Shown here: piece by piece, positions 1-64,000 of the stretch
Position numbering within the stretch: the first letter of the stretch is position 1
Layout: each line of letters starts with the position of its first letter
Assembly: GCF_029543085.1 (NCBI RefSeq)
Contig: NZ_CP119967.1
Span: forward strand, 5,110,501-5,174,500
Length of the DNA: 64,000 bases
Source of the DNA: Pseudomonas sp. A34-9
GTDB taxonomy: Bacteria; Pseudomonadota; Gammaproteobacteria; Pseudomonadales; Pseudomonadaceae
Direction: 5' to 3'
Translations under genes and position numbers: made by a program
Notes under the pieces: model-generated
The model's database searches: none
What the model was told of the DNA's origin: nothing
Seen by the model: the letters and a program-made list of their open reading frames with translations, nothing else

Positions 1-1
1 G

Positions 2-541
2 CAGGAAAATGTTCGGTGCCAGATCGGCATCCCACAGCGCGGCATAACTGGTCGGCGCTTCTTTCTGGGTGCGGGTGCTGTAGACCAGACTGTTGCACCA
101 CAACAGGTAACCGATGCCGTGGCCATTGGCGCCGGTGCGATATTTCTCCGGGACGTCGACCAGGTTGGGAATGCGGTTCAGATCGGGTTTTTCCAACAGC
201 CCGGCGGCGGCCAGACCTTCGGCGCCGACACCCGCCAGGGTGATGATGTCGTACTGCGGACGATCACCGCCGGCCTTGAGTTTGGCGACCATTTCCGAGG
301 TGCTGCCGGTGCGGTCGGCGATGACCTTGGCGCCAGTCTTGGCTTCGAACGTGGCGGCGATGTTGCGCAGTGCCGCGAGGCCGGTGTCATCCGACCAGGT
401 CAGTAAACGCAGGGTCTTGCCGGCAAAACGCGTGTCGCTGGCGCTCGCCCGGATGAAGGGCATGCTCATGGCGGCGGCCGCCACCGAGGCGACGCCAACG
501 GTTTTAATGAATTGACGCCTGTTCAGATCGTGCTCGCCCAT
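2..541 (-). CDS. Tat-exported ABC transporter solute-binding protein (partial)
   Basis: The 3' part lies beyond the left window edge; only the first 180 codons are present. The N-terminus carries a clear twin-arginine signal (NRRQFIKT, residues 7-14) followed by an Ala-rich hydrophobic stretch ending near residue 34, so the protein is exported folded to the periplasm. The following sequence (LRLLTWSDDTG, then a TGAKV/DRTGSTSEM region) is typical of family-1 extracellular solute-binding proteins related to spermidine/putrescine and iron binders. The ATG at 539-541 is preceded by an AAGGGAG ribosome site. It lies on the same strand as the decarboxylase/dehydrogenase pair upstream, separated by 218 bases and a strong hairpin, so linked function is only inferred. 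The ligand cannot be read from the sequence. Confidence 0.8.
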   Translation of the reverse strand, partial: MGEHDLNRRQFIKTVGVASVAAAAMSMPFIRASASDTRFAGKTLRLLTWSDDTGLAALRNIAATFEAKTGAKVIADRTGSTSEMVAKLKAGGDRPQYDIITLAGVGAEGLAAAGLLEKPDLNRIPNLVDVPEKYRTGANGHGIGYLLWCNSLVYSTRTQKEAPTSYAALWDADLAPNIFL

Positions 542-714
542 GACGGACTCCCTTTGTTCTTTTAAGTATGAGGTTGGTCGCAACCGTTGCATCCGCGCGG
601 CCGGATCCGCGCCAAGCCCCGATTCATAAGGGCTTGAGCGCTGCCGACGGGTTCATCCTGAGGTCGTGCAAAACACCTGACTATCGATAAAAACTCATTG
701 AAGCCATGACGCCG

Positions 715-741
715 GCGCATGCCTCGTTGCGAGGCATGCGC
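715..741 (-). terminator. Strong 12-bp-stem hairpin after the aldehyde dehydrogenase gene
   Basis: A perfect 12-bp inverted repeat (gcgcatgcctcg / cgaggcatgcgc) with a 3-nt loop lies 19 bases beyond the aldehyde dehydrogenase stop. There is no U-tract on the minus strand, so it may attenuate or protect 3' ends rather than act as a classical terminator. A short T-run follows on the plus strand. The rest of the 542-759 gap shows no gene. Confidence 0.5.
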
Positions 742-759
742 TGACCTTTTTCGGGCGTT

Positions 760-2211
760 TCAGAGCGCCCGGATCACGTGTTTGATTTCCTGAAACGCGG
801 TCAGGCCCCACGGCCCCAACTCGCGACCGATGCTGCTCTGCTTGTAACCGCCCCACGCCGTTTGCGGGAAGATCACTTGCGGCGCGTTGAGCCACACCAG
901 TCCCGCCTGCAGGGCGTTGGCGACACGGTCAGCCGTTTCGGCGTTACGCGTCACCACACTGGCGACCAGCCCGAATTGACTGTCGTTGGCCAAGGCAATT
1001 GCCTCGGCTTCGCTGCTGAAACGACGCACGCACAACACCGGGCCAAAAATCTCTTCGCACCACAACGCACTGTCGAGGGGCACATCGGTGAACACCGTCG
1101 GCTGCAAAAAATAGCCGCGCGGCAAATGCGCCGGACGATTACCGCCGCACAGCAGCTGCGCCCCGGCGCTCAGGCCACGGTCGATGTGACCGAGCACGCG
1201 CTGGTATTGCGCCTGGTTGACCAGTGCGCCCATCTCCACGTCCGGGTCGAACGGATCCGCCACGCGAATGGCTTGCGCACGCTGTTGCAAACGTTCGAGG
1301 AATTCATCCGCCAGTTCATCGGCGACCAGCACGCGGCTGGTGGCCGAGCACATTTGCCCGGCGTTGAAGAAACCGCCACCGCAAGCCAGTTCTACCGCCA
1401 GCTCCAGATCGGCATCGTCCAGCACCAGCAGCGAGGATTTGCCGCCCAACTCAAGGCTCACGCCCTTCACCGTTTCAGCGGCGCGCTGCATCACCTGCAC
1501 GCCGACGGCGTTGCTGCCGGTGAAGGAAATCTTGGCGATGCGCGGATCCGCCGACAGCGGCGCACCCACGGCCAGACCGGTGCCGCAAACCACGTTGAAC
1601 ACGCCTTTGGGCAGACCGGATTCGGCAATGATTGCCGCCAGTTCCAGCTCCGGCAGCGGCGTGACTTCCGACGGTTTCAACACCACGCAGCAACCAGCGG
1701 CGAGGGCCGGTGCGAGTTTCCACGCGGTGGTGACCATCGGGAAATTCCACGGCACGATCAGCCCGACCACACCGCACGGTTCGCGACGCAGGCGTGCGCT
1801 GAAATCATCGCTGGGCAGCGGCACATGGCTGTCCTGTCTGGCGTCGAGGCCTTCGGCGAGTTCGGCGTAATACTCGAACGTGGCGATCACGTCATCGACG
1901 TCGATGGCCGCTTCGAACTGCGGTTTGCCGTTGTTGCTCGATTGCAGGTTCATCAAATGATCGCGACCGTTGCGCACGCCATTGGCGATGTTGCGCAGGA
2001 TCGCGCCGCGCTCGGCGCCAGTGGTTTGCGACCAGTCCTTGAATGCTTCAGTCGCAGCGGCGACGGCTTGCTCGACCGCTTGCTCGTCACCACCATTGAC
2101 CGTGGTCAGCAGCGCTTCGGTGGCCGGGTTGATCACCCGCAGATGTTCGCGACCGGCCGACCATTGGCCGTTGATGTAGAGGCCGTCGAGTGTGGTTGGG
2201 AAACTGATCAT
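760..2211 (-). CDS. NAD(P)-dependent aldehyde dehydrogenase
   Basis: The 483-residue protein has full ALDH-superfamily length. It would oxidise an aldehyde to the acid with NAD(P)+. Visible catalytic elements are the PWNFP motif (Asn156), ELGGKS (general-base Glu254) and GQMCSA (nucleophile Cys288). The closest resemblance is to betaine-aldehyde/guanidinobutyraldehyde-type dehydrogenases. The chosen ATG (2209-2211) overlaps the TGA of the upstream decarboxylase gene in an ATGA junction, implying translational coupling. A start seven codons further upstream is possible but less likely. Coupling to a 2-oxoacid decarboxylase suggests that the dehydrogenase takes the aldehyde made by its neighbour, for example 4-guanidinobutyraldehyde. 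That substrate is inferred from context. Confidence 0.9.
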   Translation of the reverse strand: MISFPTTLDGLYINGQWSAGREHLRVINPATEALLTTVNGGDEQAVEQAVAAATEAFKDWSQTTGAERGAILRNIANGVRNGRDHLMNLQSSNNGKPQFEAAIDVDDVIATFEYYAELAEGLDARQDSHVPLPSDDFSARLRREPCGVVGLIVPWNFPMVTTAWKLAPALAAGCCVVLKPSEVTPLPELELAAIIAESGLPKGVFNVVCGTGLAVGAPLSADPRIAKISFTGSNAVGVQVMQRAAETVKGVSLELGGKSSLLVLDDADLELAVELACGGGFFNAGQMCSATSRVLVADELADEFLERLQQRAQAIRVADPFDPDVEMGALVNQAQYQRVLGHIDRGLSAGAQLLCGGNRPAHLPRGYFLQPTVFTDVPLDSALWCEEIFGPVLCVRRFSSEAEAIALANDSQFGLVASVVTRNAETADRVANALQAGLVWLNAPQVIFPQTAWGGYKQSSIGRELGPWGLTAFQEIKHVIRAL

Positions 2212-3845
2212 CGGGCCACCGCCTGCATCCACTGGTTCTGGTCGATTTCGATCACGGTCGGGCCTTGGCGATCGGTGGCGGCGCGCAGTGCACCACGCAA
2301 TTGCTCAACCGAGCTGATCGCTTCGGCGGCGCAGCCGAGGGCCTTGGCCACACCGATAAAGTCCGGGGTGTAGATATCGACGCCGACCGGCTCAATGGCG
2401 CGATTGACCATGTATTTCTTGATCTCTTCGTAGCCCTGGTTATTCCACAGCAGGACGATCACCGGCGTGCGTGCTTCGACGGCGCTGGCCAGTTCCGGCA
2501 GGGTGAATTGCAGACCGCCGTCGCCGATCAGGCACACCACTGGCGGGCGCGCGCCTTTGTCGAGTTGACCACCGAGCCAGGCGCCAATCGCAGCGGGCAA
2601 CGCGTAGCCGAGGGTGCCGTAACCGGTCGATGAGTTGAACCAGCGCCGCGGGCGCTCCGCGTTGAAGGTGAGGTTGCCGGTGTACACCGGTTGCGTGGAG
2701 TCGCCGACGAACACCGCATCGGGCAATTCGTGCAGCACGGTTTCGAGGAAACGGGTTTGCGCCAGCGTCGGGGCATCCCAGTTCGCGGCCAGATCTTCAC
2801 GCAGACGCGCCGCGCGCACCTGGCCCCAATCGTTGCGGCGCTCGGCCTGCGGCTTCTGCGACAAGGCGCTGAGCAGTGCTTGCGCGGCATTGCGCGAGTC
2901 AGCAACCAGTGCGACGTTTGGCGGATAGTTACGCACGGTCTGATCGGCATCGATGTCGATGCGCAGCAGTTTGCCGGGAATCTCGAAGCCACCGGCGAAG
3001 GTCACGTCGTAATCGGTTTCGGCCAGTTCGGTGCCGATCGCCAGCACCACATCGGCATCGGCGACCAGTGCGCGGGTGGCGACCAGGCTTTGCGTCGAGC
3101 CGATCAGCAGCGGATGCGCGGATGGCAACATGCCCTTGGCATTGATGGTCAGCGCCACCGGGGCATCGAGCAGTTCGGCCAGCTCGGTGAGTTCGGCAGC
3201 GGCATCGATCGCACCGCCACCGGCGAGAATCAAGGGACGCTGTGCGCCGGCGAGCAACTCGCTCATGCGGCTGACGGCAGCGGGGGCGGCACCGGCGCGG
3301 TCGATGTTGACCGGGCGGCTGGCGAGCAAGTCATCGGCTTCTTCTACCAGCACGTCCAGCGGGATTTCGATGTGCACCGGACGCGGGCGGCCGGCCTGGA
3401 ACAAGGCGAATGCGCGAGCGAGCACGCCCGGCAATTCCGACGCCGACATCAGCGTGTGGGAGAACGCCGCGACACCGCCGACCAGTGCGCTCTGGTTCGG
3501 CAACTCGTGCAGCTTGCCGCGCCCGCCGCCCAACTGGTTGCGGGTCTGTACGCTGGAGATCACCAGCATCGGGATCGAATCGGCGTAAGCCTGGCCCATC
3601 GCCGTGGTGATGTTGGTCATGCCCGGCCCGGTGATGATGAAGCACACACCCGGTTTGCCGCTGGTGCGCGCATAACCGTCGGCCATGAAACCGGCGCCTT
3701 GCTCATGCCGTGGGGTGACGTGGTTGATGCTCGAACGGGCCAGCCCGCGATACAGCTCCACGGTGTGCACGCCGGGAATGCCGAACACCTGCTCGACCCC
3801 ATAATCTTCGAGTAACTTGACCAGTACTTCGCCACACGTCGCCAT
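2208..3845 (-). CDS. Thiamine-diphosphate-dependent 2-oxoacid decarboxylase, AruI-like
   Basis: The 545-residue enzyme of the acetolactate synthase/decarboxylase superfamily has three domains: N-terminal Pyr domain (HEQGAGFMADGYAR with the catalytic Glu), a central domain, and a C-terminal PP domain with GDGG...NN (GDGGLQF to LLWNN) for Mg-ThDP binding. The sequence resembles the 2-ketoarginine (5-guanidino-2-oxopentanoate) decarboxylase AruI of P. aeruginosa, as I remember it, more than IlvB. There is no small regulatory subunit gene, which argues against acetolactate synthesis. The start ATG at 3843-3845 has an AAGAAGGG ribosome site 6-7 bases upstream. The gene overlaps the downstream aldehyde dehydrogenase gene and is divergent from a LysR regulator. 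Function as a keto-arginine decarboxylase is inferred; another keto acid is possible. Confidence 0.75.
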   Translation of the reverse strand: MATCGEVLVKLLEDYGVEQVFGIPGVHTVELYRGLARSSINHVTPRHEQGAGFMADGYARTSGKPGVCFIITGPGMTNITTAMGQAYADSIPMLVISSVQTRNQLGGGRGKLHELPNQSALVGGVAAFSHTLMSASELPGVLARAFALFQAGRPRPVHIEIPLDVLVEEADDLLASRPVNIDRAGAAPAAVSRMSELLAGAQRPLILAGGGAIDAAAELTELAELLDAPVALTINAKGMLPSAHPLLIGSTQSLVATRALVADADVVLAIGTELAETDYDVTFAGGFEIPGKLLRIDIDADQTVRNYPPNVALVADSRNAAQALLSALSQKPQAERRNDWGQVRAARLREDLAANWDAPTLAQTRFLETVLHELPDAVFVGDSTQPVYTGNLTFNAERPRRWFNSSTGYGTLGYALPAAIGAWLGGQLDKGARPPVVCLIGDGGLQFTLPELASAVEARTPVIVLLWNNQGYEEIKKYMVNRAIEPVGVDIYTPDFIGVAKALGCAAEAISSVEQLRGALRAATDRQGPTVIEIDQNQWMQAVAR

Positions 3846-3982
3846 GTCGTTGCCCTTCTTGTTCGTTTGAGACACAAGGCCCATGAAGGCCTTCAATGGG
3901 CTCATTGAACGGTCGGCAGGTAGCGGCAACAATCGATTAAAAGTCATACTAGCCATGTCCTCACGTCATACCTTGGATCCAC

Positions 3983-4864
3983 ATGAAACGACTGCCACCC
4001 CTGCCCGCCCTGCATACGTTTCTGATCACCGCGCAGTGCTGCAACTTCACCCGGGCCGCCGAGCAGTTGCACATCACCCAGGGCGCGGTGAGCCGGCAGA
4101 TCGCCGGGCTGGAAGATCATCTGGGGTATGAATTGTTCATTCGTCTGGCCCGGGGTCTGGAGCTGACGGCTGAAGGTCGTGAGTGGCTGCCGCGAGTGGA
4201 GAAGGTTTTCGCTCTGATCACCGAGGCCACCGAGCAGATCGGTCTCAAGCGCGAAACCCTGCAACTCAAGGCGCCGAGCTGTGTCATGCGCTGGCTGGTG
4301 CCGCGCCTGCTGCAATGGCAGAAGGAGCGCCCGGATGTGCCGGTCAAACTCACCACCACTCTGGCCCATGGGGTGGATTTTCAACGTGAGCAATTCGATG
4401 CGGCGGTGATTTATGGAACGCCACCGGATAACTCGTCGACCGCGCTGCATCTGTTCGATGAACAACTGACCCCGGTCTGTTCACCGGCACTGTTGAAAGG
4501 CCCGCCGGCATTGTCCGAGCCGGCCGATCTGCAACAGCACTTGTTGCTACATCCGACTGCCGATACGCAGGACTGGAAAGTGTGGCTGACGGCGGCGGAG
4601 TTGCAGCTCAATAACGTGAACATGGGCCAGCATTTCGAAACGCTGGATCAGGCGATGTCGATGGCGTCGCATGGGACGGGGGTGGCGATTGGAGATTGGT
4701 CGTTGATCGGCGATGACCTGCGCGCCGGGCGGCTGGTGATGCCGTTTGAGTTGAAGGTGAAGACGGGGCTGGCGTATTACGTGGTGGTGCCTGCGGGAAC
4801 CGAGCCATCGCCGCAGCTGGAAGAACTGATGATCTGGCTGGTTGAGCAGGCCCATTTGCGCTGA
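3983..4864 (+). CDS. LysR-family regulator (GcvA-like) divergent from the decarboxylase operon
   Basis: The 293-residue protein has a typical N-terminal winged HTH (PALHTFLITAQCCNFTRAAEQLHITQGAVSRQ region, residues 7-40) and a periplasmic-binding-protein-like effector domain from about residue 90. The HTH and the short length are typical of the GcvA subgroup. It is transcribed away from the AruI-like/ALDH pair across a 137-bp intergenic region that must hold both promoters. Such LysR genes commonly control the divergent operon in response to its substrate. The start ATG is the only in-frame one that retains the complete HTH. Confidence 0.88.
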   Translation: MKRLPPLPALHTFLITAQCCNFTRAAEQLHITQGAVSRQIAGLEDHLGYELFIRLARGLELTAEGREWLPRVEKVFALITEATEQIGLKRETLQLKAPSCVMRWLVPRLLQWQKERPDVPVKLTTTLAHGVDFQREQFDAAVIYGTPPDNSSTALHLFDEQLTPVCSPALLKGPPALSEPADLQQHLLLHPTADTQDWKVWLTAAELQLNNVNMGQHFETLDQAMSMASHGTGVAIGDWSLIGDDLRAGRLVMPFELKVKTGLAYYVVVPAGTEPSPQLEELMIWLVEQAHLR

Positions 4865-4867
4865 GGC

Positions 4868-5053
4868 TTTTCCCCTCACCCTAACCCTCTCCCAGGGGGA
4901 GAGGGGACTGATTGCGGGTTGCTGAAGAAATACAGCGACCTGAAAATGCTGTACCGAATCCATAATCGACTCGATCGTTCAGGTCGATGTACCACGCCAG
5001 ACAACTCGGTCGGCTCCCTCTCCCTCGGGAGAGGGCTGGGGTGAGGGGCGAGG
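4868..5053. repeat. Inverted-repeat element with CCCTCACCC/GAGAGGG arms
   Basis: The region between the LysR gene and the next gene contains two C-rich hairpins in opposite orientation. One lies at 4871-4904 (ccctcaccctaaccctctcc followed by the complementary gagagggg) and the other at 5010-5048. They are separated by about 100 bases of unique sequence. The layout looks like a small non-autonomous intergenic repeat rather than a gene; no credible ORF fits. Confidence 0.6.
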
Positions 5054-5059
5054 TTTCAC

Positions 5060-5674
5060 TCAATACCCGACCGTAAACCGCTGACGCGAATGCTTCGGCG
5101 CTTCCACCTCGTCAATCAGCGCAATCGCGTAATCGGCAAAGGTGATCCAGCTACGCCCCTCGGTACTCACCAGCAAGTGATCCTGGCCGACACGGAAACT
5201 ACCCGTGCGCTCACCTTCGACAAACTCTGCCGAAGGCGACAGAAAGGTCCAGTCCAGATCCTTCTCCTGACGCAACGCCTGAAGAAACGCCGAACCTGCA
5301 CTGGCCTCGGTTTTGTATTCCGCCGGGAACCCCGCACTGTCGATCACGCGCGTATCGTCCGGCAGCAACAACGAACCGGCACCGCCCACCACCAGCAAGC
5401 GTGGCACGCCCGCCTGCTTCACCGGCCCGACAATCGCCGCCGCAGGGACGGTGGCGAAATGTGCGGCGGTGATCACCACATCGTGACCCGCCACCGCGTC
5501 TTGCAACGCTGCTGAATCCAGCACATCGACATTCTTGCTGACCACACCGGCACGGGCGCCGATCTTCGAGGTGTCGCGGGCGATAGCGGTAACACTATGG
5601 CCACGACGCAGGGCTTCTTCCAGCAATTGGCTACCGGCGCGGCCGGTGGCACCAATGATTGCGATCTTGCTCAT
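5060..5674 (-). CDS. NAD(P)-binding atypical short-chain dehydrogenase/reductase
   Basis: The 204-residue, single-domain Rossmann protein opens with the dinucleotide motif IGATGRAGS (residues 7-15). It lacks the classical YxxxK catalytic pair, as expected for the atypical NAD(P)H-binding (NmrA/YwnB-like) group that includes flavin reductases and redox sensors. The ATG at 5672-5674 has a GGAGAA site 6 bases upstream. It lies 45 bases downstream of the MBL-fold gene on the same strand and may be cotranscribed with it. The substrate cannot be determined. Confidence 0.85.
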   Translation of the reverse strand: MSKIAIIGATGRAGSQLLEEALRRGHSVTAIARDTSKIGARAGVVSKNVDVLDSAALQDAVAGHDVVITAAHFATVPAAAIVGPVKQAGVPRLLVVGGAGSLLLPDDTRVIDSAGFPAEYKTEASAGSAFLQALRQEKDLDWTFLSPSAEFVEGERTGSFRVGQDHLLVSTEGRSWITFADYAIALIDEVEAPKHSRQRFTVGY

Positions 5675-5719
5675 GACATTCTCCAGTTGGCTTGAGATTG
5701 CTGCGTTTTCAGATTCGGC

Positions 5720-6598
5720 TTACCACTGCATTTCGCCCTTGGCGACTTTCGCGCTCAGCTCCAGCGAGCTTTCTTCGCCGAGTGTCGGGTAGCGCTTTTT
5801 CATCGCCTCGATCAGTGCGGCGGAATCTTTGGCTTTGGCGGTTTGCGCGTCGAAAGTCTTAATGTAGTCGGCGGTGAATTTCACGCTGGCCAGCGAACGG
5901 CTGCTGTCGCCCAGGTAGTGACCCGGCACCACGGTGTTCGGCTTGAGGGTTTCGATCGAGTGCAACGTTTCCAGCCAGTCAGCGTGGGATTGCGCGGTCT
6001 GGGTGTCGGCCATCCACACGTGAATGTTCTCGGCGACGACTACGCCACCGACCACGGCTTTGAGCGACGGAATCCACACAAAGCTGCGATCCGGCTGTTT
6101 GCCTTCAAGACCGACCACCTGCAACTTCTGCCCTTCGAGCATCAGGCTGTCGCCCTTGAGCACACCCGGCACGATGGTTTTCGCTGGCACATCGGCGCCC
6201 ATTTTCGGCCCCCAGAAGGCCAGTTTGCCGGCGACGGTTTTGTTGATGTGATCGACGGTCGGTTGCGAGGCCAGCACCTTGGCGTCAGGGAACGCCTGGG
6301 TCAGAGTGTCGAGACCGAAGTAGTAATCAGGGTCACCGTGACTGATGTAAATGGTGGTCAGGTGCTTGCCGCTCGCACGGATTTTTTCCACGACTTGTTC
6401 AGCCTGGGATTTGCCGAATTGCGCATCGACGAGGATCGCGTCTTTCTCACCGCTGACCAGCACCGAGGTCACCGGGAAAATCGCCTTGGTTCCCGGGTTG
6501 TAGACGTCGAGGGTCAGGTTGGCAGCCGCTGCATGCGCGGCGAAACCCAGGGAAGCGGTGGCGAGCAGAACGCGTTTGAGTGTGGTGAAGCCGATCAT
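5720..6598 (-). CDS. Secreted metallo-beta-lactamase-fold protein with a non-canonical metal motif
   Basis: The 292-residue protein has a Sec signal peptide (positive start, hydrophobic residues 9-20, AHAAA cleavage region). The MBL fold is visible as VDAQFGKSQAE, the first metal loop, a PDRSFVWIP region and a final PGHY motif. The first metal loop reads SHGDPDYYFG (His87, Asp89, Asp91) where typical MBL hydrolases have HxHxDH; the second His is Asp and the last His is Tyr. Either metal binding differs or only one site is filled. The protein is divergent from a LysR gene 113 bases away, which probably regulates it. The ATG has a GGAG site. The substrate is unknown. Confidence 0.85.
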   Translation of the reverse strand: MIGFTTLKRVLLATASLGFAAHAAAANLTLDVYNPGTKAIFPVTSVLVSGEKDAILVDAQFGKSQAEQVVEKIRASGKHLTTIYISHGDPDYYFGLDTLTQAFPDAKVLASQPTVDHINKTVAGKLAFWGPKMGADVPAKTIVPGVLKGDSLMLEGQKLQVVGLEGKQPDRSFVWIPSLKAVVGGVVVAENIHVWMADTQTAQSHADWLETLHSIETLKPNTVVPGHYLGDSSRSLASVKFTADYIKTFDAQTAKAKDSAALIEAMKKRYPTLGEESSLELSAKVAKGEMQW

Positions 6599-6711
6599 CT
6601 GTTGCTCCGGTGTCCGAATGCCGTGTTTGCGATGGGACAGAGCTTAGTTGCCTGACTCAGTACAAAAAATGCGATGCTTGAACATAGTTTGTTTCTGAAA
6701 GCGGGCAAATC

Positions 6712-7617
6712 ATGGATCGTCTCCAAGCAATGCGGGTGTTTGTCACCGTGGTGGATCTGGGCAGCCAGTCGGCCGCAGCCGATCATCTTGACCTTTCGCG
6801 GCCGGTGGTTTCACGTTATCTGGCGGAGCTTGAGGACTGGGTCGGCGCACGCCTGATGCACCGCACCACGCGCAAGTTAAGCCTGACCGCAGCCGGCAGC
6901 GAAATCCTGCCGCGCTGTCGGCAGATGATCGATCTGTCGACGGACATGCAGGCGGCCGTCAGCGAACCCCACGATGCCCCGCGCGGGTTGTTGCGCATCA
7001 GCGTCAGCACCTCGTTCGGTCAGGCACAACTGGCCGATGCGATGGCCGCGTACGTCAAGCGCTATGCGGGTGTGAGCATCGATCTGCAAATGCTCGATCG
7101 CACAGTGAATCTGGTCGATGAACGCATCGATCTGGCGATTCGTACCAGTAACGATCTCGACCCCAACCTGATCGCCCGACGCCTGACCGTTTGTCGCTCG
7201 GTGGTGTGCGCCGCGCCGGCGTATCTGCAAGAACAGCCGGCGCCTCTGCGGGTCGAGGAACTGAGCCGACACAACTGCCTGACGCACTCGTATTTCGGCA
7301 AAAGCCTGTGGCATTTCGAGGAGGATGGCGAAGCGGTTTCGGTGCCGGTGCAGGGCAACATCAGCGCCAATGAAGCCAGCACCTTGTTGCGCGCGACACT
7401 GGCGGGCGCGGGGGTGGCGATGCTGCCGACCTATCAGGCCGGGGTGCATATCCACAGCGGTGAACTGATCCGCCTGCTGCCCCATGCCGAACCGCGGCAG
7501 ATGAGCATCTACGCGGTGTACGCCTCGCGCAAACACATGCCGGCGGCGCTGCGCAGCATGCTGGATTTTCTGGTGGAGCGCTTTCCGGAAAATCCGCAAT
7601 GGGACCTGGGCTTTTAA
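6712..7617 (+). CDS. LysR-family transcriptional regulator
   Basis: The 301-residue protein has the N-terminal LysR winged HTH (QAMRVFVTVVDLGSQSAAAD, then SRPVVSRYLAELED, residues 4-40) and a substrate-binding domain covering about residues 90-295. It belongs to the CrgA/DmlR-like subgroup by its LTAAGSE linker and short C-terminal tail. It is divergent from the secreted MBL-fold gene with a 113-bp shared promoter region, suggesting that gene and the downstream reductase as targets. The effector is unknown. Confidence 0.88.
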   Translation: MDRLQAMRVFVTVVDLGSQSAAADHLDLSRPVVSRYLAELEDWVGARLMHRTTRKLSLTAAGSEILPRCRQMIDLSTDMQAAVSEPHDAPRGLLRISVSTSFGQAQLADAMAAYVKRYAGVSIDLQMLDRTVNLVDERIDLAIRTSNDLDPNLIARRLTVCRSVVCAAPAYLQEQPAPLRVEELSRHNCLTHSYFGKSLWHFEEDGEAVSVPVQGNISANEASTLLRATLAGAGVAMLPTYQAGVHIHSGELIRLLPHAEPRQMSIYAVYASRKHMPAALRSMLDFLVERFPENPQWDLGF

Positions 7618-7620
7618 AAG

Positions 7621-7692
7621 TCAAAAGATCGCAGTCTTCGGCAGCTCCTATACCGATCTCTGTAGGAACTGCCGAAGGCTGCGATCTTTTGA
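7621..7692. repeat. REP-like palindrome, GATCGCAG-CTTCGGCAGCTCCTA type
   Basis: Two nearly complementary 30-nt arms (tcaaaagatcgcag... and ...ctgcgatcttttga) surround a short loop directly after the LysR stop. This is the most frequent intergenic palindrome in the window; further copies lie near 20.4, 25.9, 30.3, 41.7, 43.0 and 63.8 kb. It may also stabilise or terminate the LysR transcript. Confidence 0.8.
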
Positions 7693-7747
7693 TCTTGTTC
7701 TATGCTGAAAGTAATACCGCAGGGTATGTCGTTCAGAGGTCTACGCC

Positions 7748-7924
7748 ATGAACATCAAAACAAGAAGGTACTTCGCGATTTTCATCACCTGCGCCGCCAC
7801 GCTGGCGCTGTACGGCACGGCTGCCTGGCGGGTCGAACAGCTGCGACAGTTGCCGCGCGAGTATGCGAGCTGCAACTTCGAGCGCTGCATTCCGCACAAT
7901 GCCACGCTGAACGCATTGCGCTGA
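7748..7924 (+). CDS. Small membrane-anchored hypothetical protein (58 aa)
   Basis: This short ORF starts MNIKTRRYFAIF and has a single N-terminal hydrophobic segment (residues 8-27) and a soluble tail with two cysteines (ASCNFERC). The ATG is preceded by AGAGG at proper spacing. It sits between two palindromic repeats, is G+C-typical and shows a plausible signal-anchor topology, so it looks like a real small inner-membrane or periplasmic protein. I do not recognise a family and no function is suggested by its neighbours. Confidence 0.6.
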   Translation: MNIKTRRYFAIFITCAATLALYGTAAWRVEQLRQLPREYASCNFERCIPHNATLNALR

Positions 7925-7932
7925 TATTCAAC

Positions 7933-8021
7933 TGTGGGAGTGAGCCTGCTCGCGATAGCGGTGTGTCAGTCAAACTTTATCTGAATGACACACCGTTATC
8001 GCGAGCAGGCTCACTCCTACA
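7933..8021. repeat. Palindromic repeat, GAGCCTGCTCGCGATAGCGG type
   Basis: Arms of about 36 nt (tgtgggagtgagcctgctcg... and the complementary ...cgagcaggctcactcctaca) flank a short loop. They differ by only a couple of bases. A second copy of the same family lies at 37088-37176. Confidence 0.8.
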
Positions 8022-8042
8022 GGGGGCTTGTGGTGTGAGTGG

Positions 8043-8927
8043 TTACTGCTCGGCCTTCAGACGGTCACGGAAAGCCTTGGGCGATATCCCCACCCGGCGC
8101 CGAAACAGCCGTGTGAAGTTGGTCGGATCGGAAAACCCCAACAACTCCGACATCTCGTAAATCGTCATGCTGGTGTAGGTCAGCAAGCGCTTGGCCTCCA
8201 GCAACTGCCGTTCATGCATGATCTGCAACGCCGGCTGCCCCGCCAATTCTCGGCAGGTGCCGTTGAGGTGCGACACCGAAATCCCCAGGCGATGCGCCAG
8301 GTCCTCGACCTTCACATGCTGGCGATAGGTCTCTTCGACCAATTGAATAAAACCGTTGAGGTATTCGCGCTGACGTTGCGGCCGCTGACTGGCTTTGTGC
8401 CGCACGATTGCCTGACGGCTGACCCAGACCATGATCACGCTGACCAGCGAATGCATGAGCATTTCCCGCGCCGGTTGGTGGCCGTTGTATTCGGCCTGCA
8501 ACGCCGAAAACAGGCTGTTGAGGTAATCGCCATCCGGGCCGGCCGGGTAGTTTTCCGCGCTGGCAAGCGCCTGTACCGAATCGCCCAGTTGCGCCTGCAA
8601 GTGATTGATCAGCGGTGTAGCGAGGGTAACGATGAACCCCTCAACGTCCTCGGAAAAACGAAAGCCGTGCACCGATAACGGTGGCAGCACTTGAATGGCC
8701 GGGGTTTGGAGTTGCGTGCGTTGCCCTTCGATCTCAAGCTCTGCCTGACCTTTGAAGACGAAGAGCAACTGGCACAAATCGGCGTGGCGGTGGGGTTTGA
8801 TTTCCCATTGATGTTCGCGACTGCGGGAGGAAATGGTTTCACAGTGCAGCAAGTCAGGGGTCGGCCAGTCCAGGCTTTCACCGTAGAGCTTGAACACTGG
8901 AATCGAAGGCAGCTCAGGCTTGTTCAT
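8043..8927 (-). CDS. pobR: AraC-family regulator of p-hydroxybenzoate catabolism (PobR/PobC type)
   Basis: The 294-residue protein has an N-terminal cupin-like effector domain (HRHADLCQLLFVFKG around residue 45) and a C-terminal pair of HTH motifs (VEDLAHRLGISVSHLNGTC and SMTIYEMSELLGFSDPTNFTR regions) typical of the AraC/XylS family. It is transcribed divergently from pobA across 177 bp, the arrangement known for the pobA activator in pseudomonads. ATG 8927 is chosen; an adjacent upstream GTG would add one residue. The role as pobA activator in response to 4-hydroxybenzoate is inferred from position and family. Confidence 0.85.
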   Translation of the reverse strand: MNKPELPSIPVFKLYGESLDWPTPDLLHCETISSRSREHQWEIKPHRHADLCQLLFVFKGQAELEIEGQRTQLQTPAIQVLPPLSVHGFRFSEDVEGFIVTLATPLINHLQAQLGDSVQALASAENYPAGPDGDYLNSLFSALQAEYNGHQPAREMLMHSLVSVIMVWVSRQAIVRHKASQRPQRQREYLNGFIQLVEETYRQHVKVEDLAHRLGISVSHLNGTCRELAGQPALQIMHERQLLEAKRLLTYTSMTIYEMSELLGFSDPTNFTRLFRRRVGISPKAFRDRLKAEQ

Positions 8928-9083
8928 CACTTCAATCCAGGCCTCGGGGTTGTGGGCGATAATCGCACCGATTGGCAGAATGTACAGGTATCGGCTCAGT
9001 TTTCACCTTCAATTGACAGACCCGCAAGGGAAAAATGCAAGCACTCGATCCATAAAAATCACTCACCGGTCTTGGCCGCGTGA

Positions 9084-10298
<1,215 letters not shown>

Positions 10299-10377
10299 CC
10301 TGCTACCGACTTACACTGGCGAGCATCCGCGCTCGCCTGACGATCTGCGGGACTCTCACTGCCCGCAGGTTTTGCCC

Positions 10378-11895
10378 GTGACCAATCTCAATCACCCCGA
10401 AACGCCCAAACCGGCCATTCGCAGCGTGCTGGTGGCGCTGATGATGGCGATCTTTCTCGGTGCGCTGGACCAGACCATCGTCGCCGTCTCGATGCCGGCC
10501 ATCTCTGCGCAATTCAAGGATGTCAGCCTGCTCGCCTGGGTGATTTCCGGGTACATGGTCGCGATGACGGTGGCGGTGCCGATCTACGGCAAGCTCGGTG
10601 ATTTGTACGGGCGACGCAAACTGATGCTGTTCGGCATGGGCCTGTTCACCCTCGCCTCACTGTTTTGCGGCATGGCGCAGAGCATGGAGCAACTGGTGCT
10701 GGCGCGGATCCTTCAGGGCATCGGCGCCGGCGGGATGATTTCCGTGAGTCAGGCGATCATCGGCGACATCGTGCCACCGCGCGAACGTGGCCGTTATCAG
10801 GGTTACTTCAGCAGCATGTATGCGATGGCTAGCGTGGCTGGCCCGGTGCTCGGCGGCTACATGACCGAGTACCTGTCGTGGCGTTGGGTATTTCTGGTCA
10901 ACCTGCCACTGGGTCTCGGCGCCTGGTGGGTCGCCCAGCGCAATCTGCGCGGGTTGCCGATTCCCAATCGTAAACCGATCATCGATTACCTCGGCACGGT
11001 GTTGATGATCATCGGCCTGACCGCGTTGTTGCTCGGCATCACCCAGGTCGGTCAGGGTCATTCCTGGCGCAGCAGCGAAGTGCTCGGGTTGTTCGCGTGC
11101 GCGGTGGTGGTGCTGGCGTTTTTTGTCTGGCATGAACGACGGGCGCGGGAGCCGTTGCTGCCGATGCACCTGTTCGCCAACCGCAACGCCCTGCTGTGCT
11201 GGTGCACGATTTTCTTCACCAGTTTCCAGGCGATTTCACTGATCGTACTGATGCCGCTGCGCTTTCAGAGTGTCACCGGGGCCGGCGCCGACAGTGCCGC
11301 CTTGCACTTGCTGCCGTTGGCCATGGGGCTGCCGATTGGTGCGTTCTTCGCCGGGCGTCGCACGTCGATTACCGGGCGTTACAAACCGCAGATTCTGACC
11401 GGCGCGATGCTGATGCCGATCTCGATTCTCGGCATGGCGTTCAGTCCGCCCGAGGCGACACTGGTCAGTGGTCTGTGCATGTTGCTCTGCGGTATTTCCA
11501 GCGGCATGCAGTTTCCGACCTCGTTGGTCGGCACGCAGAATTCGGTGGAGCAACGCGACATCGGCGTGGCCACCAGCACCACCAACCTGTTCCGTTCGCT
11601 GGGCGGTGCGGTGGGCGTGGCGTTGATGTCGGCGCTGTTGCTGGCATTGCTGCAGGACTCCAGTTTCGCCCATCTGGCGAGCAGTTCGCTGATGAGCGAG
11701 GGGCATTCGGGCAATGTCCTGCTCGATGGTCTGAACGCCGCGCCGGGAGATGCGCAGAACGCCTTGCGTGCGGAATTGCGGGTGACGTTCCGGCATCTGT
11801 TGTGGGTGAGTGCAGCGGTGTCGTTGCTGGGGTTGGCGGCGGCGCTTGCGATGCCCAATAACCTGCTGCGCGGGCGCGAACACGGCGCCAAATAA
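10378..11895 (+). CDS. DHA2-family MFS multidrug exporter
   Basis: The 505-residue, 14-helix major facilitator is of EmrB/QacA type. Diagnostic motifs are LDQTIVAVSMP in helix 1 (motif D1), GKLGDLYGRRK in the first cytoplasmic loop (motif A) and GPVLGG in helix 5 (antiporter motif C). It would export drugs or aromatic compounds in exchange for protons across the inner membrane. The chosen start is GTG 10378 (VTNLNHPETPK), with GCAGG 8 bases upstream. Longer in-frame starts overlap pobA and add non-conserved sequence. The gene lies 79 bp after pobA, so coexpression with 4-hydroxybenzoate catabolism is possible. Confidence 0.88.
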   Translation: MTNLNHPETPKPAIRSVLVALMMAIFLGALDQTIVAVSMPAISAQFKDVSLLAWVISGYMVAMTVAVPIYGKLGDLYGRRKLMLFGMGLFTLASLFCGMAQSMEQLVLARILQGIGAGGMISVSQAIIGDIVPPRERGRYQGYFSSMYAMASVAGPVLGGYMTEYLSWRWVFLVNLPLGLGAWWVAQRNLRGLPIPNRKPIIDYLGTVLMIIGLTALLLGITQVGQGHSWRSSEVLGLFACAVVVLAFFVWHERRAREPLLPMHLFANRNALLCWCTIFFTSFQAISLIVLMPLRFQSVTGAGADSAALHLLPLAMGLPIGAFFAGRRTSITGRYKPQILTGAMLMPISILGMAFSPPEATLVSGLCMLLCGISSGMQFPTSLVGTQNSVEQRDIGVATSTTNLFRSLGGAVGVALMSALLLALLQDSSFAHLASSSLMSEGHSGNVLLDGLNAAPGDAQNALRAELRVTFRHLLWVSAAVSLLGLAAALAMPNNLLRGREHGAK

Positions 11896-11907
11896 CGTTC
11901 TCCCCTT

Positions 11908-12018
11908 GATCGTTCCCACGCTCTGCGTGGGAATGTCTCATCGGACGCTCTGCGTTCGGCTTCGGATGGGACGCAGAGCGTCCCGGGATGCGTTCCCACG
12001 CAGAGCGTGGGAACGATC
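11908..12018. repeat. Palindromic repeat, GATCGTTCCCACGC type
   Basis: Outer arms gatcgttcccacg and cgtgggaacgatc enclose inner inverted repeats (ggacgctctgcg / cgcagagcgtcc), giving a nested hairpin between convergent genes. A second copy of the family lies at 17909-18010. Confidence 0.8.
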
Positions 12019-12023
12019 ATCCT

Positions 12024-12872
12024 TCAGGGGCTGTAGTAACCCACCGCGACAAGGAAATGCCCGGCCTTCTTCAGGTAAGCATGCTTGTCCTCGACCTTGC
12101 CGGTCACCGGGTTCTTCCAGCGGTATTCATACTCACCTTCATCCTGCTTGCCGATCAGCGCCAGAATCGGCTCGCCCACCGGTTTGCCTTCGGGATCCTT
12201 GACCTTGCCGAAGTCGGTATTGATCAACCGCAGATTGGTGCCGTGGGCGACGTAACGCTGAGTATTCAGGTCAACCACGAACACATACAGGTCATCCTGC
12301 AAGTAACCGCCCTTGAGCGAATTGATCGCAGTCAGCGTGGCTTTCTCGTCTTTGCCCAGATCAGTCGCGGCTTTATCCAGCAGGGCTTTGGCCTGTTCGG
12401 CCGAGGCTCGCGGCAAGTAATAACCGACCGCCAGAATTCGCTGGCCGATGCGCTGGTAATACACGTGCTTGCGCTCGACCTTGCCGTCAGTCTGGTTCTG
12501 CCAGCGATATTCTGCCTGCTGGATGCCATTGCCTTCGGGCACTTTCAGGGCATCCTTGAACGCTTTCTGCAAATCCGGACCGATCACCTCACTGACGTCA
12601 CGGCCGATCAACGCCGAGGAAGGCCCGCCGCTGGCGAGCATCACGCCTTTGGTGTCGACGACAAACACGTAGCGATCCTTGTCGACAAACTCACCCTGGC
12701 GGCTGAACGCAGCGAACGCCTTGTCGCCGTTGTCGTGGTAATAGGCCAGGGCTTTTTCCAGCAAGGCGATGGCGGCCTGACTGTCATCCTTGGCGGTCGT
12801 GGCGGCGCTGGCCTGGCCGAAACCGGCCAGTAACATCACGCTGAGCCAGGCCACTTTATGCAAAAACCCCAT
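12024..12872 (-). CDS. Secreted tandem Cache-domain protein
   Basis: The 282-residue protein has a Sec signal (hydrophobic residues 7-17, ending QASAA). Two similar halves each carry a single-Cache sensor fold: DRYVFVVDTKGVMLASGG with a LIGRD element near residues 65-95, and DDLYVFVVDLNTQRYVAHG near residues 192-215. Each half ends in an RxxAVGYY-like strand (RILAVGYY, HFLVAVGYY). Cache domains bind small ligands outside the cell, usually as part of chemoreceptors or kinases. Here no signalling domain or second membrane segment follows, so it would act as a free or membrane-anchored periplasmic ligand binder. The ligand and partner are unknown. Confidence 0.85.
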   Translation of the reverse strand: MGFLHKVAWLSVMLLAGFGQASAATTAKDDSQAAIALLEKALAYYHDNGDKAFAAFSRQGEFVDKDRYVFVVDTKGVMLASGGPSSALIGRDVSEVIGPDLQKAFKDALKVPEGNGIQQAEYRWQNQTDGKVERKHVYYQRIGQRILAVGYYLPRASAEQAKALLDKAATDLGKDEKATLTAINSLKGGYLQDDLYVFVVDLNTQRYVAHGTNLRLINTDFGKVKDPEGKPVGEPILALIGKQDEGEYEYRWKNPVTGKVEDKHAYLKKAGHFLVAVGYYSP

Positions 12873-13002
12873 AGCGCATCCCTCGTTCTTGTTGGTGTTT
12901 CAAGAGCGTAGACGGCTTGGAGTCATGTATGGATATTCAGGAGGTTTCTGAACGTGTCGCGAATCCGCTGGTGAGGAAAACCTCACCAGCATTGTTCAGG
13001 TC

Positions 13003-13857
13003 TTACGGGCGGGCGTTGATCTGCTGCTGCAAATTCTGAATCTGCGCCTGCAGCGTATTGATGTTGCGGGTCATCTGCCCACGGAAGGCATCGAACTCTG
13101 CGGTATTGCCGCCGCCCTGCGGGGCTGCCGGGCGGTTGTCCTGCTCGCTTTTGAGTACGACGATTTCCTGCTCGAGGCGATCGATCGCCGCGCTCGGATT
13201 GCCCTGCTTCTTCAACGCCGCAATATCGGCGCCGAGGCTTTTGAACTGAGCGTCAAAAGCCTTCAACTGCGCGTCGACCTTGCTGGTATCGGCCGGCGTG
13301 CTTTTCACCGTCGCCAGTTCCGCGCTCAACGCTTTGACCTGCGCTTGCAACTGGGTATTGGCGTTCTGTTGTTCGGTGGTCTGCGCGGTCATCTGCGCCA
13401 GGCGCTTATCGAGATCGCTGGCCTGCCCTGCTACGCCTTGCTGCTGTTTGCTCTGATCGAGCAGCTTGCCTTCCAGCTGTTTGATTTGCAGCTTCAAGGC
13501 TTCGCTGTCACTGGTGACGTTGGACTGACTGGCGACGACCTTGCCGGAAATATCCTGCAGGCGCCCCGCCGCTTCTTCACTAATGCGTGCAAAGCTTTCC
13601 TGGGTCGCGACCAGTTGCTGCTCCATCAACGAAATCTGCTGAAAGCTCCACCAGGCCAGGCCGATGAAAGCGAAGAACAACGCGCCGACCAATGCCCACA
13701 GCGGCCCGGTGCTCGCGGCTTTGACCTTGACCACCGGTGGCGTGCGCGAGTGCACGGAGGTGCGGGCGGTGGTCGGAATGTCATCGTCGTCGAAGGTGTC
13801 GGCACGCAGGCTCGGGACATCATCGAAATCGTCGTGGGCATCATTACGCATGGACAT
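13003..13857 (-). CDS. Inner-membrane coiled-coil protein of unknown function
   Basis: The 284-residue protein has an acidic cytoplasmic N-terminus (DDFDDVP, DDDDIP), one transmembrane helix at about residues 50-70 (LWALVGALFFAFIGLAWW), and then an almost continuous heptad-rich coiled coil to the C-terminus (residues 75-280) ending QNLQQQINARP. Similar proteins are conserved in Pseudomonas and sometimes labelled ATPase, but no nucleotide-binding motif is visible. It lies upstream on the same strand of the Cache gene and 116 bp after the epimerase-like gene. The topology suggests a periplasmic scaffold or tether. Confidence 0.8.
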   Translation of the reverse strand: MSMRNDAHDDFDDVPSLRADTFDDDDIPTTARTSVHSRTPPVVKVKAASTGPLWALVGALFFAFIGLAWWSFQQISLMEQQLVATQESFARISEEAAGRLQDISGKVVASQSNVTSDSEALKLQIKQLEGKLLDQSKQQQGVAGQASDLDKRLAQMTAQTTEQQNANTQLQAQVKALSAELATVKSTPADTSKVDAQLKAFDAQFKSLGADIAALKKQGNPSAAIDRLEQEIVVLKSEQDNRPAAPQGGGNTAEFDAFRGQMTRNINTLQAQIQNLQQQINARP

Positions 13858-13973
13858 TGAGGCAACCTTTGTGAAACGCGGTGATGGCTAAATGCTGCGA
13901 AGTATAACCGCCGCAGCCGCAGGGATTGACCCCCAAGCGGCTACACGGTTCATTGCCGCCCGGCCGAATCGTT

Positions 13974-14966
13974 TCAACGGATGTCCTGAGCTTTCCACCA
14001 CGCGCAGAACTCATCCAGCGCCGACCACAGGCTGACTTGCGGATCGTAGTCCAGATAATGCCGGGCGCGGCTGATGTCGAGGGTGAAATTTTTTTTCATC
14101 ACCTGCATGCCCAGGCGCGACAGGGTTGGCTCCGGACGTCCGGGCCAGAGCTTGCACGCGCCTTCATTGAGCGCCGCGACGCTGTAGGCCAGGCCATACG
14201 AGCGGTACTTGCTGACCTGCGGCACCTCCATCTTGCGCATCACGTAATTGACCACATCCCACAACGGCACCGGCGCGCCATTGCTGATGTTGTAGGCCTT
14301 GCCCAGCGCGGAACCGGCGGCGAGCAAACTGCTGAGCAGCGCTTCGTTGAGGTTGTGCACACTGGTGAAATCGACCTTGTTCAGACCATTGCCGATGATC
14401 GCCAGACGGCCCTTGCGCTGCATGTTGAGCAGGCGCGGGAAGATGCTCATGTCGCCGGCGCCGGTGACGAAACGCGGGCGCAGGGCGATGGTTTCGAGGC
14501 CAAACTCCTGCGCACCGAAGACCTTTTGTTCGGCCAGGTACTTGGTCGCGGCGTAGTGATGTTTGAAGCGCTTGGGCACTTGCTCTTCGGTCAGGTTGAA
14601 GTGATCGCGGCCGTCGAAATAGATCGATGGCGACGACAGATGCACCAGACGCCGGACGCGCTGCTTCAGGCAGGCTTCGACAACGTTTTCGGTGACCTGC
14701 ACGTTGCCTTGATGAAAGTCCTGATAGCGACCCCACAGTCCGACGGCGCCCGCGCAATGCACCACGGCTTCGACATCGGAACACAGTTCACGGACCAGAT
14801 CGGCATCGGTCAGATCGCCGGGGACAAACTCGGCGCCACGGCGCACCAGATGTTCGACGCTCTCGGCCCGGCGACCGTTGACCCGCACGTCCAGGCCCTG
14901 CTCCAGGGCGAGACGCGCAAAGCGTCCGCCAATGAAGCCGCTTGCGCCGGTGACCAGAATTTTCAT
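13974..14966 (-). CDS. Extended SDR, NAD-dependent epimerase/3-beta-HSD-like
   Basis: The 330-residue protein has an N-terminal Rossmann motif TGASGFIGG (residues 6-14) and a catalytic YAATK (YxxxK) around residue 140 preceded by SSPSIY. The C-terminal part resembles the 3-beta-hydroxysteroid dehydrogenase/isomerase and nucleoside-sugar epimerase group. The start MKILVTG at 14966 follows a GGAG site; an upstream ATG five codons earlier lacks one. No sugar or lipid genes flank it, so the substrate is open. Confidence 0.85.
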   Translation of the reverse strand: MKILVTGASGFIGGRFARLALEQGLDVRVNGRRAESVEHLVRRGAEFVPGDLTDADLVRELCSDVEAVVHCAGAVGLWGRYQDFHQGNVQVTENVVEACLKQRVRRLVHLSSPSIYFDGRDHFNLTEEQVPKRFKHHYAATKYLAEQKVFGAQEFGLETIALRPRFVTGAGDMSIFPRLLNMQRKGRLAIIGNGLNKVDFTSVHNLNEALLSSLLAAGSALGKAYNISNGAPVPLWDVVNYVMRKMEVPQVSKYRSYGLAYSVAALNEGACKLWPGRPEPTLSRLGMQVMKKNFTLDISRARHYLDYDPQVSLWSALDEFCAWWKAQDIR

Positions 14967-15062
14967 GTGTAGCTCCAACAAATGCAGCGACGAGCATCAA
15001 GCTTCGAGCTGCAAGATTAAAACAGTGCGCAAGCGCTTGACTTGCCGCTTGCAGCTTGACGC

Positions 15063-15962
15063 TCAGGGCTGCTTCCAGGGCACCAGCCATTGCGCCGATG
15101 AACGCACCAATTGCTCGGTCAGCAAGCCCAGCAGCTGACCGCCATTGCGCCAATGATGCCAGTACAACGGCACATCGATCGGTTTATCTGGCAACAGTTC
15201 GCGCAATAACCCGCGTTGCAACTGTTCGCGCACTTGCAGTTCCGGCACCAGGCCCCAACCGAGTCCGACCTCAGTCAGGCGGATAAAACCTTCCGAGGAT
15301 GGGCACAAATGGTGTTCGAATCCGCCATCGACGCCCAACGAAGCGAGATAGCGATGCTGGAGAAAATCGTCAGGGCCGAACACCAGCGCCGGTGTGCGCG
15401 GCAATTGTTCGGCGCGAACGCCGTCGGGGAAATGCCGCTCGATGAACGCCGGGCTGGCCAGCGCGCGATAACGCATCGCGCCGAGCAACACACTGCGCGC
15501 ACCGGCCACCGGGCGTTCACTGGCGCACAGGCATGCGGCGACTTCACCGGCGCGCATGCGTTTGAGGCCAACCGTTTGGTCTTCTACCACTAGATCCAGC
15601 AACAAATGCTGTTCGGCGCAGAAATCCCCCACTGCCTCGGCCCACCAGGTGGCGAGGCTGTCGGCGTTGAGCGCAATGCGCAGGCGTTCCGGCAGCCCTT
15701 CTTCGTCCAATGAGGGCACGAGCGTCTGCAAATCGCGCTCAAGCAGACGCACTTGTTGCACATGGTTGAGCAGACGCCGGCCAATCTCGGTCGGCGATGG
15801 CGGCGTAGCGCGCACCAGCACTGGCTGACCGACGCGGGCCTCAAGCAATTTGATCCGCTGCGAAATCGCCGATTGCGACAAGCCCAGCACCTGCGCCGCG
15901 CGTTCGAATCCGGCCTGCTCGACCACGGCGGCCAAGGCAGAGAGTAATTTGTAGTCGAACAT
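15063..15962 (-). CDS. argP: LysR regulator ArgP (IciA)
   Basis: The 299-residue protein has the ArgP-type HTH (DYKLLSALAAVVEQAGFERAA, then SQSAISQRIKLLE) and the usual LysR effector domain. The start MFDYKLL at 15962 gives the family length; longer in-frame starts are not conserved. It is divergent from an ACT-domain gene and argO across 96 bp. In enteric bacteria ArgP activates the basic-amino-acid exporter argO in response to arginine and lysine, and the same arrangement is visible here. Confidence 0.9.
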   Translation of the reverse strand: MFDYKLLSALAAVVEQAGFERAAQVLGLSQSAISQRIKLLEARVGQPVLVRATPPSPTEIGRRLLNHVQQVRLLERDLQTLVPSLDEEGLPERLRIALNADSLATWWAEAVGDFCAEQHLLLDLVVEDQTVGLKRMRAGEVAACLCASERPVAGARSVLLGAMRYRALASPAFIERHFPDGVRAEQLPRTPALVFGPDDFLQHRYLASLGVDGGFEHHLCPSSEGFIRLTEVGLGWGLVPELQVREQLQRGLLRELLPDKPIDVPLYWHHWRNGGQLLGLLTEQLVRSSAQWLVPWKQP

Positions 15963-16058
15963 CAGTTTTCCTAATGAGCGATCAGCACTATTGGTTTTTC
16001 TTATACAGGTTTCGACCGGAGAATAGCCAGCAAGCACTCTTTATCAAGGACTACCCCA

Positions 16059-16460
16059 ATGGCTGGCGAAACCTCACTCAGCACTTTGCTGCGCAGCATG
16101 AGTCCGCAACTCAACGCCGGCGAATACGTGTTCTGCACCCTGCTTGACGGCCAGTTGCCAAACGGACTGGAGATGGTCGGCAGCTTTCGCGAACAGGAAG
16201 GTCTGACCGTGATTCTCGAACGTTCCCACGCTGAAAAGGCCGGTTTCAGTTTCGACTACGTCGCGGCGTGGATCACGCTGAATGTGCATTCGGCGCTGGA
16301 AGCCGTCGGTCTGACGGCGGCGTTCGCCACCGCACTGGGCAAGGCCGGGATCAGTTGCAACGTGATCGCCGGTTACTACCACGACCATTTATTCGTCGGT
16401 CAGGCCGACGCCGAACGCGCCATGCAAGTGCTGCGTGATCTCGCAGCCAACGCGGAGTAA
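16059..16460 (+). CDS. ACT-domain protein preceding the amino-acid exporter
   Basis: The 133-residue protein begins with a DUF2241-like segment (GEYVFCTLLDGQLP) and ends in an ACT-like ligand-binding fold (ITLNVHSALEAVGLTAAFATALG, then NVIAGYYHDHLFV). ACT domains bind amino acids and regulate metabolic enzymes. The gene stops 5 bp before argO, so the two are almost certainly cotranscribed. It may sense the amino acid being exported. An AAGGA site precedes the ATG. Confidence 0.85.
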   Translation: MAGETSLSTLLRSMSPQLNAGEYVFCTLLDGQLPNGLEMVGSFREQEGLTVILERSHAEKAGFSFDYVAAWITLNVHSALEAVGLTAAFATALGKAGISCNVIAGYYHDHLFVGQADAERAMQVLRDLAANAE

Positions 16461-16465
16461 CCGTT

Positions 16466-17068
16466 ATGTGGCAAAGCTATATGAATGGTCTGTTGGTGGC
16501 GTTCGGGCTGATCATGGCGATCGGCACCCAGAACGCGTTTGTCCTGGCGCAAAGTCTGCGGCGTGAGCATCACTTGCCGGTCGCTGCGCTGTGTGTGGCC
16601 TGCGATGCGTTGCTCGTGGCGGCCGGGGTGTTCGGCCTGGCGACCGTGCTGGCGCAGAACCCGACATTGCTCGCGGTCGCACGTTGGGGTGGCGCGGTGT
16701 TCCTGATCTGGTACGGCAGCCAGGCGCTGCGCCGCGCGTTTTCGAAGCAGAGTCTGGATCAGGGCGAAAACCAGACCGTGCGCTCGCTGAGGGCTGTGAT
16801 GCTCAGTGCATTGGCGGTGACCTTGCTCAATCCACACGTTTATCTGGATACCGTGTTGCTGATCGGTTCGCTTGGCGCGCAGCAATCGGTGCCGGGCGCT
16901 TATGTGGTCGGCGCGGCGAGTGCTTCGCTGCTGTGGTTTTTCACGTTGGCGCTGGGTGCCGCGTGGCTCGCACCGTGGCTGGCTCGCCCGAGTACATGGC
17001 GGATTCTTGATCTATTGGTGGCGGTGATGATGTTCACGGTGGCCGGGCAATTAATTATCGCCCGTTGA
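16466..17068 (+). CDS. argO: LysE/ArgO-family amino-acid exporter
   Basis: The 200-residue protein has six predicted membrane helices. It carries the family N-terminal motif GTQNAFVLAQSLRREH and a second conserved block TLLNPHVYLDT, both typical of LysE/ArgO. It would export arginine or lysine across the inner membrane. A GGAG ribosome site overlaps the end of the ACT gene. Regulation by the divergent ArgP is expected from family knowledge. Confidence 0.88.
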   Translation: MWQSYMNGLLVAFGLIMAIGTQNAFVLAQSLRREHHLPVAALCVACDALLVAAGVFGLATVLAQNPTLLAVARWGGAVFLIWYGSQALRRAFSKQSLDQGENQTVRSLRAVMLSALAVTLLNPHVYLDTVLLIGSLGAQQSVPGAYVVGAASASLLWFFTLALGAAWLAPWLARPSTWRILDLLVAVMMFTVAGQLIIAR

Positions 17069-17114
17069 TTTATTCCAAAAGGCTCTGGAACCTCTATCCC
17101 ACACAGTTGTTGCG

Positions 17115-17143
17115 TGGTTAAGCCGCAACCCCGGTGCTATGAT
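17115..17143 (+). promoter_or_regulatory. Possible sodB promoter with extended -10
   Basis: TATGAT at 17138-17143 is preceded by TGC, forming an extended -10 element; a weak -35 (tggtta) lies 17 bp upstream. It is about 100 bases before the sodB start. Confidence 0.4.
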
Positions 17144-17244
17144 CCGAACCCTGCGCCGCAAAGAGTAAAAACTCGCCGGTGCATTTCTGGCCGCCCGTGA
17201 TCGGCCTTGCGCTCACCGCAACAGACCTGATTAGGAGAATCATC

Positions 17245-17841
17245 ATGGCTTTCGAATTGCCGCCGCTGCCTTACGCACACGATGCCCTGCAGCCGCACAT
17301 TTCCAAGGAAACCCTGGAATACCACCACGACAAGCACCACAACACCTATGTCGTGAACCTGAACAACCTGGTGCCAGGCACCGAGTTCGAAGGCAAGACT
17401 CTGGAAGAAATCGTCAAGACTTCCTCGGGCGGTATCTTCAACAACGCCGCTCAGGTCTGGAACCACACTTTCTACTGGAACTGCCTGGCGCCAAACGCCG
17501 GCGGTCAACCAACCGGCGCGCTGGCTGAAGCCATCAACGCAGCCTTCGGTTCGTTCGACAAGTTCAAGGAAGAGTTCAGCAAAACCTCGATCGGCACCTT
17601 CGGTTCCGGCTGGGGCTGGCTGGTGAAAAAGGCTGACGGTTCCCTGGCCCTGGCCAGCACCATCGGCGCCGGCAACCCGCTGACCAGCGGCGACACCCCG
17701 CTGCTGACCTGCGACGTCTGGGAACACGCTTACTACATCGACTACCGCAACGTTCGTCCGAAGTACGTCGAAGCGTTCTGGAACCTGGTCAACTGGAAGT
17801 TCGTTGCTGAGCAGTTCGAAGGCAAAACCTTCACCGCTTAA
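17245..17841 (+). CDS. sodB: Iron superoxide dismutase
   Basis: The 198-residue enzyme converts superoxide to oxygen and hydrogen peroxide in the cytoplasm. All metal ligands are visible: His27, His74, Asp157 and His161 ([11 protein letters not shown]). Gln70 in NNAAQVWNH marks the iron rather than manganese type. The ATG at 17245 has an AGGAG site 7 bases upstream. The gene lies between argO and bifA, as I recall from P. aeruginosa, and is followed by a strong terminator. Confidence 0.97.
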
Positions 17842-17855
17842 GCTGCGCGCCAGTC

Positions 17856-17885
17856 AAAAAACCCGGCTTTGGCCGGGTTTTTTTT
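17856..17885 (+). terminator. Rho-independent terminator of sodB
   Basis: Stem acccggc/gccgggt with an A-run before and eight T residues after, 15 bases past the sodB stop. Confidence 0.9.
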
Positions 17886-17908
17886 GTCCGGAGAAAACCC
17901 CGGACGAT

Positions 17909-18010
17909 GATCGTTCCCACGCTCCGCGTGGGCATGCAGCCCGTGACGCTCCGCGTCACTGGACGCAGAGCGTCCCTGGAGGCATTCCCACGCTGAGCGT
18001 GGGAACGATC
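17909..18010. repeat. Palindromic repeat, GATCGTTCCCACGC type (second copy)
   Basis: Same family as the element at 11908-12018: outer arms gatcgttcccacgct and agcgtgggaacgatc, with inner complementary gacgctccgcg and cgcagagcgtc-like segments. Confidence 0.8.
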
Positions 18011-18015
18011 AAACA

Positions 18016-18046
18016 CAAAAGATCGCAGCCTTCGGCAGCTCCTACA
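18016..18046. repeat. Half copy of the GATCGCAG-type REP element
   Basis: Only one arm (aaaagatcgcagccttcggcagctcctac) is present, with no complementary arm nearby, so this is a truncated or single REP. The remaining 18047-18326 leader of bifA contains no convincing gene or terminator. Confidence 0.65.
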
Positions 18047-18326
18047 TCTGGATGGCGTTACTCCCACAGAAAATGCAGCCTGAGGCCCCTTGCTGCCGTG
18101 CCACAGCGGGCTACCATCAAATCAGGGAAAAATTGTTCCAGACCGCTCAAGTTGAGGGCCGAAACTACCGACACAGTACAAATAGGGCTAATACTCCAAA
18201 CAGCAGCATTTCGGCCAAGGCCACGGGCAAATCATCCCCGGTCTGATTGTCCCTTTGACTGCAAACACGGGATTGCCAATACTCATGGCAACTTGACGCT
18301 ACCCGCACGGAACAAGGAATAACCCT

Positions 18327-20378
18327 TTGAAGCTGGAACTCAAGAACAGCTTGTCGGTGAAGTTGCTCCGGGTCGTGCTCCTGTCGGCATTGATCGTCGG
18401 CGTAGTCTTGAGCTGCGCGCAGATTGTTTTCGATGCCTATAAAACCCGTCAGGCCGTTGCCGGCGACGCCGAACGCATCCTCGACATGTTCCGCGACCCG
18501 TCGACCCAGGCCGTTTACAGCCTGGACCGGGAGATGGGCATGCAGGTGATCGAAGGCCTGTTCCAGGACGATGCCGTACGTCAGGCCTCCATCGGCCATC
18601 CCAACGAAGCCATGCTCGCGCAGAAATCCCGCGAGTTGCAGCATTCCAACAGCCGCTGGCTGACTGACCTGATCCTCGGTCAGGAACGCACCTTCACCAC
18701 CCAACTGGTGGGGCGTGGGCCGTACAGTGAATATTACGGTGACCTGAGCATCACCCTCGACACCGCCACCTATGGCGAGGGGTTTATTGTCAGTTCGGTG
18801 ATCATCTTCATATCCGGCGTGTTGCGCGCACTGGCCATGGGCCTGGTGCTGTATCTGGTCTATCACTGGCTGCTGACCAAGCCGCTGTCGCGGATCATCG
18901 AACATCTCACCGAGATCAACCCGGATCGTCCCAGCGAGCACAAGATTCCGCAGCTCAAGGGCCACGAAAAAAACGAACTGGGGATCTGGATCAACACCGC
19001 CAATCAGTTGCTTGAGTCGATCGAGCGCAACACCCATCTGCGCCACGAAGCGGAAAACAGTCTGTTGCGCATGGCCCAATACGACTTCCTCACCGGCCTG
19101 CCGAATCGCCAGCAATTGCAGCAGCAACTGGACAAGATTCTCGTCGACGCCGGCAAGCTGCAACGCCGGGTCGCGGTGTTGTGCGTGGGGCTGGATGACT
19201 TCAAGGGTATCAACGAACAATTCAGCTATCAGACCGGCGACCAATTGTTACTGGCGCTGGCCGACCGCTTGCGTGCCCACAGCGGCCGCCTCGGCGCCCT
19301 CGCCCGCCTGGGTGGTGACCAGTTCGCGCTGGTACAGGCCGACATCGAACAACCTTACGAAGCCGCGGAACTGGCGCAAAGCATCCTTGATGATCTGGAA
19401 GCGGCGTTCGCCCTCGACCATCAGGAAATCCGCCTGCGCGCGACCATCGGCATCACCCTGTTCCCGGAGGACGGCGACAGCACCGAGAAGCTGTTGCAGA
19501 AAGCCGAGCAGACCATGACCCTGGCCAAGACCCGTTCGCGCAACCGTTATCAGTTCTACATCGCCAGCGTCGACAGCGAGATGCGGCGTCGTCGCGAACT
19601 TGAAAAAGACCTGCGCGATGCCTTGTTGCGCGATCAGTTTTACTTGGTCTATCAGCCGCAGATCAGCTACCGCGATCACCGCGTGGTCGGCGTCGAGGCG
19701 CTGATTCGCTGGCAGCATCCGGAACACGGTCTGGTGCCGCCGGACCTGTTCATTCCATTGGCCGAACAGAACGGCACGATCATCGCCATCGGCGAATGGG
19801 TCCTGGATCAGGCCTGCAAGCAATTACGCGAATGGCACGATATGGGTTTCGCCGACCTGCGCATGGCGGTCAACCTGTCAACGGTGCAGTTGCACCACGC
19901 CGAATTGCCGCGCGTGGTCAACAACCTGCTGCAGATGTACCGCCTGCCGCCGCGCAGCCTGGAACTGGAAGTCACCGAAACCGGCCTGATGGAAGACATC
20001 AGCACCGCTGCCCAGCACCTGTTGAGCCTGCGCCGCTCCGGCGCCTTGATCGCCATCGATGACTTCGGCACCGGGTATTCATCGCTGAGCTATCTGAAAA
20101 GTCTGCCGCTGGACAAGATCAAGATCGACAAGAGCTTCGTTCAGGATCTGCTCGATGACGACGACGATGCGACCATCGTTCGCGCGATCATTCAACTGGG
20201 CAAGAGCCTCGGCATGCAGGTGATTGCCGAGGGCGTGGAAACCGCCGAACAGGAAAGCTACATCATTTCCGAAGGCTGTCACGAAGGTCAGGGTTACCAC
20301 TACAGCAAACCGCTGCCGGCCCGGGAACTGGGCGCCTATCTCAAACAGGCGCAACGCAGTAACGCGGCCATTCTCTAG
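18327..20378 (+). CDS. bifA: Cyclic-di-GMP phosphodiesterase BifA
   Basis: The 683-residue inner-membrane protein has two transmembrane helices (about residues 12-33 and 155-180) around a periplasmic segment, a GGDEF domain (about 245-410) and an EAL domain (about 425-665). The GGDEF motif is degenerate, GGDQF at 329-333, as described for BifA of P. aeruginosa. The EAL catalytic motif (457-459) and DDFGTGYSS (578-586) are intact. It would therefore hydrolyse c-di-GMP, favouring motility and dispersal over biofilm. The start is a TTG at 18327 behind AAGGAAT. Position next to sodB and icmP matches the P. aeruginosa bifA locus. Confidence 0.93.
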   Translation: MKLELKNSLSVKLLRVVLLSALIVGVVLSCAQIVFDAYKTRQAVAGDAERILDMFRDPSTQAVYSLDREMGMQVIEGLFQDDAVRQASIGHPNEAMLAQKSRELQHSNSRWLTDLILGQERTFTTQLVGRGPYSEYYGDLSITLDTATYGEGFIVSSVIIFISGVLRALAMGLVLYLVYHWLLTKPLSRIIEHLTEINPDRPSEHKIPQLKGHEKNELGIWINTANQLLESIERNTHLRHEAENSLLRMAQYDFLTGLPNRQQLQQQLDKILVDAGKLQRRVAVLCVGLDDFKGINEQFSYQTGDQLLLALADRLRAHSGRLGALARLGGDQFALVQADIEQPYEAAELAQSILDDLEAAFALDHQEIRLRATIGITLFPEDGDSTEKLLQKAEQTMTLAKTRSRNRYQFYIASVDSEMRRRRELEKDLRDALLRDQFYLVYQPQISYRDHRVVGVEALIRWQHPEHGLVPPDLFIPLAEQNGTIIAIGEWVLDQACKQLREWHDMGFADLRMAVNLSTVQLHHAELPRVVNNLLQMYRLPPRSLELEVTETGLMEDISTAAQHLLSLRRSGALIAIDDFGTGYSSLSYLKSLPLDKIKIDKSFVQDLLDDDDDATIVRAIIQLGKSLGMQVIAEGVETAEQESYIISEGCHEGQGYHYSKPLPARELGAYLKQAQRSNAAIL

Positions 20379-20379
20379 A

Positions 20380-20472
20380 AGATCAACAGATCGCCGCCTG
20401 CGGCAGCTCCTACATGAATCGCATTCCCCTGTAGGAGCTGTCGAGTGCAACGAGGCTGCGATCTTTTGATCT
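20380..20472. repeat. REP-like palindrome with unequal arms
   Basis: It starts agatcaacagatcgccgcctgcggcagctcctac and ends with gtaggagctgtcgagtgcaacgaggctgcgatcttttgatct. The two arms represent two sub-variants of the same REP family, so the hairpin is imperfect in the middle. Confidence 0.7.
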
Positions 20473-20518
20473 GTGCCATCACACCTGCGTAAATAAGAAA
20501 TATTTCCAGCCACAACCC

Positions 20519-20549
20519 TTTACACATAATGCGAAAGATTTGCATTATG
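20519..20549 (+). promoter_or_regulatory. Putative promoter/operator with Fur-like palindrome upstream of icmP
   Basis: A perfect 8-bp inverted repeat, cataatgc (20525-20532) and gcattatg (20542-20549), separated by 9 bp, lies between a TTTACA -35-like element (20519-20524) and a -10-like CATTAT (20543-20548) that it overlaps. The AATG/CATT arms resemble an extended Fur box, but the spacing differs from the 19-bp consensus. Repression when iron is plentiful is inferred. Confidence 0.5.
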
Positions 20550-20607
20550 TCGCAGTTTTGCGCACCCCCGCGCCAGTTCAATCAACTACCGAAGCAGGAT
20601 GTTCGCC

Positions 20608-21954
20608 ATGATTCGTATGCCTCTGGCTACCGCCAGTCTGCTGGCCATCGCTATTTCCCTCGCCGGTTGCGGCGAAGGCAAAGACAAGGCTGCCGCTCCG
20701 GCCGCGCCGACGCCAGCCGCCAGCACCACCGCGCCTGCGGCTGCTCCTGCCGCTGCCGGTAAAGTCGACGAAGCCGCCGCCAAGGCTGTGGTCGCGCACT
20801 ACGCCGACATGGTCTTCGCCGTCTACAGCGATGCCGAATCCACTGCGAAAACCCTGCAGACCGCCGTCGACGCGTTCCTCGCCAAGCCGAACGCCGACAC
20901 CCTGAAAGCCGCCAAGGCTGCCTGGGTCGCCGCACGCGTTCCGTACCTGCAGAGCGAAGTGTTCCGCTTCGGTAATACCATCATCGACGATTGGGAAGGT
21001 CAGGTTAACGCCTGGCCGCTGGACGAGGGTCTGATCGACTACGTCGACAAATCCTACGAGCACGCATTGGGTAACCCGGGGGCCACCGCCAACATCATCG
21101 CCAACACCGAAGTTCAGGTCGGCGAAGACAAGGTCGACGTCAAAGACATCACCCCGGAAAAACTCGCCAGCCTCAACGAGCTGGGCGGTTCCGAAGCCAA
21201 CGTCGCCACCGGCTACCACGCCATCGAATTCCTGCTCTGGGGCCAGGACCTCAACGGCACCGGCCCTGGCGCTGGCAACCGTCCTGCCTCCGACTATCTG
21301 GAAGGCGCCGGCGCTACTGGCGGTCACAACGATCGTCGTCGTGCCTACCTGAAGTCCGTGACCCAACTGTTGGTCAGCGACCTGGAGGAAATGGTCGGCA
21401 ACTGGAAGCCGAACGTGGCTGACAACTACCGCGCCACGCTGGAAGCCGAGCCGGGCGAAACCGGTCTGCGCAAAATGCTCTTCGGCATGGGCAGCCTGTC
21501 CCTCGGCGAACTGGCGGGCGAGCGCATGAAGGTGTCCCTGGAAGCCAACTCCCCTGAAGACGAGCAGGATTGCTTCAGCGACAACACCCACAACTCGCAC
21601 TTCTACGATGCCAAAGGCATTCGTAACGTCTACCTGGGCGAGTACACCCGTGTTGATGGCAGCAAAATGACCGGCGCCAGCCTGTCGTCGCTGGTGGCCA
21701 AGGCCGACCCGGCCGCCGACACCGCGCTGAAAGCCGATCTGGCCGCTACCGAAGCGAAGATCCAGGTCATGGTCGATCACGCCAACAAGGGTGAGCACTA
21801 CGACCAGTTGATCGCTGCCGGCAATACCGCTGGCAACCAGATCGTCCGCGACGCCATCGCATCCTTGGTCAAGCAGACCGGTTCGATCGAAGCCGCCGCT
21901 GGCAAACTGGGCATCAGCGACCTGAACCCGGACAACGCTGATCACGAGTTCTGA
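20608..21954 (+). CDS. icmP: Imelysin-family lipoprotein (IcmP, M75 family)
   Basis: The 448-residue protein has a lipoprotein signal with lipobox SLAGC (Cys21), then an Ala/Pro-rich linker to about residue 50. The imelysin domain carries the GxHxxE motif as GYHAIE (His204, Glu207), proposed as the metal or iron site in this family. IcmP of P. aeruginosa was described as an insulin-cleaving, iron-regulated outer-membrane protein; newer views favour iron uptake. ATG 20608 is chosen because GCAGG lies 9 bases upstream; the in-frame ATG at 20599 abuts that site. It is probably the first member of the imelysin/di-heme/DUF1513 gene cluster and has its own terminator. Confidence 0.88.
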   Translation: MIRMPLATASLLAIAISLAGCGEGKDKAAAPAAPTPAASTTAPAAAPAAAGKVDEAAAKAVVAHYADMVFAVYSDAESTAKTLQTAVDAFLAKPNADTLKAAKAAWVAARVPYLQSEVFRFGNTIIDDWEGQVNAWPLDEGLIDYVDKSYEHALGNPGATANIIANTEVQVGEDKVDVKDITPEKLASLNELGGSEANVATGYHAIEFLLWGQDLNGTGPGAGNRPASDYLEGAGATGGHNDRRRAYLKSVTQLLVSDLEEMVGNWKPNVADNYRATLEAEPGETGLRKMLFGMGSLSLGELAGERMKVSLEANSPEDEQDCFSDNTHNSHFYDAKGIRNVYLGEYTRVDGSKMTGASLSSLVAKADPAADTALKADLAATEAKIQVMVDHANKGEHYDQLIAAGNTAGNQIVRDAIASLVKQTGSIEAAAGKLGISDLNPDNADHEF

Positions 21955-21971
21955 TCAACCGCGTGCGCGTC

Positions 21972-22000
21972 AAAAAAGGCGACCTTCGGGTCGCCTTTTT
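21972..22000 (+). terminator. Terminator after icmP
   Basis: Stem aaggcgacc/ggtcgcctt with a TTCG loop and a T-run, 18 bases past the icmP stop. Confidence 0.9.
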
Positions 22001-22023
22001 CATGCTGGATGCTCACTGATAAT

Positions 22024-22137
22024 TGTAGGAGCTGCCGAAGGCTCGGGCCGCGATCGGACGATCTTTTGACTTTGCTTCTAAAAAAGACAGATCAAAAGAT
22101 CGTCCGATCGCGGCCCGAGCCTTCGGCAGCTCCTACA
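22024..22137. repeat. Perfect 46-bp inverted repeat (extended REP element)
   Basis: Arms at 22024-22069 and 22092-22137 are exact reverse complements over 46 bp, with a 22-nt loop. The ends match the common REP (tgtaggagctgccgaaggct ... gatcttttga), but an extra cgggccgcgatcggac block is inserted in both arms. With the icmP terminator it accounts for most of the 303-bp gap; no gene is present. Confidence 0.9.
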
Positions 22138-22257
22138 GAGGTTTTGCATTGCTCTTCAGATTTGCGTTGTATCAAGCAAACGATAATTCCTCTTATTCAA
22201 ACCCCCTCGCCCTGTTAGACTTTGCGCCTTTATTTTTGCCCGTCCGCAGGATGTCTG

Positions 22258-23685
22258 ATGCCCTCGCTGCCTCTTCGCTTGTCTGCACTGTTGCTGGCCC
22301 TGGGCCTGAGTGCCTGCGATGACGCCCCGCGTTTCACCAAGGCCGAGCCCGGTGAAGCACGCTCGGGCGGTGCAGCGACCGTGCGCAAGACCGATCAGAA
22401 TGCGTTCTCCCTGCCCTCGGCCAACCTGCCGCCGTCCCGACGAGTGGATTTCAGCGTCGGCAACAGTTTCTTCCGCAGCCCGTGGGTGATCGCCCCGTCG
22501 ACCACCACCGCCCGCGATGGTCTTGGGCCACTGTTCAACACCAACGCTTGCCAAAACTGCCACATCAAGGACGGTCGCGGTCATCCGCCAACGCCGGATG
22601 CGGCCAACGCGGTGTCAATGCTGGTGCGCTTGTCGATTCCTGATGCGCCTGAATATGCCCGGCTCATCGAGCAGGTCGGCGTGGTGCCGGAGCCGGTCTA
22701 CGGCGGCCAGTTCCAGGATATGGCGGTCCCCGGCGTCGCCCCCGAAGGCAAAGTGCGCGTTGACTACACGCCGGTGCCTGTACGCTTCAAGGACGGCACC
22801 GAAATCGAATTGCGCAAGCCAGTGTTGCAGATCACCCAACTGGGTTACGGCCCGATGCACCCGGACACGCGTTTCTCCGCGCGCGTCGCTCCGCCGATGA
22901 TCGGCCTCGGCCTGCTCGAAGCGATCCCCGAAGAAGCGATCCTCGCCAACGCGGCCGCACAGGCCAAAGCGAAAAACGGTATTAATGGTCGTCCCAATCA
23001 AGTCTGGGATGACGCGTTGCAGAAAACGGTCATGGGCAGATTCGGCTGGAAAGCCGGGCAACCGAACCTCAATCAACAGAATGTTCACGCGTTTTCGGGT
23101 GACATGGGCCTCACGACCAGCCTGAGACCTTTCGATGACTGCACCGATGCGCAAACTGCCTGCAAACAGGCACCGAACGGCAATGGCCCGGACGGCGAGC
23201 CGGAAGTCAGCGACAACATCCTGCGCCTGGTGCTGTTCTACAGCCGCAACCTCGCCGTGCCCGCACGCCGAGGCATTAACGATGCACACGTCATTGCCGG
23301 CAAAAACCTGTTTTTCCAGTCTGGCTGCGATTCATGTCACACACCGAAATACACCACCGCCGCCACCGCCGCCGAACCGGAACTGGCCAATCAAGTGATT
23401 CGCCCGTACAGCGATCTGCTGCTGCATGACATGGGCGACGGTCTGGCCGACAACCGCACGGAATTCCAGGCTTCCGGCCGCGACTGGCGCACGCCGCCGT
23501 TGTGGGGGATTGGCCTGACGCAAGCGGTCAGTGGCCACACGCAGTTTTTGCATGACGGTCGCGCGCGCAATCTGCTCGAAGCCGTGCTCTGGCACGGTGG
23601 CGAGGCGAAAGCCGCGCAGCAACAGGTTTTGTCTTTCAATGCCGAGCAACGCGCTGCGTTGCTGGCATTTTTGAACTCACTTTAA
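22258..23685 (+). CDS. Di-heme cytochrome c-like lipoprotein (DUF1111 family)
   Basis: The 475-residue protein has a lipoprotein signal (LGLSAC, Cys20). Two c-type heme-attachment motifs are visible: CQNCH at 98-102 and CDSCH in the C-terminal third (SGCDSCHTPKY). The family is annotated as di-heme oxidoreductase. It would sit in the periplasm, lipid-anchored. The ATG at 22258 follows GCAGG by 7 bases; an earlier in-frame ATG would spoil the signal peptide. It is flanked by imelysin genes on the same strand, 27 bp before the second, suggesting a redox step in periplasmic iron handling. Confidence 0.88.
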   Translation: MPSLPLRLSALLLALGLSACDDAPRFTKAEPGEARSGGAATVRKTDQNAFSLPSANLPPSRRVDFSVGNSFFRSPWVIAPSTTTARDGLGPLFNTNACQNCHIKDGRGHPPTPDAANAVSMLVRLSIPDAPEYARLIEQVGVVPEPVYGGQFQDMAVPGVAPEGKVRVDYTPVPVRFKDGTEIELRKPVLQITQLGYGPMHPDTRFSARVAPPMIGLGLLEAIPEEAILANAAAQAKAKNGINGRPNQVWDDALQKTVMGRFGWKAGQPNLNQQNVHAFSGDMGLTTSLRPFDDCTDAQTACKQAPNGNGPDGEPEVSDNILRLVLFYSRNLAVPARRGINDAHVIAGKNLFFQSGCDSCHTPKYTTAATAAEPELANQVIRPYSDLLLHDMGDGLADNRTEFQASGRDWRTPPLWGIGLTQAVSGHTQFLHDGRARNLLEAVLWHGGEAKAAQQQVLSFNAEQRAALLAFLNSL

Positions 23686-23712
23686 ACACTGATAAAGAAT
23701 CGGGAGCCCGAC

Positions 23713-24777
23713 ATGTTCCGTCCCAAGCTACTGTTCACCAGCCTTGCCGCGCTCGCCCTCGGCGCCTGCTCGCCGCAGGATCCGCAAGCGGTCACCTCGG
23801 CGGCCATCGCCAAATCGGTGATCCTGCCGACCTACACCCGTTGGGTCGAGGCCGACAAGCAACTGGCGGTCAGCGCCCTCGCCTACTGCCAGGGCAAAGA
23901 AACCCTGGAGACCGCCCGCGCCGACTTCCTGCACGCACAGAAAGCCTGGGCCGAGCTGCAACCGCTGCTGATCGGTCCACTGGCCGAGGGCAACCGGTCG
24001 TGGCAGGTGCAGTTCTGGCCGGACAAGAAGAACCTCGTCGGCCGTCAGGTCGAGCAGTTGGTCGTCGCGCAGCCGCAGATCGATGCCGCCGCACTCGCCA
24101 AATCGAGCGTCGTGGTGCAAGGCCTGTCGGCTTACGAGTACATCCTGTTCGACGCCAAGCCTGACGTGGCCAACGCTGATCAGAAAGGCAAATATTGCCC
24201 ACTGCTGATCGCCATCGGCGAGCGTCAGAAGCAACTGGCCGAAGAGATTCTGCAGAGCTGGAACAACACTGACGGCATGCTCGCGCAGATGACCAAGTTC
24301 CCGAACCAGCGCTACGCCGACTCCCACGAAGCGATCGCCGACCTGCTGCGTGTGCAAGTCACCGCACTGGACACCCTGAAGAAAAAACTGGGCACGCCAA
24401 TGGGCCGCCAAAGCAAGGGCGTGCCTCAGCCGTTCCAGGCGGATGCATGGCGCAGCCAGTCGTCCCTGACCGCGCTGGAAGCGAGCCTTGCCGCCGCCAA
24501 AACCGTTTGGGAAGGTGTCGACAACAAAGGCCTGCGCAGCCTGCTGCCAAGCGATCAGAAGCCGTTGGCCGACAAGATTGACGCCGCTTATGCCGCCTCG
24601 CTGAAACTGTTCGACAGCACCCAGCGTTCGCTCGGCGAAATGCTCGAAGATGACGCCGGTCGCCAGCAACTCAACGATATCTACGACAGCCTCAACGTCG
24701 TCCATCGCCTGCACGAAGGCGAACTGGCCAAGGCGCTGGGCATCCAACTGGGCTTCAACGCCAACGACGGTGACTGA
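23713..24777 (+). CDS. Second imelysin-family lipoprotein
   Basis: The 354-residue protein has a lipoprotein signal (LALGAC, Cys19) and an all-helical imelysin fold. The family GxHxxE motif is altered here to GLSAYE (Gly137-Glu142): the His is replaced by Ser while the Glu remains, unlike the intact motif in the upstream IcmP. It overlaps the next gene by the TGATG junction (24775-24779), so the two are translationally coupled. A periplasmic role in iron acquisition together with the di-heme protein is inferred. Confidence 0.86.
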   Translation: MFRPKLLFTSLAALALGACSPQDPQAVTSAAIAKSVILPTYTRWVEADKQLAVSALAYCQGKETLETARADFLHAQKAWAELQPLLIGPLAEGNRSWQVQFWPDKKNLVGRQVEQLVVAQPQIDAAALAKSSVVVQGLSAYEYILFDAKPDVANADQKGKYCPLLIAIGERQKQLAEEILQSWNNTDGMLAQMTKFPNQRYADSHEAIADLLRVQVTALDTLKKKLGTPMGRQSKGVPQPFQADAWRSQSSLTALEASLAAAKTVWEGVDNKGLRSLLPSDQKPLADKIDAAYAASLKLFDSTQRSLGEMLEDDAGRQQLNDIYDSLNVVHRLHEGELAKALGIQLGFNANDGD

Positions 24778-25892
24778 TGAGGGCAAGTGCCATGCTGCGA
24801 CGCCAGGCTCTGACTTTAGGGAGTGTGCTGCTGGGAGCAGTGACGCTGGGCGGCTGGACGCTGTTCAAACGCAAGGATCAGAGCCCGCTGCTGCTGTCGG
24901 CGCGCGACGACACCGACGGCAAGCATTACGCCGTGGGTTATCGGCTGGACGGCACGCGGGTGTTTGCCACCGAAGTCGGCCAGCGCTGCCACGACATCAT
25001 CAACCATCCGACGCAGCCGATTGCGCTGTTCGTCGCCCGTCGTCCGGGTACCGAGAGTTACCTGATCGACCTGCGCGACGGTAAGTTGCTGCAGACCGTG
25101 ACCTCGCAGCCGAACCGGCACTTCTATGGCCACGCCGTGGTGCACAAGGACGGCGAATACCTGTACGCCACCGAGAACGACACCACCGACCCAGGTCGCG
25201 GCTTGCTTGGTGTTTACAAATTCGAAGGCGCGCGGCTGCTGCACACGGGCGAGATTTCCACCCACGGCCTCGGCCCCCATCAGGTGTCATGGATGCCTGA
25301 TGGGGAGACGCTGGTGGTGGCCAATGGCGGGATTCGTACCGAGGCGGAAAGCCGCGTCGACATGAACCTCAACGCCATGGAGCCAAGCCTGGTGCTGATG
25401 CAGCGCGACGGTACGTTGCTGAGCAAGGAAACCCTCGCCCAGCAGATGAACAGCGTGCGGCACCTGGGCATCGCCAGCGACGGCACCATCGTTGCCGGCC
25501 AACAGTTTATGGGCGCATCGCATGAGCGCTCGGAGTTGCTGGCGATCAAGCGTCCGGGGCAGCCGTTCGTGGCGTTCCCGGTGCCGGAGCATCAGTTGCA
25601 GTCGATGGGGCATTACACCGCCAGTGTTGCGGTGCACAGCGATCTGCGTCTGGTCGCGCTGACGGCGCCGCGTGGCAACCGTTTCTTTATCTGGGATCTG
25701 GACAGCGGCGAAGTGCGCCTCGATGCGCCATTGCCCGATTGCGCTGGCGTCGGTGCGGTGAAGGACGGTTTTGTCGTGACCTCCGGGCAAGGGCGTTGCC
25801 GGTACTACGATTGCCGTCAGGATGAGCTGCTGGCCAAGCCGCTGGAATTGCCGGCGGGGCTCTGGGACAACCATCTTCACCTGATGGCCTGA
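24777..25892 (+). CDS. DUF1513 periplasmic beta-propeller-like protein
   Basis: The 371-residue protein starts with a Tat-like signal (LRRQALTLGSVLLGA, around residues 7-22). The body has repeated strands with HDIINHP, HFYGHAVVH, HGLGPHQVSW and DNHLHLMA His-rich motifs characteristic of DUF1513. ATG 24777 overlaps the upstream stop; a second ATG at 24792 would also keep the signal. It is the last gene of the imelysin/di-heme cluster. The His-rich loops would suit metal or heme binding, but the function is not established. Confidence 0.85.
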   Translation: MRASAMLRRQALTLGSVLLGAVTLGGWTLFKRKDQSPLLLSARDDTDGKHYAVGYRLDGTRVFATEVGQRCHDIINHPTQPIALFVARRPGTESYLIDLRDGKLLQTVTSQPNRHFYGHAVVHKDGEYLYATENDTTDPGRGLLGVYKFEGARLLHTGEISTHGLGPHQVSWMPDGETLVVANGGIRTEAESRVDMNLNAMEPSLVLMQRDGTLLSKETLAQQMNSVRHLGIASDGTIVAGQQFMGASHERSELLAIKRPGQPFVAFPVPEHQLQSMGHYTASVAVHSDLRLVALTAPRGNRFFIWDLDSGEVRLDAPLPDCAGVGAVKDGFVVTSGQGRCRYYDCRQDELLAKPLELPAGLWDNHLHLMA

Positions 25893-25903
25893 AACAGCCT
25901 TGA

Positions 25904-25977
25904 AAGATCGCCGCCTGCGGCAGCGCCTGCAGTGGAATGCACTCCTCTGTATGAGCTGCCGCAGGCGGCGATCTTTT
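25904..25977. repeat. REP-like palindrome, GATCGCCGCCTGCGGCAG variant
   Basis: Arms aaagatcgccgcctgcggcag and ctgccgcaggcggcgatcttt flank a short loop 12 bases after the DUF1513 stop; the T-run means it may also terminate transcription. Confidence 0.8.
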
Positions 25978-26072
25978 TGCGCCACCCTGTAATAACTGCC
26001 AGTTGGAAACCTCCCTGCACTCGGAGTAATGTGCCCGCCTGTCTCACCTGATTTATCCAAGGAACTGGAAAT

Positions 26073-27221
26073 ATGCTGCGTCGCCGCATGCTGATCATGT
26101 TGGGTGTTGTTTTGCTGATCGTCCTGGTGCTGGGCGGGTACAAAGCCTTTTCGATCTACACGATGATCCAGGGCTTTTCCAAGCCGAAACCGCCAATCAG
26201 CGTCGCCGTGGCCAACGCCAGCGAGCAGCCGTGGCAGATGCGCCTGCCCACCGTCGGCACACTCAAGGCATTGCAAGGTGTCGAGCTGAGTCTGGAAGTC
26301 GCCGGCACCGTCACCGAACTCAAGTTTGAATCCGGACAGAAGGTCAAGACCGGACAGCCGTTGCTGCAACTCGACAGCGCCGTAGAAACCGCCCTGCTGG
26401 AGACCGCCAAGGCCGATCTCGGCCTGGCGCAACTGGACTTCGGTCGTGGTGCCCAACTGGTCGACAGCCGCGCCATTTCCAAAGGCGAGTACGACCGCCT
26501 CTCCGCCGTACTGCAAAAGAACAAGGCGACGGTCAATCAGCTCAATGCTTCGCTGGCGAAAAAACGCATCCTCGCGCCGTTCAGCGGCACCATCGGCATC
26601 CGTCAGGTCGACGTCGGCGACTACCTCGCCAGCGGCAGCAAAATCGCCACCTTGCAGGATTTGAGCAGTCTCTACGCCGACTTCTATCTGCCCGAACAAT
26701 CGGTGCCGAAACTGGCTATCGGCCAACCGGTGCAGATCGCGGTCGCCGCATACCCCAAGCAAAACTTCGCCGGTAAAATCAGTGCGATCAACCCGATCGT
26801 CGAAAGCACCACGCGCAACATTCTCGTGCGCGCCACACTGGCCAACCCCGACGGCAAACTGCTGCCGGGCATGTTCGCCAGCCTCGACGTGCTGTTGCCG
26901 GATCCGCAGAAACACATCGTCGTGCCGGAAAGTGCGATCACTTACACCCTCTACGGCAACTCGATCTACGTCGTCGGGCAGAAGAAAGCCGAGGACGGCA
27001 GCGTCGAAAAAGACGATAAGGGCCAACCGGTACTGATCGCCGAGCGCCGCTTCATCGAAACCGGTGAGCGCCGCGATGGCCTGGTGATGATCAACAAGGG
27101 CGTGCAGAACGGCGAACAAGTGGTGACGGCCGGCCAGATCAAACTGGACAACGGTGCACACATCGCCATCAGCGACGACAAGACCCTCGGCGAGCAGAAC
27201 AGTCCGCCTCGCGCCGACTGA
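26073..27221 (+). CDS. mexV: RND efflux periplasmic adaptor (MexV-like)
   Basis: The 382-residue membrane-fusion protein has one N-terminal anchor (residues 6-25) and then lipoyl, hairpin and beta-barrel domains (GTLKALQGVELSLEVAGTV and RILAPFSGTIGIRQVDVGDY motifs). It bridges the RND pump and an outer-membrane channel. It is 13 bp upstream of the pump gene in one operon. The symbol is proposed from gene order (following the imelysin cluster, as for PA4374 in P. aeruginosa as I recall); sequence alone supports only the adaptor family. Confidence 0.8.
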   Translation: MLRRRMLIMLGVVLLIVLVLGGYKAFSIYTMIQGFSKPKPPISVAVANASEQPWQMRLPTVGTLKALQGVELSLEVAGTVTELKFESGQKVKTGQPLLQLDSAVETALLETAKADLGLAQLDFGRGAQLVDSRAISKGEYDRLSAVLQKNKATVNQLNASLAKKRILAPFSGTIGIRQVDVGDYLASGSKIATLQDLSSLYADFYLPEQSVPKLAIGQPVQIAVAAYPKQNFAGKISAINPIVESTTRNILVRATLANPDGKLLPGMFASLDVLLPDPQKHIVVPESAITYTLYGNSIYVVGQKKAEDGSVEKDDKGQPVLIAERRFIETGERRDGLVMINKGVQNGEQVVTAGQIKLDNGAHIAISDDKTLGEQNSPPRAD

Positions 27222-27234
27222 TCAAGGAATCCCC

Positions 27235-30200
27235 ATGGCTTTTACCGATCCGTTCATCCGCCGCCCGGTGCTCGCCACTGTGGTCAGCCTGTTGATTGTA
27301 TTGCTGGGCTTTCAGGCCTGGAGCAAGCTGCCGCTGCGCCAATACCCGCAAATGGAAAACGCCCTGATCACCGTGACCACGGCGTACCCCGGGGCCAACG
27401 CCGAAACCATTCAGGGTTACATCACCCAGCCAATGCAGCAAAGCCTGGCCAGCGCCGAGGGCATCGACTACATGACCTCGGTCAGCCGGCAGAACTTCTC
27501 GGTGATCTCGATCTACGCACGCATCGGCGCCAACACCGACCGTTTGTTCACCGAATTGCTGGCCAAGGCCAACGAGGTGAAAAACAAGCTGCCGCAGGAC
27601 GCCGAAGACCCGGTGCTGAGCAAGGAGTCCGCCGACGCTTCGGCGCTGATGTACATCAGTTTCTTCAGCAAAGACTTGAGCAACCCGCAGATCACCGACT
27701 ACCTGTCCCGGGTGATTCAGCCAAAACTGGCGACTCTGCCGGGCATGGCCGAAGCGGAAATTCTCGGCAATCAGGTGTTCGCCATGCGCCTGTGGCTCGA
27801 TCCGGTGAAACTCGCCGGTTTCGGCCTCAGCGCCAGCGATGTGACCAACGCCGTGCGCCAGTACAACTTCCTCTCCGCCGCCGGCGAAGTGAAAGGCGAG
27901 TACGTGGTCACCAGCATCAACGCCAACACCGAATTGAAATCCGCCGAGGCTTTTGCGGCGATTCCGCTCAAGGTCAGTGGCGACAGCCGCGTGCTGCTCA
28001 GCGATGTCGCGCGGGTGGAAATGGGTGCGGAAAACTACGACTCGATCAGCTCGTTCGGCGGCACGCCGTCGGTGTATATCGGCATCAAAGCCACACCGGG
28101 CGCCAACCCGCTGGACGTGATCAGGGAAGTGCGCAAGCTGATGCCGGAGCTGGAAGCGCAGCTGCCGCCGAATCTCAAAAGCGAGATCGCCTACGACGCC
28201 ACGCTGTTTATCCAGGCCTCCATCGACGAAGTGGTGAAAACCCTGTTCGAGGCGGTGCTGATCGTGATTGTCGTGGTGTTCCTGTTCCTCGGCGCATTGC
28301 GTTCAGTCGTGATCCCGGTGGTGACCATTCCGCTGTCGATGATCGGCGTGATGTTCTTCATGCAGATGATGGGCTACTCGATGAACCTGCTGACGCTGCT
28401 GGCAATGGTGCTGGCCATCGGTCTGGTGGTCGACGATGCGATTGTCGTGGTGGAAAACATTCACCGGCACATCGAGGAAGGCAAGACGCCGTTTGATGCG
28501 GCGCTGGAAGGCGCGCGGGAAATCGCCATGCCCGTGGTGTCGATGACCATCACCCTGGCGGCGGTGTATGCGCCGATCGGCTTTCTCACCGGGCTTACCG
28601 GGGCGCTGTTCAAGGAGTTTGCGCTGACCCTGGCCGGCGCGGTGGTGATTTCCGGGATCGTCGCCCTGACCCTGTCGCCGATGATGTGCGCGTTTTTGCT
28701 GCGCCACGAGGAAAACCCCAGTGGCCTGGCGCATCGCCTCGACCGCATCTTCGATGGCCTCAAGCGCCGCTATCAGAGCCTGCTGCACGGCACGCTGAAC
28801 ACGCGGCCGGTGGTGCTGGTGTTCGCGGTGATCGTGTTGTGCCTGATCCCGGTGTTCCTCAAGTTCACCAAGTCGGAGCTGGCGCCGGATGAAGACCAGG
28901 GCATCATTTTCATGATGGCCAACGCGCCGCAGCCGACCAACCTCGATTACCTGAGCACCTACACCGACGAGTTCATCAAGATCTTCAAGGAATTTCCGGA
29001 GTACTACTCCTCGTTCCAGATCAATGGCTACAACGGCGTGCAGGCGGGGATCGGCGGTTTCCTACTCAAGCCGTGGAACGAGCGCAGCCGCACGCAGATG
29101 CAAATACTCCCCGAGGTGCAAGGCAAACTGGGCGCCATCCCGGGCCTGCAAATCTTCGGTTTCAACCTGCCCTCCCTGCCCGGCACCGGCGAAGGCCTGC
29201 CGTTCGAGTTCGTCGTCAACACGGCCAACGACTACGAACTGCTGCTGCAAGTGGCTGACCGGATCAAGAAGCGCGCGATGGAGTCGGGCAAGTTCGCCTT
29301 TGTCGATCTCGACCTGGCGTTCGACAAACCTGAAGTGGTGGTCGACATCGACCGCGCCAAAGCCGCGCAGATGGGCGTGTCGATGCAGGATCTCGGCGGT
29401 ACGCTTGCCACTCTGCTGGGCGAGGCGGAAATCAACCGTTTCACCATCGAAGGGCGCAGCTACAAGGTCATCGCCCAGGTCGAGCGCCCCTATCGCGACA
29501 ACCCGGACTGGCTGAACAGTTACTACGTGAAGAACACCCAGGGTGAGTTGCTGCCACTGTCGACGCTGATCAAGGTCAGCGACCGCGCACGACCGCGCCA
29601 GCTCAACCAGTTCCAGCAGCTCAACGCGGCGAAGATTTCCGGTTTCCCGCTGGTGAGCATGGGCGAAGCCATCGACACGGTGTTGCAGATAGCCCGCGAA
29701 GAAGCGCCGGCCGGGTTTGCCTTCGACTATGGCGGCGCGTCACGCCAGTTCGTCCAGGAAGGCAGTGCCCTGTGGGTAACTTTTGCGCTGGCGCTGGCGA
29801 TTATCTTTCTGGTGCTGGCGGCGCAGTTCGAGAGCTTCCGCGATCCGCTGGTAATTCTGGTGACGGTGCCGCTGTCGATCTGTGGGGCGTTGATCCCGCT
29901 GTTCCTCGGCTGGTCGAGCATGAACATCTACACCCAGGTCGGGTTGGTGACGCTGATCGGCCTGATCAGCAAGCACGGCATCCTGATCGTCGAGTTCGCC
30001 AACCAGTTGCGCAAGGACAAAGGCCTGACGGCGCGTGAAGCCGTTGAGGAAGCGGCAGCGATTCGCTTGCGGCCGGTGTTGATGACCACGGCGGCGATGG
30101 TGTTTGGCATGGTGCCGCTGATTCTGGCCACGGGTGCGGGTGCGGTGAGCCGGTTTGATATCGGCATGGTGATTGCCACCGGGATGTCGATTGGCACTTT

Positions 30201-30261
30201 GTTTACGCTGTTCGTCTTGCCATGCGTTTACACCCTGCTGGCGAAACCTGATAAGAATTGA
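27235..30261 (+). CDS. mexW: RND multidrug efflux permease (MexW-like)
   Basis: The 1008-residue pump of the HAE-1 family has 12 membrane helices and two large periplasmic loops. Visible family motifs are FIRRPVLATVV at the start, GLVVDDAIVVVENIHRH in helix 4 with the proton-relay Asp pair, and GLISKHGILIVEFANQ in helix 10. It uses the proton gradient to export drugs with the upstream adaptor. No outer-membrane channel gene follows, so it probably borrows OprM, as described for MexVW. ATG 27235 is chosen; longer starts run into the adaptor gene. Confidence 0.88.
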   Translation: MAFTDPFIRRPVLATVVSLLIVLLGFQAWSKLPLRQYPQMENALITVTTAYPGANAETIQGYITQPMQQSLASAEGIDYMTSVSRQNFSVISIYARIGANTDRLFTELLAKANEVKNKLPQDAEDPVLSKESADASALMYISFFSKDLSNPQITDYLSRVIQPKLATLPGMAEAEILGNQVFAMRLWLDPVKLAGFGLSASDVTNAVRQYNFLSAAGEVKGEYVVTSINANTELKSAEAFAAIPLKVSGDSRVLLSDVARVEMGAENYDSISSFGGTPSVYIGIKATPGANPLDVIREVRKLMPELEAQLPPNLKSEIAYDATLFIQASIDEVVKTLFEAVLIVIVVVFLFLGALRSVVIPVVTIPLSMIGVMFFMQMMGYSMNLLTLLAMVLAIGLVVDDAIVVVENIHRHIEEGKTPFDAALEGAREIAMPVVSMTITLAAVYAPIGFLTGLTGALFKEFALTLAGAVVISGIVALTLSPMMCAFLLRHEENPSGLAHRLDRIFDGLKRRYQSLLHGTLNTRPVVLVFAVIVLCLIPVFLKFTKSELAPDEDQGIIFMMANAPQPTNLDYLSTYTDEFIKIFKEFPEYYSSFQINGYNGVQAGIGGFLLKPWNERSRTQMQILPEVQGKLGAIPGLQIFGFNLPSLPGTGEGLPFEFVVNTANDYELLLQVADRIKKRAMESGKFAFVDLDLAFDKPEVVVDIDRAKAAQMGVSMQDLGGTLATLLGEAEINRFTIEGRSYKVIAQVERPYRDNPDWLNSYYVKNTQGELLPLSTLIKVSDRARPRQLNQFQQLNAAKISGFPLVSMGEAIDTVLQIAREEAPAGFAFDYGGASRQFVQEGSALWVTFALALAIIFLVLAAQFESFRDPLVILVTVPLSICGALIPLFLGWSSMNIYTQVGLVTLIGLISKHGILIVEFANQLRKDKGLTAREAVEEAAAIRLRPVLMTTAAMVFGMVPLILATGAGAVSRFDIGMVIATGMSIGTLFTLFVLPCVYTLLAKPDKN

Positions 30262-30264
30262 AAG

Positions 30265-30334
30265 CAAAAGATCGCAGCCTTCGGCAGCTCCTACATGGAT
30301 CGGTGCAGGAGCTGCCGAAGGCTGCGATCTCTTG
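30265..30334. repeat. REP-like palindrome, GATCGCAG-CTTCGGCAG type
   Basis: Arms caaaagatcgcagccttcgg and ccgaaggctgcgatctcttg flank a short loop, beginning 4 bases after the efflux pump stop. Confidence 0.8.
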
Positions 30335-30347
30335 ATCTTGCTTGAAT

Positions 30348-30377
30348 AAAAAAGGCCTCGCATCTGCGAGGCCTTTT
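30348..30377. terminator. Bidirectional terminator between convergent genes
   Basis: Stem aaaaggcctcgca/tgcgaggcctttt with A- and T-runs on either side can serve both the efflux operon and the convergent small gene/inaA operon. Confidence 0.88.
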
Positions 30378-30395
30378 ATGTTGGCTTCAATCGGT

Positions 30396-30623
30396 TCAAC
30401 TTTGCGGCCTCATCCCTTGGGAAAGTCCGAACATGAACAGCAATAAATCATGATCGGGTTTGGTCGCCACGGAGGCTTTTGCCACCCGTGGGACTGCGCA
30501 GTGGGCGTCGTCTACGGACGCGCCAACCACTTGCATGCGAGGCTGCTCCCAGGCAGCCACCGCCAATGACGCAACTGCCAAGGCTCCAACCAAAAACAAA
30601 CCTCGTGCAATTTCTAGTTTCAT
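30396..30623 (-). CDS. Small exported hypothetical protein (75 aa)
   Basis: The 75-residue protein starts MKLEIARGLFLVGALAV with a signal peptide or anchor (residues 6-24) and a short tail containing one Cys. It stands 2 bp downstream of inaA on the same strand, so it is the last gene of the colRS-methyltransferase-inaA gene row. By position it corresponds to the small ORF next to inaA in P. aeruginosa. The function is unknown; an envelope role is suggested by the company it keeps. Confidence 0.7.
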   Translation of the reverse strand: MKLEIARGLFLVGALAVASLAVAAWEQPRMQVVGASVDDAHCAVPRVAKASVATKPDHDLLLFMFGLSQGMRPQS

Positions 30624-30625
30624 CG

Positions 30626-31342
30626 CTATAAACCTTTGATAGCGCTGCCAAACGCCGTCTCATAAAAATAGACGAGTTTTTTCCAGTCCGCGTCGCGGAA
30701 CGACGAATGGCGGCGCAATTGCTTCATGTCGTGGGAAGCGGCGCGATAGGCGGTCAGACGCTGGCGGCATTTCTCCAGATCGATCAATGCGACCTCGACC
30801 TTGGCCGACTCGCCTTCGCCCGTCACACGCACAAACACGTGTTTGATGTAGATGCAGCTGTGCTGCCAACGGCCCTTGTGCATGCGCGCCAGGTTTTCGG
30901 CGAGGTCCTTGAGCACACGCTCATACACCACATCGCCACACTGATCGCGACCACCGGCAGCCGCCAGCCAGTGTTCCAGTTCCTGGAAACCGTCCAGGGA
31001 CTTGGTGACCAAAAGCGCACGCCACTTGTGTTGCGGATCAGGCTGGGCACCGCAGAAAACAATCTCGGGCACGCGCACACCGAGCTTGCTCACGCCGGTC
31101 AGCGCGTCGAGCTCACGCAGAACAGTAGGACGGCCAAAAGGGTGCAACCAACTGCGATAGATATGACCGGTCTGGCGCTTGGCATACAGCAGTTGTCCAT
31201 CGCGCCCCACGACCCTTTGCACGCCACTTTCCCCACCGCGTCGAACATTGGGCTCTTCCACCCACTCGCCGCGCTGGTTCCAGTAAAAGTCAAAGCGATC
31301 TTGCTGAGCGACTTCCGTTTCTGCTGCCAATTGCACTGCCAT
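30626..31342 (-). CDS. inaA: InaA/WaaP-family lipopolysaccharide kinase-like protein
   Basis: The 238-residue protein has a small protein-kinase-like fold of the Kdo/heptose kinase group: a glycine-rich beginning (RRGGESGVQRV), a KRQTGHIYRSW region and catalytic-loop-like HKGRWQHSCIYIKHVFV followed by VALIDLEKCR. It would phosphorylate LPS core sugars. In P. fluorescens WCS365 the equivalent gene downstream of colRS was described as wapQ, a heptose kinase. The start ATG at 31342 has an AAGAGG site; the gene begins 4 bp after the methyltransferase stop. Confidence 0.85.
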   Translation of the reverse strand: MAVQLAAETEVAQQDRFDFYWNQRGEWVEEPNVRRGGESGVQRVVGRDGQLLYAKRQTGHIYRSWLHPFGRPTVLRELDALTGVSKLGVRVPEIVFCGAQPDPQHKWRALLVTKSLDGFQELEHWLAAAGGRDQCGDVVYERVLKDLAENLARMHKGRWQHSCIYIKHVFVRVTGEGESAKVEVALIDLEKCRQRLTAYRAASHDMKQLRRHSSFRDADWKKLVYFYETAFGSAIKGL

Positions 31343-31346
31343 CCTG

Positions 31347-32015
31347 TTACCTCTTGCGTAGTACGTAAACCCGCCACATGGCGTAGAGCGGAATAAAGTC
31401 CAGTTGTTCCTGAATTCGAAAACCTGCAGCTTCGAATTCCTTTTCGACCGTAGCGGCCGGTAACACAAAGCGATTCTGGTAGTCGCGCTTGTCACGGTTT
31501 TTCTCCGCACGTTCGCGCTTCCAGGCCTTGAAATTGCCATCGACCCACAACGAAACAATCACACTGTCGCGGGTGACACGCTCGAATTCGCGCAGAATCG
31601 CCCGGCGGTGCTCGGCTTCACCAATGTGGTGGAGCAGACGCATGCAAAAAATGCTGTCGACGGCGTTGTCAGGCAAAGCAATGTCGAAGGCTGATGTGTG
31701 CAAGGGTTGTACCCGTTTCACCACATCGGCCGGTTGCGACTGCATGGCCGTCTTGATCATCGACTCGGAGTTGTCCGCGCCGATAATCACCCGGTTGGCC
31801 TTTTCGCCCAACAAGGGCCAGAACCGCCCTGCACCGCAAGGCAAATCCAGCACCAGCCCCGGTTCACCCACCGACGCCAGCGCCTTGCGGGCCAATTGCT
31901 CGTCACGCCAGTGGGAGAGACGACGTCCAAGGCTTTCTTTGTGCTTGCGCAGGTATTTCTGCGCGTGTTGATCGTCGTACTTCTCGGAAAAATCGAGTTT
32001 GATCGGACCGGCCAT
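31347..32015 (-). CDS. Class I SAM-dependent methyltransferase (orf222 of the colRS locus)
   Basis: The 222-residue protein has the SAM-binding motif I as LDLPCGAGRFWPLL and an acidic motif IIGADNS. The length of 222 residues agrees with the orf222 reported downstream of colRS in P. fluorescens WCS365, which together with inaA/wapQ is controlled by ColR. ATG 32015 is preceded by AGGAG at 8 bases; the neighbouring upstream GTG would add one residue. The 161-bp gap after colS probably carries its own promoter. The methylated substrate is unknown, possibly an envelope lipid or sugar. Confidence 0.87.
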   Translation of the reverse strand: MAGPIKLDFSEKYDDQHAQKYLRKHKESLGRRLSHWRDEQLARKALASVGEPGLVLDLPCGAGRFWPLLGEKANRVIIGADNSESMIKTAMQSQPADVVKRVQPLHTSAFDIALPDNAVDSIFCMRLLHHIGEAEHRRAILREFERVTRDSVIVSLWVDGNFKAWKRERAEKNRDKRDYQNRFVLPAATVEKEFEAAGFRIQEQLDFIPLYAMWRVYVLRKR

Positions 32016-32176
32016 CACCTGGACTCCTGAATTGCTGATGTCACCACCTTAAGGAGCGGCGTGTCAGCGTCAGGTCATCCATTTGTGAAAAAAATGTCTG
32101 GTAAATAGACAAATTATTACAGCGTTATACAGGATTTAGACAGGTAAGAGGGAGTAGCCTTGAGCCACCTCTTGCG

Positions 32177-33451
32177 TCAGATTTTGCCCAGATCCACCTC
32201 GAAGCGGCAGCCATTGGGTTCCATCGTGCTCAAGGTGACGGTCCAGCCCTGGTTCTCGCAGATCCGCTGAACCAGCGATAATCCGAGGCCCAAGCCTTCG
32301 CCGCGTTTTTCGCTGCCACGCACGAAAGGCTCGAACATGGCTTCGCGTTTTTCTTCCGGAATACCGACACCGGAGTCCTCCACCACGAAGCCATTGGCAT
32401 TGAGCGTCAGACGAATGAAGCCGTGTTCGGTGTAGTGACACGCGTTGCGCAACAGGTTGCCCATCACCGCAGTCAACAACGTCGCGTTGTGGCACGTGGT
32501 CGGCGGATTTCCCGGTTCGAACTGCAAGGTCAGGCCTTTGCTTTCGATCGGCTCACGCCACACGCACAGCAGGCTGTCCGCCACTTGAGCGAGATTCTGT
32601 TGCGGCGCCGAACCGGCGTCTTCACGCTGGGAGCGGGCAAGCATCAGGAAGGTCTGTACCAGTTCGCGCATTTCCTCACTGGCGCGGGCAATGCGCTCGA
32701 CCTGATTGCGCCCACGTTGATCGATGGCCGGGTTTTCCATCAGCAGTTCGCAGGAGCTGGCCAGCACCATCAATGGCGTGCGCAACTCGTGACTGACATC
32801 GCTGGTGAACAATCTTTCACGGGTCAGCGCCTGACGCAGACGTCCCAGCGTGGCATCAAACGCCACCGCCAGTTCGCCGACTTCGTCTGCCGCATAATCC
32901 GGCGCCAGCGGCGGTGCCAGCCCGAGTAACTGGTCGCGATGGCGCACCTGCCGGGCCAGTCGCACCACCGGCGCCATCACTTTGCGCGCCAACACCCAAC
33001 CAAGAAATACCGCCAGTGCCAGGCTGAGCACGAAGCCCACCAGCACCACGGCAAACAGCACGCGTTCACGCTCTTCGAAATCGCTTTGGTCCTGCAACAG
33101 CACATAACGCCGACCGTCGACGATCTCGACCATCGCGTGATACGACAGCTGCTCGCGGAACACTTCATGGAACCCCGCATCGAGGTGACGCAGGTCCTTG
33201 GGCAGTTCGAAATCCCCCGGCCCACCGCTGAAGTAGAACAGTTGATCCGGTTCCGGGCGGTGGCTCCAGTCCGAGACATTGTCCATCAGCAAAAGGCGCT
33301 GCAGATCGCCGCCCAGCCCGGCCGAAATCAACTTCTCTTCCACAAGGTGCACGGTCGCGACAATGCCCATGGCAAACGCACCGGCCACCAGTGCGCTCAT
33401 CAGCGCAAAGGCAATGATGATCCGCTGGGATAGGCTTTGCTTAAACTCCAT
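32177..33451 (-). CDS. colS: Sensor histidine kinase ColS
   Basis: The 424-residue inner-membrane kinase has two transmembrane helices (about 11-33 and 131-153), a periplasmic domain, HAMP, and HisKA with SDVSHELRTPL (His221), then a HATPase domain (NLLRNACHYT, EDSGVGIPEE, GLGLGLSLV). The periplasmic domain has EERE at 126-129 plus Glu38 and Glu96, the same positions I recall for the Fe/Zn-sensing ExxE site and accessory glutamates of P. putida ColS. It overlaps colR by 11 bp. It would phosphorylate ColR in response to excess metal or envelope stress. Confidence 0.92.
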   Translation of the reverse strand: MEFKQSLSQRIIIAFALMSALVAGAFAMGIVATVHLVEEKLISAGLGGDLQRLLLMDNVSDWSHRPEPDQLFYFSGGPGDFELPKDLRHLDAGFHEVFREQLSYHAMVEIVDGRRYVLLQDQSDFEERERVLFAVVLVGFVLSLALAVFLGWVLARKVMAPVVRLARQVRHRDQLLGLAPPLAPDYAADEVGELAVAFDATLGRLRQALTRERLFTSDVSHELRTPLMVLASSCELLMENPAIDQRGRNQVERIARASEEMRELVQTFLMLARSQREDAGSAPQQNLAQVADSLLCVWREPIESKGLTLQFEPGNPPTTCHNATLLTAVMGNLLRNACHYTEHGFIRLTLNANGFVVEDSGVGIPEEKREAMFEPFVRGSEKRGEGLGLGLSLVQRICENQGWTVTLSTMEPNGCRFEVDLGKI

Positions 33452-34124
33452 CACGCCCCTCGGCCAAGCGATAACCAACGCCGTGCACGGTATGCAGCAG
33501 TGGCTTGCTGAACGGCTTGTCGATCACCTGACGCAATTGGTGAACGTGGCTGCGCAGGCTGTCGCTGTCCGGGCAATCATCGCCCCACAGCGCCTCTTCG
33601 AGAATTTCCCGGCGCAACACGTGTGGGCTCTTCTGCATCAGCACCGCCAGCAATTTCAGGCCAACCGGGTTGAGTTTGAGCAACTTGCCTTCGCGGGTGA
33701 CTTCCAGTGTGTCGAGGTCGTAGCTCAAGTCCCCAACCTGCAACGCCCGGCGACCGCCCCCCTGGGCACGCCGCATTACCGCTTCGACACGCGCGGCCAG
33801 TTCGGACAGGGCGAACGGTTTGACCAGGTAATCGTCAGCCCCGGATTTGAAGCCTTGCAAGCGATCGTCGAGTTGATCGCGCGCGGTCAGCATGATCACC
33901 GGCGTGTCCCGGCGAGCGTCTTCACGCAGGCGTTTGCACAGGGTGTAGCCATCGATGCCCGGCAACATGATGTCGAGCACGATCAGGTCGTAATGTTCGG
34001 TGGCGGCCAGATGCAGGCCCGACAGACCGTCCTGCGCACAGTCGACGGTGTAGCCCTTGAGGCCCAGGTAATCGGCCAGATTGGCCAGGATGTCGCGGTT
34101 GTCTTCGACCAGCAGAATTCGCAT
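33441..34124 (-). CDS. colR: OmpR/PmrA-type response regulator ColR
   Basis: The 227-residue regulator has a receiver domain with phospho-acceptor Asp51 (LIVLDIMLPG) and a C-terminal winged HTH of OmpR type (LLKLNPVGLKLLAVL, then DSLRSHVHQLRQVID). The length matches known ColR. ATG 34124 sits 5 bases after GGAGGAGG. It is the first gene of the colR-colS-orf222-inaA row. Directly divergent lies an LTA-synthase-like gene behind a triple direct repeat that could be a ColR operator. Confidence 0.93.
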   Translation of the reverse strand: MRILLVEDNRDILANLADYLGLKGYTVDCAQDGLSGLHLAATEHYDLIVLDIMLPGIDGYTLCKRLREDARRDTPVIMLTARDQLDDRLQGFKSGADDYLVKPFALSELAARVEAVMRRAQGGGRRALQVGDLSYDLDTLEVTREGKLLKLNPVGLKLLAVLMQKSPHVLRREILEEALWGDDCPDSDSLRSHVHQLRQVIDKPFSKPLLHTVHGVGYRLAEGRDGV

Positions 34125-34240
34125 GGGCACCTCCTCCGTACACAGTAACGGCCGTCATGGCCCGCGCAGCTTACGGCCAGATTCAGCTTAGAGCTAGGGC
34201 TGAAAGCCTCGTGAATCAACTCTCTCAGGCATATTCAAAC

Positions 34241-34282
34241 CTTAACGAGTTTTTCACTCTTGGTTCACAACCTGTCTACAGT
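34241..34282 (+). promoter_or_regulatory. Triple 11-bp-spaced direct repeat and -10, likely ColR operator
   Basis: The hexamers cttaac (34241), tttcac (34252) and gttcac (34263) start exactly 11 bp apart, one helical turn each, the pattern used by PmrA/OmpR-type dimers. A -10-like TACAGT (34277-34282) follows, so the repeats occupy the -35 region as for a class II activator. The site lies 46 bases before the LTA-synthase-like gene. Confidence 0.55.
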
Positions 34283-34327
34283 GACAACGCGAGACTCTCG
34301 CGCCATTAGATATAAGGAATGTAGACA

Positions 34328-36277
34328 ATGGACTTTTTCAAGACGGCGCCCCTGCGCCTTCTGCTGTTGGTCACGGGTGCGTGGCTGCTGGTGTTTATCC
34401 TGACGCGAACCGTTCTGTTGCTGACTCATCTGGATGAGGCGGGCGGCGGCGCTTTTTCGGTGTTTGGCATCGGCTTGCTGTATGACCTGGGTTTTCTCGC
34501 TTATGCGGCGCTGCCGTTGGGCCTTTACTTGCTACTGTGCCCGCCAGCCCTGTGGCGCCGCCGTGGTCATCGCTGGTTCCTGCAAGGCCTGCTGACCGTC
34601 AGCCTGTTCGCCATGTTGTTCGTGTCGGTGGCCGAGTGGCTGTTCTGGGACGAGTTCGGCGTGCGTTTCAACTTCATCGCCGTCGACTATCTGGTGTATT
34701 CCGACGAAGTGCTGAACAACGTGCTGGAGTCGTATCCGATCGCTACGCTGCTGAGCATTCTTGCGCTACTGGCCGTTGCGCTCAGCTTCGCCCTGCGCAA
34801 GCCGTTCAATGCGGCGCTGGACGCTCCGCTGCCGCCATTGCGTGGACGTTTGCTCAATGCGCTGGCGCTGTTGCTCGTCGTCGGTCTGAGCCTGCAACTG
34901 CTCAGCCAGGATGCGCCCCGCGCCCAAGGCGGCAACGCCTATCAGAATGAACTGGCGAGTAATGGCCCGTACCAGTTCTTCGCCGCGTTCCGCAATAACG
35001 AACTGGATTACACACAGTTCTACAGCAGCCACGCGCCTGACAGGGTCGCCCAACAGATTCGCGCCGAGCTGAGCGAGCCCAACGCCCGCTTCATCGGTCA
35101 GGATCCGCAGGACATCCGCCGGATGATCGATAACCCGGGCACCGCGCGTACACCGAACATCGTGCTGGTGACCATCGAAAGCCTCAGCGCCAAGTACCTG
35201 GGCAGCAATGGCGACGAACGTAACCTGACACCGAATCTGGATGCCTTGCGCAAACAGAGCCTGTACTTCAACAACTTCTACGCCACCGGAACGCGTACCG
35301 ACCGAGGCCTGGAAGCCATCACCCTGGCGATTCCGCCAACCCCGGGCCGTTCGATCGTCAAGCGCATCGGCCGTGAAAGCGGCTTCGCCAGCCTTGGCCA
35401 GCAACTCAGTGCGGTGGGCTACGACAGCGTGTTTGTCTACGGCGGACGCGGCTACTTCGACAACATGAATGCCTTCTTCATCGGCAATGGTTACCGCGTG
35501 GTCGATCAAAGCAGCGTGGATGAAGCCGACATTCATTTCAAGAATGCCTGGGGCATGGCCGACGAAGATCTGTACAAACAGACCCTGAAGCTGGCCGATG
35601 CCGACTATGCGAGGAAACAGCCGTTTCTGTTGCAGTTGATGACCACCTCCAACCATCGCCCCTACACCTACCCGGACAACCGGATCGACATCAAGTCCGG
35701 AAACGGCCGCGATGGCGCGGTGAAGTACACCGACTACGCAATCGGCCAATTCCTCGAACAGGCACGGCAGAAACCGTGGTTCGACAATACCCTGTTCATC
35801 TTCGTCGCCGATCACACGGCGGGCAGCGCCGGTAAAGAAGACTTGCCGATCGCCAACTATCAAATCCCGCTGTTCATCTATGCACCGAAGCTGATCGAAC
35901 CTCGCGAGAATGGCCAACTGGCCAGCCAGATCGACCTGGCGCCGACGCTGTTGGGCCTGTTGAACATGGATTACCAGTCGACGTTCTTCGGTCGCAACCT
36001 GTTGCAGGACAACCCGCTGCCACCGCGCGTCGTGGTCGGCAACTATCAGCACCTGGGCCTGTTCGACGGCAAGGATCTGGCGATTCTCAGCCCGCGTCAG
36101 GGCTTGCGTCGGCATGACGATGCGCTGACCGAGAGCCGCGAATCCCGAGCGACCAGTGATGATCCACTGATCAGCCGCGCGATCACTTATTACCAAACCG
36201 CCAGTTATGGCTTCAAGCAACAGCTACTTGCCTGGAAAGCACCCAAGGAGGGGGCTCCGCAAGTCAGCGAACGTTAA
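34328..36277 (+). CDS. LTA-synthase-family sulfatase-fold phosphoglycerol/phosphoethanolamine transferase
   Basis: The 649-residue protein has about five N-terminal membrane helices (residues 8-190) and a periplasmic alkaline-phosphatase/sulfatase-like domain (about 275-560). Family elements are IVLVTIESLSAKYLG, the nucleophile region ATGTRTDRGLEA (catalytic Thr expected here), and VADHTAG. Gram-negative members transfer phosphoglycerol or phosphoethanolamine to periplasmic glucans or lipid A. Its position divergent from colR and the repeat upstream suggest ColR-dependent envelope remodelling. A hairpin terminator follows, then the PAP2 gene. The substrate is not defined by sequence. Confidence 0.88.
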   Translation: MDFFKTAPLRLLLLVTGAWLLVFILTRTVLLLTHLDEAGGGAFSVFGIGLLYDLGFLAYAALPLGLYLLLCPPALWRRRGHRWFLQGLLTVSLFAMLFVSVAEWLFWDEFGVRFNFIAVDYLVYSDEVLNNVLESYPIATLLSILALLAVALSFALRKPFNAALDAPLPPLRGRLLNALALLLVVGLSLQLLSQDAPRAQGGNAYQNELASNGPYQFFAAFRNNELDYTQFYSSHAPDRVAQQIRAELSEPNARFIGQDPQDIRRMIDNPGTARTPNIVLVTIESLSAKYLGSNGDERNLTPNLDALRKQSLYFNNFYATGTRTDRGLEAITLAIPPTPGRSIVKRIGRESGFASLGQQLSAVGYDSVFVYGGRGYFDNMNAFFIGNGYRVVDQSSVDEADIHFKNAWGMADEDLYKQTLKLADADYARKQPFLLQLMTTSNHRPYTYPDNRIDIKSGNGRDGAVKYTDYAIGQFLEQARQKPWFDNTLFIFVADHTAGSAGKEDLPIANYQIPLFIYAPKLIEPRENGQLASQIDLAPTLLGLLNMDYQSTFFGRNLLQDNPLPPRVVVGNYQHLGLFDGKDLAILSPRQGLRRHDDALTESRESRATSDDPLISRAITYYQTASYGFKQQLLAWKAPKEGAPQVSER

Positions 36278-36282
36278 TCGAG

Positions 36283-36313
36283 ACGCCCCGGGCTGATGCC
36301 CCGGGGCGCTTTC
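36283..36313 (+). terminator. Hairpin terminator after the LTA-synthase-like gene
   Basis: Stem gccccggg/ccccggggc followed by a short T-rich stretch; read-through into the PAP2 gene 19 bp later is possible. Confidence 0.75.
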
Positions 36314-36331
36314 TATTATTCAGGATCCGAC

Positions 36332-37075
36332 ATGTCATCAAATGTTGTACGCCCCACGCCTCGCCCGATGAATCTGTGGCTGTATCTGGGAATCCCCGTC
36401 GTTGCAGCGCTCACGCTGATCCTGCTGGAAATGACTGACCTGGACATGGTACTGGCGCGGTTGTTCTATGACCCGGTGGCCGGCGACTTCATTGGCCGCC
36501 ATAGTTTCTTCCTTGAAGACATCCTGCACGACCGCGCCAAACAGGTGGTGATCGCGTTTTCGGTGTTTGCGGTATTGGGCTTTATCGGCTCGTTTTTTCT
36601 CGCCAGGCTGAAACCGTTCAAGCGTGAACTGGGCTGTCTGGTGCTGTCGCTGGGGCTTGCCACTTCGTTCGTCACCCCGGTGAAAGCAGTAACGGCCGTG
36701 CAATGCCCGTGGAGCCTGGAGCAATTCGGTGGGCATGAAACCTACAGTAAATTGATGGAGCATCGCCCGCAGACCGACAAGCCCGGCCGTTGCTGGCCTG
36801 GCGGTCATGCGGCCACCGGTTTCACCTTGTTTGCGCTGTTCTTTGTCCTGCGTGATCGCCGTCCGCGTCTGGCGCGTCAGGCGTTCATCTTTGCGTTTGC
36901 ACTGGGTTCGGTGTTTTCGATCAGCCGGATGATGCAAGGCGCGCATTTCTTTTCGCACAACGTATGGACGGCGATTTTCTGTTGGCTGATTTGTCTGGGA
37001 TCGTATTACTGGGTGTTGTATCGCCCGGCGGTGAAAACCGAGGCCGTCGTCAAGGCACAACCGGTCAGCGCCTGA
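36332..37075 (+). CDS. PAP2-family membrane phosphatase
   Basis: The 247-residue protein has about six membrane helices. PAP2 signature blocks are present as PGRCWPGGHAATGF (usual PSGH here PGGH) and SRMMQGAHFFSHNVW (the SRxxxxxHxxxD block, with Asn at the usual Asp position). It would hydrolyse a lipid phosphate such as undecaprenyl diphosphate or a lipid A phosphate at the periplasmic face. The ATG at 36332 has an AGGA site 6 bases upstream. It follows the LTA-synthase-like gene and may share its regulation. Confidence 0.85.
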   Translation: MSSNVVRPTPRPMNLWLYLGIPVVAALTLILLEMTDLDMVLARLFYDPVAGDFIGRHSFFLEDILHDRAKQVVIAFSVFAVLGFIGSFFLARLKPFKRELGCLVLSLGLATSFVTPVKAVTAVQCPWSLEQFGGHETYSKLMEHRPQTDKPGRCWPGGHAATGFTLFALFFVLRDRRPRLARQAFIFAFALGSVFSISRMMQGAHFFSHNVWTAIFCWLICLGSYYWVLYRPAVKTEAVVKAQPVSA

Positions 37076-37087
37076 AACACGATCCAA

Positions 37088-37176
37088 TGTAGGAGTGAGC
37101 CTGCTCGCGATAGCGGTGTGTCAATCAACATAATTGTGACTGACACGCCGCTATCGCGAGCAGGCTCACTCCTACA
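37088..37176. repeat. Palindromic repeat, GAGCCTGCTCGCGATAGCGG type (second copy)
   Basis: Same family as 7933-8021: arms tgtaggagtgagcctgctcg and cgagcaggctcactcctaca around a short variable loop. Confidence 0.82.
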
Positions 37177-37210
37177 AGGGTTGGGTGTGAGGCTCATATC
37201 CGGGCAATAA

Positions 37211-37242
37211 AAAACCCCGCTGACTTGCGTCAGCGGGGTTTT
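37211..37242 (-). terminator. Terminator of groESL
   Basis: Stem aaaaccccgctgac/gtcagcggggtttt with a short loop, 23 bases past the groEL stop, followed by a T-run in the minus-strand direction. Confidence 0.9.
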
Positions 37243-37264
37243 GCGTTACAGGGGTAAAGCTGGC

Positions 37265-38923
<1,659 letters not shown>

Positions 38924-38961
38924 TTAAATACTTTGTAGTAGCGGGAAAATGAACGGGGGGA

Positions 38962-39255
38962 TCAGCCTTCGATAACAGCGAGGATTTCGTTCTCGCTCAT
39001 TACCAACAGGTCTTCGCCGTCGACTTTCACAGTGTTGCTGCCGGAGTAAGGACCGAACACAACCTTGTCGCCTTCCTTCACGGACAGTGCGCGCACTTCG
39101 CCGTTTTCCAGAGCTTTGCCCGGGCCTACAGCGAGAATCACACCGTGGTTGGCTTTTTCAGCAGCCGAACCTGGCAGGACGATACCGCCAGCGGTTTTCT
39201 TTTCTTCTTCGCTGCGACGGATTACGACGCGGTCATGCAGAGGACGAAGCTTCAT
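38962..39255 (-). CDS. groES: Co-chaperonin GroES (Hsp10)
   Basis: The 97-residue protein starts [14 protein letters not shown] and has the mobile loop [15 protein letters not shown] (about residues 17-31) that binds GroEL and the C-terminal strand ILAVIEG. It caps the GroEL cavity. ATG 39255 has AGGAGAG upstream. It is the first gene of the groESL operon. Confidence 0.99.
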
Positions 39256-39397
39256 TGTCGATCTCTCCTAATTGTGGTTTTCATCGGCCGGTGTAGTCCC
39301 GGCGGGTTTAACAAATCCGGCCTTCGCCGGTTGCGCCTCGTCGAGCGAGACGCGGAAGACTGACTGGCGCAAATGCCAGAAACCTTTCGGTGACCGA

Positions 39398-39428
39398 TAC
39401 ATAAGGGCGCATAAGCTTATTACAAGGG
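39398..39428 (-). promoter_or_regulatory. Sigma-32-like heat-shock promoter of groESL
   Basis: On the minus strand CCCTTGTAA is followed after 12-13 bases by CCCTTATGTA, close to the sigma-32 pattern (CTTGAA then CCCCATNT). It lies about 145 bases before the groES start. No CIRCE inverted repeat was seen. Confidence 0.45.
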
Positions 39429-39515
39429 CGAGGCTAAAAATTTTTCACCGGGGCTTTGCACAAAAGCAGCCCACAAATGAACACGGCACCCGCAGGTGCC
39501 GTGTCGATAACGCAG

Positions 39516-39992
39516 TTACTTGGTGTCGCGGTGTTCGAACTCGCCTTCGATCACATCACCCTCGCGGCCCAAAGGCTGACGCGGTGCAGGACCGCCACGG
39601 GGTTGCAGGTCGTCGGCGAACGCACGCTGACGCATGGCCTGTTCTTCGGCGCGCTGACGCATTTTGTTCGCCAGCAGTCGGCGGCTGACGGGCAGCAACA
39701 TGACCAGACCGATTACATCACTGATGAAGCCCGGCAGGATCAACAGGCCACCGGCCAGTGCCAGCATCAGGCCTTCGAGCATGGTTTGCGCGGGCAGTTC
39801 GCCGCGGTTCAGGCTTTCACGGGCACGCAATGCAGTGGCCAGACCGGCGACGCGCAGCACGAACACACCGAACATCGAGCCGAGAATGATCAGCAGCAGG
39901 GCCGGGAAAAACCCGATAGCCCCTGCCACTTTGACGAATACGAACAGCTCCAGCACTGGAAACAGCAGAAAGAGCAACAGAAAAGGGCGCAT
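39516..39992 (-). CDS. fxsA: FxsA-family membrane protein
   Basis: The 158-residue protein has hydrophobic helices around residues 3-19, 24-48 and 70-98 (LPGFISDVIGLVMLLP, the conserved FxsA block) and a basic cytoplasmic tail. E. coli FxsA (suppressor of F exclusion of phage T7) is found next to groES, as here. ATG 39992 has GAGGAA upstream; a TTG one codon earlier is also possible. The biochemical role is unknown. Confidence 0.88.
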   Translation of the reverse strand: MRPFLLLFLLFPVLELFVFVKVAGAIGFFPALLLIILGSMFGVFVLRVAGLATALRARESLNRGELPAQTMLEGLMLALAGGLLILPGFISDVIGLVMLLPVSRRLLANKMRQRAEEQAMRQRAFADDLQPRGGPAPRQPLGREGDVIEGEFEHRDTK

Positions 39993-40057
39993 CAAAGTTT
40001 CCTCAACGCAAGAAATGCCTTGCAGTAAGCCTTAGATGACGTCGCCCTTTCGTGAAT

Positions 40058-40789
40058 TCAAGCGTCGGCCGCTGCATTTTTTGCCCAGACCTCGGCATGA
40101 GCCAATGAAACCAGGGCTTCGCGCACTTGTGTCGGCGTATTACAAGGTGCTGGGAACGGCAGCCAGTACAGCGCCTGACCGATGCGCAGGTGCATGCCTT
40201 CGGTGTCGATACCGGCGAGTTGCGCCGGCGCGGTTTTCGGCAGACCGGCGAGGTCGACGTAATGCGCGATGGCTTTGGCGTGGTCACTGTTCATGTGCTC
40301 GACCATGCTGATCTCGGCCTTGCCGGCGAACGGATTGGCCAGGGTCAGTTGATCGACCCAGTGAATCGCGCCGAAACCGCCGATGTAGCGATGACGCACC
40401 GGGATCAGCACCCAGAAATCGAAATCGTGGGCCTTGTGGTAGTTCTGCGAATCCGGGAAATAGCGGTAGTAACGCTCGGCGGCGGCTTCAATTGCTGCTG
40501 CGTCTGCGAGCTTTTGCGCTTCGGCCAGATAGGTCAGGCGGCCCACGGCTTGCACGTCATCGGCTTCACGCTCCCCCACCAGCAGCGAGCATTTCGGGGC
40601 TTTTTGCAGGTTGTGGGTGTGCTGGGCGATGCGGCTGATCAGGATCAGCGGCCGACCCTGCTCGTCCAGGCAATACGGCACCACGGAGCCAAAGGGAAAA
40701 CCGGGCATCGCTTTGGAGTGGGTCGACAGCACTCCGCGGTATTCCTTGAGAAGCAATTCTCGGGCATTCTTCGCCACTTCAACGCTCAA
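40058..40789 (-). CDS. HugZ-family pyridoxamine-5'-phosphate-oxidase-fold protein
   Basis: The 243-residue protein has an N-terminal split-barrel flavin/heme-binding domain (GVLSTHSKAMPGFPFGSVVPY, residues 19-39) and a C-terminal DUF2470-like domain (EHMNSDHAKAIAHY). HugZ members degrade heme in some bacteria; other members have different roles. The start is a TTG at 40789: AAGGAG stands 7 bases before it, and no in-frame ATG keeps the conserved N-terminus. It has no heme-uptake genes as neighbours, so the heme role is only a family inference. Confidence 0.85.
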   Translation of the reverse strand: MSVEVAKNARELLLKEYRGVLSTHSKAMPGFPFGSVVPYCLDEQGRPLILISRIAQHTHNLQKAPKCSLLVGEREADDVQAVGRLTYLAEAQKLADAAAIEAAAERYYRYFPDSQNYHKAHDFDFWVLIPVRHRYIGGFGAIHWVDQLTLANPFAGKAEISMVEHMNSDHAKAIAHYVDLAGLPKTAPAQLAGIDTEGMHLRIGQALYWLPFPAPCNTPTQVREALVSLAHAEVWAKNAAADA

Positions 40790-40954
40790 TTTATGACTCC
40801 TTAAATAGAATCCGTCGAAAAAACGGACAGGCGCCCGGGATCAAGTCCCCCGTCACGCCGACGGGCAATTCTCATGTGCACCCCAGCCACGGCCGGTGCA
40901 GATCGGGAGTTGCTGAAAACAAAAACGACTCAGACCTGCTATCGGGGCATGCGA

Positions 40955-41713
40955 ATGCAACTCAACGACAAAGTAATCATTATCACTGGCGGTTGCCAGG
41001 GTTTGGGCCGTTCGATGGCCGAGTATTTCGCCGGCAAAGGCGCGAAGCTCGCATTGGTCGACCTCAATCAGGAAAAACTCGACGACGCGGTCGCAGCCTG
41101 CAAAGCCAAGGGCGTCGAAGCGCGCAGCTATCTGTGCAACGTGGCCAATGAAGAGCAGGTCGAGCACATGGTCGCTCAGGTCGCCGCCGATTTCGGCGCG
41201 ATCCACGGTCTGATCAACAACGCCGGGATCCTGCGCGATGGCTTGCTGCTCAAGGTCAAGGACGGTGAAATGACCAAGATGAGCCTGGCACAGTGGCAGG
41301 CCGTCATCGACGTCAACCTGACCGGCGTGTTCCTCTGCACCCGTGAGGTGGCGGCGAAAATGATCGAGCTGAAGAACAGCGGCGCGATCATCAACATCTC
41401 GTCGATTTCGCGGGCGGGCAATGTTGGCCAGACCAACTATTCGGCAGCCAAGGCCGGCGTGGCGGCGGCGACGGTGACTTGGGCCAAGGAGCTGGCGCGT
41501 TACGGTATTCGCGTGGCGGGGATTGCCCCTGGCTTCATCGAAACCGAGATGACCCTGGGCATGAAGCCGGAAGCGCTGGAGAAGATGACCTCGGGGATTC
41601 CGCTCAAGCGTATGGGCAAGCCTGAAGAGATCGCGCATTCGGCGGCGTATATCTTCGAGAACGACTACTACACCGGGCGGATTCTGGAGATGGATGGCGG
41701 GTTGCGCATCTAA
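40955..41713 (+). CDS. Classical short-chain dehydrogenase/reductase (FabG-like)
   Basis: The 252-residue protein has the cofactor motif TGGCQGLG (residues 12-19), NNAG near residue 88, catalytic SSIS and YSAAK (Tyr-Lys pair), and [10 protein letters not shown]. It reduces or oxidises a carbonyl/hydroxyl with NAD(P). ATG 40955 is chosen for family length and a GGGG site 7 bases upstream; the ATG at 40949 is an alternative. It is divergent from the HugZ-family gene. The substrate is unknown. Confidence 0.88.
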
Positions 41714-41720
41714 AGCAAGA

Positions 41721-41795
41721 TCAAAAGATCGCAGCCTGCGGCAGCTCCTACACATTGTTTTCCTGTAGGAGCTGCCGCAGGCTGCGATCTTTTAA
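41721..41795. repeat. REP-like palindrome, GATCGCAG-CCTGCGGCAG type
   Basis: Arms of 28 nt (aaaagatcgcagcctgcggc... and its exact complement) flank a short loop between the convergent SDR and apbC genes. Confidence 0.85.
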
Positions 41796-41805
41796 CAGGC
41801 GACGA

Positions 41806-42900
41806 TCAATCGTCGCTGATGGTGATGTTCGGCATCGCCGGGGTTGCCGCTTCCTGCAACACGATCCGCGCGCCGACGTGGCGGGCCAGTTCCTGATAGA
41901 CCATGGCAATCTGGCTGTCCGGCTCGGCGATCACCGTTGGCTTGCCGCCGTCGGCCTGTTCGCGGATCAGCATCGACAATGGCAGCGAAGCCAGCAGTTC
42001 AACGCCGTACTGGGTCGCCAGTTTTTCACCACCGCCCTCACCGAACAGATGCTCGGCATGCCCGCAGTTCGAGCAGATGTGCACGGCCATGTTTTCCACC
42101 ACGCCCAGTACCGGAATGTTGACCTTGCGGAACATTTCCACGCCTTTGCGCGCGTCGAGCAATGCCAGATCCTGTGGTGTGGTGACGATCACCGCCCCGG
42201 CCACCGGGACTTTCTGTGCCAGGGTCAACTGGATGTCGCCAGTGCCGGGCGGCATGTCGATGACCAGATAATCCAGATCGCCCCACGCGGTTTGCGTGAC
42301 CAGTTGCAGCAGCGCGCCGGACACCATCGGCCCGCGCCAGACCATCGGCGTGTTGTCGTCGGTCAGAAAGGCCATCGACATGACTTCGACACCATGGGCC
42401 TTGAGCGGCACGAACCACTTCTGATCCTTGACCTCAGGGCGGGTGCGCTCGGGAATGCCGAACATGATGCCCTGGCTCGGGCCGTAGATATCGGCGTCGA
42501 GAATACCGACCTTGGCGCCTTCGCGGGCCAGGGCCAGTGCAAGGTTGGCGGCGGTGGTCGACTTGCCGACGCCACCTTTGCCGGACGCTACAGCAACCAC
42601 GTTCTTGACGTTGGCCAGCCCCGGAATCTGCGCCTGCGCCTTGTGCGCGGCAATCACGCTGTTGACCTCGACTTTGGCGATCACTACGCCATCGAGGTTT
42701 TCGATGGCCAATTGCAGCAACTGCGCCCAGCCGCTCTTGAACAGACCGGCGGCGTAACCGATTTCCAGCTGAACATTGACGCGATCACCGATGATCTCGA
42801 TGTTTTTCACGCAACCGGCGCTGACCGGGTCCTGATTCAGGTAAGGGTCGGTGTATTGGCTGAGGACGGCTTCCACCGCTGCGCGAGTGACGGCGCTCAT
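41806..42900 (-). CDS. apbC: Iron-sulfur cluster carrier ApbC (Mrp/NBP35 family)
   Basis: The 364-residue P-loop ATPase has an N-terminal MIP18/DUF59 domain (residues 1-85), a deviant Walker A GKGGVGKST (107-115), a DADIYGPSQ switch and the CxxC cluster ligands CSNC (Cys276, Cys279). It carries and delivers [4Fe-4S] clusters to apo-proteins in the cytoplasm. ATG 42900 is at the start of the DUF59 domain; longer upstream starts lack conservation. It is divergent from metG, a common arrangement in gammaproteobacteria. Confidence 0.94.
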   Translation of the reverse strand: MSAVTRAAVEAVLSQYTDPYLNQDPVSAGCVKNIEIIGDRVNVQLEIGYAAGLFKSGWAQLLQLAIENLDGVVIAKVEVNSVIAAHKAQAQIPGLANVKNVVAVASGKGGVGKSTTAANLALALAREGAKVGILDADIYGPSQGIMFGIPERTRPEVKDQKWFVPLKAHGVEVMSMAFLTDDNTPMVWRGPMVSGALLQLVTQTAWGDLDYLVIDMPPGTGDIQLTLAQKVPVAGAVIVTTPQDLALLDARKGVEMFRKVNIPVLGVVENMAVHICSNCGHAEHLFGEGGGEKLATQYGVELLASLPLSMLIREQADGGKPTVIAEPDSQIAMVYQELARHVGARIVLQEAATPAMPNITISDD

Positions 42901-42950
42901 GGGCAACTCCGATAACAAGACTGGGAAAAGATGACGGGTATCGTACCTGA

Positions 42951-43014
42951 AAAAGATCGCAGCCTTCGGCAGCTCCTGCAGGAGATCGGCGTACTGCCGC
43001 AGCTGCGATCTTTT
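42951..43014. repeat. REP-like palindrome between apbC and metG
   Basis: Arms aaaagatcgcagccttcggcag and ctgccgcagctgcgatctttt with imperfect pairing; it lies between divergent promoters rather than after a gene end, which is less usual for these elements. Confidence 0.75.
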
Positions 43015-43112
43015 CTGGCTGCTCATCCAATGAAACAGGCGCACAGGGTGAAAAATATGCGCCAGCGCTTTATAGTGGCCGACCTCCGTTTCATCAAGTA
43101 GCGAAGCCCCAC

Positions 43113-45164
43113 ATGTCCGAACCACGCAAGATCCTCGTCACCAGCGCCCTGCCCTACGCCAACGGTTCGATTCACCTTGGCCATATGCTGGAATATATCC
43201 AGACCGATATGTGGGTGCGCTTCCAGAAGCATCGCGGCAATCAATGCATTTACGTCTGCGCCGACGACGCCCACGGTTCGGCGATCATGCTGCGCGCGGA
43301 AAAGGAAGGCATCACCCCGGAACAACTGATCGCCAACGTGCAGGCTGAACACAGCGCCGACTTTGCCGAGTTTCTGGTTGATTTCGACAATTTCCACTCC
43401 ACTCACGCCGAAGAAAACCGTGAGTTGTCGAGCCAGATCTACATCAAGCTGCGTGACGCCGGGCACATCGCCCAGCGCTCGATCACCCAGTACTTCGACC
43501 CGGAAAAGAAAATGTTCCTGGCCGACCGCTTCATCAAGGGCACCTGCCCGAAATGCGGCACCGAAGACCAGTACGGCGACAACTGCGAAAAATGCGGCGC
43601 GACCTATGCGCCAACTGATTTGAAGGATCCGAAGTCGGCCATCTCCGGCGCCACCCCGGTGCTCAAGGATTCCCAGCACTTCTTCTTCAAGCTGCCAGAC
43701 TTCCAGCAAATGCTGCAGACCTGGACCCGCAGCGGCACCCTGCAGGACGCCGTCGCCAACAAGATCGCCGAATGGCTGGACGCCGGCCTGCAACAGTGGG
43801 ACATCTCCCGCGATGCACCGTACTTCGGCTTCGAGATCCCGGGCGAGCCGGGCAAGTATTTCTACGTGTGGCTGGATGCGCCGATCGGCTACATGGCCAG
43901 CTTCAAAAACCTTTGCGACCGTACGCCGGAGCTGGACTTCGATGCGTTCTGGGGCAAGGACTCCACCGCCGAGCTGTACCACTTCATCGGCAAGGACATC
44001 GTCAACTTCCACGCGCTGTTCTGGCCAGCGATGCTCGAAGGCGCGGGCTACCGCAAGCCGACCGGGATCAACGTGCACGGCTACCTGACCGTCAACGGCC
44101 AGAAAATGTCCAAGTCCCGTGGCACCTTCATCAAGGCCCGCACCTACCTCGATCACCTGTCGCCGGAATACCTGCGCTACTACTACGCGGCCAAACTGGG
44201 CCGTGGCGTCGATGACCTTGACCTGAACCTTGAAGATTTCGTGCAGAAGGTCAACTCCGACCTGGTCGGCAAAGTGGTCAACATCGCCAGCCGTTGCGCA
44301 GGTTTCATCCAGAAAGGTAACGGCGGCCTGCTGGTCGACACCAATGCTGCGCCTGAGCTGACCGAGGCTTTCCTCGCTGCCGCGCCAGGCATTGCTGACG
44401 CCTACGAAGCCCGCGACTTTGCTCGGGCCATGCGTGAAACCATGGCCCTGGCCGACCGTGCCAACGCCTGGATCGCCGACAAGGCGCCGTGGTCGTTGAA
44501 CAAACAGGAAGGCAAGCAGGATGAAGTCCAGGCGATCTGCGCCACCGCTATCAACCTGTTCCGCCAATTGGTGATCTTCCTCAAACCGGTGCTGCCGCTG
44601 CTGGCCGCCGATGCCGAGGCGTTCCTCAACGTCGCCCCGCTGACCTGGAACGACCACACCACCCTGCTGGCCAACCATCAGTTGAACGAATTCAAGCCGC
44701 TGATGACCCGCATCGACCCGGTAAAAGTGCAAGCCATGAGCGACGCCTCGAAAGAAGACCTGACCGCCAGCCAGACCGACACCGGTGCCGCCGCCCCGGC
44801 CGGCAATGGCGAACTGGCCAAGGATCCGCTGTCGCCGGAAATCGACTTCGATGCTTTTGCTGCCATCGACCTGCGCGTCGCGCTGATCGTCAAAGCCGAA
44901 CACGTGGAAGGTGCCGACAAACTGCTGCGCCTGACGCTGGACATCGGTGACGAGCAACGTAACGTGTTCTCCGGGATCAAGAGCGCTTACCCGGACCCGT
45001 CCAAACTCGATGGTCGCCTGACCATGATGATTGCCAACCTCAAGCCGCGGAAAATGAAGTTCGGTATTTCCGAAGGCATGGTGATGGCGGCCGGCCCTGG
45101 CGGTGAAGAGATTTACCTGCTGAGCCCGGACAGCGGCGCCAAGCCAGGTCAACGCATCAAGTAA
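43113..45164 (+). CDS. metG: Methionyl-tRNA synthetase
   Basis: The 683-residue enzyme charges tRNA-Met. Class I signatures HLGH (21-24) and KMSKS (around residue 332) are present. The zinc knuckle is formed by Cys145, Cys148, Cys158 and Cys161. The C-terminal 110 residues form the tRNA-binding/dimerisation domain ([21 protein letters not shown]). The N-terminus [17 protein letters not shown] is typical. A hairpin follows the gene. Confidence 0.98.
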
Positions 45165-45181
45165 CACTCGGCGGCAAATCG

Positions 45182-45218
45182 ATCCCACCGGCGTGCCACG
45201 CATGCCTGTGGGATTTTT
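45182..45218 (+). terminator. Hairpin terminator after metG
   Basis: Outer stem atcccac/gtgggat with an inner short pairing, followed by five T residues, 17 bases past the metG stop. Confidence 0.7.
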
Positions 45219-45278
45219 CATATCTGGCCGGATAATGCCTAACCTTAAGAAACACCCGCCCGTTTCGCTGGCAGAACC

Positions 45279-45848
45279 ATGACCGAACTTGTGCTTACGC
45301 TCATCAGTGCTGCGCTGCTCAACAACTTCGTGTTGCACTGGCCGCTGGGCGTCGATCCGCTGTTGGCGGGCCGTCGCCGACAGGTGCAGGCGTTGGGGCT
45401 GGCGACGTTGTGTCTGATGTTGATCACAGGCGTAGTGGGTTACGCGATCTGGCATTGGCTGCTGGTGCCGCTGCGACTTGAATTCCTGCGCCTGTTCGTG
45501 TTTCTGCCGCTGAGCGTATTGCTGATCACGCCGCTGTTAAAGCGGCTGGCGCGCTGGCTGCCGAAGCTGCCGTTTGACGGGTTATGGCCGCTGTTGCTGG
45601 GCAATGCCGGTGTACTGGGGCTGGCGCTGATCAACGCGCAAAACGATCAAGGCCTGCTCCACGCGACGGCGCTCAGCCTCGGTGCCGGGCTGGGTTTCTG
45701 GCTGGTGCTGAGCCTGTTCAGCGACTTGCGTGAACGCACCGCCGACAACGACATTCCCCTGCCCTTTCGCGGCCTGCCGATCGACCTGATCGGCGCCGGA
45801 CTGATCGCAGTGATTTTTCTCGGATTCAGTGGACTGATCAAAACATGA
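45279..45848 (+). CDS. rsxA: RsxA/RnfA-like membrane subunit lacking the conserved cysteines
   Basis: The 189-residue protein has six predicted membrane helices. It aligns with E. coli RsxA from [10 protein letters not shown] to [17 protein letters not shown] and FLGFSGLI. In the family two cysteines (in LGLCPF and TTNCAVLG) sit at the membrane [2Fe-2S] site; here the segments read LGVDPL (Asp26) and LGNAGVLG (Ala110). The protein therefore probably cannot help bind that cluster. Its stop overlaps the ATG of rsxB (ATGA). It is the first gene of rsxABDGE-nth. Confidence 0.88.
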
Positions 45849-47053
45849 GTCTGATTCAACGCATCGATGCCCTTCTGCCGCAGACACAATGCGGCAAATG
45901 CGGCCACCCCGGATGCAAGCCATACGCCCAAGGTATCGCCGAGGGCGAGCCAATCAACAAGTGCCCGCCGGGCGGTGACGAAACCATCGCCGCGCTGGCT
46001 GAACTGTTGAAAGTACCGGTGCTGGAACTGGACATCAGTCGCGGTTCGGCGCCGCCGCAAGTGGCGTTCATTCGTGAAGCCGAATGCATTGGCTGCACCA
46101 AGTGCATTCAGGCCTGCCCGATCGACGCGATTGTCGGCGCGGCGAAACTGATGCACACGGTGATCATTGACGAATGCACCGGTTGCGATCTGTGTGTCGC
46201 ACCATGCCCGGTGGATTGCATCGAAATGCACCCGTTACCGCCGAGCACATTGCCGGTTGTCGGCGGCCTCGCCTTCAGCCGCGAAGAGCAACGCGCGCGT
46301 GCGGCCAAGCGCGATCACGCGCGTCAACGCTTCGAGCGCCGCAACGAGCGCTTGCACCGCGAAGAGCAACAGAAACAGGCTGAGCGTGAAGCGCGGGCGA
46401 AACGGGCGGTGCAACCTGAAGCGGCCGCAACCGATCCGGTACAGGCAGCCCTGGAACGGGTGCGGGCGCAGAAAGCGGCGACTGCTGATGCGGCGCTGAA
46501 GAAAGCCAAGATCGATGTGGCGATGAGCCGTGCGCAATTGCACAAATCGTTGAAAGCCTTCGGCCATCCACCGACGTTTGAGCAGCAGACGCAACTGATC
46601 GTGTTGCAGCAGCAGTTCGAAGCAGCCGAACAAGCCTTGGCGAAACTGGAAAGCAGCCCGGCGTCTGCGCCCATCGTGCCTGCCCCCGCCAAAGACGCCG
46701 ATCTGAAACGGGCAAAGATCCAGTTGGCCATGCGTCGCGCTGAACTGAAAAAAGCACAAACCGCCGAAGCGGCGCCCGAGCAGATCACCGCGCTGGAACA
46801 GGCATTGCGCGACGCCGAACAGGCCCTGCACGCCGCCGAAGCCACAAGCGATCAGCCAGTGCCTGACTTGGTGCGCGTCGAAAAACGTCCGATCGACAGC
46901 CAGCTTCGTCAGTTGAAAACCGAATTGGCCTACGCCCGTGCGGACCTCAACAAACTCGAGCGACGCGCCGACACGCCCACCGAAGTCCTCGACAAGGCCC
47001 GCGTCCGCCTGCAAATCGCCGAGCGCCAGGTACACGATCATGTCGCCCCTTGA
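45845..47053 (+). CDS. rsxB: RsxB-like ferredoxin subunit, anchorless and with an RnfC-like repeat tail
   Basis: The 402-residue protein is about twice the normal RnfB length. It begins at once with the cluster domain [12 protein letters not shown]...C (Cys16, 19, 24, 40); the N-terminal membrane helix of ordinary RnfB is absent. Two [4Fe-4S] ferredoxin motifs follow (Cys81/84/87/91 and 111/114/117/121). From about residue 145 there is a charged helical tail with three related repeats starting near 218, 287 and 354 ([36 protein letters not shown]). This resembles the Ala/Lys-rich C-terminus of RnfC. No rsxC exists; rsxD starts inside the last codons. The start is fixed by the ATGA overlap with rsxA. 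Confidence 0.88.
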
Positions 47054-48023
47054 AACACCGGACAATCGCCTGCAACAGGCGATGAAGCTGGTGCTGCTGG
47101 CCGCCTTGCCGGGGTTGCTGGTGCTGTTCTGGTGGTACGGCTGGGGCGTGTTGATCAATCTGCTGCTGGCGATCTTCGCCGCGCTGATGGTCGAGGCCGG
47201 CGTCGCATGTCTGCGTCAACAGCCAATCCAGTCAGCGTTGAGCGACGGCAGTGCGTTGGTCAGCGCAACATTGTTGGCTGCCGCCCTGCCACCTTATTGC
47301 CCCTGGTGGCTGACGGTGATGGCGATTGCTTCGGGACTGCTGTTGGGCAAGCACGTTTACGGCGGCGTCGGTAGAAATCCGTTCAATCCGGCGATGCTCG
47401 GGTTTGCCTTGATCATGGTGATGTTCCCGCAACCGATGACCCAATGGCCAGCCCATGGCCTGGACTTGACCGCCGCGTTTCAGCAAGTGTTCGGCGCCGC
47501 GCAGTCACCTGACGCCTGGGCACAAGCCACCGTGCTGGACAGCCTGCGCATCAACAAAAGCCTGACCATGGACGAACTGTTCGCCAACAATCCGGCCTTC
47601 GGACGCTTTGGCGGACACGGTGTGGAATGGGTGAATCTGGCGTTTCTCGCCGGCGGGTTGTTTTTGCTGCAGCGCCGGGTCTTCGGTTGGCACGCACCGG
47701 CAGGCATGCTCGGCAGCCTGTTCGTTGTCAGTCTGCTGTTCTGGAATGGCTCCGGGTCGGACTCTCACGGTTCGCCGCTGTTCCACCTGCTCAGTGGCGC
47801 GACCATGCTGGGCGCGTTTTTCATCATCACTGAACCGGTCTCCGGCGCTAAAGCCAGGCTCGCCCGCCTGCTGTTCGGTGTCGGCGCCGGACTGCTGACT
47901 TATGCGATTCGCGCCTGGGGCGGTTACCCGGATGGCGTGGCGTTTGCGGTGCTGCTGATGAACCTTTGCGTGCCGGTGCTGGAGCGGTTTGCCGCGCGTC
48001 GTCAGCCACAGGTGAGTTCATGA
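47040..48023 (+). CDS. rsxD: RsxD/RnfD-like membrane flavoprotein subunit
   Basis: The 327-residue protein has about nine membrane helices, conserved [20 protein letters not shown] near residue 115 and [19 protein letters not shown] near the C-terminus. RnfD normally carries FMN covalently on the Thr of an SGAT motif. The corresponding site here appears as DAWAQAT (Asp158-Thr164): the Thr remains but Ser-Gly is changed to Ala-Gln. ATG 47040 lies within the end of rsxB, 14 bp overlapping. Its stop overlaps rsxG by ATGA. Confidence 0.87.
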
Positions 48024-48625
48024 ACCGCACGGCCAGCGCACTGACGTTATTGTTGTTGGCGGGGGCAGGCATTGGCGCGACATACCTGCTGCAACGCAGC
48101 AGTGCACCGCAGATCGCTGCTGAGCAGCGCTTGGCCGACAGTCGCAAACTGCTCGATGTGCTTGCCGCTGACAGCTACGACAACCAACCGCTGGACCAGC
48201 CGATTGCACTGACCGATACGGGTCTGAGCCATAGCACGCTCGCGGCGGGTTACCGTGCAACCAGCAATGGTCAAACCGTTGCAGTGTTGCTGCGTAACCA
48301 GACCGAGGGCTACGCCGGTGCCATTGAATTGCTGATTGCTATCGATGCCAACGGCAAGTTGCTCGGCGTAAAAACCCTCAAGCAAAACGAAACCCCGGCA
48401 CTTGGCGGCCTCATTGGCGACTGGCCGAACCGCTGGCTTCAGGTGTTTACCGGCAAATCACGCGGTGAACCGAATGACGCTGGCTGGGCATTGAAAAAAG
48501 ATCAGGGACAATTCGATCAAATGGCCGGGGCGACCATTACTTCGCGCGCAGCCATCAACGCGATCCGGGATGCGTTGCGTTACTTTGACGAACATCGAAC
48601 GGCGTTATTGGGGAGCGGAGCATGA
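48020..48625 (+). CDS. rsxG: RsxG/RnfG-like periplasmic flavin subunit
   Basis: The 201-residue protein has one N-terminal membrane anchor (residues 6-24) and a periplasmic FMN-binding domain. The conserved NETPALGG (123-130) and flavin-attachment region MAGATITSRAA (Thr172) are present, with Ala instead of Ser at the first motif position. ApbE-type flavin transferase normally modifies this Thr. It overlaps rsxD and rsxE by ATGA on both sides, so all rsx genes are translationally coupled. Confidence 0.88.
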   Translation: MNRTASALTLLLLAGAGIGATYLLQRSSAPQIAAEQRLADSRKLLDVLAADSYDNQPLDQPIALTDTGLSHSTLAAGYRATSNGQTVAVLLRNQTEGYAGAIELLIAIDANGKLLGVKTLKQNETPALGGLIGDWPNRWLQVFTGKSRGEPNDAGWALKKDQGQFDQMAGATITSRAAINAIRDALRYFDEHRTALLGSGA

Positions 48626-49191
48626 ACCTGTCCAACTCACTGATGCTGGTGCTATTGCTCGGCACCACCGTTTCGCTGGCCGGCGCGTTGGGGACGATGG
48701 TGATGTTTGTCCTCGTGGTGGGCATTTATGCTTTGGCCATGTCACCGCTGCGCCCGCGCATGACAGATGGCAGTGCCTTGCTGGCCGGAGTGCTGCTTGC
48801 TGCAACGTTAACCAGTTGCGCAGATCTTCTGGCGCAACGCTGGTTTCTGGCGTGGCACCAGTCGTTCAGTCTCTATGGCGGATTGATCGCCTTGCAGTGC
48901 GTGGTGCTGGAGCACAACGGTTTCTTCAGCCGACCGCTGGCCCAGCGCTTCAAACTTTGCGCATTGTTTGGCAGTTTGATGCTGGTGCTAGCGGCGCTGC
49001 GTGAACTCATCGGTCAGGGCAGCCTTGGACGGGGGTTGCTCGAGCATGGCTCCGCTCTTGTTGTATTTAGCGAAGGGCTGCACCTGATCACTTTGATCCC
49101 CGGTGCTTTTATTTTGTTGGCGCTGCTGCTGGCGGCGCGTCAGGCGATGGTTCGCCCGAACTCGATATCCAAGGAAACGCATCACCCATGA
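48622..49191 (+). CDS. rsxE: RsxE/RnfE-like membrane subunit with one conserved cysteine replaced
   Basis: The 189-residue protein has six predicted helices and is shorter than the E. coli 231-residue RsxE. The C-terminal LRELIGQGSL and LIPGAFILLALLLA regions identify the family. The first family cysteine (LLGLCPLL) is replaced: LLGTTVSL, with Thr16. The second (TNCIVVGRAE) is kept as LQCVVLEHNG (Cys93). Together with RsxA only one of the four expected cluster ligands remains. It overlaps nth by ATGA. Confidence 0.85.
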   Translation: MNLSNSLMLVLLLGTTVSLAGALGTMVMFVLVVGIYALAMSPLRPRMTDGSALLAGVLLAATLTSCADLLAQRWFLAWHQSFSLYGGLIALQCVVLEHNGFFSRPLAQRFKLCALFGSLMLVLAALRELIGQGSLGRGLLEHGSALVVFSEGLHLITLIPGAFILLALLLAARQAMVRPNSISKETHHP

Positions 49192-49826
49192 ATGCAGCAA
49201 AACGTCTGGAGATTTTCCGCCGCCTGCACGAAGACAATCCGGAGCCAAAGACCGAACTGGCCTACTCCTCGCCGTTCGAGCTGTTGATCGCCGTGATTCT
49301 TTCGGCGCAGTCGACTGACGTCGGCGTCAACAAGGCCACGGCAAAGCTGTTTCCAGTGGCCAATACGCCGGCGGCGATCCACGCTTTGGGGGTCGAAGGT
49401 CTATCGGAATACATCAAGACGATCGGTCTCTACAACAGCAAGGCCAGGAACGTCATCGAAACCTGCCGCCTGCTGGTCGAACGCCATGGCAGTGTGGTTC
49501 CGCAGACCCGTGAAGAGCTCGAAGCCTTGCCGGGAGTGGGCCGCAAGACCGCCAACGTCGTACTCAACACGGCTTTCCGCCAACTGACCATGGCCGTCGA
49601 CACCCACATCTTTCGCGTCAGCAACCGCACCGGCATTGCACCGGGCAAAAATGTGGTCGAAGTGGAAAACAAGCTGATGAAGTTTGTTCCCAAGGAATTC
49701 CTGCTCGACTCTCATCACTGGCTGATTCTTCACGGTCGCTACGTGTGTCTGGCCCGCAAGCCACGCTGTGGGAGTTGCCGGATCGAAGACTTGTGCGAGT
49801 ACAAAGACAAAACGTCTGACGATTGA
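49188..49826 (+). CDS. nth: Endonuclease III
   Basis: The 212-residue base-excision repair glycosylase/AP-lyase removes oxidised pyrimidines. The helix-hairpin-helix LPGVGRKTANVV contains catalytic Lys120; Asp138 is in VDTH. The [4Fe-4S] cluster ligands Cys187, Cys194, Cys197 and Cys203 are all in canonical spacing. It is the last gene of the rsx operon, sharing the ATGA overlap, as in many gammaproteobacteria. Confidence 0.97.
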   Translation: MNAAKRLEIFRRLHEDNPEPKTELAYSSPFELLIAVILSAQSTDVGVNKATAKLFPVANTPAAIHALGVEGLSEYIKTIGLYNSKARNVIETCRLLVERHGSVVPQTREELEALPGVGRKTANVVLNTAFRQLTMAVDTHIFRVSNRTGIAPGKNVVEVENKLMKFVPKEFLLDSHHWLILHGRYVCLARKPRCGSCRIEDLCEYKDKTSDD

Positions 49827-49932
49827 TCGGCTATTGGAATAATTGATAAGTCGATTGAAAAAATCTTTTTTACCCGCTGCTGGAATGTCGATATAAGGAG
49901 CGCCAAAGGCATTCTTAGCCGGGAGTTAGCTT

Positions 49933-50109
49933 ATGAGTAGCGACAAAGAGCCACTGGATGTAGATGAAGATATCGCTGCAGATACTGATGACACCGAACC
50001 TGTGGTCGAGGTCGCCAAGACCAATCTCAGCAAGCGCCGTACGATCGATAACCTGCTTGAGGAGCGCCGACTGCAAAGGCAGTTGGCCGAGTACGATTTT
50101 GATCTCTGA
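49933..50109 (+). CDS. Small acidic protein, PA3496-like (58 aa)
   Basis: The 58-residue protein has an acidic N-terminus (DVDEDIAADTDD) and a basic, helical C-terminus (SKRRTIDNLLEERRLQRQLAEYDFDL). It has no signal or membrane segment. It follows nth, as the small ORF annotated as a putative envelope-integrity protein does in P. aeruginosa. ATATAAGGAG lies upstream of the region; a terminator follows. The function is not known. Confidence 0.75.
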   Translation: MSSDKEPLDVDEDIAADTDDTEPVVEVAKTNLSKRRTIDNLLEERRLQRQLAEYDFDL

Positions 50110-50115
50110 TACCTG

Positions 50116-50140
50116 AAAGCCTCCCGGACCGGAGGCTTTT
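50116..50140 (+). terminator. Terminator after the small acidic gene
   Basis: Stem aaagcctcc/ggaggcttt with a short loop and T-run, 6 bases after the stop. Confidence 0.88.
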
Positions 50141-50198
50141 CTCTTTGTGCGGCTAGCTGAGTTTGATCGGCCCATGACCCTGTCAGCCATCGATAGAT

Positions 50199-50825
50199 TC
50201 AGACCAGACCATTGCGCTGCGCCAATTCGATCAGGTCAACCAGAGAACGCGCATTGAGCTTCAACAGCAAACGCGTCTTGTAGGTGCTCACGGTTTTGTT
50301 GCTCAAAAACATGCCATCTGCAATTTCCTTGTTGGTTTTGCCCCGTGCCAACTGCTGCAGCACCATCATTTCCCGACCGGACAGACGATCGACCATATCG
50401 GCTTCACTCGCATTGCCCAGACTGGTACGCACGGTATGCAAAGCCTGATTGGGAAAATAACTGTAGCCGGACAATACGGCCTTGATTGCGCTGAGCAACT
50501 CGGTCAAGTCCTGCTGTTTGCACACATAGCCGGCCGCACCTGATTGCATGCAGCGCATGGAAAAGTGCCCGGGAGCCTGGGAAGTCAGCACCAGTACTTT
50601 AATAGGCATGGCCGTTGAAGTCAGGCGTGCGATAACTTCCAGACCATCAAGTTTTGGTATTCCAATGTCCAGAATGACAATATCCGGCATTTGTTCTCGA
50701 GCAAGTTGTAACGCATCCACACCGTTATCAGTTTCTGCGATGACTTCGTAGCCATGACGTTCCATCAGCATACGTACCGCAAGACGAATGACAGGGTGAT
50801 CATCCACGATCAGCACTTTATTCAT
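50199..50825 (-). CDS. BvgA/EvgA-like NarL-family response regulator (orphan)
   Basis: The 208-residue regulator has a receiver domain with Asp53 (ILDIGIPKLDGLEVIARL) and a LuxR-type HTH (LSGREMMVLQQLARGKTNKEIADGMFLSNKTVSTYKTRL). It is strikingly close to BvgA of Bordetella across both domains. ATG 50825 is chosen because it starts the receiver domain; longer starts are not conserved. No BvgS-like sensor lies in the window, so its kinase must be elsewhere. The upstream region is A+T-rich and adjoins an unrecognised gene on the other strand, so this spot may be accessory. Confidence 0.88.
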   Translation of the reverse strand: MNKVLIVDDHPVIRLAVRMLMERHGYEVIAETDNGVDALQLAREQMPDIVILDIGIPKLDGLEVIARLTSTAMPIKVLVLTSQAPGHFSMRCMQSGAAGYVCKQQDLTELLSAIKAVLSGYSYFPNQALHTVRTSLGNASEADMVDRLSGREMMVLQQLARGKTNKEIADGMFLSNKTVSTYKTRLLLKLNARSLVDLIELAQRNGLV

Positions 50826-51300
50826 GGGCAAGTCCAGTTTCGCTGTTCGAATTTTTAGAACACGCACAATAGCCCAGTCACTTGCTCTACGGCATGCCAG
50901 TGTTAACACGCACTTGCATCGAGAGACATGCCCTACATCCATCGCGGATTAATCCTACAAAAAACCTCCACCCGTCTAAACATCCGACGCCGTAGCTTCT
51001 TTCGCCGGAAGCCAATTTCTCTTTTCACCCTGTTACAGACTACGACTACCGCTGCAAAACAAAAACCTCGCCGCTGCAGTTCATTGTGACCGAACGGCAT
51101 TGGCGCCTGGACATATCCGCGCGACTGAAAAATATCCGGATATTGGCAACACAAAGCAACAGCGGTGGCACCGGCACTATAACGCCGAGAAAACCATAAA
51201 CACTTGAAACAAGATATTTATACCAAGCCCTATAATTTTGCTATAAAAACAAACACTGAAAGCCAACTACCTACCACCAGACAATACGAACTTATTAACC
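50826..51300. other. A+T-rich intergenic region without a convincing gene
   Basis: No ORF with a ribosome site or recognisable product is present. Base composition falls clearly below the surrounding genes, especially from 51180 on. A TATAAT at 51231-51236 could serve the downstream gene. No hairpin repeat of the common families occurs here. Confidence 0.5.
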
Positions 51301-52047
51301 ATGAGAAAGACCAGGCAAAAGAGTACAAACATGCTTAAAATAAAAAAAAAGATCAGCAACCCAATGACCGTCATTGCCATATTTGCGGCTATCTCTGAAA
51401 CATCAGCCGCCGTGTCTCTGCCCTTTCTTGACAACGAGGACAGGGAAATCTATGTGTGGTTCTTGATCAGCTTTCCGTTTTACTTGTTATTTCTTTTCTT
51501 TATCACCTTGAATTTCAACTACCGCTCGCTCTATTCACCTTCCGATTTCGGTAAAGACAAGAACTTCCTGAAAGTAATCGATAACAATGATCGCGAGAGC
51601 AAACGACATGCCTCGACGCAAGAACCTGCCACACCAGGTACATTCGGGTTCTCCAGTTGTATCGTGCCGAGCGAATCTGGCACTGTCGAATGCAAAGACT
51701 CGTGCAAAGTACACAACGCACCCGACCCGCCTGCGGATATCAACGCAAAAACGAGCCAGATTGTTCAGCACAACATTCAGTTGCCCGCGTCGATCAGCAA
51801 TCTCCATCTCATAGACGCCAGGGATGTCGATGCATCGAGAGAGTTAGCCACGATGGTGGAAAACATCCGCAACCTGGACAGGAAAAGTGCCCGTGTGGTC
51901 GTCTTTCTTTCCAATCATGTGTCCGATTCTTTACTGACGCAAAATGCACTACTGCAAATCAGGCACTTAAAAAAAGGCTCTGGCAACACGCTGTGTATTG
52001 TTTATAACCTGTGCTCACAAGCGGTGACACTACTGGGGCGGGCCTGA
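51301..52047 (+). CDS. Unrecognised membrane protein in an A+T-rich patch
   Basis: The 248-residue protein (or 238 if the ATG at 51331 is used) has two hydrophobic segments, about residues 22-42 and 50-70 (VWFLISFPFYLLFLFFI), a variable hydrophilic linker with several Cys, and a C-terminal globular part (ISNLHLIDARDVDASRELATMVENI, then RVVVFLSNHVSD). Codon use is more A+T-rich than its neighbours, suggesting horizontal acquisition. I recognise no family. It lies between a BvgA-like regulator and argG, next to a hairpin terminator. Neither possible start has a strong ribosome site. Confidence 0.6.
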   Translation: MRKTRQKSTNMLKIKKKISNPMTVIAIFAAISETSAAVSLPFLDNEDREIYVWFLISFPFYLLFLFFITLNFNYRSLYSPSDFGKDKNFLKVIDNNDRESKRHASTQEPATPGTFGFSSCIVPSESGTVECKDSCKVHNAPDPPADINAKTSQIVQHNIQLPASISNLHLIDARDVDASRELATMVENIRNLDRKSARVVVFLSNHVSDSLLTQNALLQIRHLKKGSGNTLCIVYNLCSQAVTLLGRA

Positions 52048-52116
52048 AGGCGGAGTCGTTGCCACACGCGCGAAAAACTGAACATGACTCGAACAGAAAC
52101 AGCCAAAGAATTACGC

Positions 52117-52156
52117 AAAAAGGGCGGCCTTGTCTCGATGACAAGGCCGCCCTTTT
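52117..52156. terminator. Bidirectional terminator between the orphan gene and argG
   Basis: A 17-bp stem (aaaagggcggccttgtc / gacaaggccgccctttt) with a 6-nt loop and A/T runs on both sides lies 24 bases past the argG stop. Confidence 0.92.
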
Positions 52157-52179
52157 CATTGCACGTCAGTCTGCAACGC

Positions 52180-53397
52180 TTAGAACAGCTTGCGGCCCTT
52201 GTTGGCAGCAATGCGCATGCGCAGCGCGTTGAGCTTGATGAAGCCCGCAGCGTCAGCCTGGTTGTAAGCGCCACCATCTTCTTCGAAGGTCGCGATGTTG
52301 GCATCGAACAGCGAATCGTCGGACTTGCGGCCGGTGACGATCACGTTGCCTTTGTACAGTTTCAGGCGCACAACGCCGTTCACGTTGACCTGCGAAGCGT
52401 CGATCATCTGTTGCAGCATCAGACGCTCAGGGCTCCACCAGTAACCGGTGTAGATCAGGCTGGCGTACTTCGGCATCAGCTCGTCTTTGAGGTGAGCGAC
52501 TTCGCGGTCCAGGGTGATCGATTCGATGGCGCGGTGAGCGCGCAGCATAATGGTGCCGCCCGGGGTTTCGTAGCAGCCACGGGACTTCATGCCGACATAA
52601 CGGTTTTCGACGATGTCCAGACGGCCGATACCGTGAGCACCGCCGATCTTGTTCAGCGTCGCCAAAACAGTGGCCGGGGTCATTTCGACGCCATCCAGTG
52701 CAACGATGTCGCCGTTACGGTAGGTCAGTTCCAGGTATTGCGGGGTGTCAGGCGCGTTCTCAGGGGAGACGGTCCAACGCCACATGTCTTCTTCGTGCTC
52801 GGTCCAGGTGTCTTCCAGCACGCCGCCTTCATAGGAGATGTGCAGCAGGTTGGCGTCCATCGAGTACGGGGACTTCTTCTTGCCGTGGCGCTCGATCGGG
52901 ATCGCATGCTTCTCGGCGTAGTCCATCAGCTTCTCGCGGGACAGCAGGTCCCACTCGCGCCAAGGGGCAATCACTTTAACGCCAGGCTTGAGTGCGTAGG
53001 CACCCAGTTCGAAACGCACCTGGTCGTTGCCTTTACCGGTGGCGCCATGGGAAATGGCGTCAGCGCCCGTTTCGTTGGCGATTTCGATCAGGCGTTTGGC
53101 GATCAGCGGACGTGCGATGGAAGTACCCAGCAGGTACTCGCCCTCGTAAACGGTGTTGGCGCGGAACATCGGGAACACGAAATCACGCACGAATTCTTCG
53201 CGCAGATCGTCGATGTAGATTTCTTTGACGCCCATGGCCTGAGCCTTGGCGCGGGCCGGCTCGACCTCTTCGCCTTGACCGAGATCAGCGGTAAAGGTCA
53301 CCACTTCACAGTTATAAGTATCCTGCAGCCACTTGAGGATCACCGAAGTGTCCAGGCCGCCGGAATACGCCAGAACGACCTTGTTTACGTCCGCCAT
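52180..53397 (-). CDS. argG: Argininosuccinate synthase
   Basis: The 405-residue cytoplasmic enzyme joins citrulline and aspartate with ATP in arginine biosynthesis. The N-terminal PP-loop [15 protein letters not shown] (residues 9-23), [15 protein letters not shown] and the C-terminal family features are all intact, with normal length. ATG 53397 is used. argF, the preceding pathway step, is about 8 kb away in this window. Confidence 0.98.
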
Positions 53398-53526
53398 GCC
53401 ATCACTCCACGGGGTTCTACGGAAAGCCGAGGAGTCTACCGCTCAAACGCGATAATTTACAGAGGCGCGACAGCTTAAGACGACAAAGCGACAGAATCTT
53501 TCTTAAGCGCGACGATGACCGGCGAG

Positions 53527-54438
53527 TCAGGAAGTCGCTGCAGTGCTGGCTGGCGTGCTCGCTTGTGGCGCGGGTGCGGGGCTGGTCGGTGCCACACGTG
53601 CCAGTTTGACATTGACCCGACGGTTCTTCGCACGATTGGCCGCATTGGTATTCGGCACAATGGGATATTGCTCGCCATGGAACCGCACAGTGATTTGCGA
53701 CTCCTGAATACCATTGGCCTTGAAGAAGTCGACAACGGCCAACGCCCGGCGGCGCGACAGTTCGCGGTTGGTCAGACGATTACCGCTGTTGTCGGAATGG
53801 CCATCGAGCTCAATGTGATTGACCGTCGGATCGGCCTTCATGAATTCGAGCATCACTTGCAGCTTGGCCTTGGCGGCGGCGTCCAGATCAACGCCTTCGC
53901 CGGGGAAGCCGATCTGCGACTGTTTGATCTGATCGAAATTCTGCGGCAGCAATTTCGCCACACACGTCTGGTAATCGTTGAAGGCTTTGCTGAATTTGAC
54001 CGGCAACAGACGGACTTCAGATACGCGGCCATCACCAGACGCGCGACGTACTACCGGGCTGCGACCGTCCAGCAAACCGCTGATCAGACCGCCGGCCTGC
54101 GACTGCGAGCTGCTGAACAGCACGTTGCCACTGCCGAGCCTCACAGAGCCGAGATTGATGTCACCACGCCCCGGCTGCCAGGGTGCAGCCGCCGCCAGCA
54201 AAGTCGCCGAACCGCCGCCGAGCATGGCGTTGTAGGCGTTCAGACGAAATATCGCCTGCTCGCCGGCCTTGCGCACGAATTCACCCGAACCGAAATCGGT
54301 GATCGGCTGGGTCAGACGACATTCGAACTTGTCGCCGGCGACCGTCCACTCAATGTTCTCCAGACGGGTCTGGTAGGTGAGCGCCATCGCGGGAAGGCTG
54401 GCAAACACACTGAGCAAGGCTAAATAACGCTGGCGCAC
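53527..54438 (-). CDS. motY: MotY-type OmpA-family flagellar stator protein
   Basis: The 303-residue protein has a signal peptide (QRYLALLSVFASLPAMA), an N-terminal MotY domain, and a C-terminal OmpA-like peptidoglycan-binding domain (HIELDGHSDNSGNRLTNRELSRRRA, then AKNRRVNVKL). MotY forms part of the T ring that docks the MotCD stator. The argG-motY-pyrC-rnt order supports the name. The start GTG 54438 is preferred because GGAG lies 6 bases before it; an ATG at 54450 overlaps that site and would add four residues. Confidence 0.87.
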   Translation of the reverse strand: MRQRYLALLSVFASLPAMALTYQTRLENIEWTVAGDKFECRLTQPITDFGSGEFVRKAGEQAIFRLNAYNAMLGGGSATLLAAAAPWQPGRGDINLGSVRLGSGNVLFSSSQSQAGGLISGLLDGRSPVVRRASGDGRVSEVRLLPVKFSKAFNDYQTCVAKLLPQNFDQIKQSQIGFPGEGVDLDAAAKAKLQVMLEFMKADPTVNHIELDGHSDNSGNRLTNRELSRRRALAVVDFFKANGIQESQITVRFHGEQYPIVPNTNAANRAKNRRVNVKLARVAPTSPAPAPQASTPASTAATS

Positions 54439-54598
54439 GGGAGGCTCCATTGGCTTCTGAAACACAAAGACCGATTCACACTATGTTTACGGCATACCTA
54501 CGGGATATCGGACGCTTGCCGCAAAACTTGATAGCGAGTGCCTGCAAGAGTCTTTTCCGGTAGCATTCGCCTCAGTTTGACCCGCCTGGAATCCCCTC

Positions 54599-55645
54599 AT
54601 GTCCGACCGCCTGACCCTGCTGCGTCCCGACGACTGGCACATTCATCTTCGCGATGGTGCCGTGTTGACCAATACCGTTGCCGATGTTGCGCGCACGTTT
54701 GGTCGCGCCATCATCATGCCCAACCTGGTACCTCCGGTGCGCAACGCCGCTGAAGCCGACGGCTATCGCCAGCGGATTCTCGCTGCCCGCCCGGCCGGCA
54801 GTCGCTTTGAGCCGCTGATGGTGCTGTACCTCACCGACCGCACCCAGCCCGAAGAAATTCGTGAAGCCAAGGCCAGTGGTTTTGTCTACGCCGCCAAGCT
54901 GTACCCGGCTGGCGCGACCACCAACTCCGATTCCGGCGTGACCAGCATCGACAAGATCCTGCCGGCGCTGGAGGCCATGGCCGAAGTCGGCATGCCGTTG
55001 CTGATCCACGGTGAAGTCACCCGGGGTGACGTCGACGTGTTCGATCGCGAAAAGATTTTCATCGATGAGCACATGCGCCGCGTAGTCGAGCGCTTCCCGA
55101 CGCTGAAAGTGGTGTTCGAACACATCACCACCGGCGACGCCGTGCAGTTCGTCAACGAGGCTTCGGCCAACGTCGGCGCGACCATCACCGCGCATCACCT
55201 GCTCTACAACCGCAACCACATGCTGGTGGGCGGGATTCGGCCGCACTTCTATTGCCTGCCGATCCTCAAGCGCAATACGCACCAGGAAGCTCTGCTCGAC
55301 GCCGCCACCAGCGGCAGCGCGAAGTTCTTCCTCGGCACCGACTCGGCGCCGCACGCGCAGCACGCCAAAGAAGCCGCTTGCGGCTGCGCCGGCTGCTACA
55401 CCGCGTACGCCGCCATCGAGATGTACGCCGAAGCCTTTGAACAGCGCAACGCGCTGGACAAGCTCGAAGCCTTCGCCAGCCTCAACGGTCCGCGTTTCTA
55501 CGGCCTGCCGGCAAACACCGATCGCATCACCCTGGTTCGTGAAGAATGGACCGCCCCGACCAGCCTGCCATTCGGCGAGCTGACCGTTATCCCGCTGCGC
55601 GCCGGTGAAAAACTGCGCTGGCGCCTGCTGGAGGAACACGCGTGA
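54599..55645 (+). CDS. pyrC: Dihydroorotase
   Basis: The 348-residue enzyme closes carbamoyl aspartate to dihydroorotate in pyrimidine biosynthesis. The zinc motif HIHLRDG (residues 16-22), the carboxylated-Lys region [12 protein letters not shown], and the catalytic GTDSAPH motif are present. It belongs to the short class II (E. coli-like) type. Its stop overlaps the GTG start of rnt. Confidence 0.97.
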
Positions 55646-56319
55646 GTGAAGACCATTTCGACGACGAACTGGACGGTCAAAGTGGTGGTGGCGGTTCCCG
55701 TCACCCAATGGCAGCACGCTTTCGCGGCTATCTGCCGGTTGTCGTTGACGTAGAAACCGGTGGCTTCAACTCGGCCACCGATGCGTTGCTGGAGATTGCC
55801 GCGACCACCATCGCCATGGATGAAAAGGGTTTCGTTTACCCGGATCACACTTACTTCTTCCGTGTTGAGCCGTTCGAAGGCGCCAACATCGAAGCGGCGG
55901 CGCTGGAGTTCACCGGAATCAAGCTCGATCACCCGCTGCGCATGGCCGTCAGCGAAGAAGCCGCGCTGACCGACATCTTCCGTGGCATTCGCAAGGCGCT
56001 GAAGGCCAACGGCTGCAAGCGTGCGATTCTGGTCGGGCACAACAGCAGCTTCGATCTTGGCTTCCTCAACGCTGCGGTTGCGCGGCTGGACATGAAGCGC
56101 AACCCGTTCCACCCGTTCTCCAGCTTCGACACCGCGACGCTGGCCGGTCTGGCGTACGGTCAAACCGTACTGGCGAAAGCCTGCCAGGCCGCCGACATCG
56201 ATTTCGACGGCCGTGAGGCGCATTCGGCGCGTTACGACACCGAGAAAACCGCTGAGCTGTTCTGCGGCATCGTCAATCGCTGGAAACAGATGGGCGGCTG
56301 GGAAGATTTCGACGACTGA
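55642..56319 (+). CDS. rnt: Ribonuclease T
   Basis: The 225-residue DEDD-family 3'-5' exoribonuclease trims tRNA and other stable RNA ends. The catalytic acids are seen as VVDVETGG (Exo I), [10 protein letters not shown] (Exo II) and [13 protein letters not shown] (Exo III). The start is GTG 55642 within a GTGA overlap with pyrC, with GGAGG 7 bases upstream. Confidence 0.96.
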
Positions 56320-56345
56320 TCCTCGTCGGGTAAATCCTGCACATG

Positions 56346-56375
56346 AAAAAACCGGCCACGTGGGCCGGTTTTTTT
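56346..56375. terminator. Bidirectional terminator between rnt and the peroxiredoxin gene
   Basis: Stem aaccggcc/ggccggtt with long A- and T-runs between two convergent genes. Confidence 0.92.
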
Positions 56376-56393
56376 CTACCTCGACGTTGCGCC

Positions 56394-56996
56394 TTACAGG
56401 GCAGCAGCGTTCTCGGTCAGGTATGCAGCAACGCCTTCTGGCGAAGCGTTCATGCCTTTGTCGCCTTTCTTCCAGTTGGCAGGGCAGACTTCGCCGTGCT
56501 CTTCGTGGAATTGCAGAGCGTCGACCAGACGGATCAGCTCTTCCATGTTACGGCCCAGCGGCAGGTCGTTGATGATCTGCGAACGGACAACGCCTTTGTC
56601 GTCGATCAGGAACGCGCCACGGAAAGCCACGCCGCCTTCGGATTCAACGTCGTACGCCTTGGCGATGTCGTGCTTCATGTCGGCAGCCATGGTGTATTTC
56701 ACCTTGCCGATGCCGCCATTGTTCACTGGAGTGTTGCGCCATGCGTTGTGAGTGAAGTGCGAGTCGATCGACACAGCGATCACTTCAACGTTGCGTGCCT
56801 TGAAGTCGGCCATGCGGTTGTCCAGAGCGATCAGCTCGGACGGGCAGACGAAGGTGAAGTCCAGTGGGTAGAAGAACACCAGGCCGTATTTGCCTTTGAT
56901 GGCCGAGGACAGGGTGAAGCTGTCAACGATCTCGCCATTGCCGAGTACGGCCGGGACGGTGAAGTCAGGGGCTTGTTTGCCTACGAGTACGCTCAT
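56394..56996 (-). CDS. Typical 2-Cys peroxiredoxin (AhpC/TSA family)
   Basis: The 200-residue enzyme reduces hydrogen peroxide and organic peroxides. Peroxidatic Cys51 is in FTFVCPSE and resolving Cys171 in GEVCPANW. ATG 56996 starts SVLVGKQAPDF, with GGAGATATC upstream. It is convergent with rnt and divergent from bfd. The reductant is probably thioredoxin or AhpF; no ahpF lies here. Confidence 0.95.
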   Translation of the reverse strand: MSVLVGKQAPDFTVPAVLGNGEIVDSFTLSSAIKGKYGLVFFYPLDFTFVCPSELIALDNRMADFKARNVEVIAVSIDSHFTHNAWRNTPVNNGGIGKVKYTMAADMKHDIAKAYDVESEGGVAFRGAFLIDDKGVVRSQIINDLPLGRNMEELIRLVDALQFHEEHGEVCPANWKKGDKGMNASPEGVAAYLTENAAAL

Positions 56997-57242
56997 TGAT
57001 ATCTCCTGGTGTAAAAACTTGAAGTTCAGGGTCCGCGCCAGCCTGCCACCCTCAGGCGACAGCCCTGTGACACGAACCCCCTTCGCAAGGGCCGACCATC
57101 ATACACTGCGTTTTTCGCCTGTCCTCAACGGTTTTTCAAACGAAGCGGATAAGCACGCTGCATTTACGGGGCCAGGCAATTAGCCAGTAATCACCGTTCG
57201 TCAGTCACAGCCGTTAATCGGCTGAAGCGTTCCGAAAGCACT

Positions 57243-57271
57243 TTGACAATCATTCTCGTTAACATTAAGAT
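57243..57271 (+). promoter_or_regulatory. bfd promoter with overlapping Fur box
   Basis: TTGACA (57243-57248) is followed after exactly 17 bp by TAAGAT (57266-57271). The spacer contains acaatcattctcgttaac, matching the Fur consensus half ATAATCATT closely. This suggests iron-repressed transcription of bfd, as known in P. aeruginosa. The surrounding 57001-57310 gap shows no other gene. Confidence 0.75.
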
Positions 57272-57310
57272 CCATCGCAATTGAGTCACAACCAGCGACG
57301 GTTCTCACTT

Positions 57311-57529
57311 ATGTATGTTTGTCTCTGCACTGGCGTCACCGACGGACAGATCCGCGAAGCGATCTATGAAGGTTGCTGCAGCTATAAAGAAGTCCGCCAG
57401 GCCACCGGCGTCGCCAGCCAATGCGGCAAATGTGCCTGCCTTGCCAAGGAAGTGGTCCGCGAAACCCTGACCAAGCTGCAAACCGCCCAGGCCGCGATCC
57501 CCTATCCTGTAGAATTTACCGCTGCGTAA
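57311..57529 (+). CDS. bfd: Bacterioferritin-associated ferredoxin
   Basis: The 72-residue [2Fe-2S] protein has cluster ligands Cys4, Cys6, Cys38 and Cys41 (CLC ... CGKC). It donates electrons to bacterioferritin to release stored iron. ATG 57311 gives the conserved N-terminus MYVCLCTGVT; the in-frame start ten codons earlier lacks conservation. It stands behind a Fur-box promoter and 201 bp before bfr. Confidence 0.96.
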   Translation: MYVCLCTGVTDGQIREAIYEGCCSYKEVRQATGVASQCGKCACLAKEVVRETLTKLQTAQAAIPYPVEFTAA

Positions 57530-57543
57530 TAACACCCCATTTC

Positions 57544-57573
57544 AAAGAACCGGACTAATGTCCGGTTTTTTTA
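57544..57573 (+). terminator. Terminator after bfd
   Basis: Stem aaccgga/tccggtt with a T-run, 15 bases past the stop, so bfd and bfr are largely separate transcripts. Confidence 0.88.
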
Positions 57574-57730
57574 TGCCTGTAAATCAACTGCTTAGGCTCT
57601 AGACGCGGAACACAAACATTCTTATTCCGATTAATTTTCATATATTATTCAATAACTTAGGTTTGACACTTATAAGTGCGAAGCTCAAACTCTGCCGTAT
57701 ATACAGCTATTACAGGGCAGGACTCCGATC

Positions 57731-58204
57731 ATGAAAGGCGACATTACAGTCATCCAGCATCTCAACAAGATCCTTGCCAATGAGCTGGTCGCGATCAATC
57801 AGTACTTCCTGCATGCGCGCATGTACGAAGATTGGGGTCTGAACAAGCTCGGCAAGCACGAATACAAAGAATCCATCGACGAGATGAAGCACGCGGACAA
57901 GCTGATCAAGCGCATCCTGTTCCTTGAAGGCCTGCCGAACGTGCAGGACTTGGGCAAGCTGCACATCGGCGAGCACACCAGAGAAATGCTGGAGTGCGAC
58001 CTGCGCATCGAGAAGACCGGCCACGCTGACCTGAAAACGGCGATCGCGCATTGCGAAACCGTTGGCGACTTCGGCAGCCGTGAACTGCTCGAAGACATTC
58101 TCGAATCCGAAGAAGAACATATCGACTGGCTGGAGACCCAATTGGGCCTGATCGATAAAGTCGGTCTTGAGAACTATCTGCAATCGCAGATGGGCGAAGA
58201 GTAA
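57731..58204 (+). CDS. bfrB: Bacterioferritin (heme-containing, BfrB type)
   Basis: The 157-residue subunit of the 24-mer iron store has the complete ferroxidase centre (Glu18, Glu51, His54, Glu94, Glu127, His130) and the heme ligand Met52 (IDEMKHADK). Adjacent to bfd, its known partner. A TTGACA at 57663 may be part of its promoter; the -10 is not clear. Confidence 0.96.
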
Positions 58205-58230
58205 GAGCTGCCGAAGGCTGCGATCTTTTC
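58205..58230. repeat. Half copy of the REP element directly after bfrB
   Basis: Single arm gagctgccgaaggctgcgatctttt begins at the base after the stop codon; no matching arm nearby. Confidence 0.6.
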
Positions 58231-58270
58231 AGATTGCACCGGCAACTTGCAGTAGCTTTTCGAACGCACT

Positions 58271-58307
58271 AAAAAGCCCCGCCCTCTTTCGAGGTGCGGG
58301 GCTTTTT
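58271..58307. terminator. Terminator after bfrB
   Basis: Stem aaaaagccccgc/gcggggcttttt with an inner cctc/gagg pairing, between the convergent bfrB and grxD genes. Confidence 0.9.
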
Positions 58308-58317
58308 ATTGGCTGAA

Positions 58318-58360
58318 GATCAAAAGACCGCAGCCTCGTGTCACTCGACAGCTCCTACAG
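58318..58360. repeat. Diverged single-arm REP element
   Basis: The segment gatcaaaagaccgcagcctcg...gacagctcctacag resembles the second REP sub-variant (compare 20432-20472) in reverse; no complementary arm is present. Confidence 0.5.
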
Positions 58361-58392
58361 AAGCAGGAGGCGTCGCGTGGAATCCAGCCTTA

Positions 58393-58734
58393 TCAGGCTT
58401 CGGACTTGTTCGCCGCTGCTGCTTCAACAGCCGACTTGATGGTGGTTTGCAACGAACCGTCTGCCGCCATCTCGGTCATGATGTCGCTACCGCCGACCAG
58501 CTCACCGCCAACCCACAGTTGCGGGAAAGTCGGCCAGTTGGCGTATTTAGGCAGGTTGGCGCGGATTTCCGGGTTCTGCAGGATATCCACGTACGCAAAC
58601 TTTTCGCCACAAGCCATGACAGCCTGCGCAGCTTTCGCGGAGAAGCCACACTGCGGGGCATTCGGCGAGCCTTTCATGTAAAGCAGAATGGTGTTGTTGG
58701 CAATCTGCTCTTTAATCGTTTCGATGATATCCAT
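58393..58734 (-). CDS. grxD: Monothiol glutaredoxin Grx4 (GrxD)
   Basis: The 113-residue protein has the CGFS active site (Cys29-Ser32) and a WPTFPQLWVGGELVGG block. It binds a [2Fe-2S] cluster with glutathione and takes part in Fe-S delivery. ATG 58734 is chosen to give the conserved MDIIETIKEQI start; a longer start has no ribosome site. It fits the iron-related neighbourhood with bfd and bfrB. Confidence 0.95.
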   Translation of the reverse strand: MDIIETIKEQIANNTILLYMKGSPNAPQCGFSAKAAQAVMACGEKFAYVDILQNPEIRANLPKYANWPTFPQLWVGGELVGGSDIMTEMAADGSLQTTIKSAVEAAAANKSEA

Positions 58735-58831
58735 GGAGCACCTCGGCTGAACTTTCCGACTCATGGGTCGGCACGGTGACGCATTGTAACGGAATCCCGA
58801 GCGCCATGCTCGGTCTCCCCGACAGTCACGC

Positions 58832-60937
58832 TCAAGCGGCCGCCACCGTCACTGGCACACCATTAAGGGCCGCATTACCCGACAATTCATCGAGCTGGCA
58901 TTCATCGGTCAGATCATTGGCACTCGAACCCGGCTGGCCACTGGCAATCGCCATCTGCACACCCGGGCGCGCATGGCCCCAGCCGTGGGGCAAACTGACC
59001 ACGCCTTTCATCATGTCCAGACTGCCGAGTACCTCCACCTCGATCTGGCCGACCCGCGAACTGACGCGCACCCGTTGACCATCGTTAAGCCCACGACTGG
59101 CGAGATCGTCCGGGTGCATCAGCAACTGATGACGCGGCTTGCCCTTCACCAGACGGTGATAGTTGTGCATCCATGAATTGTTGCTGCGTACGTGGCGGCG
59201 GCCAATCATCAACAGCTCATCGGCGGCCGGCGCCTGCAATGCGGCAAAGCGTGCGAGGTCGGCAAGGATCTCTGGCGGAGCAGCCTGCACACGCTGATTC
59301 GGCGTTTTCAGGCGCGCAGCCAGGTTCGGCTTCAACGCGCCCAGATCAATCCCGTGCGGATGATCGAACAAAGTCGCCAACGAAAGCTTTCGCTCAGACC
59401 CGTCACCGTACAGACCCATGCGCAGGCCCAAGTCGATCATCTTCGCCGGTGGCATGGTCGGTTTCAGCTCCTTGCCGGTCTTCTCGGCAAACGCCTTGGC
59501 CAGGCCCACGAAGATCTCCCAGTCATGTAAAGCACCCTCAGGCTTGGCGAGGATCGCGCGGTTGAAGCGGGTGACGTTGCGCACCGCGAACAGATTGAAG
59601 GTGGTGTCGTAGTGATCGTTCTCCAGCGCCGAGGTCGACGGCAGGATCAGATCGGCGTAGCGCGTGGTTTCATTGATGTACAGGTCGATGCTGACCATGA
59701 ACTCCAAACCGTCCAGCGCCTGCTCCAGTTGCCGCCCGTTCGGCGTCGACAGCACCGGGTTGCCTGCAACGGTGATCAGCGCGCGAATCTGCCCTTCACC
59801 TTCGGTAAGCATCTCTTCAGCCAGCGCCGAGACGGGCAACTCTCCGCCGTATTCAGGACGACCCGAGACTCGGCTCTGCCATTTGTTGAAATGCCCGCCC
59901 GAGGTCGATGCCACCAGATCCACGGCCGGCTCGGTGCACAAAGCGCCGCCAACCCGGTCGAGGTTGCCGGTGACCAGATTGATCAATTGCACGACCCAGT
60001 GGCACAAGGTGCCAAAGGCCTGCGTCGAAACGCCCATGCGCCCGTAGCACACGGCACTCGGCGCGCCGGCGAAATCCCGGGCCAGTTGGCGGATCTGCTC
60101 AGCAGGCACCGCACACAACGGGCTCATCGCCTCAGCCGTAAACGCCGCCACCGCCGCGCGTACATCGTCCAGGCCATCAATCGGCAAATGACTGTCGCGG
60201 GTCAGCCCTTCGCTGAACAACGTGTTGAGCACACCAAACAACAACGCCGCATCTCCCCCCGGACGCACGAACAAATGTTGGTCGGCTATCGCCGCCGTCT
60301 CGCTGCGCCGCGGATCGACCACCACCACTTTGCCGCCGCGCGCCTGAATCGCTTTCAGACGTTTTTCGACATCCGGCACGGTCATGATGCTGCCGTTGGA
60401 CGCCAGCGGATTACCGCCGAGAATCAGCATGAAGTCGGTGTGATCGATATCTGGAATCGGCAACAGCAAACCATGGCCGTACATCAGATAACTGCTCAGG
60501 TGATGCGGCAATTGATCGACCGAGGTCGCCGAGTAGCGGTTGCGCGTCTTCAGCAACCCCAGGAAATAATTGCTGTGGGTCATCAGCCCGTAGTTGTGCA
60601 CGCTCGGGTTGCCTTGGTAGACCGCCACGGCGTTCTGGCCATGACGCTCCTGAATCGCTGCCAGTTTCTCGGCCACCAGTGCAAACGCTTCGTCCCACTC
60701 GATCGGCAGCCACTCGCTACCCACGCGGCGCATTGGCTGGCGCAGGCGGTCCGGATCGTTCTGGATGTCTTGCAGGGCGACGGCTTTGGGGCAGATGTGG
60801 CCACGGCTAAAGGTGTCGAGGGCATCACCCTTGATCGAGGTGATAGCAACATGGCCATCGCTCTCGGTAGTCTCGATGGTCAGACCACAAATGGCTTCAC
60901 ACAGGTGGCAGGCACGGTGATGGAGAGTCTTGGTCAT
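58832..60937 (-). CDS. Molybdopterin oxidoreductase with N-terminal [4Fe-4S] cluster
   Basis: The 701-residue protein of the formate dehydrogenase/nitrate reductase (DMSO reductase) superfamily has cluster ligands Cys10, Cys13, Cys17 and Cys49. Bis-MGD-binding regions include GGNPLASNGSIM and VVVDPRRSETA. A C-terminal molybdopterin-dinucleotide binding domain starts around residue 590 (IGRRHVRSNNSWMHN). There is no Tat signal, so it is cytoplasmic. No partner subunit or cofactor-biosynthesis gene adjoins. The substrate cannot be deduced. Confidence 0.9.
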   Translation of the reverse strand: MTKTLHHRACHLCEAICGLTIETTESDGHVAITSIKGDALDTFSRGHICPKAVALQDIQNDPDRLRQPMRRVGSEWLPIEWDEAFALVAEKLAAIQERHGQNAVAVYQGNPSVHNYGLMTHSNYFLGLLKTRNRYSATSVDQLPHHLSSYLMYGHGLLLPIPDIDHTDFMLILGGNPLASNGSIMTVPDVEKRLKAIQARGGKVVVVDPRRSETAAIADQHLFVRPGGDAALLFGVLNTLFSEGLTRDSHLPIDGLDDVRAAVAAFTAEAMSPLCAVPAEQIRQLARDFAGAPSAVCYGRMGVSTQAFGTLCHWVVQLINLVTGNLDRVGGALCTEPAVDLVASTSGGHFNKWQSRVSGRPEYGGELPVSALAEEMLTEGEGQIRALITVAGNPVLSTPNGRQLEQALDGLEFMVSIDLYINETTRYADLILPSTSALENDHYDTTFNLFAVRNVTRFNRAILAKPEGALHDWEIFVGLAKAFAEKTGKELKPTMPPAKMIDLGLRMGLYGDGSERKLSLATLFDHPHGIDLGALKPNLAARLKTPNQRVQAAPPEILADLARFAALQAPAADELLMIGRRHVRSNNSWMHNYHRLVKGKPRHQLLMHPDDLASRGLNDGQRVRVSSRVGQIEVEVLGSLDMMKGVVSLPHGWGHARPGVQMAIASGQPGSSANDLTDECQLDELSGNAALNGVPVTVAAA

Positions 60938-61071
60938 GGCCAGTCTCTGTCTTGTTCTGGGCGGACAATCGCGCCCGCGGGAACAAAACTATGGCCCCGG
61001 CGCCGTCCAGGCACCAGCGACGTTCGTCTTGTGAATCGACGACTATCAGGTGAGCCGATAGCTCGCCACGT

Positions 61072-61362
61072 TTAACTGGAAGGGAGCTGAGGTGGCGCCG
61101 CCAACTGGATTTCCTGAATGGTTTCGATCTGCTCGTGGGCGACATGTACGCCGGTCAGTTCGCCAATCAACCGCCAATGCTCGTCGAGCCCGGCGCTGAT
61201 GGTGGCCATGCGATCAATCATGTGGCGACCGGCCGTCTTGACCACTTCGTCTTCGCTGCGCAGCAGTTCGAAAGACATTGAGGTGACCGACGCGGTGAGA
61301 TGGGTCAGTGAGCGAGCCGTATGGCCCAGCAATTCCATTAACAGTTTTTCTTTCGATTCCAT
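61072..61362 (-). CDS. Small helical hypothetical protein (96 aa)
   Basis: The 96-residue protein is mostly alpha-helical with many hydroxyl and acidic residues (KEKLLMELLGHTARSLTHLT, then DEVVKTAGRHMIDRMATIS). No signal peptide, metal motif or membrane helix is visible. It has a GGAAGC-type site upstream and proper start. Similar short proteins occur in Pseudomonas, but I do not recognise a named family. It is 134 bp upstream of the molybdopterin oxidoreductase gene on the same strand. Confidence 0.65.
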   Translation of the reverse strand: MESKEKLLMELLGHTARSLTHLTASVTSMSFELLRSEDEVVKTAGRHMIDRMATISAGLDEHWRLIGELTGVHVAHEQIETIQEIQLAAPPQLPSS

Positions 61363-61766
61363 GCGGAGGCTTCCTGCGTCGCTCGAAACTTATTTATAAC
61401 CCAGCACTTTGCTTTAGCAAATGTTTCAGCCCGAGCATCCGACCAAGTGATGGCATGGCGCCACGGTCGTAAACCGACTCAGCCAGCTCGATCCCCGCCA
61501 CCGCGCATTGCCAAGCCCCGCGAGGCCAGTGTACAAAGAGGCTCGCTGCTGCCCTGAACCCGGCTTCAAATGCGCGACTGCAACATTCAGTGCGCCCTTC
61601 GATTTCCGCAAAAACCGTAGCCTATTGGAAAAACGCGACATTTAGTGTCAATATCGCGCCTCCCCCTATTTCGTCGCCCCGTGCGGCTTACGCCGCAGGT
61701 CTCGCCCGTTGTTCCGTTAAACAAGGCTTTGAGCATCTGCGGTTTGTAGCAAAAAGGTAGTCAATG
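61363..61766. other. argF leader region with possible ArgR half-site
   Basis: No convincing gene lies in this 404-bp stretch. On the minus strand TGTCGC-N8-AA (61640 to 61625) matches the half-site pattern of the AraC-type ArgR of pseudomonads. A second half-site one helical period away was not found. argF repression by ArgR is known in P. aeruginosa. Confidence 0.35.
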
Positions 61767-62687
61767 ATGAGCGCAAGGCACTTTCTCTCCCTGATGGATT
61801 GCACGCCCGAAGAGCTGGTCAGCGTGATCCGTCGAGGCGTTGAGCTCAAGGACCTGCGTAACCGCGGCGTACTGTTCGAGCCTCTGAAAAACCGCGTGCT
61901 GGGCATGATCTTCGAAAAGTCATCGACCCGTACCCGGATCTCGTTCGAGGCCGGCATGATCCAGCTCGGCGGCCAGGCGATCTTCCTCTCGCCGCGCGAC
62001 ACCCAACTGGGCCGTGGCGAGCCGATCGGCGACTGCGCCATCGTCATGTCGAGCATGCTCGATGCGGTGATGATCCGTACCTTCGCCCACAGCACTCTGA
62101 CCGAATTTGCGGCCAACTCGCGCGTACCGGTGATCAACGGCCTGTCCGATGACCTGCACCCGTGCCAGTTGCTGGCCGACATGCAGACCTTCCTTGAACA
62201 CCGTGGCTCGATTCAGGGCAAAACCGTGGCCTGGATCGGCGACGGCAATAACATGTGCAACAGTTATATAGAGGCGGCGATCCAGTTCGACTTCCAGTTG
62301 CGCGTCGCCTGCCCGGAAGGCTACGAGCCCAACCCGGAGTTCGTGGCCAAGGCTGGCGAGCGTGTGACCATTGTCCGCGATCCGCAGGACGCCGTGCGCG
62401 GCGCGCATCTGGTGAGCACCGATGTCTGGACTTCGATGGGTCAGGAAGAGGAAACTGCCAAGCGCCTCAAGTTGTTCGCCCCGTTCCAGGTCAACCGCGC
62501 CCTGCTCGACCTCGCTGCCGAGGACGTGCTGTTCATGCACTGTTTGCCTGCGCACCGTGGCGAAGAAATCAGCCTCGACCTGCTTGATGACCCGCGCTCC
62601 GTCGCCTGGGATCAGGCAGAAAACCGTCTCCACGCACAGAAGGCCCTGCTCGAGTTCCTCGTCGAACCGGCATATCACCACGCATGA
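61767..62687 (+). CDS. argF: Anabolic ornithine carbamoyltransferase
   Basis: The 306-residue enzyme makes citrulline from ornithine and carbamoyl phosphate. The carbamoyl-phosphate motif SSTRTR (52-57), HPCQ and the ornithine-site [11 protein letters not shown] are intact. The sequence agrees with P. aeruginosa ArgF as I recall it. Two consecutive ATGs (61764 and 61767) are possible; the second gives the conserved [11 protein letters not shown] start. The stop overlaps the ABC ATPase start (ATGA at 62684). Confidence 0.96.
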
Positions 62688-63793
62688 GCCATGAATTACT
62701 GCTGAACCTGCGCAACCTCGCTTGCGGCTATCAAGACCAACGCGTGGTGCAGAACCTCAATCTGCACCTCAACGCCGGTGACATCGGCTGCCTGCTCGGC
62801 TCGTCCGGCTGCGGCAAGACCACCACCCTGCGCGCCATCGCCGGTTTCGAACCGGTGCACGAAGGTGAAATCACCCTCGGTGGCGAGACCATTTCCAGCG
62901 CCGGTTTCACCCTCGCGCCGGAGAAACGCCGGATCGGCATGGTGTTCCAGGATTACGCGCTGTTCCCGCACCTGAGCGTCGCCGACAACATTGCCTTCGG
63001 TATCCGCAAGCACCCGAACAAAGAGCGCATCACCGCAGAGTTGCTCGAACTGGTCAACCTGAAAAACCTTGGCAAACGCTTCCCGCACGAGTTGTCCGGC
63101 GGTCAGCAACAGCGCGTCGCCCTCGCCCGCGCCCTGGCGCCGGAGCCGCAATTGCTGCTGCTCGACGAGCCGTTCTCCAACCTCGATGGCGAACTGCGCC
63201 GCAAGCTCAGTCATGAAGTGCGCGACATCCTCAAGGCCCGTGGCACCAGCGCGATTCTGGTGACGCACGACCAGGAAGAAGCCTTCGCCGTCAGCGATCA
63301 CGTCGGTGTGTTCAAGGAAGGTCGACTGGAGCAGTGGGACACGCCGTACAACCTGTATCACGAACCGGCCACGCCGTTTGTAGCGAGCTTTATCGGACAG
63401 GGTTACTTCATTCGCGGCCAGCTCGGCAGCCCGGAATCGGTGCAGACTGAACTGGGCGAGCTGCGTGGCAATCGGGCTTACACCTGGCCGATTGGCGGCG
63501 CGGTGGATGTGTTGCTGCGTCCGGACGACATCGTTTATGCGCCGGACAGTGGGCTGAAAGCGCGGATTGTCGGCAAGACGTTCCTTGGGGCGTCGACGCT
63601 GTATCGTTTGCAACTGCCGACGGGTGCGCAGCTGGAATCGATTTTCCCCAGCCATGCCGATCATCAGGTGGGGGCTGAGGTGGGGATTCGTGTCGCTGCC
63701 GAACACCTCGTCCTGTTCCAGGCCAGCGGCAGTACCGCGGCACAAATCCCGGCTGCGGAAAACGGCGTGCGCCGCTACAGCGCCGCCCTCTAA
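62684..63793 (+). CDS. ABC transporter ATPase, FbpC/PotA-like
   Basis: The 369-residue ATPase has Walker [10 protein letters not shown] (39-47), the Q-loop [12 protein letters not shown], signature LSGGQQQR, Walker B LLLLDEP and switch His (VTHDQEEAF), followed by a C-terminal TOBE/MOI-like domain (about 250-345). It energises an importer of the iron/polyamine type, but no permease or binding-protein gene is next to it. The ATGA overlap with argF means the two are translated together, an arrangement also found in P. aeruginosa. Confidence 0.92.
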
Positions 63794-63795
63794 GA

Positions 63796-63867
63796 TCAAA
63801 AGATCGCAGCCTGCGGCAGCTCCTGCATTGATCCCTGTAGGAGCTGCGGCAGGCTGCGATCTTTTGA
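63796..63867. repeat. REP-like palindrome after the ABC ATPase gene
   Basis: Arms tcaaaagatcgcagcctgcgg and ccggcaggctgcgatcttttga-like sequence (one mismatch region) flank a short loop between convergent genes. Confidence 0.8.
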
Positions 63868-63869
63868 CT

Positions 63870-64000
63870 TTAAGCTAGCAGCAACGTACCGCTCGCAACC
63901 AGCGTCGCATTACCGCCAATCTTCACTCGCTCACCCTCCAACCGACAAAACAACTCCCCACCCCGCGCCGAACGCTGGCACGCGGTCAGGCTCGATTTGC
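63870..64000 (-). CDS. PhzF-family isomerase, C-terminal end only (partial)
   Basis: Only the last 43 codons are present; the 5' part lies beyond the right window edge. The readable end (QRSARGGELFCRLEGERV, then KIGGNATLVASGTL) is characteristic of the PhzF phenazine-biosynthesis-like protein family C-terminus. The stop TAA is revcomp 63870-63872. Such proteins are common in non-phenazine producers, so a biosynthetic role is not implied. Confidence 0.7.
   Translation of the reverse strand, partial: KSSLTACQRSARGGELFCRLEGERVKIGGNATLVASGTLLLA

Follow-up and report, generated by a model that had tools for sequence, protein, structure and literature searches.

Loss of RnfC from the Rnf (Rsx) operon of many Pseudomonas, with retention of its flavin-carrying parts, probably for a simpler job

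What can an Rnf-type membrane complex do without RnfC, its NADH-binding subunit? The question is raised by an operon in a 64,000-nucleotide window of the chromosome of Pseudomonas sp. A34-9 (NZ_CP119967.1, positions 5,110,501 to 5,174,500), a genome consisting of one 6.54-Mb contig that is 100% complete by the tool's figure. Five genes on the + strand, rsxA (45279..45848; 189 amino acids [aa]), rsxB (45845..47053; 402 aa), rsxD (47040..48023; 327 aa), rsxG (48020..48625; 201 aa), and rsxE (48622..49191; 189 aa), follow each other, with neighboring open reading frames (ORFs) overlapping by 4 or 14 bases. NCBIfam and Pfam assigned them to RnfA, RnfB, RnfD, RnfG, and RnfE; ORF coordinates and family assignments thus agree with the preliminary description of overlapping rsxA-B-D-G-E genes with no rsxC between them. 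RsxD scored 359.3 bits, above its cutoff, RsxA (118.8 bits; curated cutoff, 229.3) and RsxE (42.1 bits; cutoff, 213.4) scored far under theirs, and RsxG, the periplasmic FMN subunit, is the only FMN_bind match in the genome. The unit is flanked by conserved neighbors on the + strand: on the right nth (49188..49826), which overlaps rsxE, and on the left, outside the unit, metG (43113..45164), which has the same place in most fetched loci, there being no sighting where the fetched locus or its contig stops first. Two terminator-like hairpins on the + strand, each identified from a consensus match only, lie in the metG-rsxA gap (45196..45211) and ∼290 bases past nth (50115..50140, overlapped by an ORF on the opposite strand).

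We searched the whole genome for RnfC and compared rsx gene content across the genus, as the preliminary description had proposed. In an Rnf complex, RnfC contributes the NADH site, FMN, and two [4Fe-4S] clusters. No RnfC match in the genome exceeded the cutoff of the TIGR01945 profile (245.95 bits); two weak matches (57.3 and 25.8 bits), 5 kb apart, are probably complex I subunits. Among 149 sampled Pseudomonas genomes, 19 carry canonical rnfABCDGE, 88 have RnfD in an RnfC-less (C-less) operon, 34 have rsxB only, and 8 have neither; RnfC exceeded the cutoff in 25 of the 149 and RnfD in 106. Six of the 88 C-less genomes have a second operon with RnfC over the cutoff, and the other 82 have none. 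Of the 80 named fetched loci, 33 are C-less. Because the same B-D junction without rnfC recurs in other fetched loci, an assembly error at 47040-47053, which had been named as a possible refutation, is very unlikely. The B and D frames overlap in 66 of the 68 fetched loci that have B and D and no C, a count inflated by the use of the longest possible ORF starts. In a class-wide survey, eight further genomes with RnfD and without RnfC were picked by eye (G241, G283, G301, G362, G363, G365, G369, and G381) and six were fetched, four of which (L244 to L247) end at a contig edge and are uninformative on C.

The preliminary description read this gene order as genuine rather than a deletion since all junctions are tight; that reading did not survive inspection of RsxB, which bears the scar of a deletion. 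The first part of the protein (aa 1 to 128; 45845..46228, + strand) derives from RnfB: aa 3 to 128 align to residues 36 to 161 of canonical RnfB at 72% identity, and its 12 cysteines, invariant across 24 sequences, provide the RnfB set and suit three [4Fe-4S] clusters. RsxB begins at residue 35-36 of canonical RnfB and so lacks the membrane helix that marks RnfB in an Rnf complex. The C-terminal part (aa 148 to 402; 46286..47050, + strand) resembles canonical RnfC, scoring 143 to 188 bits against 14 RnfC proteins, compared with at most 60.8 bits in 300 shuffles, and aa 287 to 399 match RnfC 671 to 783 at 52% identity (E = 3e-24, with SEG and composition correction on). The shuffles and the corrected match rule out a low-complexity artifact. 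As a query against canonical genomes, RsxB hits RnfB and, at a second position, the tail of RnfC. As RsxB is a helix-less RnfB with an RnfC tail, the RnfC core was deleted; these alignments show an ancestral rnfABCDGE that lost the NADH/FMN core of RnfC, whose tail, all that remained of it, now sits on RsxB. The current annotation of the fused protein is plain "electron transport complex subunit RsxB."

The C-less operons have also lost most of the ligands of the [2Fe-2S] cluster held between RnfA and RnfE. Aligned to 9eri_A, RsxA has Asp26 (codon 45354..45356, + strand) and Ala110 (45606..45608, + strand) at Cys25 and Cys113 of Acetobacterium woodii RnfA, which are cluster ligands (PMC11889175). 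RsxE has a shortened N terminus without the first cluster Cys and retains the second, so three of the four ligands are missing from the operon of A34-9. We read these positions in 45 of the 88 C-less and 9 of the 19 canonical genomes: RnfA C26, RnfA C114, and RnfE C28 are retained in 0/45 C-less versus 9/9 canonical rows, and RnfE C111 persists in 43 of the 45. Cluster-Cys mutations in A. woodii are described as yielding strains without growth and variants without ferredoxin-dependent NAD reduction (PMC11889175). Normal Rnf electron flow is not expected in C-less operons, because three of the four cluster cysteines are gone. The earlier suggestion that electrons enter from a soluble donor to RsxB is therefore incomplete, as they could not feed the normal path. 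A structure model of RsxA (mean pLDDT, 69; pTM, 0.65) was too weak to lean on.

The FMN-linkage threonines of RsxD and RsxG are both present, and flavinylation is predicted for both. RsxD Thr164 (47529..47531, + strand), matched by local motif where the HMMER alignment is gapped, corresponds to Thr156 of A. woodii RnfD, to which FMN is linked (PMC11889175), and was found in 44/44 C-less and 9/9 canonical rows; RsxG Thr172 (48533..48535, + strand) is the predicted site in an AGAT motif. RnfD also has SGAT/TGAT motifs (canonical positions 259 and 275); these were rejected as the flavinylation site, which is the Thr of WAQAT. Of the riboflavin residues described for A. woodii RnfD, Asn123 and Asp249 (PMC11889175), the Asn is retained, and the Asp position holds Glu265 in RsxD (47832..47834, + strand), with Glu in 44/44 C-less and Asp in 9/9 canonical rows; given this exchange, riboflavin binding by RsxD is not certain. 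ApbE occurs in all 107 genomes with RnfD, that of A34-9 included, versus 9 of the 42 without. Median dN/dS values in C-less versus canonical operons were alike for RsxD (0.117 versus 0.110) and RsxG (0.161 versus 0.189) and raised for RsxA (0.145 versus 0.027) and RsxE (0.249 versus 0.104). RsxB had values of 0.078 in C-less and 0.124 in B-only genomes, and operons with only ADGE had raised values (A, 0.351; D, 0.215; G, 0.331; E, 0.432).

RsxB and RsxD come and go separately. Among the 130 noncanonical genomes, 77 have both, 11 only D, 34 only B, and 8 neither, and their presence is independent (P = 0.43 by Fisher's test, which ignores relatedness). The B-only loci read metG-rsxB-nth in all 28 fetched out of 34 such genomes. 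Since RsxB and RsxADGE occur independently, we read them as two separated modules, which further limits the idea of RsxB as the entry point. In the RsxD tree, a single branch splits canonical from C-less copies (support, 100/100). Four C-less RsxD copies occur in species of the canonical clade, and a tree forcing these four together with the canonical copies was rejected (p-AU = 0.0009). On the MetG plus Nth tree, the presence or absence of C requires four changes, which a single origin of the C-less operon must explain through transfer; the operon seems to have moved between species, and long branches may pull the C-less sequences together. The trees rule out a recent local loss of RnfC.

The NADH-binding subunit and the central Fe-S site are lost and the flavin-carrying parts retained, so the C-less Rnf of Pseudomonas probably now does a different, simpler job. 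The explanation that we favor, by a modest degree, is that Rnf has split into a soluble polyferredoxin, RsxB with its RnfC tail, and a cluster-less flavin conduit, RsxADGE, each able to exist alone. The role of an ion-pumping NADH:ferredoxin reductase would be gone. Electrons in RsxADGE would use only the remaining leg, between the RsxD riboflavin on the cytoplasmic side and the FMNs of RsxD and of RsxG in the periplasm, with RsxA and RsxE as a scaffold. The flow would most likely be outward, to some periplasmic acceptor, although direction, donor, and acceptor are guesses. The cytoplasmic donor may be RsxB where it is present, perhaps occupying the former place of RnfC at RsxD via its tail, and another small donor elsewhere; 11 genomes have D but lack B, which makes direct transfer from RsxB to RsxD less likely.

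RseC/MucC was found in 19/19 canonical genomes versus 1/88 C-less genomes, with no match in that of A34-9. This co-occurrence suggests that RseC acts on the RnfA/E cluster, and because both are lost together, RseC/MucC may build or insert that cluster. NqrM seems to play such a role for NQR. Of the 15 genomes in the class with RnfD and no RseC, the A/E ligands were read in four (A34-9 and three others). We tentatively extend this, at somewhat less than even confidence, to the view that Pseudomonas offers a natural separation of Rnf parts, with a cluster-less, outward, flavin-only RsxADGE and a free RsxB, in which RseC/MucC would serve the cluster and be specific to neither SoxR nor NADH.

The operon could instead be a slowly decaying relic, its function gone with RnfC and its remaining genes on their way out, which we consider unlikely. 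RnfD is missing from 42 of the 149 genomes and B from 11 of the 88, in one locus (L068) rsxB is reduced to a stub of 22 codons lying between A and D, and some RsxB matches (e.g., in G015) contain stop codons within the aligned stretch; the missing RnfD and the faster evolution of A and E, and of every gene where an operon holds only ADGE, also fit slow decay. However, every C-less locus inspected except L095 has one open frame per found gene, dN/dS stays below 0.5, the FMN sites are retained, ApbE is present in 88/88 C-less genomes, and the operon has apparently been transferred between species. In L095 (genome G034), metG is split as well. That RnfC is supplied from another place in the genome is most improbable: six C-less genomes do have a second operon, but the single complete contig of A34-9 has no match over the cutoff, which refutes it there at the sensitivity of TIGR01945, 82 of the 88 have none either, and three of the four A/E ligands are absent anyway.

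Escherichia coli RsxABCDGE reduces SoxR, and this role might persist via another electron input, as SoxR is over the cutoff in 77 of the 88 C-less genomes, A34-9 included. We think this improbable: SoxR also occurs in 6 of the 8 genomes without RsxB and RsxD and in 19 of the 34 B-only genomes, yet in only 4 of the 19 canonical ones, and RseC, described as belonging to the E. coli SoxR reducer (PMC11729352), was not found in A34-9 or, with it, in 87 of the 88 C-less genomes. The caution that neither SoxR reduction nor energy conversion can be assumed is borne out. There is likewise little chance that RsxB alone counts, as a soluble ferredoxin for Nth, itself a [4Fe-4S] protein, or for some other client in the cytosol, with ADGE as unrelated baggage. 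The 34 genomes with RsxB and no RnfD, the adjoining nth in 28/28 of those fetched, the overlap of rsxB with nth in 11 loci (longest ORF starts), and the dN/dS values of RsxB would suit it, but nth also follows canonical rnf, so the adjacency is inherited, and nth remains in nine of nine fetched loci without B.

Compared with known systems, the split Rnf proposed here shares its locus and, apart from C, its gene order with canonical RnfABCDGE (e.g., the Azotobacter and Stutzerimonas copies beside nth), as well as homologous A, B, D, G, and E, the FMN sites of D and G, and ApbE. It differs in lacking RnfC, the full RnfA/E ligand set, and RseC, in its soluble RsxB with an RnfC tail, and in the Asp-to-Glu exchange in RsxD. 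Operons of this kind make the long-standing question of the role of RseC/MucC directly testable. G241 and G362, of one genus in the same class, also have a C-less metG-A-B-D-G-E-nth locus with RnfB fused to an RnfC remnant; unlike the window operon, they keep the RnfB helix, the RnfC ferredoxin domain, intact A/E cysteines, and RseC. They form a case apart, perhaps representing an earlier stage. The helix-less RnfB ferredoxin part recurs in the RsxB/RnfB families NF005415 (PRK06991) and NF006446 (PRK08764), presumably standalone proteins of Burkholderia and Xanthomonas; NF005415 matches RsxB 2 to 270, reaching into the tail, at 254.3 bits, under its cutoff of 281.

Electrons have likewise been proposed to travel one way, via a subunit of the NqrB/RnfD type and an FMN_bind one, in NQR/RNF-like two-subunit systems, reported mainly from Actinobacteria and the candidate phyla radiation (PMC8238504, PMC11334425). 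Those consist of two subunits only, with RnfD fused to an NqrF-type NAD domain (PMC8238504, PMC11334425), whereas A and E persist here and a domain search found no NAD-binding PF00175 domain in RsxD. In one large survey, an RnfB within a gene cluster for flavinylation was enough to score Rnf as present (PMC8238504); an rsx annotation in Pseudomonas must not imply SoxR reduction or energy conversion. Na+-NQR has membrane subunits homologous to those of Rnf; its RnfC homologue, NqrA, has lost its cofactors (PMC4014512), but unlike the window operon, NQR retained the [2Fe-2S] cluster and gained NqrF. A 2025 review describes the cofactors of RnfD, RnfA, RnfE, and RnfG as strictly conserved between RNF and NQR (PMC12174285). 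In contrast, 88 of the 149 genomes sampled here have RnfD without RnfC at the locus, all 45 read lack the full ligand set, and such operons offer a way to study the flavin half of Rnf on its own.

The five rsx open reading frames lie where the preliminary description put them (45279 to 49191). They are flanked by metG and nth, are all on the + strand of the window, and overlap by 4 or 14 bases. All five match Rnf subunit families in profile searches: RsxD (359.3 bits), RsxB, and RsxG each exceed the cut-off of the corresponding general model (RnfD, RnfB, or RnfG), and the matches of RsxA (118.8 bits; RnfA model cut-off, 229.3) and RsxE (42.1 bits; RnfE model cut-off, 213.4) are weak. The claimed absence of RnfC holds for the whole genome (one contig of 6,541,947 bases), in which a family search found none above the family cut-off. 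On the − strand, an open frame of 810 codons runs antisense to metG (43023 to 45455); it is probably a by-product of codon use.

The gene order had been read as involving no deletion, but we found a scar: the tail of RnfC is fused to RsxB. The 402-amino-acid RsxB of the window (45845 to 47053, + strand) starts past the membrane helix of canonical RnfB. Its first 128 residues correspond to RnfB (72% identity to RnfB residues 36 to 161 of locus L088), and the sequence from about residue 148 onward is RnfC tail, from the C-terminal end (113 residues aligned at 52% identity; E = 3 × 10−24 with SEG and composition correction). Against 14 canonical RnfC sequences, the tail scored 143 to 188 bits; 300 shuffled versions of it reached no more than 60.8 bits (both uncorrected). 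Furthermore, the NCBIfam RsxC model matches residues 77 to 304 (44.2 bits), and a search of canonical genomes with the window RsxB hits RnfB and, at a second place, the tail of RnfC. Judging by the alignment, RnfC lost its NADH/FMN core and ferredoxin domain, and the tail that was left became joined to RnfB. In Azotobacter vinelandii, a long C-terminal helix of RnfC touches RnfB and RnfH, according to an excerpt of a review (PMC12174285). Two genomes from another genus in the class (G241 and G362; loci L242 and L243, metG-A-B-D-G-E-nth) encode an RnfB that retains the membrane helix and continues into the ferredoxin domain and tail of RnfC (40% and 48% identity); the RnfC NADH core is gone and the RnfA/RnfE cysteines are intact. 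This separate fusion lends support to a change of this type. Among the matches listed, no open-licence PMC title or abstract described an RnfC-less Rnf, rnfABDGE/rsxABDGE, or an RnfB-RnfC fusion.

In 149 genomes of the genus, sampled evenly out of a larger group, RnfD was above the cut-off in 106 and RnfC in 25, and 19 carried canonical rnfABCDGE. RnfD stood in an operon without RnfC (here, C-less) in 88 genomes: 87 above the cut-off plus G034, where RnfD is split by frame breaks. Several genes at this one locus, including metG, have such breaks, which are likely read errors of that assembly. RnfD was absent from 42 genomes, two of which (G001 and G146) had an NQR-like match only. No RnfC above the cut-off was found anywhere in 82 of the 88 C-less genomes; six (G021, G022, G056, G071, G092, and G102) have a second operon with RnfC elsewhere. 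A second, different operon seen in G059, G092, G056, G081, and G102 (L092, L094, L096, L097, and L100) has an RnfC frame of 466 to 502 amino acids and an RnfD with ∼35% identity to the reference, with ApbE nearby in G092, G056, and G102. Of the 88 C-less genomes, 77 also encode RsxB (E up to 10−15), as do 34 of the 42 genomes without RnfD; 8 of the 149 had neither protein. The locus was read directly in 45 C-less genomes (the window and 44 fetched loci); of the 19 canonical genomes, 9 were read with every gene in view. Of 80 named loci, 33 were C-less (by record title including Pseudomonas fluorescens, P. viridiflava, P. chlororaphis, P. brassicacearum, P. gingeri, and P. capsici) and 45 had an rnfC frame (including Azotobacter, Stutzerimonas, P. 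nitroreducens, and P. peli); two (L165 and L179) start at or near rnfD, where C content is not judgeable.

The cluster-ligand positions of RnfA and RnfE were read from alignments, also to solved chains. In Acetobacterium woodii, the [2Fe-2S] cluster is held by RnfA C25 and C113 and RnfE C25 and C108, and cluster-cysteine mutants showed no growth on H2 and CO2 and no ferredoxin-dependent NAD reduction (excerpts of PMC11889175). All four cysteines were kept in 9/9 canonical rows. Each of the two RnfA cysteines, and likewise the first RnfE cysteine, was missing from all 45 C-less rows, and the second RnfE cysteine was kept in 43/45. The FMN threonine and the riboflavin asparagine of RsxD were kept in 44/44 C-less rows, and RsxG retains its own FMN motif; the riboflavin aspartate of RnfD (D249 in A. 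woodii) is Asp in 9/9 canonical rows and Glu in 44/44 C-less rows. Median pairwise dN/dS values (NG86; 16 C-less sequences, including the window, versus 12 canonical ones, with dS close to saturation for some genes) were 0.145 versus 0.027 for A, 0.078 versus 0.052 for B, 0.117 versus 0.110 for D, 0.161 versus 0.189 for G, and 0.249 versus 0.104 for E. The flavin subunits D and G are thus about as constrained as before, and constraint on the cluster-bearing pair is relaxed. In A-D-G-E operons without B (n = 8), all four genes are looser (0.215 to 0.432).

The occurrence of RseC/MucC (PF04246) follows that of the RnfA/RnfE cluster ligands and not that of SoxR or of RnfC. It occurs in 20 of the 149 genus genomes, namely, the 19 canonical ones and G122, an exception to the proposed link in which RseC is present and the ligands are absent (L065); G122 is one of the four apparent recipients of the C-less operon. 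For G241 and G362, we had stated beforehand that RseC should be present if it serves the cluster and absent if it serves RnfC; both genomes have it, with modest scores (E = 1.3 × 10−18 and 1.6 × 10−15). In 274 genomes of the class, RseC (E up to 0.001; 159 of 161 matches above the cut-off) was found in 153 of 168 with RnfD and in 8 of 106 others, RnfD being counted at E under 10−60, our own cut to leave out NQR (171 genomes exceed the family cut-off). Ligands were read in 4 of the 15 RnfD genomes without RseC, namely, our own and the three with listed coordinates: L252 (one ligand lost in A and one in E; RnfC present), L253 (both A ligands lost), and L254 (A cysteines kept). L253 (G267) is a reduced Rnf at metG, with A, a 163-amino-acid B with a helix, D, and G; no RnfC or RnfE was found at the locus, and an RnfC match lies elsewhere in the genome. 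L254 (G281) reads RnfA-B-C-D-G, with no recognisable RnfE at the locus. In six loci from RseC genomes, the ligands are complete as far as the loci reach (A and E in L242, L243, and L255; E only in L244, L245, and L247). In excerpts of the literature, RseC is a SoxR-reducer component whose Fe-S-binding domain is noted (PMC11729352), and a regulatory role is described for Clostridium ljungdahlii (PMC9124969); Rnf assembly without RseC in Vibrio cholerae and A. woodii, cited by PMC11729352, argues against an absolute need for it. RseC was described as a maturation factor in none of the open-licence PMC titles and abstracts among the matches listed.

RsxB and RsxADGE are probably two separable modules. 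Among the 130 noncanonical genomes, 77 have both B and D, 11 D only, 34 B only, and 8 neither, and the two are statistically independent (P = 0.43 by Fisher's test, relatedness ignored). The order A-D-G-E without B was seen in nine fetched loci; in L068, the rsxA-rsxD gap holds a 22-codon stub opening with the first nine RsxB residues, which reads as a scar of rsxB loss. All 28 fetched B-only loci (34 such genomes) have the order metG-rsxB-nth. ApbE, the flavin transferase, tracks D rather than B (107/107 genomes with RnfD and 9/42 without). As RsxG is the sole FMN_bind match in our own genome, RsxG and RsxD are the likely reason that ApbE is kept.

In the RsxD tree (61 rows), all 17 canonical copies fall on one side of a single branch (support, 100/100), which most simply suggests one origin of the C-less operon. 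A quicker, outgroup-rooted tree of 70 rows gives canonical and C-less copies as sister groups (supports, 84 and 86). Four C-less copies (L065, L069, L077, and L078) occur in species whose MetG/Nth lie inside the canonical clade, and a tree placing them with canonical copies was rejected (p-AU = 0.0009). The simplest reading is that the operon was transferred between species, with long branches as a caveat. The absence of B requires three to four changes on the trees.

SoxR was above the cut-off in 106 of the 149 genus genomes (canonical, 4/19; C-less, 77/88; B only, 19/34; neither, 6/8). As it is found without RsxB and RsxD, SoxR reduction is not an obligatory role. With RnfC and the RnfA/RnfE cluster missing, electrons are not expected to follow the canonical U-shaped path. 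The remaining leg across the membrane would be RsxD riboflavin, RsxD FMN, and RsxG FMN. We infer the donor, direction, and acceptor: this leg may form a one-way conduit, most likely outward, which RsxB may feed where present. Such a conduit may be likened to the NQR/RNF-like two-subunit systems in the sense of PMC8238504, an excerpt of which proposes a one-way conduit for them.
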